NCBI GenBank assembly: GCA_002782005.1
Contig: PFGT01000060.1
Location: forward strand, 81,456-121,210
From: Hydrogenophilales bacterium CG12_big_fil_rev_8_21_14_0_65_61_21
GTDB taxonomy: Bacteria; Pseudomonadota; Gammaproteobacteria; Burkholderiales; Thiobacillaceae
Direction: 5' to 3'
DNA length: 39,755 nucleotides
Of this stretch, positions 1 through 39,755 are shown one piece after another (the first letter of the stretch is position 1; the number at the start of each line of letters is the position of its first letter). The position numbers were made by a program, and so were the translations under genes. The notes beneath the pieces were generated by a model. The model did not search any database, had not been told where the DNA came from, and was given only the letters and a program-made list of their open reading frames with translations.

Positions 1-564
1 CACGGCGCCGATGGCCGAATACAACACGAACATGCCGCGCAGGGCGACGAGCCGGTCGCTGCCCTGCCTCGCCAGCCAGTCCGGCACGCCGGCGGCTAGC
101 GCGCCCAGTGCCGCGAATAACGCGCCGGTGAGGGAATAGCGAGCGAACAACGAGGTACGCGCGTCACCTGCGGCGGCCTCGGCCAGACGCGCGTGCTCCA
201 GCGGCAGGAACACGCTGACGTCGCCGGAACTTGGGTTAAGAGTGCCGATGAAGGCCACCAGCAACAGTGGCCAGAAGCTGCTCAGGCCGGCGAAGAAGAG
301 GCCCGTGGCGGCCATCAAGAGCGCCGCGCCTTGCAGGAGAGCGCGGTGATGAATCCGATGCCCCCAGGCGCCGACCGCCAGGGTGGCGAAGGCCGAGCCC
401 AGCAGGGTGGCCGAGCTGAGTACACCGACCTGCCAGGTACCCATGCCCAGCGCCAGCAGATAGGCCGGCAACAATACCGCGACGTAACCGTCGGCCAGCG
501 CGCGCAGGGCACGGGCGATGAGCAGGAAGCGCGCCTCGGGGGCGACGCCGGTGGGAAGGATCAC
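1..564 (-). CDS. MFS transporter, N-terminal half (runs off the left edge)
   Basis: This reading frame is open from a GTG at 564 to the window edge, 188 codons without a stop. The GTG overlaps the stop of the upstream ChrB-like gene (GTGA), so the two are translationally coupled. The product is strongly hydrophobic with repeated Leu/Ala/Gly segments (for example LPAYLLALGMGTW, then GALLMAATGLFF-like stretches), as expected for the first six or so helices of a major facilitator. Position at the end of a chromate-resistance operon suggests an efflux role, but substrate cannot be read from the sequence. Family assignment comes from hydropathy and overall look, not from a full-length match; the C-terminal half is missing only because the window ends. 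Confidence 0.75.
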   Translation of the reverse strand, partial: MILPTGVAPEARFLLIARALRALADGYVAVLLPAYLLALGMGTWQVGVLSSATLLGSAFATLAVGAWGHRIHHRALLQGAALLMAATGLFFAGLSSFWPLLLVAFIGTLNPSSGDVSVFLPLEHARLAEAAAGDARTSLFARYSLTGALFAALGALAAGVPDWLARQGSDRLVALRGMFVLYSAIGAV

Positions 565-992
565 GAGTCGGCGCACCAGGCATAGAGCGCGTCGTAGATC
601 ACCATGCCGTGCTTCAGCATTTCGTGGTCGTCGCTGAAGTTGCGCGACAGCCCCCTGGAAATTGCCAGCAGGCCGGCGGCCTCCGGCGCCAGATGGGGCG
701 CGCCGCAATCGGCGCCACGCACGATCAGGGCAAGTTTCTGCAGGGCCGGATCGGTGAGGCGGTGCTTGGCGATGAAAGCGTCAAAGCTGCACTGGTCGCC
801 GTGGGGGCCACCGTGGTGTCCATATTCCACGCCGGGGATGTCATACGGTATGGCGCCGGTTTGGGCCGCCACTTTCAGCACCTCGCCGCCTGGCACATAG
901 AGAAACTCCGGGTTGTCGTCGATGAAGCGGGCGATCAGCCAGGGACAGGCGATGCGGTCGATCTTGGGGTGTTCGCGGGTGACCCATTTCAT
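561..992 (-). CDS. Small ChrB C-terminal-domain protein (chromate resistance)
   Basis: This 143-residue protein corresponds to the C-terminal domain of ChrB alone. It opens with MKWVTREHPKIDRIACPWLI, which parallels the block starting WATRKRPWVDRLASAWLI in the full-length ChrB encoded two genes upstream, and it keeps the downstream LYAWC-type ending. It has several Cys and His residues (ACPW, HHGGPHGDQC, GADCGAPH), a possible metal or oxyanion site, though this is inference. Its ATG lies 2 bases after the chrA stop, and its own stop overlaps the GTG of the next MFS gene. Stand-alone ChrB-C proteins are known in chromate operons; their biochemical role is not well defined. Confidence 0.85.
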   Translation of the reverse strand: MKWVTREHPKIDRIACPWLIARFIDDNPEFLYVPGGEVLKVAAQTGAIPYDIPGVEYGHHGGPHGDQCSFDAFIAKHRLTDPALQKLALIVRGADCGAPHLAPEAAGLLAISRGLSRNFSDDHEMLKHGMVIYDALYAWCADS

Positions 993-994
993 GT

Positions 995-2335
995 TCAGGC
1001 TCCCATGGCGAAGGTGTAGGCCAGGCCCACTGCCGCGCAGGCGGCGATGACCCGCATGATGTCCTGCTTGTACTTCCATAGAGCCAGGAAGGCGGCGATG
1101 GAAATCAGGGCATAAAACCACTCGAAGCCACCGGAGAACGGCGCGGCTTCGCTGGCGCGCGGCCAGAGCACATGCCAGCCGAAGAACAGCGCCAGGTTGA
1201 GGATCACGCCGACTACGGCGGCGGTGATGCCGGTCAACGGCGCTGTGAATTTGAGGTCGCCGTGGGTGGCCTCCACCAGCGGGCCGCCGGCCAGGATGAA
1301 CAGGTAGCCGGGCAGGAAGGTGAAGAAGGTGGCGACGCAGGCGCCGGCGAAACCGGCCAGCAACAGGCTGTCCGGACCGAACACTTCCTTGCTCCAGCCG
1401 CCGATGAAGCCGACGAAGGCGACCACCATGATCAGCGGGCCGGGCGTGGTCTCGCCCAGGGCCAGGCCGTCCATCATCTGCGGGCCGGTGAGCCACTGGT
1501 AATGCTCGACGCCGCCCTGGTAGACGTAGGGCAACACGGCATAGGCGCCGCCAAAGGTGACCAAGGCCACCTTGGTGAAGAACTCGCCCATGTCTTTCAG
1601 GACGGGAAACCCCAGCGTCATCCCCATGCCGACCACCCAGACCGCGACGAAGGCGAGGGTCATGAAGATCAGGCGCGAGAGTTTGAATTTTGCGTGTTCC
1701 GGGGTCGGCGTGTCGTCGTCGATCAAGGCCGGGCCGTAGTCCTTGCCGGACCCGCCATGGCCGCCACCGATCTTGAACTTGTCCGGGGCGATCTTGCCGC
1801 CGATGAGACCGAGCACGCCGGCGCCGAGCACGATGGCCGGGAAGGGGACGTGGAAGACGAAGATGGCGATGAACGAAGCCGCCGCCAGGCCCCATAGCGC
1901 CTTGTTCTTCAGCGCCCGCGAGCCGATGCGCCAGGCCGCGAATACGACGATGGCGACCACGGCGGGCTTGATGCCGGCGAACACGCCCTGGATGAATTGC
2001 AGGTTGCCATAGGCCAGATAGACGTAGGTCAGCGCCGACAGGATGAATAGCGAGGGCAGCAGGAACAGGGTGCCGGCGACGATGCCGCCCCAGGTGCGGT
2101 GCAGTAGCCAGCCGATGTAGACGGCGAGCTGTTGCGCCTCCGGCCCCGGCAGCACCATGCAGTAGTTGAGGGCGTGCAGGAAGCGGCGCTCGGAGATCCA
2201 GCGGCGCCTCTCCACCAGTTCCTGATGCATCATCGAAATCTGCCCGGCGGGGCCGCCGAAGCTGATGAAGCCCAGCTTCAGCCAGTAGCCGAAGGCCTCC
2301 CAGAAAGAGGGGTGGGCGGGACGTGGGTCGCTCAT
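995..2335 (-). CDS. chrA: Chromate transporter ChrA
   Basis: A 446-residue inner-membrane protein of the CHR family that exports chromate by proton motive force. It has the long two-domain form: the N-terminal CHR domain carries FGGPAGQISMMHQE (about residues 26-39) and CMVLPGPEAQQLAVYIGW, and the C-terminal repeat starts with FFTKVALVTFGGAYAVLPYV and GLALGETTPGPL. About ten hydrophobic helices are visible, with a charged Gly/Lys-rich linker near residues 190-220. The ATG overlaps the chrB stop in an ATGA arrangement. Length and motifs match the family fully, and nothing looks damaged. Confidence 0.96.
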   Translation of the reverse strand: MSDPRPAHPSFWEAFGYWLKLGFISFGGPAGQISMMHQELVERRRWISERRFLHALNYCMVLPGPEAQQLAVYIGWLLHRTWGGIVAGTLFLLPSLFILSALTYVYLAYGNLQFIQGVFAGIKPAVVAIVVFAAWRIGSRALKNKALWGLAAASFIAIFVFHVPFPAIVLGAGVLGLIGGKIAPDKFKIGGGHGGSGKDYGPALIDDDTPTPEHAKFKLSRLIFMTLAFVAVWVVGMGMTLGFPVLKDMGEFFTKVALVTFGGAYAVLPYVYQGGVEHYQWLTGPQMMDGLALGETTPGPLIMVVAFVGFIGGWSKEVFGPDSLLLAGFAGACVATFFTFLPGYLFILAGGPLVEATHGDLKFTAPLTGITAAVVGVILNLALFFGWHVLWPRASEAAPFSGGFEWFYALISIAAFLALWKYKQDIMRVIAACAAVGLAYTFAMGA

Positions 2336-3270
2336 GGTCTGGGTGCTTCCTGTTGGTAATGGGCGTAAAGGAAATCAAAGGTTTGCGCGGCGGCGGCCAG
2401 CAGGGCGTCATCGTCGGCCAGGCTGGCGCGCATCCCGGCCAGCAGGGTTTCCAGGCCAGCAGCCTCGGGTTCCGGCAGGCCGCCGACATCGAGGTAATGG
2501 ACGACGCGGGCGATGCGCACCAGGGCGGGGTCGCCCTCTAGGCCGAAGCTGGCAAGCAGCGTCTCGAAACTCACCCGGTTGCCGGTATGCGTGAATGCCG
2601 CGCCGTCAAAATCGAAGCCCAGCGCGTCAGGAGGGCTGTCGGCGGGGGCGGCGAGCCAGAGAAAGTGCGCTTCCTGATCGATGAAATGGCGGATCAGCCA
2701 GGCCGAGGCGAGGCGGTCCACCCAGGGGCGCTTGCGGGTGGCCCAAAGCCGGCCTTGATGATCGGCTGCGTTGAGCAGCGCGATTTCCGCCTGGCGCGGG
2801 GTTGGCTCGCCGGGTGAAAATTTGGCGTGAATGCGGCGTTCCAGTTCGTCCAGTTGCGCCAGCACCTGCCGCCGTACCTCGCCGGGGAAGAAGTCGATGG
2901 CGGCCAGCGCGACAAAGTGCTTGCGCAGCTTGCGTGCCAGGCGGGCCATGTCGGACGCCGCATTGCCCTCCAGCGCCGTGAGACTGTCCTGAATATCGAC
3001 GGCGAGCTGGCGGTACTCCTCGGTGCGGTCGAACAGGGACGCGAAGGGGTATTCTGGCGGCTCGGCCGTGAGCAGATAGGCCTGGCCGCCCGATTCGGCG
3101 ATGTCTGCCGCCACCCCGGCGAAGGCCGCCTGTTGCTCGCCGCCCTCCGGCAGCAGATACACCCCATCACGCAACGCCGCCGCGCCGACCGTTTTCAGAG
3201 CGCGCCAGGCCCGCATCCTGGCCGAGGCGTTTTCAGTGGGTAGAGACAAAACAAGTAGTAACCATTTCAT
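2332..3270 (-). CDS. chrB: Chromate resistance protein ChrB
   Basis: A 312-residue cytosolic protein with an N-terminal ChrB domain (KWLLLVLSLPTENASARMRA, then LRDGVYLLPEG) and a C-terminal chromate-resistance domain from about residue 175 (WATRKRPWVDRLASAWLIRH). In other chromate operons ChrB acts as a chromate-sensing regulator and raises resistance given by ChrA. It is the first gene of chrB-chrA-chrB'-MFS. The ATG at 3270 fits the usual family N-terminus, but no Shine-Dalgarno sequence precedes it. Instead a 34-bp inverted repeat spans the start codon, which suggests autoregulation and perhaps a leaderless or very short-leader mRNA. Confidence 0.95.
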   Translation of the reverse strand: MKWLLLVLSLPTENASARMRAWRALKTVGAAALRDGVYLLPEGGEQQAAFAGVAADIAESGGQAYLLTAEPPEYPFASLFDRTEEYRQLAVDIQDSLTALEGNAASDMARLARKLRKHFVALAAIDFFPGEVRRQVLAQLDELERRIHAKFSPGEPTPRQAEIALLNAADHQGRLWATRKRPWVDRLASAWLIRHFIDQEAHFLWLAAPADSPPDALGFDFDGAAFTHTGNRVSFETLLASFGLEGDPALVRIARVVHYLDVGGLPEPEAAGLETLLAGMRASLADDDALLAAAAQTFDFLYAHYQQEAPRP

Positions 3271-3288
3271 AAATGAAAATGTTACTAC
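3255..3288. promoter_or_regulatory. 34-bp palindrome over the chrB start, candidate operator
   Basis: The arms GTAGTAACCATTTCAT (3255-3270) and ATGAAAATGTTACTAC (3273-3288) are inverted copies with 14 of 16 positions matching and a 2-base centre. The palindrome covers the chrB ATG and its first codons. A possible minus-strand -35 TTGAAC lies at 3299-3304, with an AT-rich region where a -10 would fall. The position fits a repressor site or an RNA hairpin hiding the start. Binding by ChrB is inferred from the role of ChrB elsewhere. Confidence 0.6.
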
Positions 3289-3352
3289 ATTATTTTTTGT
3301 TCAACCCATCCTTAGGAAAATATTGGTCGACTTGCCGCTGTTTCGTCATGCT

Positions 3353-5399
<2,047 letters not shown>

Positions 5400-5469
5400 C
5401 GCCGGGATGATGCACTCTGGTCGGGCCGGCAGCAACGGTCTGTGGTCACTAGGATGCGAAAGATGGAGA

Positions 5470-5924
5470 ATGACCTACCTTCATTCCATTGACCCGCTCA
5501 TGGCATCCACTATGCAAGACCTGCGGCAACCGCCCGCGCCAAACAATGGCAATCTGGTGACTCTGACCCACGTCATCTACGGTCTGCACGCCTTTAGTGC
5601 GCTGTCCGGCCTGTTGAGCGCGGCCTTCGTGGTGACCGCCTTCCTGTCCGGCTGGCCTTCGATCATCGCTGTCATCATCAACTACGTGAAGCGTGGCGAG
5701 GCGCGCGGCAGTTGGCTGGAATCGCATTTCCGCTGGCAGATACGGACCTTCTGGTTCGCGCTGCTCTGGTTTGTCGTCGCCGGGCTGTTGGCGATCACCC
5801 TGATCGGCATCCCGGCCGCCCTGCTGTTGGTGCTCGGCGCCGGCATCTGGGTGCTGTATCGCATCGCCCGTGGCTGGCTCAACCTGCTCGACGGCCAGCC
5901 GATGCCGCTGCCGCCCTCCGCGCA

Positions 5925-5940
<16 letters not shown>
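5470..5940 (+). CDS. DUF4870-like small membrane protein
   Basis: A 156-residue membrane protein with three to four hydrophobic segments. The stretch WPSIIAVIINYVKRGEARGSWLESHFRWQIRTFWF is the recognisable core of a widespread family of DUF4870-like proteins of unknown function (described here in two parts: IIAVIINYVKR and ESHFRWQIRTFWF). The first ATG is at 5470, with GGAG close upstream; ATGs at 5500 and 5512 are alternatives and would remove 10-14 residues before the conserved region. It is divergent from nadE and its 3' end overlaps the 3' end of uup on the other strand by 16 bases. No specific role can be assigned. Confidence 0.85.
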
Positions 5941-7814
<1,874 letters not shown>

Positions 7815-7893
7815 AGGCGCCGTCCGAGCAGTCTTCAATAACCTGTATCATGCCAGCAATGGCGGTCGCCGCCGTGGTTATCGAGATAGTGCA

Positions 7894-9150
7894 ATGGAAA
7901 TTGTCTTGGCCTTCATGGCGGGCCTGCTGATCCTCGCCATCATCCTGTTCTGGTTACGCGGCCGCTGGCTGGCCGAGCGCGGCGACTTGCTGATCCGAAT
8001 CGCCCGGCTGGAGACCGAACTCGGCAGCGAACGGGCGGCGCTGGCCGACAAGCTGAAGCTGCTGGCGGAGGCCCGCGCCCAGTCCACCGATGCTTTCCGC
8101 GCCCTGTCCGCCGAGGCGTTGAGCAACAACAATCAAACCTTCCTCGACCTCGCCCGCGAGAGTCTGGGGAAGTTCCAGGAAGGGGCGAAGAGCGACCTCG
8201 AAGCGCGTAACAAGGCGGTCGAAACCCTGGTTAAGCCGCTGGCCGAGACCCTGGCCAAGCTGGAAGGCCAGACCGTCGGCCTGGAGCAGGCCAGGGCCGT
8301 GGCCTATACGGCGCTGTCCGAGCAGGTGCGTCAGTTGCTGGACTCGCAACATGCCTTGCAGAAGGAAACGCGCACCCTGGGCAACGCCTTGCGCCGGCCG
8401 GATGTCCGAGGCCGCTGGGGCGAGGTGCAGTTGCGCCGGGTGGTCGAGCTGGCCGGGATGCAGTCACGTTGCGACTTCGACGAGCAGTCCAGCGTCACCA
8501 CCGAGGCCGGTCGGCAACGGCCGGATATGCTGGTGCGCCTGCCCGGCGGCAAGACGATAGTGGTTGACGTGAAGACGCCGATCGACGCCTTCATGGACGC
8601 CATGGCGGCCGAGGACGAGCACCAGCGCGAGTTGGCCCTGGATCGCTTCACCCGCCATGTGAAGGAGCATATCGGCAGCCTCGCCGCCAAGGCCTACTGG
8701 GCCCAGTTCGAACCGTCGCCCGAATTCGTGGTGCTGTTCCTGCCTGGCGAGGCCTATTTCAGCGCCGCCATGCAGCGTGACCCGAACCTGATCGAATACG
8801 CCGCCGAACAGCGGGTCATCCTGGCCACGCCAACCACCCTGTTGGCGCTGCTGAAGGCGGTTTACTACGGCTGGCGGCAGGAAGCCCTGACCGAGAATGC
8901 CCGGCAAATATCTGTTCTAGGCAAGGAACTGTACGATCGTTTGGCAACCATGACCGGGCATTGGCTCGGCGTCGGTAAAAATCTCGGTCAGGCTACCGAG
9001 GCCTACAATAAGGCTATGGCCTCGCTGGAGACGCGGGTGCTGGTGTCGGCGCGCAAGTTCCGCGATTTGAAGGCCGCCGATGCCGACAAGGAATTACCGA
9101 TGCCGGCCATGGTGGAAGCGGCGCCGCGACTGCCGACCGAGATCGAATAA
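7894..9150 (+). CDS. rmuC: DNA recombination protein RmuC
   Basis: A 418-residue protein with an N-terminal membrane anchor ([20 protein letters not shown]), a long coiled coil to about residue 160, and the RmuC nuclease-like domain. Visible family blocks are [59 protein letters not shown] and [15 protein letters not shown]. RmuC limits inversions at short inverted repeats and is thought to act on unusual DNA structures. The ATG at 7894 gives the anchor at the very N-terminus; the frame is open further upstream but that part overlaps the uup promoter region. Length is near the family norm. Confidence 0.94.
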
Positions 9151-9174
9151 TAGGTTCTACGACAAGGAGTTGAG

Positions 9175-9525
9175 ATGATCGCGATCAAAGACCAGGGCAA
9201 GCTAATCAGCATTTCAGTCATCGGCGAATTCACTGTGACCGATTACAAGGAATTCGAACAACACGTCCTGGCGCATCTCAAGGCCGGCGGCGTCAACCTG
9301 TTACTGGATTTGCGCGACATGGTTCGCTACACCCTGGATGTGGTTTGGGAAGAGATCAAGTTCAACCATGAGCACCGCTACGATTTCCGCAAGATCGCGG
9401 TGGTCACCGGCAACGAATGGATGGTCTGGATCGTCTGGCTGAACAGCCTGCTGGTTGACGGCGAACTGCGGGTATTCGACGATCCAGGCATCGCTCTGGA
9501 GTGGCTGGCGGAAGAATCATCCTAG
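9175..9525 (+). CDS. SpoIIAA-like (STAS/Sec14-type) protein
   Basis: A 116-residue soluble protein resembling the SpoIIAA-like family. It shows alternating strands and helices: a first strand with GEFTVTDYKEFEQHV, a strand VNLLLDLRDM, then KFNHEHRYDFRKIAVVTGNEW and a C-terminal LRVFDDPGIALEWLAE. Such proteins are small STAS/Sec14-like modules, often of unknown partner. A strong ribosome site AAGGAG lies 5 bases before the ATG. It follows rmuC by 24 bp and may be cotranscribed with it. The function is not known. Confidence 0.82.
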   Translation: MIAIKDQGKLISISVIGEFTVTDYKEFEQHVLAHLKAGGVNLLLDLRDMVRYTLDVVWEEIKFNHEHRYDFRKIAVVTGNEWMVWIVWLNSLLVDGELRVFDDPGIALEWLAEESS

Positions 9526-9611
9526 TGTAGGATTGCACGTTGTTTGGCACATATGCGAACAAGGAACGTCGGGCAGTGCCAGCTACCTCAATGTAGACCT
9601 TGATTTATACT

Positions 9612-9851
9612 ATGCCCATGCCTACTCCAACCGCTACCGCCGAATACATGAAGCTGTCCGTCTCCGAGCGCATCCAGCTCGTCGAGGACATATGGGATAG
9701 TATTGCTGCGGAGGCACCACCTAATACCGTTGAGTTGTCACAAGCCCAAAAGGCTGAGTTGCATCGTCGCGTTGCCGCACATCGTGCTGACCCTTCCACC
9801 GCCGTCCCGTGGGAACAGGTTCGATCCAAATTATTTCCGAGTAAACCCTGA
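9612..9851 (+). CDS. Addiction module antitoxin (Unstab_antitox/TIGR02574-like)
   Basis: A 79-residue protein with the pattern KLSVSERIQLVEDIWDSIA, then ELSQAQKAELHRRVAAHRAD and VPWEQVRSKL, which is typical of the putative addiction module component family paired with RelE/ParE toxins. Its stop overlaps the ATG of the toxin gene (TGATG). Several starts are possible: ATG 9612, ATG 9618, or ATG 9648 (MKLSVSERIQ). The last fits the shortest family members, and a TATACT directly before 9612 would, if it is a -10, favour a later start. These antitoxins normally bind the toxin and repress their own promoter. Confidence 0.85.
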   Translation: MPMPTPTATAEYMKLSVSERIQLVEDIWDSIAAEAPPNTVELSQAQKAELHRRVAAHRADPSTAVPWEQVRSKLFPSKP

Positions 9852-10147
9852 TGTTGGTCGTGCTCCGTCCAGAGGCAGAACAAGAACTTCTGGAAGCGCA
9901 GGCTTGGTACGAATCAAAAGCGCTGGGACTTGGCTTTGAGTTCGCTCGTGCCGCTGACGCAGCAGTTGCGTTGGCGCTTCGCAATCCCTTTGGGCATTTG
10001 CGCATCGAAGAAGATTTCCACCGAGTGCTATTCCGTAAATTTCCTTACACGCTCATTTATCTTCCAACTCCAGATGAGTTGCTGGTGGTTTCATTCTTTC
10101 ATCAGCATCGTGAACCAGGTGTTTGGCTGGAACGGTTTGAAAACTGA
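9851..10147 (+). CDS. RelE/ParE-family toxin
   Basis: A 98-residue protein of the ParE/RelE superfamily, with the usual layout: LRPEAEQELLEAQAWYES at the N-terminus, a middle GLGFEFARAADAAVALALRNP, and a C-terminal strand region FRKFPYTLIYLPTPDELLVVSFFHQHREPGVW. RelE-like members cut mRNA on the ribosome and ParE-like members poison gyrase; the sequence does not decide between them. It is translationally coupled to the antitoxin by a 1-base overlap. It looks intact, with no frameshift or stop. Confidence 0.87.
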   Translation: MLVVLRPEAEQELLEAQAWYESKALGLGFEFARAADAAVALALRNPFGHLRIEEDFHRVLFRKFPYTLIYLPTPDELLVVSFFHQHREPGVWLERFEN

Positions 10148-10177
10148 TACGCATGGCAATCATGTCTTGCAATCACA

Positions 10178-10206
10178 CAAAAGCACGGCGTCAAAAGCAC
10201 GGGGTC
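10178..10206. repeat. Short tandem duplication downstream of the toxin gene
   Basis: Two 14-base units lie side by side, CAAAAGCACGGCGT and CAAAAGCACGGGGT, differing at one base and followed by CAGGTCT. The segment is noncoding. GGGGTCAGGTCT-like words occur beside REP-associated elements in other bacteria, so this may be a remnant, but no transposase is present. Apart from this and the terminator, nothing else was recognised between 10148 and 10374. Confidence 0.5.
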
Positions 10207-10264
10207 AGGTCTAGTAAAGTAGCATTGCGCTGCTTATCTGGCCTAACCGCTGCATTCTAGCTGG

Positions 10265-10305
10265 ACTGGCCGATAAGCGTTCTCTTAATGGCCAGTGGAT
10301 TTTTT
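10265..10305 (+). terminator. Rho-independent terminator after the toxin-antitoxin pair
   Basis: The left arm ACTGGCCGATAAG (10265-10277) pairs with CTTAATGGCCAGT (10284-10296), two mismatches in 13, with a 6-base loop. Six T residues follow at 10300-10305. The orientation suits the plus-strand toxin-antitoxin transcript. Confidence 0.75.
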
Positions 10306-10374
10306 CGCAAATCCCCCCCTTCAGGCTCATGTCTGGATTGGAAAATACTGCATCGCTGTAGGTCGCTTGTTTAC

Positions 10375-10450
10375 TGGTGCCCTCGGCCCGAATCGAACGG
10401 GCGACCCTCCCCTTAGGAGGGGGATGCTCTATCCACTGAGCTACGAGGGC
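10375..10450 (-). tRNA. tRNA-Arg (anticodon CCT)
   Basis: Reading the minus strand, acceptor GCCCTCG pairs with CGAGGGC, the D-arm is GCTC-AGTGGATA-GAGC, the anticodon stem TCCCC/GGGGA encloses CTCCTAA (anticodon CCT), and the T-arm is GCCCG-TTCGATT-CGGGC. The CCA end is encoded (10375-10377). It reads the rare arginine codon AGG. Confidence 0.97.
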
Positions 10451-10460
10451 GTGGGCCGCG

Positions 10461-10490
10461 ATTCTAACCCGCCTGGCCGGCTCGGTGCAG
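10461..10490 (-). promoter_or_regulatory. Candidate promoter of tRNA-Arg(CCT)
   Basis: On the minus strand CTGCAC (10485-10490) and TAGAAT (10461-10466) are separated by 18 bases. The -10 ends 11 bases before the mature tRNA 5' end, a normal distance. The -35 is weak. Confidence 0.5.
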
Positions 10491-10519
10491 CCCGTCGGTG
10501 TGGTCGGCTCCTAGCAGAT

Positions 10520-11890
10520 TCAACTTTGGAGCGCGTATTTGCTGGTGGCTGCGGCGTCCCGGCTAACAACCTTTTCCAGGTCCAGCACGAAGCTGAACCG
10601 GCTGCCCTGGCCGGGGCTTGAGGCCAGTTCAATCCGGCCGCCCATCAGGCCGACCAGATGGGCGGCGATGGTCAGCCCGAGGCCGCTGCCGTCGTGGTAC
10701 CGGACACTGGCGTCATCGGTCTGTTTGAATAGCTCGAAGATGGAACTCTGGGTCTTGGCCGGGATGCCGATTCCGGTGTCCTGGACGCTGAATTCGAGGC
10801 GTAAATGTGAGTCTGTTTCGGCCTGTCGGGTCACGCCAATCTCGATCCGGCCGGCGTCGGTGTATTTGATGGCGTTGCTGAGTAGATTGGCCAGTATCTG
10901 GCGTAGGCGCAAGGGATCGCAAACAACCTGGTCGGGTACGTCGTCGTCGATGACGGCGCTCAGTTGCAGGCGTTTGGCCTGGGTCAACGGATAGAGCGGT
11001 TGCAGGGTCAGCCGGACGATTTCTCTAACGGCTGTGGGCTTGGGCGCCAAACTCAGACTGCCGGCCTCGATCTTGGCGAAATCCAGAAGGTCGTCGATGA
11101 TCTCCAGCAACGACTCGGACGATTCCTTGAGGATACCGATCTGGGTGTGTTGCAGGCTGCCCAGCGGGCTGTTAAGCAGCGTTCTGGTTAGTTCGAGGAT
11201 GCCGTTCATGGGGGCGCGGATATGGCCAGAGACGTTGGCCAGCAATTCCGACTTGACCCGGTTAGCCGTCTCCGCTTCATCTTTGGCATGACGTAGGTCG
11301 ACTTCGACCTGTTTGCGTTCGGTGATGTCCTGAAATACACCGACCATGCGTTGGGGCGAGCGTTCAGTGCCATGGCCGACCATCATGCCCTTGGAGGCGA
11401 ACCAGCGGGTTTCGCCCTGGCCGGTGATGCTGCGATATTCGACTTCGTACCCGGCTATTTCGCCTTGTTTGTAGCGCCGGCCGACCTCCAGTACTCGTTG
11501 CCGGTCGTCGGGGTGCAGCATGGCGACCCAGGTATTGTGGATGCGGTCACCGACCTGTTCCGGCACGGTGCCGAGCAGCTCATGCCAACGAGCGTTCACA
11601 GCCCCCTTGCCGGTGGCGATATCGACATCCCAATAGGCCATCCGGGCACATTCCAGGGCGAGATCGGCGCGTTGCTCCGAACGTTCCAGTCGGTCCCGGC
11701 GGCGGCGACTGGCTCGGAGCAGATAGACGATGACCAAGGCCAGAATGGGCCCCAGTATTAGCGCCGCGATCAAGACCGTGCGCAGGCCGCCCCGACCAGC
11801 CCAATCTCCGCTCATCGACCAGACAGCCAGGACCAGTTCGGTCAGGCCGAACAGGATCAGGGCAGTCACGTAATGATTATCTGGGCGCAT
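10520..11890 (-). CDS. PAS-domain hybrid-type sensor histidine kinase with abnormal H-box
   Basis: A 456-residue membrane protein: two N-terminal helices (about 8-26 and 37-59), a PAS/PAC domain (about 70-195, ending VGVFQDITERKQ), a dimerisation domain and a HATPase domain. The N-box (NLLSNAIKYTD, N335 and N339), G1 box DTGIGIP and G2 box GSGLGLTIA are intact. The H-box reads NVSGHIRAPMNG where the family has S-H-E-[IL]-R-T-P-M-N: the phosphoacceptor position is Gly222, and His223 sits where Glu is expected. ATP binding should be kept, but normal autophosphorylation is doubtful. There is no receiver domain and no adjacent response regulator. The ATG at 11890 lacks a clear ribosome site. Confidence 0.9.
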   Translation of the reverse strand: MRPDNHYVTALILFGLTELVLAVWSMSGDWAGRGGLRTVLIAALILGPILALVIVYLLRASRRRRDRLERSEQRADLALECARMAYWDVDIATGKGAVNARWHELLGTVPEQVGDRIHNTWVAMLHPDDRQRVLEVGRRYKQGEIAGYEVEYRSITGQGETRWFASKGMMVGHGTERSPQRMVGVFQDITERKQVEVDLRHAKDEAETANRVKSELLANVSGHIRAPMNGILELTRTLLNSPLGSLQHTQIGILKESSESLLEIIDDLLDFAKIEAGSLSLAPKPTAVREIVRLTLQPLYPLTQAKRLQLSAVIDDDVPDQVVCDPLRLRQILANLLSNAIKYTDAGRIEIGVTRQAETDSHLRLEFSVQDTGIGIPAKTQSSIFELFKQTDDASVRYHDGSGLGLTIAAHLVGLMGGRIELASSPGQGSRFSFVLDLEKVVSRDAAATSKYALQS

Positions 11891-12067
11891 GAAAGGTAAA
11901 GGAACAATGAAACCGGGCGACTAGGAGTGACGCGAATCTTATGCTGGGTCTATTCGTGACGCCTTGGTAAATTCGTCTTGAAGCGGACGCCGTCCAGGCC
12001 ATAATGAGACTTGGTGGATTCATCAAGAATCTCTTTTGGATGTCCAAACCTAGCATCGGAAAATGAC

Positions 12068-12466
12068 ATGTCCACGTATTCAAAACAGCAACTGCAAATA
12101 GTGCGTGATGCCCTGGACCGGCAGCGGCAGGCGTTGGCAGAGTATATTCGGGCTGGTTTGTCGGAGAGCGAGCAAAATCAGTTCGCCGCCATTCTCGGTC
12201 GCTCGGCGGGCGATAGCAGCGACGAGGCATTGGCATCGTCGTTGGCCGATGTCGCCTCGGCACGACTCGACATTGAAGTCAAGCAGTGGCGGGAACTGGA
12301 GACGGCAGCGAGGCGTCTGGATAGCCCCGATTTTGGCGTTTGCCAGGATTGCGGCAGCGCCATTCCTTTGGCCCGCCTGACCGCCAACCCGGGCGCGTTG
12401 CGCTGCGTGGCTTGCCAGGATGCGTTCGACAAGACCCATGTGAGTCAACCGCACGGTTCGCTCTAA
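12068..12466 (+). CDS. DksA/TraR-family zinc finger protein
   Basis: A 132-residue protein with a helical N-terminal region and a C-terminal C4 zinc finger (CQDCG, 17 residues, then CVAC), the DksA/TraR C4 type. DksA binds RNA polymerase through the secondary channel and works with ppGpp. This protein is shorter than true DksA (about 150), and no clear DxxDxA tip motif is visible between the helices; the nearest is SSDEALASSLADVA. It is therefore better called DksA-like. The ATG at 12068 (MSTYSKQQLQ) was chosen over a longer frame beginning at 12011. The 177-bp gap to the divergent kinase gene holds both promoters, but none is clear. Confidence 0.85.
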   Translation: MSTYSKQQLQIVRDALDRQRQALAEYIRAGLSESEQNQFAAILGRSAGDSSDEALASSLADVASARLDIEVKQWRELETAARRLDSPDFGVCQDCGSAIPLARLTANPGALRCVACQDAFDKTHVSQPHGSL

Positions 12467-12477
12467 ACTCAGCTATC

Positions 12478-12567
12478 TGGCGGAAGCGGTGAGATTCGAA
12501 CTCACGGAGGGCGTAAACCCTCGCCGGTTTTCAAGACCGGTGCATTCAACCGCTCTGCCACGCTTCC
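12478..12567 (-). tRNA. tRNA-Ser (anticodon TGA)
   Basis: On the minus strand, acceptor GGAAGCG pairs with CGCTTCC, the anticodon stem CCGGT/ACCGG encloses CTTGAAA (anticodon TGA), the long variable arm GAGGGTTTACGCCCTC is typical of serine tRNAs, and CCA is encoded. A TAAAAT that could serve as -10 lies at 12578-12583. It follows pabB closely and may also be read from that operon. Confidence 0.97.
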
Positions 12568-12580
12568 AAGGGGCGCTATT

Positions 12581-13927
12581 TTACCCGAGCACGCGCAATA
12601 GCGGCGCGGCCTTGTCCAGACATTCCTGATATTCCGAATCGACTTCGGAGTCGGCCACAATGCCGCCGCCGACGCCAAAGCTGACCGTTTTGCCCTCGCT
12701 GACCAGGGTGCGGATGGCGATGTTGGTGTCCATGTCGCCATTGCCGCCAATATAGCCGATGGCGCCGCAGTAGAGGCCACGCGGATCGGGTTCCATCTCG
12801 TCGATGATGGCCATGGCCCGCCGCTTGGGCGCGCCGGTGATCGAGCCGCCAGGGAAGGTCGCCCGCAACAGGTCGATGGCATCGCTATTGGGCCGCAAAC
12901 GGCCGCTGACGGTACTCACCAAGTGATGCACTTGAGCGAAGCTCTCCACCGCGAACAGGTCGGGGACGGCCACGGAACCGGTTTGGCAGACCTTGCCCAG
13001 GTCGTTGCGTAGCAGGTCGACGATCATCAGGTTCTCCGCCCGGTCCTTGTCGCTCTCGGCCAACGCCTTGGCCAGTGCGCGATCGCATTGGGGATCCGGG
13101 TCGCGCGGCCGGGTGCCCTTGATTGGTCGGGTGGTGACCCGGTTGCCGCGTAGCTCGATGAAGCGTTCCGGTGAGGTCGATAACACCTGAACCTCGGGAT
13201 GGTTGAGATAGGCTGAAAAAGGCGCCGGGTTGAGCTGGCGCAAGGCGCGGTACAGCGCCCAGCGGCTGCCGCCGACCTGAGCCGTATAGCGTTGGGTCAG
13301 GTTGATCTGGTAGCAGTCGCCGGCCGCGATGTAGCGTTTGATCGACTCGAAGGCCGCGCCATAACCGGCGCGGGTCAGGTTGGATAGCGGCGCGGACCGG
13401 GTCGTGAAGCGGCCCGGCGTTGCCTCTGGCGGGTGGGAAAAGGCTTCGACCAAGCGGTCCCAATCGCATCCTGTTTGGGTATCCCGTTCGGCGGAAACCA
13501 GTTGCGCGACGTGCGTTTCATGATCGATGACCACCGCCCAGTCGTACAGCCCAACGGCCATTTCTGGCGGACCGGCTCTGGAACTGGCCGGCAGGTCGCC
13601 CAATGTCCGCGCCAGGTCATAGGCGAAATAGCCGATTGCGCCACCGGCGAATGGAACCGTCCCGGAGTGCGATTCGACCGCGCCAAGTTGCGAGCGCAGG
13701 ATATTCAAGGGATCGCCGGATTCGCTGCGAACGCTAGTCCGGGTGCGAATCTCGGTAACCGCGCCGCGTGTTACCAGGGTCGCGTAAGGCCGGGCGGCCA
13801 GGATGTCCCAGCGTCCGCCCAAGGCATGAGGCCGACCGCTGTCGAGATAGACCGCCCAGGGTTCCCAGGCAATGGCCTCGAACAGGTCGGCGCTATCGGC
13901 ACGGTAGGGCAATTGGGCGACGCGCAT
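12581..13927 (-). CDS. pabB: Aminodeoxychorismate synthase component I
   Basis: A 448-residue chorismate-utilising enzyme that makes 4-amino-4-deoxychorismate for folate synthesis with a PabA glutaminase. The active-site lysine motif PIKGTRPR (K270) marks PabB, since TrpE has Ala there. Other blocks are GDCYQINLTQRY, LSTSPERFIEL, ENLMIVDLLRNDLG, FPGGSITGAPKRRAM and GAIGYIGGNGDMD. The start MRVAQLPYRADSADLFEAI at 13927 follows the trhP stop by 8 bases; a TTG at 13939 overlapping that stop is an alternative. No lyase domain (PabC) is fused and pabA is not in the window. Confidence 0.94.
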   Translation of the reverse strand: MRVAQLPYRADSADLFEAIAWEPWAVYLDSGRPHALGGRWDILAARPYATLVTRGAVTEIRTRTSVRSESGDPLNILRSQLGAVESHSGTVPFAGGAIGYFAYDLARTLGDLPASSRAGPPEMAVGLYDWAVVIDHETHVAQLVSAERDTQTGCDWDRLVEAFSHPPEATPGRFTTRSAPLSNLTRAGYGAAFESIKRYIAAGDCYQINLTQRYTAQVGGSRWALYRALRQLNPAPFSAYLNHPEVQVLSTSPERFIELRGNRVTTRPIKGTRPRDPDPQCDRALAKALAESDKDRAENLMIVDLLRNDLGKVCQTGSVAVPDLFAVESFAQVHHLVSTVSGRLRPNSDAIDLLRATFPGGSITGAPKRRAMAIIDEMEPDPRGLYCGAIGYIGGNGDMDTNIAIRTLVSEGKTVSFGVGGGIVADSEVDSEYQECLDKAAPLLRVLG

Positions 13928-13935
13928 TCGCCCTA

Positions 13936-15213
13936 TCAACTCAGATAACGCGCCACGAAGGCGCCGACGCTATCCTGGGGCAGCGCAATCCAGGCGCGGT
14001 GGCCGCTGCCGGGAACGACCGCAATCGGCTCGCCCGCTGCGTTGCGCATGTCGTCGATCACGAATTCCCGCAGACCGGCGGGTTGGATCAATTCGATGTG
14101 GTCGCCGGCGCTGAGCTTGTTCTTGGCCTCGAATTCGACCAGGCCGCTGGTCGGGTTGTAACTCACAATATCGCCGACATACAGGCTGCGACCGCTTTCG
14201 GAGTGGCCGCGCAGGTAGTTCTGATACTCGGCTGGGGTATGGCGCTGGAAGAAACCATCGGTATAGCCGCGATTGGCCAGGCCATCGAGATGGCCGAGCA
14301 GTTTTGGGTCCAGCCCGGCGCCGGCTAAGGCATCGGCTATGGCCTGCCGATAGGCCTGACAGACGCGCGCCACGTAGTAGGGTGACTTGGTGCGGCCCTC
14401 GATCTTGAGCGAATCGACGCCGATCTCGACCAGCCGCTGGATGTGCTCGATGGCGCGCAGGTCCTTGGAGTTCATGATGTAGGTGCCGTGCTCGTCCTCC
14501 TCGATGGGCATGTAGCTGCCCTGGCGACGCTCGTTTTCCTCGATTACGAACACGTCGCCCGAGGCATCGACCCTGGCCGGATGGGTCTGGTATCGCCAAC
14601 GGCAGGAGTTGGTGCAACTGCCCTGGTTGGGATCGCGGTGGTTGAAGTAGCCAGACAGCAGGCAGCGGCCGGAATAGGCCACGCAAAGCGCGCCGTGGAC
14701 GAACACTTCGAGTTCCATGTCCGGGCAGTCCTGGCGAATGGCGGCGATCTCGTCCAGCGACAGCTCGCGCGACAGGATCACCCGGCTCACCCCGGCCCGC
14801 TGCCAGAAACGCACCGCCGCGCTGTTCACCGTGTTGGCCTGGACCGAGAGGTGGATTGCCATGTCCGGCCAGCTTTCCCGCACCATCAGGATCAGGCCGG
14901 GGTCGGACATGATCAGGGCATCGGGTTTGAGTGCGATCACCGGGGCCATGTCTTTGAGATAGGTCTTCAGCTTGGCGGTGTGCGGGTAGATGTTGGAGAC
15001 CAGATAAAACGGATGACCCAGTCCGTGGGCGCGGCGGATGCCTTCGTCGAGCACCGCGATCTCGCCGAAGGCGTTGTTGCGCACCCTGAGCGAGTAGCGC
15101 GGCTGGCCCGCGTAGACCGCCGTCGCGCCGAAGGCGAAGGCGGTGTCTAGCATGTGCAGCGAACCGGCTGGCGCGAGTAGTTCAGGGGCGCGCCAGGGTA
15201 GGGACTCAGTCAC
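13936..15213 (-). CDS. trhP: tRNA hydroxylation protein TrhP (U32 peptidase family)
   Basis: A 425-residue peptidase-U32 family protein matching YegQ/TrhP, which makes 5-hydroxyuridine at position 34 of tRNA using prephenate. Recognised blocks are [26 protein letters not shown]-like [49 protein letters not shown] and [13 protein letters not shown], with the Cys cluster that probably binds an Fe-S cluster, followed by [16 protein letters not shown]. The GTG start overlaps the phosphofructokinase stop by 8 bases. The prephenate link is interesting beside pabB, another user of the chorismate branch, though this may be chance. Confidence 0.93.
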
Positions 15214-16306
15214 CGAAGTTGGTCTCTACCCGACGCGCGCTTTCCACCCAAGGGTGGTCGATCGGTACGGTCTTGACCTTGCCGGCCACGTCTTCCAGCG
15301 GCACGGCCTCGGTGGCTTCGCCCCGAGCGGCGACCATGAAGCCATAGCGGCCCTCGGCAATTAGGTCGGCGGCGGCGGTGCCTAGCCGGGTGGACAGGAT
15401 GCGATCGGCGGCGGACGGCGCGCCGCCGCGCTGGAGATGGCCGAGGATGGTGATCCGCGCCTCCAGGCCGGTCAGGGCTTCCAATTGCTGGGCCAGCTTG
15501 ATGGTCCGGTCGGCGTAGATGATCTCGGGTTCTTCCACATCGGCATCCTTGGCCTTCTTGACCTTCTTGTTTTCCAGTGCAGCCTGACGGGCCTGCTCCT
15601 GGACGCTGATTGCGCCTTCGGCCACGGCGACGATGCTGAAGGGCTTGCCGCCCCGGCTGCGGCGCTTGATGGCAGCGGCCACGCTGTCTACGTCATAAGG
15701 GATTTCCGGGATCAGGATCACGTCGGCGCCGCCGGCGATGCCCGCGCCCAGGGCCAGCCAGCCGGCCCGGTGGCCCATGATCTCGACCACGATGATGCGG
15801 TGATGACTGTGGGCGGTGCTGTGCAGACGGTCAACCGCCTCGGTGGCAATGCCCAGCGCGGTGTCGAAGCCGAAGGTGATGTCGGTCATCGCCACGTCGT
15901 TGTCGATGGTCTTGGGCAGGGTGATGATGTTGAGGCCCGCTTCCTTGAGGCGCAGGGCGTTCTTCTGGGTGCCGCCGCCGCCCAGGCAAACCAGGCAATC
16001 GAGGCCGTGTGCGTGGTAGTTCTCGACGATGACGCCGGTCATGTCCTTGATCTTGCCGCCGACCGGCATCTTGTGCGGCTTGTCCCGGCTGGTGCCGAGT
16101 ATCGTGCCGCCCAGGGTGAGGATGCCGGACAACTGACCGCCTTCCAGCGGTGCGGTGCGGTTTTCCATCAAGCCACGGAAGCCATCGCGAAAGCCGACCA
16201 GATGCATACCGTAGTGGCCCACCACCGCCTTGCCGACGCCCCGAATGGCCGCGTTGAGACCGGGACTGTCGCCGCCGGCGGTGAGGATGCCTATGTATTT
16301 AGTCAT
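15206..16306 (-). CDS. 6-phosphofructokinase (group III/mixed type)
   Basis: A 366-residue PFK-A family enzyme that phosphorylates fructose 6-phosphate, using ATP or pyrophosphate. Motifs are [18 protein letters not shown] at the N-terminus, [10 protein letters not shown] (catalytic Asp), [30 protein letters not shown] and [13 protein letters not shown]. The metal/phosphate loop that is GGDGS in E. coli PFK-1 and GGDD in PPi enzymes reads [10 protein letters not shown] here, so its Asp is missing. A Lys/Glu-rich insert lies near residues 245-265. The start MTKYIGI is preceded by a GGGGCG stretch. It lies 36 bp behind the C_GCAxxG_C_C gene. The phosphoryl donor cannot be told from sequence. 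Confidence 0.92.
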
Positions 16307-16342
16307 GTGAGCGCCCCGAGGTAATGACAAAGGGCCGTCAGC

Positions 16343-16825
16343 TTACAACATCTCCACCACCCATTTCGTGACCGTGGCCGTGGCCCGTGCGCATTGTTCG
16401 CCGCGTGCGTCGCTGAAGGCCTGGTATTCCTCGGCCCGCCACATGTCGTAGGTGCGGCCGGTGAACTGGTGTTGCAGCTCCTGGCAGGTGACACCGCCGA
16501 ACTCGGCCCGGAACCGGTCCACCAGCTCCTGACCCTTCTTGAAGTTGTTGATGAAGCGGCCCTTGTCCAATTTATCTCGATCCCGGCCACGCTTGGCGGA
16601 TAGCGCCACCAGGCCGCCGGTCAGCGCCCCGCAAGCGCCCTCGCCGGACAGCGCGCCACCGCCCGACAAGCCGTGGCTGGCCTTGATGACGCTGTCGTCG
16701 ATGACCCCCACCGTTTCCTGGATTGCCGACAGCACGCACTGCGGACAACAGCCGTAATCCAGCTCGTATTTCATGGCCTTGTCGTAGGCTCGCTGGGCGA
16801 GGTCCTGCTTGTCGTCGGCGCTCAT
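16343..16825 (-). CDS. C_GCAxxG_C_C family redox protein
   Basis: A 160-residue Cys-rich protein of the C_GCAxxG_C_C family, whose members are thought to be redox-active or metal-binding. It has an N-terminal CCPQCV, a central GEGACGALTGGLVALS (the GCAxxG-like core), and later Cys at VTCQEL and EQCARA. No signal peptide or membrane helix is seen. The ATG at 16825 is preceded by GGGGACC. Upstream is a clean promoter with a palindrome over the likely transcription start, so regulation by a repressor is probable. It heads a minus-strand run with pfk, trhP and pabB. Confidence 0.85.
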   Translation of the reverse strand: MSADDKQDLAQRAYDKAMKYELDYGCCPQCVLSAIQETVGVIDDSVIKASHGLSGGGALSGEGACGALTGGLVALSAKRGRDRDKLDKGRFINNFKKGQELVDRFRAEFGGVTCQELQHQFTGRTYDMWRAEEYQAFSDARGEQCARATATVTKWVVEML

Positions 16826-16841
16826 GGTTGGTCCCCAGAAT

Positions 16842-16886
16842 ATTAGCGAATGCTTATGTATAGCCTATTCTGCGGCGGCGGTGCAA
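16842..16886 (-). promoter_or_regulatory. Promoter with overlapping inverted repeat before the C_GCAxxG_C_C gene
   Basis: Minus-strand -35 TTGCAC (16881-16886) and -10 TATACA (16857-16862) are 18 bases apart. Directly downstream, ATTAGC-GAAT-GCTTAT (16842-16857) is an inverted repeat with 5 of 6 positions matching per arm. It would cover the transcription start, as an ArsR-type or similar repressor site would. The regulator is unknown. Confidence 0.6.
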
Positions 16887-16898
16887 GTTCGGCTTTGC

Positions 16899-17534
16899 TC
16901 AATGGCCGGCCGGCCAATCCTGATCGTCGGGTTTGGCTCGCTCCAGATAGGCCTCTACCAGCAGGGTTGAGATGAGTTTGCGGTCCAGCGCCAGCCACAG
17001 CACCACCGGCGCCAGGGTCGGCAGGACCAAGGTGCCGAATTGATAGCCCAGGGCAATGACTTCCCGCGACTGCTCGCCGAATCCGGTCTGCGCCGCTACG
17101 GCGGGACCAGCCACGATGGCGACCTCCTTGAGCCAGGCGAACAGCACGCTGACGATCTGAAACGGCAGCAGGGCCAGCGCCGCCAACAGCATCTTGGTAA
17201 CCATGCCATGCGGCATCGAGGCCAGAAACAGCGCTGACAGGAGCGGCAGGCCATAGCCATAGGTAAGGTAATCCGCTTCCGGCGTCAGCAAGGCCACCTG
17301 ACCTGGCAGCGCCCCAGGTTGCGCAGGCATTTGCAGGCTGGTCATCAGGTCGATATGGGTACCGCTCAGTTCCGCGCCTTCGGCCCAGGACGGGAAGATC
17401 AGGTGCGCCAGCGCGCCGGTCAGCCAGCCCACCGGCATGGCCAGCAAGCCGGCTAGCGCGTACCACAACGACAGGCACAGCAGCAGCCAGAGAATTGTGC
17501 GCAGCAGAAATCCGGCCAGCAGGCTGAGGTTCAC
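16899..17534 (-). CDS. Exosortase H-associated membrane protein
   Basis: A 211-residue membrane protein beginning at a GTG that overlaps the xrtH stop (GTGA). It has a first helix (NLSLLAGFLLRTILWLLLCLSLWYA, residues 2-26 in two blocks), an extracytoplasmic-looking segment around ELSGTHIDLMTS and LLTPEADYLTYGYGLPLLSAL, then two or three helices (MLLAALALLPFQIVSVLFAW, VLPTLAPVVLWLAL) and a charged tail. It matches the kind of protein regularly encoded next to XrtH. Its function is not known; being translationally coupled to the exosortase it probably acts with it in the inner membrane. Confidence 0.8.
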   Translation of the reverse strand: MNLSLLAGFLLRTILWLLLCLSLWYALAGLLAMPVGWLTGALAHLIFPSWAEGAELSGTHIDLMTSLQMPAQPGALPGQVALLTPEADYLTYGYGLPLLSALFLASMPHGMVTKMLLAALALLPFQIVSVLFAWLKEVAIVAGPAVAAQTGFGEQSREVIALGYQFGTLVLPTLAPVVLWLALDRKLISTLLVEAYLERAKPDDQDWPAGH

Positions 17535-18034
17535 GATTTGAACTTGGGCAACAGCGAATGGCCGGCCAAAAAGCGCACCCAGAGCAGCCAGACGACCAGC
17601 ACGTCGAGCATGATGAGGGCCTGCCAGAGGTATAGATGGGCGAACTCGAACACCTTCATATTCCATTGCCCCAGGTAGAACAGGCTGATTACCCGCACGA
17701 TGTTGACGCCTTGCACCGCCGCGATGCCGATGCCGATGCCGGCCAGCTTGTACTTCCATGGCGCCGGGAAGGCCAGCATGGCGGCGATCAGGATGATGCA
17801 GGCCTCGACGCCATTGCAGCCAGGTTGGATGGATACGCCGAAGCCGTTCTTCAGACTTTGAATCACCACGCCGTAGGCATGGACATCGGGGTCGAAGGTT
17901 TGCAATAGGCCGGCGCTGATCCGCGCCAGGGTCGCTGTCCAGGGGATGACTAGGCTGGCCTGAACCGGGCCGTATAACTCGCCCCCGAACAGGACGATCT
18001 GAATGGCTATGAACAGCAGGAAAAAACGCAACAT
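17531..18034 (-). CDS. xrtH: Exosortase H (XrtH), short exosortase
   Basis: A 167-residue inner-membrane cysteine protease/transpeptidase of the exosortase/archaeosortase family. The catalytic set is visible: Cys73 in PGCNGVEAC, Arg114 in NIVRVISLFY and His133 in FAHLYLWQ. About five hydrophobic helices surround them. Its small size and the coupled partner gene fit XrtH, which recognises C-terminal IPTLxxWG-type sorting signals. No protein with such a tail is encoded in this window, so substrates must lie elsewhere. The gene follows pgl by 28 bp, with GGAG upstream of the ATG. The subtype is inferred from size and neighbour. Confidence 0.88.
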   Translation of the reverse strand: MLRFFLLFIAIQIVLFGGELYGPVQASLVIPWTATLARISAGLLQTFDPDVHAYGVVIQSLKNGFGVSIQPGCNGVEACIILIAAMLAFPAPWKYKLAGIGIGIAAVQGVNIVRVISLFYLGQWNMKVFEFAHLYLWQALIMLDVLVVWLLWVRFLAGHSLLPKFKS

Positions 18035-18062
18035 GGCGACACGCTCCGGATTGGTTTTTTGA

Positions 18063-18770
18063 TTATCCCATGACCGGGAACGAATTCCAGGGTAGCGCCG
18101 CGCGATCCAGCAACACGTCCACGCCGGCGGCCGGCGCGATAGCCGCCGCCGGGAGCGCGGCGCCCCGACGCCAGTTCGCCACGGTATCCCGTTTACTGGA
18201 CCCCAGCACCAGAAACAATACTTGGCGTGCATCGTCCAGGCGGCGGGCCGACAGGCTGACCCGTTGCGATGGCGGCTTGGGGGCCGCGAATACCGGTAAG
18301 GCCGCCGGTGCACTCGGCCCGGTTCCCCAGTCATGACCGGGGAACAGACTGGCGGTGTGACCATCCTCGCCCAGGCCCAGCAATACCAGATCGAATGTTG
18401 GCACGGCTCGTAGTTGCCGGTCGTAGGCCGCCGCTGCCGCAATGGCGCCCAATTCGGCGGGGATGGGGTGGTTATTCGCTCCAGGCAGGTTCACGAGGCG
18501 CAACCAGACTGCCTCGGCCATCTGCGAATTGCGCTCTGGATCGGTCGCCGGCAAACAACGTTCGTCACCGTACCAAACCTGCCAGCGGGACCAGTCGTGG
18601 GCCTCGTCGGCCAGGGCTTGATAAAGCCGTTTGGGCGTTCCGCCGCCGGCCAGAGTGATGTGGAATTCGCCCCGCGCCGCCAGCGCCTCGGCCTCGGCCC
18701 GGGCAACAAAAGCGAGCGCCCTGGCCAGCCAGTCGTTATCGTCGGTCGCGATCTGCCAGCGAGGCTGCAT
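18063..18770 (-). CDS. pgl: 6-phosphogluconolactonase
   Basis: A 235-residue enzyme of the DevB/Pgl type, which hydrolyses 6-phosphogluconolactone in the oxidative pentose phosphate pathway. Motifs are ITLAGGGTPKRLYQAL, WQVWYGDERCLPATDPERNS, LVLLGLGEDGHTASLFPGH and the C-terminal LLDRAALPW. The start MQPRWQIATDDNDW was selected because it precedes the first conserved block; the open frame runs on far upstream through the antisense of the exonuclease and that part is not real. No zwf or edd is present next to it. It is divergent from the exonuclease gene across 57 bp. Confidence 0.94.
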   Translation of the reverse strand: MQPRWQIATDDNDWLARALAFVARAEAEALAARGEFHITLAGGGTPKRLYQALADEAHDWSRWQVWYGDERCLPATDPERNSQMAEAVWLRLVNLPGANNHPIPAELGAIAAAAAYDRQLRAVPTFDLVLLGLGEDGHTASLFPGHDWGTGPSAPAALPVFAAPKPPSQRVSLSARRLDDARQVLFLVLGSSKRDTVANWRRGAALPAAAIAPAAGVDVLLDRAALPWNSFPVMG

Positions 18771-18827
18771 CGGTGCCGGATTCCGGAAAAGGTAGAATGG
18801 CAGCCATTGTACGCCGCAGAAATCACC

Positions 18828-19607
18828 ATGAATCCAGTCCTGACCTTCGACCTCGAAACCATCCCTGACATCGCTGGCATCCGCCGTCTGCATGGCATAG
18901 GCCCCGAATCCGACGACCGCGAGGTGGCCGACATGGCCATGCTCATGCGCCGCCAGCAGACTGGCGGCTCCGACTTCATGCCGCTGCATCTGCAACGCAT
19001 CGTCACCATCTCTTGCGCCTTGCGCGAAGGCGACCGCTTCCGCATCTTCTCCCTGTCCGAGCCGGATATGGACGAGGCCGAGATCGTCCGCCGCTTCTTC
19101 GACGGTATCGAAAAATACACGCCTCAGATCGTGTCCTGGAACGGCGGCGGCTTCGACCTGCCGGTGCTGCATTACCGGGCCATGCTGCACGGCGTCGCCG
19201 CCCCGCGCTACTGGGATCAGGGTGAGGACGACCGCGACTTCAAGTGGAACAACTACATCAGCCGTTACCACAACCGCCACCTCGACCTGATGGACCTGTT
19301 GGCCCTCTACCAGCCGCGCGCCTATGTCGGCCTCGATGACTTCGCCAAGCTGCTTGGTTTTCCCGGCAAGCTGGGCATGGACGGCGGCAAGGTCTGGGAC
19401 GCCTACCAGGCCGGCCAGGCCACTGACATCCGCGACTATTGCGAGACCGACGTGGCAAATACCTATCTGGTCTTCCTGCGCTTCCAGCTCATGCGCGGCG
19501 CGCTTACCCGCGAGCAATACGAACGCGAGATCGCCTTGGTGCGCGACACACTGACCGGCATCGACGCGCCCCATTGGCAGCAATTTCTCGGGGCCTGGTC
19601 GGCATGA
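18828..19607 (+). CDS. Predicted 3'-5' exonuclease related to DNA polymerase B
   Basis: A 259-residue protein of the PolB-like DnaQ exonuclease family (PF10108-like). Exo I is [10 protein letters not shown] (D8, E10), Exo II lies in [16 protein letters not shown], and Exo III in [19 protein letters not shown]. No polymerase domain is present, so it is a stand-alone nuclease, probably for DNA or RNA ends. The ATG at 18828 gives the family N-terminus MNPVLTFD; no clear ribosome site is seen, and a TAGAAT at 18793-18798 may be its -10. Its stop overlaps the rlmD start (ATGA). Confidence 0.92.
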
Positions 19608-20911
19608 ATTACCCGTTGTTCATCGAATCCATGGACCATGAAGGCCGGGGTGTCGCCCATCATGACGGCAAGGCCGTGTTCGTCGATGGCGCACTGACCG
19701 GCGAGTGCGTCGAGGCCTCGCCCTATCGCAAGAAGGACAGCTACGAACAGGCTCAGGTCCAGCGTATCGTCAAGGCCAGTCCCTACCGGGTGACGCCCGG
19801 CTGTCAGTGGTTCGACCGCTGCGGCGGTTGCAGCCACCAACACCTGGACGAGGCGGCTCAGGTTGCGGTCAAGCAGCGGGTCCTGGAGGACTGTTTTGCG
19901 CACCTCGGCAAGGTGCAACCGGAAACCATGCTGGCCCCTATCCACGGCCCGACCTGGGGCTACCGCACCAAGGCGCGGCTGTCGGTGCGCAACGTAGCCA
20001 AGAAGAGCGCCGTGCTGGTCGGCTTTCACGAACGCAAGAGCCGCTATGTCGCCGATATGCTGGGCTGCGCGGTGTTGACGCCGAAGATCGGTAAATTATT
20101 ACCCGCCATGCGCGAGCTGGTCGCCAGTTTGACCATACGCGACCAGTTGCCGCAGATCGAGGTCGCTGTCGGTGATACGGTCGCGGTGCTGGTATTGCGC
20201 ATCCTGGCGCCGCTGACGCTTGAGGACGAAGCCAGTGTGCGCGCCTTCGCCGATGCCCACGACGTGCAAATCTGGCTGCAAACCAAAGGTCCGGACACTG
20301 TCCAGCCGTTCCATCCCCTGGACGGCCCGGCCTTGAGCTATAGCCTGCCGGAATTCAACCTGACCATGCCGTTCAAACCGACCGAATTCACCCAGGTCAA
20401 CCACGGCGTCAACCGGATGCTGGTGCGCCGCGCCATCCATATGCTGGCGCCGAAGCCGGGCGAAAAGGTGGCTGATTTTTTTTGCGGTCTGGGTAACTTT
20501 ACCCTACCCATCGCCCGTCGCGGCGCCGAGGTGTTGGGCATCGAAGGCAGCCAGAGTTTGGTCAGCCGGGCGCTGGAAAATGCCCGGCTGAATGGCCTCG
20601 ACAACCTCACCCGCTATCAGGTCATGAACCTGTTCGAGATGGCCCCGGAAATCCTCGCCGCCCTAGGCCGCTTCGACAAATGGTTGGTCGACCCACCCAG
20701 AGACGGCGCCATCGAACTGGTGAAATCATTGCCGGAGGATGGCAGCGGTCCAAGCCGTATCGTCTATGTCTCCTGCAACCCGGCCACCCTGGCCCGCGAT
20801 GCCAGCGTTCTGGTCAACACCAAGGGCTACACACTCAAGGCCGCCGGCGTGGCCAACATGTTCCCGCACACCGCCCACGTTGAAAGCATCGCGCTGTTCG
20901 AGCGGCCATAA
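19604..20911 (+). CDS. rlmD: 23S rRNA (uracil-5)-methyltransferase RlmD
   Basis: A 435-residue TrmA/RumA-type SAM methyltransferase that makes m5U1939 in 23S rRNA. It has an N-terminal TRAM-like domain ([20 protein letters not shown]), the four-Cys Fe-S site C67-x5-C73-x2-C76 and C155, the SAM loop [14 protein letters not shown] (about 291), the [10 protein letters not shown] motif and the catalytic Cys391 in [13 protein letters not shown]. The size matches RlmD. It is coupled to the exonuclease upstream by a 4-base overlap, and its stop lies within the A-run of the terminator that follows. Confidence 0.96.
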
Positions 20912-20937
20912 AAAAAGCGGCCGCAGCCGCTTTTTTT
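20910..20937. terminator. Bidirectional terminator between rlmD and the BI-1 gene
   Basis: Seven A residues, stem GCGGC (20917-20921), loop CGCA, stem GCCGC (20926-20930), then seven T residues. The structure is symmetric and so can stop transcription from both converging genes. The rlmD stop codon TAA uses the first A residues. Confidence 0.93.
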
Positions 20938-20954
20938 GTTGGGTGTTTTCGAAC

Positions 20955-21650
20955 TCAGTCGCGTTGTCCCATCAGCGCCATCAATAGTTGCAACAGGTTG
21001 ATGAACAGGTTGTAGATGTCGAGATAAATGGCCAGGGTCGCCATGACGTAGTTGGTCTCGCCGCCGTTCACGATCCGGTTCACGTCGAACAGGATGAAAC
21101 CGGAGAAGAGCAGCACCGCGCCGGCCGACAGGGTCAGAGCCAGGGCCGGAATCTGGAAGAACATGTTGGCCAGGCTGGCGAGGATCAACAGGATGATGCC
21201 GACCATCAGGAACTTGCCCAGGAAGCTGAAATCGCGCTTGCCGGTGCTGGCAATGGCGGACAGGGCCAAGAAGATGGCACCGGTGCCACCGGCCGCCAGG
21301 CCGACGATCTGGCCGCCGTTCCTGAGATGTAGCGCAACTTGCAGGATGGGACCCAGCATCAGACCCATAAAGCCGGTGAGGACCAGCAGCAAGACCACGC
21401 CCATACTGCTGTCGCGGTTGGCCTGAATGGCAAAGAATAGCCCCATCATCACGGCGAAGGCGCCCAACGAGTACATGATCGGATGTTGGGCCATGAAGGC
21501 GAAGTTCATGCTCATGCCGATCAAAGCGCCTACTACCGTCGGTACCATGGATAGGCCCAGCAGCATGTAGGTATTGCGCAGAACCTTGTTCTGGCCAGCG
21601 CCGATGGCAACAGGGGCGTTATACGTGGTGGTGTCGAATTGAGGTTGCAT
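20955..21650 (-). CDS. Bax inhibitor-1/YccA family membrane protein
   Basis: A 231-residue protein with seven hydrophobic helices, of the BI-1/YccA (UPF0005) family. Typical blocks are NKVLRNTYMLLGLSM, a central GPILQVALHL and the C-terminal FDVNRIVNGGETNYVMATLA followed by LDIYNLFINLLQLL. E. coli YccA modulates FtsH and others are proposed Ca2+-leak channels; the role here is not known. The ribosome site AAGGG lies 4 bases before the ATG. It is divergent from lysC across 129 bp that should hold both promoters; none stands out clearly. Confidence 0.94.
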   Translation of the reverse strand: MQPQFDTTTYNAPVAIGAGQNKVLRNTYMLLGLSMVPTVVGALIGMSMNFAFMAQHPIMYSLGAFAVMMGLFFAIQANRDSSMGVVLLLVLTGFMGLMLGPILQVALHLRNGGQIVGLAAGGTGAIFLALSAIASTGKRDFSFLGKFLMVGIILLILASLANMFFQIPALALTLSAGAVLLFSGFILFDVNRIVNGGETNYVMATLAIYLDIYNLFINLLQLLMALMGQRD

Positions 21651-21779
21651 AGCCCTTGGCTTTTTTACTCGGGTTGATAACAGCCGTAAGACTACGGTGT
21701 AAGCGAGAAAGTTTCAACCTTCACGCCGCGGCCAAGTTCTGTAAAATGTCGGGCTTTTCAAGCGTTTAAACAGGAAATC

Positions 21780-23012
21780 ATGGCACTCATCGTGCAGAAG
21801 TACGGCGGCACCTCGGTCGGCTCGGTCGAGCGCATCCGCAACGTGGCGGAGCGGGTCGCCAAATTCAAGATGCTTGGCCACCAGGTCGTGGTCGTGGTTT
21901 CGGCCATCTCCGGCGAGACCAACCGGCTGATCGCCCTGGCCAAGGAAATCAACAAAGACCCCGATCCGCGTGAGCTGGATGTCATCGTCTCTACCGGCGA
22001 GCAGGTCACCATCGCCCTGCTGGCCATGGCGATCAAGGACCTGGGGCTGAAGGCCAAGAGCTATACCGGCTGGCAAGTGCCGCTGCGCACCGATAACGCC
22101 TACACCAAGGCCCGCATCGAGCACATCGACGACCAGGCCATGCGGGCCGACCTGAACAGCGGCCATGTGGTCGTGGTCGCCGGCTTCCAGGGCATCGACG
22201 CCGACAACAACATCACCACTCTGGGACGGGGTGGCTCCGACACCACCGGCGTGGCGCTGGCGGCGGCGCTCAAGGCCGACGAATGCCAGATATATACCGA
22301 TGTCGACGGCGTCTATACCACCGACCCGCGCATCGTGCCCGAGGCCCGCAAGCTCGACACCATCACCTTCGAAGAGATGCTGGAACTGGCCAGTCTGGGC
22401 TCCAAGGTGTTGCAAATCCGGGCGGTCGAATTCGCCGGCAAATACCATATCAAACTGCGGGTGCTCTCCAGCTTTGAAGACGAAGGCGAAGGCACACTGA
22501 TTACTTTCGAGGAGAATTCCATGGAACAACCGGTCATCTCCGGCATCGCCTTCAACCGCGATGAAGCCAAACTCACTATCCTGGGCGTGCCCGACAAACC
22601 CGGCGTCGCTGGCCTGATCCTGGCGCCCATCGCCGATGCCAACATCGATGTCGACATGATCGTCCAGAATGTTGGCCATGACGGCACTACCGACTTCTCC
22701 TTCACGGTTCAGCGCAGCGAGATGAAGAAGGCGATGGACGTCCTCGAAATAGTCAAAGGCGCCATCGGCGCCCGCGAGGTGATCGGCGCCGACAAGATCG
22801 CCAAGGTCTCCATCGTTGGTGTCGGAATGCGCACCCACGCTGGTATCGCCAGCAAGATGTTCAAGGCTTTGGCCGCCGAGAACATTAATATCCAGATGAT
22901 CTCCACCTCCGAGATCAAGATTTCAGTGGTCGTGGAAGACAAGTACATGGAACTGGCGGTTCGCGCGCTGCACCAGGCCTTCGAACTGGACAAGGAACCG
23001 GCCTCAGCCTGA
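21780..23012 (+). CDS. lysC: Aspartate kinase (with internal start for beta subunit)
   Basis: A 410-residue aspartokinase, first enzyme of the lysine, threonine and methionine pathway. The kinase domain (1-250) shows VQKYGGTSVGSVERI, VVVVSAISGETNRL, STGEQVTIALLA, TTLGRGGSDTTGVALAAAL and DVDGVYTTDPR; two ACT domains follow (about 265-410), with NVGHDGTTDFSFTV and GVGMRTHAGIASKMF. It is of the monofunctional Corynebacterium/Pseudomonas type. A strong ribosome site and ATG inside the gene would give a separate ACT-only subunit. The start at 21780 is an ATG before MALIVQKYGG; a CAGGAAATC stretch serves as ribosome site. Confidence 0.96.
   Translation: MALIVQKYGGTSVGSVERIRNVAERVAKFKMLGHQVVVVVSAISGETNRLIALAKEINKDPDPRELDVIVSTGEQVTIALLAMAIKDLGLKAKSYTGWQVPLRTDNAYTKARIEHIDDQAMRADLNSGHVVVVAGFQGIDADNNITTLGRGGSDTTGVALAAALKADECQIYTDVDGVYTTDPRIVPEARKLDTITFEEMLELASLGSKVLQIRAVEFAGKYHIKLRVLSSFEDEGEGTLITFEENSMEQPVISGIAFNRDEAKLTILGVPDKPGVAGLILAPIADANIDVDMIVQNVGHDGTTDFSFTVQRSEMKKAMDVLEIVKGAIGAREVIGADKIAKVSIVGVGMRTHAGIASKMFKALAAENINIQMISTSEIKISVVVEDKYMELAVRALHQAFELDKEPASA
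22509..22523 (+). promoter_or_regulatory. Internal ribosome site and start codon for an aspartokinase beta subunit
   Basis: GAGGAG (22509-22514) lies 6 bases before an in-frame ATG (22521) at the kinase/ACT boundary. Starting there gives a 163-residue ACT-domain protein (MEQPVISGIAF onward). Alpha/beta aspartokinases made this way are known in Corynebacterium and Bacillus. The site is better than the one at the main start, which supports real use. Confidence 0.75.
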
Positions 23013-23019
23013 CTTTACG

Positions 23020-23047
23020 TTGATTTTTAGCGGCCGCGCGGTTATCC
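23020..23047 (+). promoter_or_regulatory. Candidate promoter of tRNA-Ser(GCT)
   Basis: TTGATT (23020-23025) and TTATCC (23042-23047) are 16 bases apart, about 40 bases before the tRNA. The -10 is weak, so this is tentative. Confidence 0.4.
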
Positions 23048-23086
23048 TTGCCGCCCCTTTAGCCCGGCCTCCATCGGGCAAAGTTT

Positions 23087-23179
23087 GGAGACGTGGCCGA
23101 GAGGCTTAAGGCACTCCCCTGCTAAGGGAGAGTCCGGTGAAAAACTGGACCGAGAGTTCGAATCTCTCCGTCTCCGCCA
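23087..23179 (+). tRNA. tRNA-Ser (anticodon GCT)
   Basis: Acceptor GGAGACG pairs with CGTCTCC, the anticodon stem CTCCC/GGGAG holds CTGCTAA (anticodon GCT), the long variable arm is GTCCGGTGAAAAACTGGAC, and CCA is encoded. It reads AGC/AGT codons. Confidence 0.97.
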
Positions 23180-23264
23180 ATTACCCTGGTAGCGCAGGGG
23201 CTTTCTATGTGCCGTGGGATTCAGGATAAATCAGCCGTACTTTTGATAGGGGTGCGATTCCGGC

Positions 23265-23293
23265 TTGGCAAGGGCAGATGCCGTCCGTATAAT
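23265..23293 (+). promoter_or_regulatory. Promoter of tRNA-Arg(ACG)
   Basis: TTGGCA (23265-23270) and a consensus TATAAT (23288-23293) are 17 bases apart, 14 bases before the mature tRNA 5' end. This is a near-ideal sigma-70 promoter. Confidence 0.85.
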
Positions 23294-23307
23294 TCGCGCC
23301 TCAAGAA

Positions 23308-23384
23308 GCGCCCGTAGCTCAGTTGGATAGAGTACTTGGCTACGAACCAAGGGGTCGTGGGTTCGAATCCTGCCGGGCGCACCA
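23308..23384 (+). tRNA. tRNA-Arg (anticodon ACG)
   Basis: Acceptor GCGCCCG pairs with CGGGCGC, the anticodon stem CTTGG/CCAAG encloses CTACGAA (anticodon ACG, read as ICG after deamination), and the encoded CCA ends at 23384. It reads CGU, CGC and CGA. Confidence 0.97.
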
Positions 23385-23390
23385 AATAGA

Positions 23391-23424
23391 CCAAGGGCCT
23401 GCATTTATGTGGGCCCTTGGCATT
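23391..23424 (+). terminator. Rho-independent terminator after tRNA-Arg(ACG)
   Basis: CCAAGGGCC (23391-23399) pairs perfectly with GGCCCTTGG (23412-23420) across a 12-base loop, followed by CATTTT. It ends the tRNA transcript a few bases after CCA. Confidence 0.88.
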
Positions 23425-23494
23425 TTCGAAATACCCCCCAATAATCGGTTCCTGCTATAAATTTCGTAGTCTGCGCGGACTACGCCAGCCAGCC

Positions 23495-23524
23495 TTTCCA
23501 TGCCGTCCGAGAACATGGGATAAT
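23495..23524 (+). promoter_or_regulatory. Candidate promoter of the fluoride-riboswitch transcript
   Basis: TTTCCA (23495-23500) and GATAAT (23519-23524) are 18 bases apart. A transcript would begin about 23531, exactly at the start of the aptamer. A perfect hairpin CGTAGTC/GACTACG (23465-23484) lies just upstream of it, with no T-run. Confidence 0.5.
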
Positions 23525-23530
23525 TCAAAG

Positions 23531-23586
23531 CAGGAGATGGCATACCTCCTAATAACCGCCTGGGTTCCCGGCTGATGATGCCTACG
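23531..23586 (+). ncRNA. Fluoride riboswitch (crcB motif RNA) aptamer
   Basis: The segment follows the crcB-motif consensus closely: GGAGATGGCATACCTCC as the first stem-loop, AATAACCGCC in the middle, and GCTGATGATGCCTACG at the 3' side. GGCAT near the start pairs with ATGCC at the end, and the pseudoknot partners are present. It lies 72 bases before crcB, the classic fluoride exporter gene. Recognition rests on consensus matching by eye, which is strong here. Confidence 0.95.
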
Positions 23587-23616
23587 CGAACCCGGCACGG
23601 GCGGTGTAGGCATTTT
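23579..23616 (+). terminator. Expression-platform terminator of the fluoride riboswitch
   Basis: TGCCTAC (23579-23585) can pair with GTAGGCA (23606-23612), followed by TTTT. The left arm is also the 3' strand of the aptamer. Fluoride binding would hold that strand in the aptamer and let transcription continue into crcB; without fluoride the terminator forms. An inner CCCG/CGGG stem strengthens the hairpin. Confidence 0.88.
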
Positions 23617-23657
23617 CATGCACTGTCTGTGGAATGTGACTTTTCAAGGACAGATGC

Positions 23658-24044
23658 ATGTGGAAATCCATCTTCGCCATCGCCCTCGGCGCCGCGCTTG
23701 GCGCGCTGTTGCGCTGGCTGTTGGGCCTCAAGCTCAACGCGCTCTTCCCCACCATTCCCCCCGGCACACTGGCTGCCAACCTGATCGGCGGCTACGTCAT
23801 TGGTCTGGCCATCGCTTTTTTCAGTGCACTGCCGGGCCTGGCGCCGGAATGGCGCTTGCTGGTCATTACCGGCTTTTGCGGTGGGTTGACCACCTTCTCC
23901 ACCTTTTCCGCCGAGATCGCCACCCTGTTGCAGCAGGGCCGACCCTCCTGGGCGCTGGTCGCAGTCGCCGGGCATGTGTTGGGGGCGATCTTGATGACCT
24001 TCGCCGGCATCGCCACTGTGGCCTGGGCGCGGCACGCCGCGTGA
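23658..24044 (+). CDS. crcB: Fluoride channel/exporter CrcB (Fluc)
   Basis: A 128-residue four-helix membrane protein of the Fluc/CrcB family, which lets fluoride leave the cell as a dual-topology dimer. Family motifs are [29 protein letters not shown] and [16 protein letters not shown], the last holding the Phe and Thr/Ser residues of the fluoride path. The ATG at 23658 was chosen over 23654, which opens another frame; AAGGA lies about 6 bases before. It stands directly behind a fluoride riboswitch and looks intact. Confidence 0.96.
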
Positions 24045-24087
24045 TGTCTAACCATCATGGCGCATCGCCTCCCCAAATCATGAAATG

Positions 24088-24152
24088 CCATAGGGCGGCC
24101 CATGGTCGCTGTTCACCCGGTGCCGTTGCGGCGGGCATGGCCCGCCCTATGG
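24088..24152. repeat. Inverted repeat between crcB and the DUF190 gene (REP/MITE-like)
   Basis: CCATAGGGCGG (24088-24098) and CCGCCCTATGG (24142-24152) are perfect 11-base inverted arms. A nested palindrome GCGGGCATGGCCCGC (24131-24145) lies inside the right part. There is no T-run, and the segment is noncoding. Words of this TAGGGCGG/CCGCCC kind are common in dispersed palindromic repeats, but copies elsewhere cannot be seen here. Confidence 0.65.
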
Positions 24153-24184
24153 GCGACGTGAGTTTCGTTAAATAAGGAGTCGAC

Positions 24185-24535
24185 ATGGAAGGCTGTTTTA
24201 TCAGGTTTTATCTGCATGAGAACCAGCGCTGCCACGGCCGCCTGGCCTGGGAATGGCTGCTGGACCAGGCCAATAAGCTGGGTATCCGGGGCGGCACCGC
24301 ATTCCGCGCCATGGCCGGCTTCGGCCACCACCATCATCTGCAGGAAGATCACTTCTTCGAGTTGGCCGGCAATCTGCCGGTAGAGGTAGAGTTCACCGTC
24401 AGCGAGGAGGAATCGGCCCGGCTGCTGGAGCTGCTGCACAGGGAGAAGGTCCGGGTTTTCTACGCCCACATCCCGGCCCGCTTCGGGGTGGTGAATCCGG
24501 ACGTGGAGGAGCCGCCCGAGGAACCCGCGCCATGA
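24185..24535 (+). CDS. DUF190 domain protein
   Basis: A 116-residue soluble protein of the DUF190 family, which is often found next to crcB and has a PII-like fold. It begins GCFIRFYLHENQRCHGRLAWE and continues with GIRGGTAFRAMAGFGHHHH, DLPVEVEF-like NLPVEVEFTVSEEE and VRVFYAHIPARFG. The ATG has a strong AAGGAG site. Its stop overlaps the antiporter start (ATGA). A role in fluoride response or in ligand sensing for the nearby transporters is inferred from context only. Confidence 0.9.
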   Translation: MEGCFIRFYLHENQRCHGRLAWEWLLDQANKLGIRGGTAFRAMAGFGHHHHLQEDHFFELAGNLPVEVEFTVSEEESARLLELLHREKVRVFYAHIPARFGVVNPDVEEPPEEPAP

Positions 24536-25709
24536 CCGAAATCTGGACCCAGGCTGCGCTGTGGCTGGGGCTGGCCCTACTGGCCTCAATGCTGTCGATC
24601 TGGCTGCGGGTGGCTACCGCCTTGTCCGAGATCGTCGTCGGCACCATCGCCCAGTTATTCATTGGCGCGCTGCTGGGCAGCGCCATCCTGGCGGGGGATG
24701 CGAGCTGGATCAAGTTCCTGGCCGGGGCGGGGCGATCCTGCTGACCTTTTTGGCTGGTGCGGAGCTCGACCCCGCCGTGTTTCGCAAGCAGTGGAAACAG
24801 GCCACGGCCATCGGCCTGGTTAGCTTCATCGCCCCTTTTATCGGTTGTGCCGCACTGGCCCGCTGTGGCCTGGGCTGGAGCGTGGAAGCGAGCTGGCTGG
24901 CCGGCATCGCCATGTCCACCACCTCGGTGGCGGTGGTCTACGCGGTGATGCTGGAGTTCGGGCTGAACGCCACCGACTACGGCAAGACCGTGCTGGCCGC
25001 CTGCTTCATCACCGACCTGGTCACGGTGATCGCCTTGGGCCTGATCTTTGCCCCGTTCACTTACAGGACGCTGATCTTCCTCGGCGTCGGCGTGCTCGCG
25101 GCGGTCATCCTGCCGCGTCTGATCCCGCATTTCTTCCGCCGCTATGGCGGGCGGCCGTCGGAACTGGAAGCGAAGCTATTGATGTTCTGCCTGTTCGCCA
25201 TGGGCGCGCTGGCCACCTGGGCGGACAGTGAAGCGGTGTTGCCGGCCTATCTGCTGGGTATGGTGCTGGCCGGCACGGTGGGCAAGGACCACGCCCTCGT
25301 TCGCCGCCTGCGCACGCTGACCTTCGGCCTGCTGACCCCGTTCTACTTCATCCGCGCCGGCTCGCTGGTGTCGCTGCCGGCCTTGGTGGCGGCACCCCTG
25401 GCCTTCGTCGCGCTGCTACTGGCGAAGATGGCGACCAAGATGGCGAGCGTCTATCCGGTGGCACGCGGCTACGGTTCGCCGAAACAGGAAGGCATGTACA
25501 CCACGCTGTTGATGTCCACCGGGCTGACCTTCGGCACCATCTCGGCCCTGTTCGGCTTGAGTCACCAGATCGTCGATCAGGCCCAGTATTCCGCGTTGGT
25601 GGCGGCGGTGATCGGCAGCGCGGTGGTGCCGACCCTGATCGCCAACGCCTTCTTCCTGCCGAGACATTTGCTGCCGCGCGAGGACAAGGATGCACACGGA
25701 ACCGCCTGA
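24532..25709 (+). pseudogene. Cation:proton antiporter (CPA2/Kef type), broken by one frameshift
   Basis: Two overlapping frames together give a full antiporter of about 392 residues. The first runs from ATG 24532 to a stop at 24744 and carries the first helices (EIVVGTIAQLFIGALLG, then KFLAGAG). The second carries the rest: ILLTFLAGAELDP, GIAMSTTSVAVVYAVM, LGMVLAGTVGKDH and LLMSTGLTFGTISALFG. The break lies in GGGGCGGGG (24724-24732): adding one G restores AGAGAILLTFLAGAELDP. A real one-base deletion, a sequencing error or ribosomal slippage could all explain it. The gene belongs to the crcB transcript and overlaps the next gene by 20 bases. Confidence 0.88.
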
Positions 25710-26163
25710 CGCCTCGCCCGCCGCCGTGGGCGCCTTGGTGGAGGCGGCTGCGGCCATTCCGGGCGTGCCGCAGGCACCACTGGCCGACTTGCGCGGCAAG
25801 CTGGCGCAACACGCCTTCAATCTGGTGGTGGCAGGCGAATTCAAGCGCTGCAAGAGTAGCCTCATCAACGCGCTGCTGGGGGCTGGCCTGCTGCCCGCTT
25901 TCGTCAGCCATCCCATCCCTCTGCGCCAGGCCGGCCGGCTGCGCCACGATTTCGAGGAACGCATCAAGGCGAGCGTGCGCGACTTCCGCCGTGAGATGCT
26001 CGATCGCATCGAAGCCACTCTCGCCGGCATCGAGACCGCCATCGGCCAGGGCCGAGCACTACGCCAGCGCGGCGAAAGCGAGACCGCTTCCCGGCAGCGG
26101 GAACTGGCCGAGGGGCTGGGGCGCATCGCGGTACTGGAAGCGAGGAGCCTGTCGGACTTATGA
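25690..26163 (+). pseudogene. Internally deleted dynamin-like GTPase remnant
   Basis: This 157-residue frame joins two distant parts of a dynamin-family GTPase. Residues 1-72 are the GTPase start with the P-loop region LVVAGEFKRCKSSLINALLG; the family has GEFKRGKSS, so the P-loop Gly is Cys. From about residue 83 the sequence is the helical C-terminus (RIEATLAGIETAIGQGRALRQRGE). The switch regions, G3 and G4 motifs and the stalk are missing, some 400 residues in family members. It cannot be a working GTPase. The frame itself is open, so a small protein could still be made. It starts inside the 3' end of the antiporter gene. Confidence 0.82.
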
Positions 26164-26257
26164 TGAATCGGTTGCAAATCCGCCTGAGCACCCATCTCAC
26201 CTCGATCGGCCTTGACCCCCTGGCCGACCCATTACCACGCTCATCAGGAGAATCGCC

Positions 26258-26677
26258 ATGATCCAGAAACTGCTTATCGCCTACGACGGCTCCGACTCGG
26301 CCCGCGCCGCCTTCGACTTCGCTCTCGACCTGGCCGGCAAGTACGGCGCGGAATTGCACGTACTGGCGGTGGCCCGTCCACCGGAGTTCGGCGATGAGGT
26401 GGAGACCGAAGCGGTGATCGAACAATCGCGCCGCCACCATGCCCACACCCTGCAACCGCTCAAGTCCCGGACCGGCGCGCTGAAGGCGCATTTCGAGGTC
26501 AAGGTCGGCCACCCGGCCGAGACCATCGTGCTCTACGCCGAGGACCACGGCATCGACCACATCGTGGTCGGCCATCGCGGCCATGGCCTGTTCGAGCGCT
26601 GGCTGATCGGCTCGGTGGCGCGCCAGGTGATCGCCTACGCGCCCTGCGCGGTGACGGTGGTGCGTCCGCGTGCTTGA
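26258..26677 (+). CDS. Universal stress protein (UspA family)
   Basis: A 139-residue single-domain Usp protein. It begins QKLLIAYDGSDSARAAFDFAL with the adenine-contacting Asp, and ends with the ATP-binding pattern VVGHRGHGLFERWLIGSVARQV (G-x2-G-x9-G-S) and CAVTVVRPRA. It is therefore probably an ATP-binding Usp. The ribosome site CAGGAG lies 8 bases before the ATG. Usp genes are among those reported downstream of fluoride riboswitches, which fits its place at the end of the crcB cluster, 94 bp after the dynamin remnant. Confidence 0.93.
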   Translation: MIQKLLIAYDGSDSARAAFDFALDLAGKYGAELHVLAVARPPEFGDEVETEAVIEQSRRHHAHTLQPLKSRTGALKAHFEVKVGHPAETIVLYAEDHGIDHIVVGHRGHGLFERWLIGSVARQVIAYAPCAVTVVRPRA

Positions 26678-26716
26678 GACACCTTTCTTTCACACGCCCT
26701 CAGACAGGAGTGGGCT

Positions 26717-27301
26717 ATGCAGTTGATTTCGCGGCGTCGCTTCCGACAGGCCGCATTTATCTGCGGCACCCTGGCCGCACTGGTTCTGGCCACCGGCGGT
26801 GGTCTGTATGCCTATTGGCAGGCCGGCGGCAATTTCCATGAGGTGGAGGCGGGTCGGTTTTACCGTTCGGCCCAGCTCGATCCGGCAGAGCTGGATCGGG
26901 TGGTCAAGCGCTATGGCATCCGCTCGGTCCTCAATCTGCGCGGCAATAACACTGGCACGCCCTGGTACGACGGCGAGGTCGTGACCAGCGCAGCCGATGG
27001 CGTAGCCCATTTCGATTACCCCATCTCGGCCGAGAATCCGGTCACAGTCAGGCAAATGCAAGAAATCCTGGCCATCCTGAGCACGGCGCCGAAACCGGTG
27101 CTGGTCCATTGTCAGGCGGGATCGGATCGCACCGGCCTGGTCTCAGCGCTGTATCGACTGTCGCGGGGCGCGGACGTGGCGACGGCGGGAGAGCAGTTAT
27201 CGTTGATGCACTATGGACATTTCCCCTACCTGTGGAGCAAGACCCAGGCGATGGACGACAGTTTCCTGGCCTACACCGCTACATTGAAACCCACCCTGTA
27301 A
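26717..27301 (+). CDS. Membrane-anchored tyrosine/dual-specificity phosphatase
   Basis: A 194-residue protein with an N-terminal membrane helix after an RRR-rich start (residues 10-34), then a cysteine-phosphatase domain. The P-loop is VHCQAGSDRTG (Cys132, Arg138), matching HCx5R, and the DSP-like lead FYRSAQLDPAELDRVVKRYGI and VLNLRG are visible. The catalytic domain most likely faces the periplasm. Substrate is unknown; related proteins act on phosphotyrosine or phosphoinositide-like substrates. The ribosome site CAGGAG is good. It sits between usp and the MFS gene. Confidence 0.88.
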   Translation: MQLISRRRFRQAAFICGTLAALVLATGGGLYAYWQAGGNFHEVEAGRFYRSAQLDPAELDRVVKRYGIRSVLNLRGNNTGTPWYDGEVVTSAADGVAHFDYPISAENPVTVRQMQEILAILSTAPKPVLVHCQAGSDRTGLVSALYRLSRGADVATAGEQLSLMHYGHFPYLWSKTQAMDDSFLAYTATLKPTL

Positions 27302-27319
27302 CCGTCCCCCTGAGCGAAT

Positions 27320-28504
27320 ATGATCGAAAAACTCCTTTCCCTGCCTCGTACCGTCTGGCTGCTCGGCCTGGTGAGCCTGTTCAATGACAGCACCAGCGAA
27401 CTGGTTTATCCACTGGTGCCGCTGTTTCTGGCCTCGGTGCTGATGGCCGGCCCGAAGGCGCTCGGCCTGATCGAGGGCATCGCCGAGGCCACCGCCAGCC
27501 TGCTGAAGCTCTTTTCCGGCGTGGTCATGGATCGCCGAGGTCACGCCAAGGGCTGGGTGGCAGGCGGCTATGGCCTGGCGGCCCTGTCCCGGCCGCTGTT
27601 TTACCTGGCGTCGAGCTGGCCCATGGTGCTGGTGCTGCGCTTTGCCGACCGGGTCGGTAAGGGTCTACGTACCTCGCCGCGTGACGCACTGCTGGCTGGC
27701 GCTGTGAGTGACGACCGCCGGGGCCTGGCCTTCGGCCTGCACCGCGCCATGGATAACGCCGGGGCGGTGATTGGACCGCTGCTGGCCGCCTGGCTGCTGG
27801 CCAGAGGGGTGGCGATCAAGGACGTGTTTCTGTGGGCTATCGTGCCGGGCATGATGACCGTCGCTCTGGCCTTGGCGATCAAGGAACCGCCAACCGTACC
27901 GATGGCTGAGCGCCGGCCCTTCTCCTGGCGGATGGCCGGCTTCCCCCCCGCTTACAAGCGTTACCTGCTGGTGCTGGCCCTGTTCACCCTGGGTAATTCG
28001 TCCAACATGTTCCTACTCCTGCGGGCCAAGGAACTGGGCCTGGCCGATTACCAGGTGCCGCTGTTGTGGGCGCTGACCTCGGCGGTAGCGATGCTGTTGT
28101 CCACGCCGCTGTCCGCCCTGTCCGACCGCCTGGGCCGGACGCGGCTGATCCTGGTTGGCTGGGCGGTATATGGCCTGTTCTATCTGGCTATGGGGCTGAA
28201 TGGCTTTCATACCTTGCTGCTGTGGCCATTGTTCGCCTTTTACGGGCTGTTTTTGGCTGCGACCGAAGGCAGTGAAAAGGCCTTGGTGGCCGACCTTGCG
28301 CCGAAAAACATGCTCGGCACAGCGTACGGTTGGTTCAACCTGACGACGGGGGTGATGCTGCTGCCCGCCTCGTTGCTGTTTGGCCTCATTTACCAGCAAG
28401 CCGGCGCGCCAAGCGCATTTGCCTTTTCCGCCGCTTGCGCCTTGATCGCCGCCGTGTTGCTGCCGCTCTGGGCGCTGCGCGGCAGCCGGTCAGTATCATC
28501 CTGA
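27320..28504 (+). CDS. MFS transporter
   Basis: A 394-residue transporter with about twelve helices. The start VSLFNDSTSELVYPLVPLFL and the loop RFADRVGKGLRTSPRDALLA are typical of one MFS subgroup whose members are annotated as drug or metal (for example nickel) exporters. The second half begins near FTLGNSSNMFLLLRAKELG and repeats the loop as ALSDRLGRTRLILVG. It starts 18 bp after the phosphatase and may share its transcript. The gene is complete; the substrate cannot be named. Confidence 0.92.
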   Translation: MIEKLLSLPRTVWLLGLVSLFNDSTSELVYPLVPLFLASVLMAGPKALGLIEGIAEATASLLKLFSGVVMDRRGHAKGWVAGGYGLAALSRPLFYLASSWPMVLVLRFADRVGKGLRTSPRDALLAGAVSDDRRGLAFGLHRAMDNAGAVIGPLLAAWLLARGVAIKDVFLWAIVPGMMTVALALAIKEPPTVPMAERRPFSWRMAGFPPAYKRYLLVLALFTLGNSSNMFLLLRAKELGLADYQVPLLWALTSAVAMLLSTPLSALSDRLGRTRLILVGWAVYGLFYLAMGLNGFHTLLLWPLFAFYGLFLAATEGSEKALVADLAPKNMLGTAYGWFNLTTGVMLLPASLLFGLIYQQAGAPSAFAFSAACALIAAVLLPLWALRGSRSVSS

Positions 28505-28536
28505 AAATCGTTACCACCAGGTCGGGCGGAGTGCGC

Positions 28537-28564
28537 TTGCATATTGCCTGTCCGACGGTATAAT
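28537..28564 (+). promoter_or_regulatory. Promoter of tRNA-Asp
   Basis: TTGCAT (28537-28542) and TATAAT (28559-28564) are 16 bases apart, 44 bases before the tRNA. The -10 is perfect. The distance implies a short 5' leader. Confidence 0.75.
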
Positions 28565-28608
28565 GCGCGACTCCGTGCCGCCTGGCGCGGCAAGCGGTTC
28601 GCAGTATT

Positions 28609-28685
28609 GGAGTGGTAGTTCAGTTGGTTAGAATACCGGCCTGTCACGCCGGGGGTCGCGGGTTCGAGTCCCGTCCACTCCGCCA
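28609..28685 (+). tRNA. tRNA-Asp (anticodon GTC)
   Basis: Acceptor GGAGTGG pairs with CCACTCC, the anticodon stem CCGGC/GCCGG encloses CTGTCAC (anticodon GTC), the T-arm is CGGGTTCGAGTCCCG-like, and CCA is encoded. Confidence 0.97.
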
Positions 28686-28734
28686 ACAAGTTCTCAATCG
28701 GTCGATTGCCTCAGCATCAATACCGTCTCGCAGC

Positions 28735-29541
28735 TCACCACTTTACGACGTGGACATTGCTCAACGAACGGCCCAGAAAGCGCTCGCCGATGGCCTGGAA
28801 GCGCAAGGGCACATCGGTAACCCAGAAGTGATACTCCGCCGGCGTCCGCGAGGCGGTATGCAGATTCAGGTCGGTCAACAGGGCCGCCGTGCGTTCGGCC
28901 ATGGCTTCGGCCGAGTCGACCAGGACGACATCGGGGCCGGCCACTTCGCTCAATAGTGGTTTCAAGAGCGGGTAATGGGTGCAACCGAGGACCAGGGTAT
29001 CGATCTTTTCCGCCAGCACCGGCTTGAGGTATTCCTGGGCGGTCAAGCGGGTGACCGGGTGATCCAGCCAGCCTTCCTCCACCAGGGGCACGAACAGGGC
29101 GCAAGCCTGGGAAACGACGCGTGCATTCGGTTCGACCTGGTGTATGGCGCGGCCATAGGCGTTGCTATTGACGGTGGTCGGGGTGCCGATGACCCCGATG
29201 CGGCGGCTTCGTGTCGCAGCCAGGGCATTCAGCGCACCCGCCTCGATCACGTCCAGCACCGGCGCCGGCGACAGGTCCCGCACCACTTGCGACGATACGG
29301 CGGCCATGGTGTTGCAGGCGATGATTAACAGCTTGACCTGTTTTTCCAGCAGGAATTCGGCGATCTGGGTGGTGTAATGGCCGATGGTCTCCACCGATTT
29401 GACGCCATACGGCACGCGGGCGGTGTCGCCGAAATAATGGATGTGTTCGAACGGCAGGCGCTCCATCAGGGCGCGCACGACGGTCAGGCCGCCGACGCCG
29501 GAATCGAATACGCCGATGGAATTTTGTGGGTCGAGATGCAT
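28735..29541 (-). CDS. murI: Glutamate racemase
   Basis: A 268-residue enzyme that makes D-glutamate for peptidoglycan. It has the N-terminal GVFDSGVGGLTVVRAL (Asp13), the two catalytic cysteines Cys76 (LLIIACNTMAA) and Cys187 (LVLGCTHYPLL), and FGDTARVPYGVKS. It lies 69 bp downstream of queG on the same strand. The ATG is at 29541 (MHLDPQNSIGVFDSG). All key residues are present. Confidence 0.96.
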   Translation of the reverse strand: MHLDPQNSIGVFDSGVGGLTVVRALMERLPFEHIHYFGDTARVPYGVKSVETIGHYTTQIAEFLLEKQVKLLIIACNTMAAVSSQVVRDLSPAPVLDVIEAGALNALAATRSRRIGVIGTPTTVNSNAYGRAIHQVEPNARVVSQACALFVPLVEEGWLDHPVTRLTAQEYLKPVLAEKIDTLVLGCTHYPLLKPLLSEVAGPDVVLVDSAEAMAERTAALLTDLNLHTASRTPAEYHFWVTDVPLRFQAIGERFLGRSLSNVHVVKW

Positions 29542-29610
29542 GGAGCAGTTTTGCCTAGTGTGCTAACGAGCCGCCATTCTTGCAGGTAATGCCGCCGAGA
29601 TGAACCTGAA

Positions 29611-30663
<1,053 letters not shown>

Positions 30664-30672
<9 letters not shown>

Positions 30673-31161
30673 GTTCGAGATGATAGCCAGATTATCGATC
30701 TGCCACTGCTGGATGAGCACGCTACGCTTGATCTCGGTCGTCGCCTGGCCTCGGCAGTGCAGCCGGGGATGACGATCTGGCTGTCCGGCGACCTGGGCGC
30801 CGGCAAGACCACCCTGACCCGCGGACTGTTGCGCGGCCTGAATTTTTTCGGACGCGTGAAGAGTCCGACCTATACACTGCTTGAAATTTATCCATTTTCT
30901 AGCTTTAATCTATATCACTTTGATTTATATCGGTTCGCGGATCCGATCGAGTGGCAGGAGTCAGGCTTTCAGGAGTACTTCAACGCTCGATCGATAGGTC
31001 TGGTGGAATGGCCGGAAAAGGCGGCGGGCATGTTGCCCGAGCCAGACCTGACGATTCGCCTGGACCTGGCCGGAGAGGGTCGCCTGGCGCGGCTGTCCGG
31101 CAATACGGAGGAGGGCAGGCGATGCGCGCGAAAGGTCATGGAGTCGTACTTGCTGGGTTGA
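30664..31161 (+). CDS. tsaE: tRNA threonylcarbamoyladenosine ATPase TsaE
   Basis: A 165-residue P-loop ATPase needed with TsaB and TsaD to make t6A37 in tRNA. The Walker A is SGDLGAGKTTLTRGLL (about 41-56), then VKSPTYTLLEIY, FDLYRFADPIEWQESGF and the Walker B-like GLVEWPEKA. The start ATG 30664 (MHHVRDDSQ) overlaps the divergent queG start; a TTG at 30637 is an alternative. The middle of the gene is AT-rich for this window (30885-30945). Its last 40 bases overlap the amiC start. Confidence 0.94.
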
Positions 31162-32483
31162 TTCTAGCCCTGGCCTGTCCTTGGCCGGCCCTGGCCGGCG
31201 TGGCCGTCAAGGCCGTGCGCCTGTGGCCTGCACCGGATTACAGCCGCATCACCCTGGAATTATCTAATTCTCCGCAATACAAGGTTTTCAGCCTGAAGAA
31301 TCCTGACCGTCTGGTACTGGACCTGACCGGGGTGGATAACGGCCCGGTGTTGCAGGCGGCCAGCGGTCAGGTCGCTACTCAAGACCCGTTGATTGCCAAC
31401 CTGCGTTCGGGACTCAATGCCCCCGGCGTGACCCGCGTGGTGGTCGAGTTGAAGGCCGAGGTCAAGGCCAACGTCTTCACCCTTCCGCCTTTGGGCGAGT
31501 ATGGCCACCGTCTGGTGATCGATCTCTATCCATCGGCCGAGAGTCCGGTGGCCAATGCCGAAGGCCCGGTGGAGAGGGCGATTGCCCAGGTCAGTCAACC
31601 GTCGGCTACCGAGGTCGAGATCGAGTCCAGGGCAACGGCTGCCCACGCCCCGTCATTGCCGCCGGTCGCCTCGCCTGCGCCCGCGCCCAAGCTAGTTGTG
31701 GCCGATAAACCGATCAGGCAGGAAAAGGCGGCCAGCGGCGACAAGCCGAGGCGGTCTGGTTATGTTCGACTTATCACCGTGGCGCTGGATGCCGGCCATG
31801 GCGGCGAGGACCCCGGCGCGACCGGCGCCAACGGCTCGCATGAGAAGGATGTCACGCTGGATGTCGCCCGCCGGCTCAAGGCGCATATCGACAAGATGGA
31901 GAACATGCGCGCGGTGCTGACCCGCGACGGCGATTACTTCATCCCATTGTTCGAGCGGGTAGCAAAGGCCCGTAAGGCGCAGGCCGACCTGTTTGTTTCC
32001 ATTCATGCCGACGCCTTCCCCAACACTGCGGCAAGAGGCTCGTCGGTTTTCGCACTGTCTGAAAAAGGCGCGACCTCGGTGGCCGCGCGCTGGCTGGCCA
32101 AGCGTGAAAACGCGGCCGACCTGATTGGCGGCGTCAACATCGACGTCAAGGATAAATACCTGAAACAGACCCTGATCGACCTTACCCAGACGGCTACCAT
32201 CTCCGACAGCCTCAAACTGGGCCGTGATGTGCTGAGCGAGTTGGGCGACATCAACGACCTGCATCGAGGCCATGTTGAGCAGGCTGGGTTCGCCGTACTC
32301 AAGGCACCAGACATCCCATCCATCCTGGTCGAGACTGCCTTTATCTCCAACCCGGCGGAAGAAAAACGCCTGTTGAGCGAGGCCTATCAGGAACGGCTGG
32401 CGGCCGCCATTGCCGGCGGCATCAAACGCTATTTCGACAAGAACCCGCCGCTGGCCGGTGGCAAGGTAGCGCGCAACCTGTAG
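31122..32483 (+). CDS. amiC: N-acetylmuramoyl-L-alanine amidase, AMIN domain type
   Basis: A 453-residue periplasmic amidase that cuts septal peptidoglycan during cell separation. It has a signal peptide (residues 1-25, ending PALA), an AMIN domain (about 28-138), a Pro/Ala-rich linker, and an amidase_3 domain from about 216. The zinc ligands are His226 (ALDAGHGGED), Glu241 (HEKDVTL) and His295 (FVSIHADAF), with catalytic Glu404 (VETAFISNPAEE). The ATG lies 40 bases inside the tsaE 3' end, the usual tsaE-ami arrangement. There is no LysM domain, which sets it apart from AmiB-like proteins. The symbol is by similarity of type. Confidence 0.92.
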   Translation: MRAKGHGVVLAGLILALACPWPALAGVAVKAVRLWPAPDYSRITLELSNSPQYKVFSLKNPDRLVLDLTGVDNGPVLQAASGQVATQDPLIANLRSGLNAPGVTRVVVELKAEVKANVFTLPPLGEYGHRLVIDLYPSAESPVANAEGPVERAIAQVSQPSATEVEIESRATAAHAPSLPPVASPAPAPKLVVADKPIRQEKAASGDKPRRSGYVRLITVALDAGHGGEDPGATGANGSHEKDVTLDVARRLKAHIDKMENMRAVLTRDGDYFIPLFERVAKARKAQADLFVSIHADAFPNTAARGSSVFALSEKGATSVAARWLAKRENAADLIGGVNIDVKDKYLKQTLIDLTQTATISDSLKLGRDVLSELGDINDLHRGHVEQAGFAVLKAPDIPSILVETAFISNPAEEKRLLSEAYQERLAAAIAGGIKRYFDKNPPLAGGKVARNL

Positions 32484-32582
32484 GCTGCAGCCCGCCTTTA
32501 ACCGGACACTATGGTTCGGCGGTCATTGCATTCCTTGGGCGGTCTACTTACCATGAGGCGCTGACTTCTCTGGTTTAACGCC

Positions 32583-33821
32583 GTGCTCCCGCAGAACATC
32601 CCCATCGCCGAAATCGGCAGGTCCCACATCGATACTCCGGTTCTGGCCGACGATGCGCACGCCCAGGACCACCTGCCGGTGGTCGAGGCGCTGGCCGAGA
32701 TCGCCAGCAACATGAACGCCGACGCCAACGTCGATCAGATGCTGACTCGCTTCCTGGCGATCATGATGCGCCTGTCCAAAGGCAAGGCCGGTGTGGTGCG
32801 AGTGCTGACCTCGGACGGCAGCTACCTGCGCATGGTCGGCTCGATCGGCCTGTCCCCGGCGTTGCAGGATAAGAATCGCTATATGCCGGTAGAGTGCGGC
32901 GTCTGCGGCCAGGCGATCCGATCCCAGTCGCCCCAGATGGATAGCGTGCTGACCGGCTGCAACAAGCAGGTTCGCCATCTCTACTTCGCCCTGCAATGCA
33001 AGACGGTATATGCCATTCCGCTACGCCATAAGGGCAGGGTGCTGGGCGTGTACAACCTGTTCATGGATGGTGACAAGACCTTGCCGCCGGACATCAGCTA
33101 CCTGTTCAATTCGATCAGCGAGCACTTGGGCATAGCCCTGGAGAACGCCCGTCTAACCCGCGAGAACATGCGCATTTCGCTGATGAACGAGCGCACCATG
33201 CTGGCCAACCAGATACACGATTCGCTGGCTCAGACCCTGGCCTACGCCAAGATGCGCCTGGCCGTGCTCAACGATGCCATGATGGAAGGCAACCAGGGCC
33301 AATCTATTCGCTACCTCGGTGACGTCGAGGAAGCGGTCGATATGGCCTACTCTGAATTGAGAAACCTGATTACCCAGTTCCGCGATCGTATCAATCCGCG
33401 CGGTCTGGTGCCGGCCCTGCGGGAGATGGTCGAGAGCTTCCGCAAGAAGGCCAACGCCGATGTCGATTTCCTCAACATTGCCCAGGACGTGGTGCTGATG
33501 CCGGAAGAGGAAATCCAGGTCTTCCACATCATCCAGGAATCGCTTTACAACATCTGCAAGCACGCCCGCGCGCGACACGTCATCGTCACCCTGGACCTGG
33601 AAGACGGTCAGTACATAGTCAACGTGGCCGACGATGGCGTGGGTTTGCACAGCGGCCCGGCGGTCAGCATTGGCAAGAGCTTCGGCCTGACCATCATGCG
33701 GGAACGGGCCGCTAGACTGAACGGCAAGCTGTCGATTGAAAGTCGGCCGGCCGGCGGCACGATCATCCGGCTCACCTTCCCGGCCCGATTGACTGACAAC
33801 CCGGGAGACCTTGCCGCATGA
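32583..33821 (+). CDS. Soluble GAF-domain histidine kinase (NarX-like)
   Basis: A 412-residue kinase without membrane helices. A GAF domain (about 40-190) carries four cysteines, C105, C108 (VECGVCGQAI), C126 and C139. The HisKA_3 H-box is ANQIHDSLAQTLAYAKMRL (His212), followed by the HATPase with ESLYNICKHARA (N323) and NVADDGVGL. The protein resembles the cytoplasmic half of NarX and may respond to a soluble signal; a Cys-bound cofactor is possible. The GTG at 32583 is the first start after an in-frame stop. No ribosome site is seen. It is coupled to the next gene by ATGA. Confidence 0.9.
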   Translation: MLPQNIPIAEIGRSHIDTPVLADDAHAQDHLPVVEALAEIASNMNADANVDQMLTRFLAIMMRLSKGKAGVVRVLTSDGSYLRMVGSIGLSPALQDKNRYMPVECGVCGQAIRSQSPQMDSVLTGCNKQVRHLYFALQCKTVYAIPLRHKGRVLGVYNLFMDGDKTLPPDISYLFNSISEHLGIALENARLTRENMRISLMNERTMLANQIHDSLAQTLAYAKMRLAVLNDAMMEGNQGQSIRYLGDVEEAVDMAYSELRNLITQFRDRINPRGLVPALREMVESFRKKANADVDFLNIAQDVVLMPEEEIQVFHIIQESLYNICKHARARHVIVTLDLEDGQYIVNVADDGVGLHSGPAVSIGKSFGLTIMRERAARLNGKLSIESRPAGGTIIRLTFPARLTDNPGDLAA

Positions 33822-34480
33822 GCCAACCGCGCATCATCCTGGTGGACGACCACACCTTGTTTCGCAAGGGCCTGGCCGAATTATTAGAGCGTGACGGCCT
33901 GGTCAGCGTGGCCGCCATGACCGGCGACCCGACCGAGGTGCAGAGACTGTTGCGCGAACACAGCCCGGATGCCTTGATACTCGATCTCAACATGCCCGGC
34001 ACCGATGGCATCAGCTTGATGCAGCAATTGAAGGCCAGCGGTTTCACCCTGCCCATCATCATCCTCACCGTCAGCGAGGCTGAAGAAAACCTGGCCCGCG
34101 CCCTGCGCGCCGGCGCCAATGGCTACCTGCTGAAAAGCATGGAACCGGATGATGTGGAAGATGCCATTCAGCGCGCGGTGAAGGGTGAAACCGTGGTCGC
34201 ACCAGCCATGACCGCTAAGCTCATCAGCCTGCTAGACAACAAGACCAGCAGTGCTGATTCGCTGCTCAACAGCCTTACCCAGCGGGAGCGGGAAATCCTC
34301 GCCCATCTGGCCAAGGGCGAAAGCAACAAGGCCATCGCTCGCCAGCTCGACATCAGTTACGACACGGTCAAGCTGCATGTCCGTCACATCCTGGCCAAGC
34401 TTAATCTTTCCTCACGCGTCGAAGCAGCGGTGTTCGCGGTCGAGCACAAGCTGACCCCGGCGCCGGACACCGCGAAGTAA
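33818..34480 (+). CDS. NarL/FixJ-type response regulator
   Basis: A 220-residue regulator with a receiver domain (1-120; acidic pair D10/D11, phosphoacceptor D56 in ALILDLNMPG, T84, K106) and a LuxR-type helix-turn-helix (about 150-212; LTQREREILAHLAKGESNKAIA, given as two blocks LTQREREILAHL and KGESNKAIA, then SYDTVKLHVRHILAKL). It overlaps the kinase by 4 bases, so the two form a pair. Target genes are not in view. The end lies 4 bases from the convergent deacetylase gene. Confidence 0.95.
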   Translation: MSQPRIILVDDHTLFRKGLAELLERDGLVSVAAMTGDPTEVQRLLREHSPDALILDLNMPGTDGISLMQQLKASGFTLPIIILTVSEAEENLARALRAGANGYLLKSMEPDDVEDAIQRAVKGETVVAPAMTAKLISLLDNKTSSADSLLNSLTQREREILAHLAKGESNKAIARQLDISYDTVKLHVRHILAKLNLSSRVEAAVFAVEHKLTPAPDTAK

Positions 34481-34484
34481 AACC

Positions 34485-35414
34485 CTATAACCCGGCCAGC
34501 GTCTTGATATGCGCCGCCACGCTGCGGCCCAGCGAGTTCAAGTCATAACCGCCCTCCAGGACTGAAACGATGCGCTTGTCGGCGTGTCGGGCGGCGATAT
34601 CCATGACCGTTTCAGTGATCCAGATGAAGTCCGCTTCGACCAGGCCGAACTGGCCCATATCATCTTCACGGTGGCTGTCGAAACCGGCCGAAAATAAAAT
34701 CATTTCCGGCTTGAAGGCGTCCAGCGCGGGCAGGATGCGGGCCTCGAAGGCGGCGCGGTAGGCGCGGCCGGTGGTGCCGGCGGGTAGCGGAACGTTGATG
34801 ATATGGTCGCTGACCGTGTCGGCACCGGAGTATGGGTAGAAGGGGTGCTGAAAGGTTGAGCAGAGCAGCACCCGCTCGTCGGCCTGAAAGATGTCTTCGG
34901 TGCCGTTACCGTGATGGACGTCAAAATCGACGATGGCGACACGCTTGAGGCCGTGTTCGACCAGGGCGTGGGCGGCGGCGACGGCGACGTTGTTGAAGAT
35001 GCAGAAGCCCATGGCCTGATTGCGGGTGGCGTGGTGGCCAGGCGGTCGAATGGCGCAGAAGGCGTTTTGCACCTTGCTGGCCATGACCTTGTCGACCGCC
35101 CGGACGGCGGCCCCAGCGGCGTGCAGGGCGGCGGCTAGGCTGTGTTCATTCATCGCCGTGTCCGGGTCCAGCTCATAGTGGCCGGGTTCGGTCGGGGCGG
35201 ATGCGAAGATGTGGTCGATATAAGTCAGGTCATGCACCCGGCTCAACTGTTCCTTGGTGGCCAGGGGCGGGTGGTGGAAATGGCAGAGGTAGTCGAAGAG
35301 CTGGGCGGCGTGCAAGCGGTCATCGATGGCGGCCAGCCGGGCTGGCGCTTCGGGGTGCCAGTCGGCGATGAGATGTTTGGCGCAAAGTGGATGAGTGATA
35401 TAGGCGGTGTGCAT
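34485..35414 (-). CDS. Histone deacetylase family protein (AcuC/HDAC-like)
   Basis: A 309-residue class II-like zinc deacetylase fold. The active-site motifs are CAIRPPGHHAT (His-His), GFCIFNNVAVAA, VAIVDFDVHHGNGTEDIF (zinc ligands Asp and His), ILFSAGFDSHRED (zinc Asp) and LEGGYDLNSLG. Bacterial members act on acetylpolyamines or on acetyl-lysine, AcuC reversing acetylation of acetyl-CoA synthetase. It is divergent from a Pat-type acetyltransferase across 126 bp, which makes an acetyl-lysine substrate attractive. No ribosome site is clear before the ATG. Confidence 0.92.
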   Translation of the reverse strand: MHTAYITHPLCAKHLIADWHPEAPARLAAIDDRLHAAQLFDYLCHFHHPPLATKEQLSRVHDLTYIDHIFASAPTEPGHYELDPDTAMNEHSLAAALHAAGAAVRAVDKVMASKVQNAFCAIRPPGHHATRNQAMGFCIFNNVAVAAAHALVEHGLKRVAIVDFDVHHGNGTEDIFQADERVLLCSTFQHPFYPYSGADTVSDHIINVPLPAGTTGRAYRAAFEARILPALDAFKPEMILFSAGFDSHREDDMGQFGLVEADFIWITETVMDIAARHADKRIVSVLEGGYDLNSLGRSVAAHIKTLAGL

Positions 35415-35540
35415 AAGAAACGAAGTTCGCGTCGGATCATCGAAATATAGCGTCTTTCATGGCGGCGTAATGATATTCGTCATAAGATTACAGCGACGCG
35501 ATGAGAGGGCGCGTTTCCCTGTCATTGTCGGAGCAAAGCC

Positions 35541-38219
35541 ATGAGTCAGCACTATCTATTTCCGCTATTCAATCCCCGTTCAGTCGCCGTTTTCGGCGCT
35601 AGCAGCCGTGAGGAATCGGTTGCTGGGGTGATCTTTCGCAACATGCTGGCGGCCGATTTTCAGGGCCAGGTTTATCCAATCAATCCCAAGTACCAGACCC
35701 TGCTGGATCGCCCCTGCTTCGCCAGCGTGGCCGATCTGCCTGAAACCCCAGACCTGGCCATCATTGCCACCCCGGCGCTGACCGTGGCGCCCATACTGGA
35801 GGCCTGCGGCAAGCGCGGTGTACGCTATGCCGTGGTGCTGTCCGCCGGGTTCCGCGAGATGGGGCCGCAAGGCATTGCCCTGGAGGAGCGCCTGCTGGCG
35901 ACGGCGAAGCAATATGGCATTCGTTTCATCGGCCCAAACTGCCTGGGTATCCAGCGGCCGGCCATTGGCCTGAACGCCACCTTCGCCTTGGGTAAGCCGC
36001 TGGTCGGTGAGTTGGCATTGGTGTCGCAGTCGGGCGCGATCTGCACCGCCATGCTGGACTGGGCGACCTCGAACGGCATCGGCTTTTCGACCGTGGTGTC
36101 GAGCGGCGCCTCGGCCGATCTGGATTTTGGCGAGATACTTGACTACCTGGCCAACGACTCGGCTACCCGTGGCATCCTGATGTACATCGAGGGCATACGC
36201 GATGCCCGCCGCTTCATGAGTGCGATCCGCGCCGTGGCGCGGCTGAAGCCGGTAGTGTTGGTGAAAGTGGGCCGCCATGAGGCCGGCTCCAAGGCCGTAG
36301 CCTCGCATACCGGCGCCCTGGTGGGCGGCGACGATGTGTTCGATGCCTTATTGCGCCGCGCCGGCGTGGTGCGGGTGAATACCATATTGCAACTGTTCTC
36401 GGCGGCCCTGGCCCTGTCCTCGCGGGTGAAACCGGCCGGCAATCGGTTGGCCATCGTCACCAACGGCGGCGGCCCCGGTGTCATGGCCACCGACCGGGCG
36501 GTGGATCTGGGTGTGCGCATCGCCGATCTAGCGCCTCAGACCATCGAGAAACTGAATCAGGCGCTACCGTTCAACTGGTCCCATGGCAACCCGATCGATG
36601 TTATCGGCGATGCCGGGGCGGGACGTTATCGGGCCGCTGTGGAGGCTTGTCTGGCCGACCGCGGCGTCGATGGCGTTCTGGTCATGTTGACACCGCAGGC
36701 GATGACCCAGCCGACCGAAGTGGCCGATGCCGTGGTCGCCGCGGCCAAGACCTCCGATAAGCCGGTGCTGACCTGCTGGATGGGCGAGGATCAGGTGGCG
36801 GCCGGGCGCATGGTCTTCCGCAAGGCTGGCATCCCTTATTTCAAGACCCCCGAGCCGGCGGTCGAGGTGTTTTCTTTCATCGCCGACTTCTATGAGAATC
36901 AGCGGCAACTGATGCAGACCCCGGGTTCGCTATCGCATCAGGCTGAGCCGGATGTCGAAGGCGCTCACCTGATCGCCGAGGGTGCACTGGCCCAGGGCCG
37001 GCACTGGCTGAGCGAGGTGGAATCCAAGGCCCTGCTGTCGGCCTTTCACATCCCGGTGGCCCAGACCCTCATCGCGCGCGACCCTACCGAGGCCATGCTG
37101 ATGGCGCAGCAACTGGGTTTCCCTGTGGCCATGAAGGTCAACTCGCCCGACATCAGCCACAAATCCGACGTCGGCGGCGTGCGTCTCGGGTTGTCCAGCG
37201 GTCAGGCGGTGCGGGCGGCCTATACCGGTATGATGGTTGAGGTGAAGAAGCATCGACCGGACGCCAAGCTGGAAGGGGTGGTAATCGAGCCCATGTTGTC
37301 GCGCGCCAATGCCCGCGAGGTGCTGGTCGGCACCATCAGCGACCCGGTGTTGGGGCCAGTGATCGCTTTCGGTTTGGGCGGCGTCGATGTCGAGGCCTAC
37401 CAGGACCGCGCCGTGGCTTTGCCGCCGCTCAACAGCTATCTGGCCCGTGACCTGATCGGCCGCACCAGGGTCGCCAAGCTGCTGGGCGAGTTTCGCGGCC
37501 GCGCGGCGGCCGATATGACGGCGCTGGAGAACGTCCTCTTGCGGGTATCTGAAATGGTTTGCCAATTGCCCTGGCTGGCCGAATTGGACATCAATCCGTT
37601 GCTGGTGGATGAGCATGGCGCCATGGCGGCCGACGCCCGCATCGCCATTGCCTCGCGTCCGCCCGGCGCCGACAAGTACGGCCACATGGCCATCCATCCC
37701 TACCCGGTGCATCTGGTCAGTCATTGGCAAGTGCCCAACGGCACCGACGTTACCATCCGACCGATCCGGCCCGAGGATGCCGAGATCACCCAGGCCTTCG
37801 TCCGCAGCCTGTCCGAAGAGGCCAAGTATTTTCGCTTCATGGACGCCGTGCAGGAACTCTCCCATGTCATGCTGGTGCGGCTGACCCAGATCGATTACGA
37901 CCGCGAAATGGCCCTGTTGGCAGTAATCGAGACGGATGGCAAGGAAGAAGAGATCGGCGTTGCCCGCTACGCCAGCTATCCCGATCAGGTCTCCTGCGAG
38001 TTTGCCGTGGTGGTGGACGACGACTGGCAGCACCAGGGCGTCGCCCACAAGCTGATGGATGTGTTGATGGACGTGGCCCGCTCCAAGGGCCTGCGGACCA
38101 TGGATGGCGAGGTGCTCAAGCGCAACCAGGGCATGCTGAAACTGGCCGCCAGCCTGGGCTTCCGCATCGCGCCGCACCCTGAGGACGACAGCATCAAACG
38201 CGTGAGCCGTTCGCTATAA
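35541..38219 (+). CDS. Pat-type protein lysine acetyltransferase (acyl-CoA synthetase-like plus GNAT)
   Basis: An 892-residue fusion: a CoA-binding domain (about 10-105; [16 protein letters not shown]), a succinyl-CoA-ligase-like region ([31 protein letters not shown] with His256, [16 protein letters not shown]), an ATP-grasp domain (about 490-705; [19 protein letters not shown]), and a C-terminal GNAT domain (about 735-890; [32 protein letters not shown]). Related Pat/PatZ/YfiQ proteins acetylate and inactivate acetyl-CoA synthetase. The His of the ADP-forming synthetases is kept here. The ribosome site CGGAG lies 8 bases before the ATG. Confidence 0.93.
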
Positions 38220-38244
38220 TTTGGGTCAAAGTCAAGGAGCCCTC

Positions 38245-38874
38245 ATGTTGCCCATTCCCGATTCCCTGATCGTTAATTTCGACAAGGCCTTACGCACGGT
38301 GTTCGCCCGCGCCGTCAGCCGCCGTCCCTACCCGGATGCCAAGATTGACGAGGCCGAGATGAGCGAGGCGGAAAAGCGCCACGCCGCCGGCCTGATGCGG
38401 GTCAACCACAGCGGCGAGGTATGCGCCCAGGCGCTCTACCAGGGCCAGGCGTTGACGGCGCGCAACCCCGAGGCGGCCGAGGCGCTGGTCGAGGCCAGCG
38501 ACCAGGAGACCGAGCACCTAGCCTGGTGCGAGCGCAGACTGTATGACTTGGGCAGCCGCAAGAGCGTGCTGAACCCGCTCTGGTACGCGGGGTCGTTCGG
38601 CCTGGGGGTGCTGGCCGGCGCCCTGGGCGACAAGTGGAACCTGGGCTTCCTGGCCGAGACCGAGCGCCAGGTGGAAGGCCATCTCAACAGCCATCTGGCC
38701 TCGCTGCCCGAGCAGGACGCCAAGAGCCGGGCCGTGGTCGAGCAGATGAAGGTGGACGAGATCAAGCACGCCGAGACCGCTATCGCCCACGGCGGCGCCG
38801 ACCTGCCGCTGCCGGTGAAGATGGCGATGAAGCTGTCGTCCAAGCTGATGACCCGGACGGCGTACTACCTATGA
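38245..38874 (+). CDS. coq7: Ubiquinone hydroxylase Coq7 (DMQ monooxygenase)
   Basis: A 209-residue di-iron enzyme that hydroxylates demethoxyubiquinol. The iron ligands are in [46 protein letters not shown] and [12 protein letters not shown]. Use of Coq7 in place of UbiF is typical of many betaproteobacteria. AAGGAG lies 6 bases before the ATG at 38245; a longer frame from 38221 lacks support. Its stop overlaps the next gene (ATGA), and it follows the Pat gene by 25 bp. Confidence 0.95.
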
Positions 38875-39209
38875 GCTTCGCGGAAGTATTGGCCGGGCTG
38901 CCGGCAGCGGATGATCTGGCGGTCATCGAGTTGACCGGGCCGGATGGCGAGACGGCACGGGTGGAAAACAAACCCCGCAGCCAGGGATCCATGAAGGTGT
39001 ACCGCTACCTGCTGGAGAAGTTTGGCAAGCTCGACCGGGCTGCCGCAGAGGCCGGCCTGATCATGTACGCGGAACACTCCCTCGATGCCCGCGCCCATCC
39101 CGGCACGCATCCCAACATCGATCGCCTGCTCGCCATCATCGCCGACGGCCGGGCCTGGACGGGCAGATGCGTGACGCAGGGGCGTGACGGGGGCGCTGCG
39201 GCGCGCTAA
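38871..39209 (+). CDS. DUF2322 family protein
   Basis: A 112-residue soluble protein matching the DUF2322 pattern: [56 protein letters not shown] (in two blocks, [14 protein letters not shown] and [12 protein letters not shown]), and a variable C-terminus rich in Gly and Arg. The ATG overlaps the coq7 stop, so the two are translated together. The family is found largely in betaproteobacteria and its function is not known. Confidence 0.86.
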
Positions 39210-39243
39210 CCGCTGGTTTTCGCCACGCCTTTCTTGTCACTCG

Positions 39244-39663
39244 TTACTGTATTTCAACGATCTCGAAGTCGTGTGTCACCGCCGCCGTCTGGGCCAGCAT
39301 GATGGTCGCCGAGCAGTACTTCTCGGCCGACAGATTGATGGCCCGTTCCACCACCTCCGGCTTCAGGGCGCGGCCCTTGACGATGAAGTGGAAGTGGATA
39401 TTGGTGAACACCTTGGGATGGGCGGCCGCCCGTTCAGCGGTGAGTTCCACTTGGCAATCGACGACATCCTGACGGCTTTTTTGCAGGATCATCACCACGT
39501 CGATCGAGGTGCAGCCGCCGGCGCCCATCAGCACCATCTCCATCGGCCGTGGCCCCAGATTGCGGCCGCCGATGTCCGGCGCCCCGTCCATGACGATGGC
39601 ATGGCCGCTGTCTGATTCGGCCATGAAGGCCATACCCTCGATCCATTTGATGCGTGCTTTCAT
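39244..39663 (-). CDS. OsmC family protein (YhfA-like)
   Basis: A 139-residue OsmC-fold protein with the two redox-active cysteines Cys51 (LMGAGGCTSIDVVMIL) and Cys117 (AEKYCSATIMLAQTA). Members reduce organic hydroperoxides or have unknown substrates. The short form and the sequence RPMEMVLMGAGGCTSIDV resemble the YhfA group more than OsmC/Ohr. It is convergent with the DUF2322 gene. The last 92 bases of the window, upstream of this gene, hold no gene that can be supported. Confidence 0.93.
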   Translation of the reverse strand: MKARIKWIEGMAFMAESDSGHAIVMDGAPDIGGRNLGPRPMEMVLMGAGGCTSIDVVMILQKSRQDVVDCQVELTAERAAAHPKVFTNIHFHFIVKGRALKPEVVERAINLSAEKYCSATIMLAQTAAVTHDFEIVEIQ

Positions 39664-39755
39664 GCTGACTCCCGTTCGCTAGCGCAGGCGGATTATCCGG
39701 GTTATCGGCAGCACGGAGCAATCGCCGATTCGGGTGTTGGGTGGCTATCGTGCAA

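Follow-up and report, generated by a model that had tools for sequence, protein, structure and literature searches.

A fluoride riboswitch upstream of crcB in a Thiobacillaceae genome, with a possible translational strand relay in its leader

The fluoride riboswitches of B. cereus and T. petrophila are transcriptional switches, for which the exchange of one strand between pseudoknot and terminator is a proven mode of action (PMC11077080; PMC13273304). Terminators overlapping the motif were already noted in 2010 (PMC2864571), and strand sharing between aptamer and hairpin was recovered by covariation in 2026 (PMC13273304). In the same 2026 survey, 323 of 1901 fluoride riboswitches were functional in an in vitro transcription assay, the covariation models were derived from terminator types, and the aptamer-plus-hairpin motif was read as common to transcriptional and translational platforms. 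Some fluoride riboswitches, that of Pseudomonas syringae among them, are named translational there and were shown not to terminate in vitro. In Enterobacter cloacae FRM, a fluoride riboswitch lies 5' of a multigene operon containing crcB and usp, as shown by RT-PCR (PMC5533749).

The locus considered here lies in a stretch of 39,755 nucleotides (contig PFGT01000060.1, positions 81,456 to 121,210), hereafter the window. Its comparison with the described systems leads to the following: (i) like the switches of B. cereus and T. petrophila, it has an RF01734 aptamer, ON logic and a pseudoknot strand that takes part in a competing hairpin, but it differs from them by a poor U-tract and by an additional Shine-Dalgarno (SD) hairpin and ON helix; (ii) with translational fluoride riboswitches such as that of P. 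syringae, it would have the mode of control in common; (iii) like that of E. cloacae FRM, it precedes a multigene operon with crcB and usp, but with DUF190, an antiporter, a dynamin remnant and possibly an MFS gene, and with no ppaC, eno or gpmA among the genes listed. The aptamer, the ON logic, strand sharing and, by name, translational fluoride riboswitches are thus already known. The riboswitch is of a known kind and its platform is probably a translational relay, which would be a new variant if confirmed; no description of the strand relay was found in the literature searched, and a prior description is possible.

The aptamer and its position

The features of the leader, all on the + strand, are as follows.

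23495 to 23524, + strand: promoter-like TTTCCA-18-GATAAT ending at the aptamer (weak; 2 such sites in the region versus 1.2 expected by chance)
23524 to 23591, + strand: fluoride aptamer RF01734 (covariance model), with P1 23532-23536/23546-23550, P3 23558-23572 and pseudoknot 23539-23543/23578-23582
23578 to 23613, + strand: T hairpin, which has the 3' pseudoknot strand as part of its stem (folds, shuffle test)
23613 to 23616, + strand: UUUU tail (sequence), the first U being able to pair in the T stem
23596 to 23631, + strand: proposed ON helix, 23596-23608 with 23619-23631, which sequesters the anti-SD strand (predicted fold)
23617 to 23660, + strand: proposed OFF hairpin, burying the crcB Shine-Dalgarno sequence (AAGGA 23646-23650) and AUG (predicted folds)
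23658 to 24044, + strand: crcB, fluoride exporter, 128 aa (PF02537; NCBIfam fluoride efflux transporter CrcB)

Searching a 301-base stretch with the Rfam covariance model gives RF01734 at 23524-23591 on the + strand, over the full model (1-64 of 64), with 50.0 bits versus a gathering threshold of 34 (E 3.4e-13). This is the Infernal check proposed by a sequence-only reading of the window, which had called a fluoride riboswitch at 23531-23616, the right end being the last U of the UUUU tail; that identification is borne out. A single copy was found by covariance-model search in the whole 2.27-Mb genome. Two tRNA genes lie 5' of the aptamer and the crcB start lies 66 nt 3' of it, i.e., a fluoride-related gene follows, as in the class. 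On the strength of the model match and this position, the RNA is a genuine fluoride riboswitch, with predicted fluoride binding.

P1 and P3 are taken from the model match and the folds, and the pseudoknot GGCAU (23539-23543)/AUGCC (23578-23582) from reading of the sequence. The leader 23524-23620 folds better than its dinucleotide shuffles, of which 2 of 200 equal it (z −2.42). The aptamer alone has a fold no better than shuffles (z 0.33), which is expected because the pseudoknot lies beyond the folding program used. A layout resembling the promoter-like element is seen by eye 5' of several relatives' aptamers.

The leader between aptamer and crcB

The T hairpin has 10 bp, formed by AUGCCUACGC (23578-23587) with GUGUAGGCAU (23604-23613), for −21.0 kcal/mol. 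None of 100 shuffled versions of the downstream stretch gives so strong a hairpin (p 0.0099, the lowest value that this test can return). Among close relatives 96.8% of the cells are paired, and one pair has double changes, in three rows. The first five bases of the hairpin are the 3' strand of the pseudoknot, thus aptamer and T hairpin are mutually exclusive. The strand common to both had been pointed out from the sequence, and AUGCC at 23578-23582 does open the 10-bp hairpin. Such sharing is the standard design of the fluoride riboswitch class and is not special to this locus.

The same reading took the hairpin for a terminator. This identity is weakly founded: the window copy would be a borderline terminator, its tail being UUUU followed by C, with a terminator d-score of −0.7 (formula and threshold provisional). 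By the same formula, the d-score is above 0 in 4 of 52 related loci, and the window ranks sixth best of the 52. A simple terminator scan did not list the T hairpin; its loop limit of 3-8 may exclude it. The hairpin itself is widespread, exceeding 95% of shuffles in 49 of the 62 related loci whose first gene was located. This figure is preferred to a count of hairpins «present» (61 of 62), which was dropped as too permissive, a stem of 5 bp being attained by 77% of shuffles too. A U-run of at least 4 within ten bases after the T core is found in 12 of the 61 loci that have a T hairpin in the order and family samples, window included, and likewise in 12 of 61 loci of a second set. Among the 12 family loci, no U-run is longer than that of the window, and G017 equals it. 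Seven relatives whose crcB leader is the same (G447, G457, G469, G502:C35, G485, G006 and G481) keep the T hairpin with U-runs of 1-3, so that in the group of the window the hairpin is retained without a good U-tract.

Two further predicted folds link the hairpin to crcB. In the OFF hairpin, CAUGCACUGUCU pairs with GGACAG and UGCAUG, covering the Shine-Dalgarno sequence and the start codon. Over 9 distinct rows, that of the window among them, all 54 cells of the six-pair core show a pair, and one change is compensatory; a result as good is reached by 47 of 500 shuffles. The ON helix (13 bp, −19.2 kcal/mol) is formed between the anti-SD strand and the part of the T hairpin made up of its loop and 3' side; it is incompatible with both the T hairpin and the OFF hairpin, and compatible with the pseudoknot. 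The count in close relatives took in ten pairs of this helix: 95.6% of the cells are paired, there are no double changes and the value is not above shuffles (294 and 436 of 500 as high). Covariation within close relatives is therefore uninformative as support for the ON helix and is not used. The sequence-only reading had the ON logic right, and it missed the Shine-Dalgarno hairpin and the competing helix, which point to translational control.

The evidence leans modestly towards a translational ON switch for crcB and the operon, acting chiefly through a relay of strands. The elements of this model are the aptamer, three hairpins computed as possible folds, and strands whose complementarity exceeds chance in relatives; we infer the ligand response, the order of co-transcriptional folding, the effect on the ribosome and the extent of termination. 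Without fluoride, the T hairpin would take the 3' strand of the pseudoknot (AUGCCUAC); its other half being then occupied, the anti-SD strand would be free to pair with the Shine-Dalgarno sequence and start codon of crcB (OFF). With fluoride, the pseudoknot would hold AUGCC and the T hairpin could not close; its loop and 3' arm would capture the emerging anti-SD strand (ON helix), leaving the Shine-Dalgarno sequence exposed (ON). The ON helix would be kinetically favoured because both its strands are transcribed before the Shine-Dalgarno sequence, which is a matter of reasoning and not a result. The UUUU tail of the window copy may add some termination of transcription in the OFF state.

A purely transcriptional switch, in which the T hairpin and UUUU form an intrinsic terminator prevented by fluoride and the downstream helices are incidental, is unlikely. 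The stability of the hairpin (−21.0 kcal/mol), the four U, the sixth rank of the d-score of −0.7 and the strand exchange proven in B. cereus and T. petrophila (PMC11077080; PMC13273304) all speak for it, but the U-run is short and ends in C, the runs of the relatives are of 1-3, few loci (4 of 52) have a d-score above 0, and the SD hairpin and ON helix are left unexplained. To the same low degree it may be envisaged that both modes operate, with part of the transcripts ending at UUUU and those that read through having their SD sequestered; the window does combine a borderline terminator with a strong SD hairpin.

Strand complementarity across loci

The translational relay was compared with two sets of loci; RF01734 matches under the cut-off were not used. 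The first set comprises 83 above-cut-off matches of the order and family samples, 62 of them with a located first gene and 61 with a T hairpin; 54 loci entered the foreign-partner test and 52 the energy tests. Representatives number 29 in the shuffle test, where two CrcB query labels are kept apart, and 24 in the foreign-partner test, where they are merged. The second set has 86 loci, i.e., 69 plus-strand matches from antiporter loci and 17 of 25 class-search matches above the cut-off, window excluded; minus-strand matches and 8 loci judged to be repeats of first-set genomes were left out. Removal of 2 exact aptamer duplicates, 19 loci without a located gene or start and 4 without a T hairpin leaves 61 loci, of which 33 are non-redundant with a spacer of 10-90 nt, and near-duplicates of the first set may remain among them.

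In the first set, the T loop and 3' arm are complementary to the spacer preceding the Shine-Dalgarno sequence above dinucleotide shuffles in 25 of 61 loci (p<=0.05; Fisher 9e-11 over the 29 representatives). For the anti-SD and SD strands this is the case in 15 of 61 loci (p<=0.05; Fisher 3.9e-5). When cognate partners are compared with those of foreign families (24 representatives), the T arm and spacer give 1.4e-5 in one direction and 3.9e-7 in the other; for the SD and spacer the values are 1.1e-7 and 0.0017. The aptamer-body control is itself mildly positive in the order set (0.0064), thus some effect of composition is contained in this test. In the second set (33 loci), the values are 3.7e-4 and 5.1e-4 for T arm and spacer, modest for each locus (4 and 3 of 33 at p<=0.05), and 5.8e-5 and 0.037 for SD and spacer, with aptamer-body controls of 0.47 and 0.44. 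As for the window, its T arm shows no preference between its own and foreign spacers (p 0.41); in the reverse test, the spacer does prefer the T arm of the window (p 0.022).

When the pseudoknot strand is omitted in silico, the cost of freeing the Shine-Dalgarno sequence falls in 42 of 52 loci and rises in 9 of 52. Freeing any strand tends to reduce this computed cost. With the strand omitted, a shuffled T loop is costlier than the real one in 42 of 52 loci (p 5e-7). In the window the cost is 14.1 kcal/mol with the strand and still 10.2 kcal/mol without it. Switching at equilibrium, from energies alone, is thus unsupported for the window; its energies do not predict an open Shine-Dalgarno sequence, so that co-transcriptional kinetics must be assumed. 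The idea that the T loop literally imitates the Shine-Dalgarno sequence was also rejected as a general rule: a small number of loci look striking to the eye, but overall the likeness does not exceed that to foreign SDs (Fisher 0.142, n=76, 3 at p<=0.05).

It is possible, if somewhat less than an even prospect, that the translational relay is common to many fluoride riboswitches, within Burkholderiales and outside; what is a terminator hairpin in Bacillus would there have come to act as a gate, its loop and 3' half binding the anti-SD strand once released. If so, many non-terminating fluoride riboswitches would have a common platform, the window copy would be intermediate between the two modes, and its terminator-like hairpin may serve as a gate of translation. 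A testable model for non-terminating switches would help to explain how one aptamer moves between modes.

Operon genes and the antiporter family

Behind crcB, the window contains the following features.

24088 to 24152, + strand: REP-like palindrome between crcB and DUF190 (22-nt arms, 86% complementary)
24185 to 24535, + strand: DUF190 gene (PF02641)
24532 to 25709, + strand: Na_H_Exchanger / CPA2-like antiporter, frame broken around 24720-24740 (domain search, reading frames)
25690 to 26163, + strand: dynamin-like gene remnant (below the Pfam cut-off; homologue comparison)
26258 to 26677, + strand: universal stress protein gene (PF00582)
26717 to 27301, + strand: tyrosine / dual-specificity phosphatase-like gene, of uncertain operon membership (domain search)
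27320 to 28504, + strand: MFS transporter gene, of uncertain operon membership (found in synteny in several members of the family, five of them at 83-92% identity)

One frame of the antiporter runs from 24532 to a stop near 24741 and another is open to 25709, versus one single frame in relatives (390 aa in G425). The dynamin-like gene consists of two ends, about 390 internal residues being missing with reference to the full-length homologue of G385; in its P-loop a Cys replaces the second Gly. The REP-like palindrome has 24 matches in the genome, own copy included, and in G447 a HIT-domain gene takes its place after crcB. The antiporter frameshift and the dynamin deletion may be true mutations or assembly errors; as read, the tail of the operon looks decayed. 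That the riboswitch is a relic which has lost switching in a decaying operon is very improbable: frameshifted antiporter, gutted dynamin and palindrome would suit it, but against it stand the full-length model match of the aptamer (50.0 bits), an intact crcB and the pairing of the leader helices. In G006, of the same genus (L004 / L054), the crcB frame apparently runs into a shortened DUF190 stretch, giving a 174-aa ORF by decay or frameshift.

An antiporter follows at least 20 of the 83 above-cut-off riboswitches, window among these; the stretches behind them are unequal (642 to 9500 nt), so that such counts are lower bounds. The aptamer lies directly 5' of the antiporter (G157, G072, G176), of DUF190 (G165, G059, G017), of dynamin (G116) or of enolase (G306). 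Starting from the antiporter, 68 of the best 80 of 112 relatives of the window protein in GTDB genomes have an above-cut-off aptamer upstream on the same strand, within a searched flank of at most 4 kb. None above the cut-off was found upstream in the other 12 of the 80 (L146, L149, L152, L154, L161, L162, L190, L196, L197, L205, L207 and L212), of which L190, L196, L207 and L212 have less than 800 nt of upstream sequence. For scale, any RF01734 match at E<=0.001 occurs in 65 of 399 sampled genomes of the order.

The guess that the riboswitch may also control the DUF190, antiporter, dynamin and Usp genes was thus a good one, given the 68 of 80: their association with fluoride riboswitches stands. 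For the window itself it was overstated, owing to the broken antiporter frame, the loss of about 390 dynamin residues and the palindrome. The association ties the antiporter family of the window closely to fluoride, and each antiporter may be under the control of its aptamer.

In two loci (L087 and L056, from G425 and G023), no crcB can be recognised behind the riboswitch, and the leader 5' of the antiporter still has both its T hairpin and its SD hairpin. In L091 (G306 C8), the aptamer directly 5' of enolase (contig 10409-10472) has no clear T hairpin, and a second aptamer is followed by crcB. Two divergent fluoride aptamer pairs occur on one contig in L094 (G116 C44), at 6735-6967 and 17118-17434; divergent pairs are also found in L177 and L223. 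In L206, of Bradyrhizobium, a match to the nhaA-I RNA (RF03057) at 1437-1490 shares its stretch with a fluoride aptamer and an antiporter.
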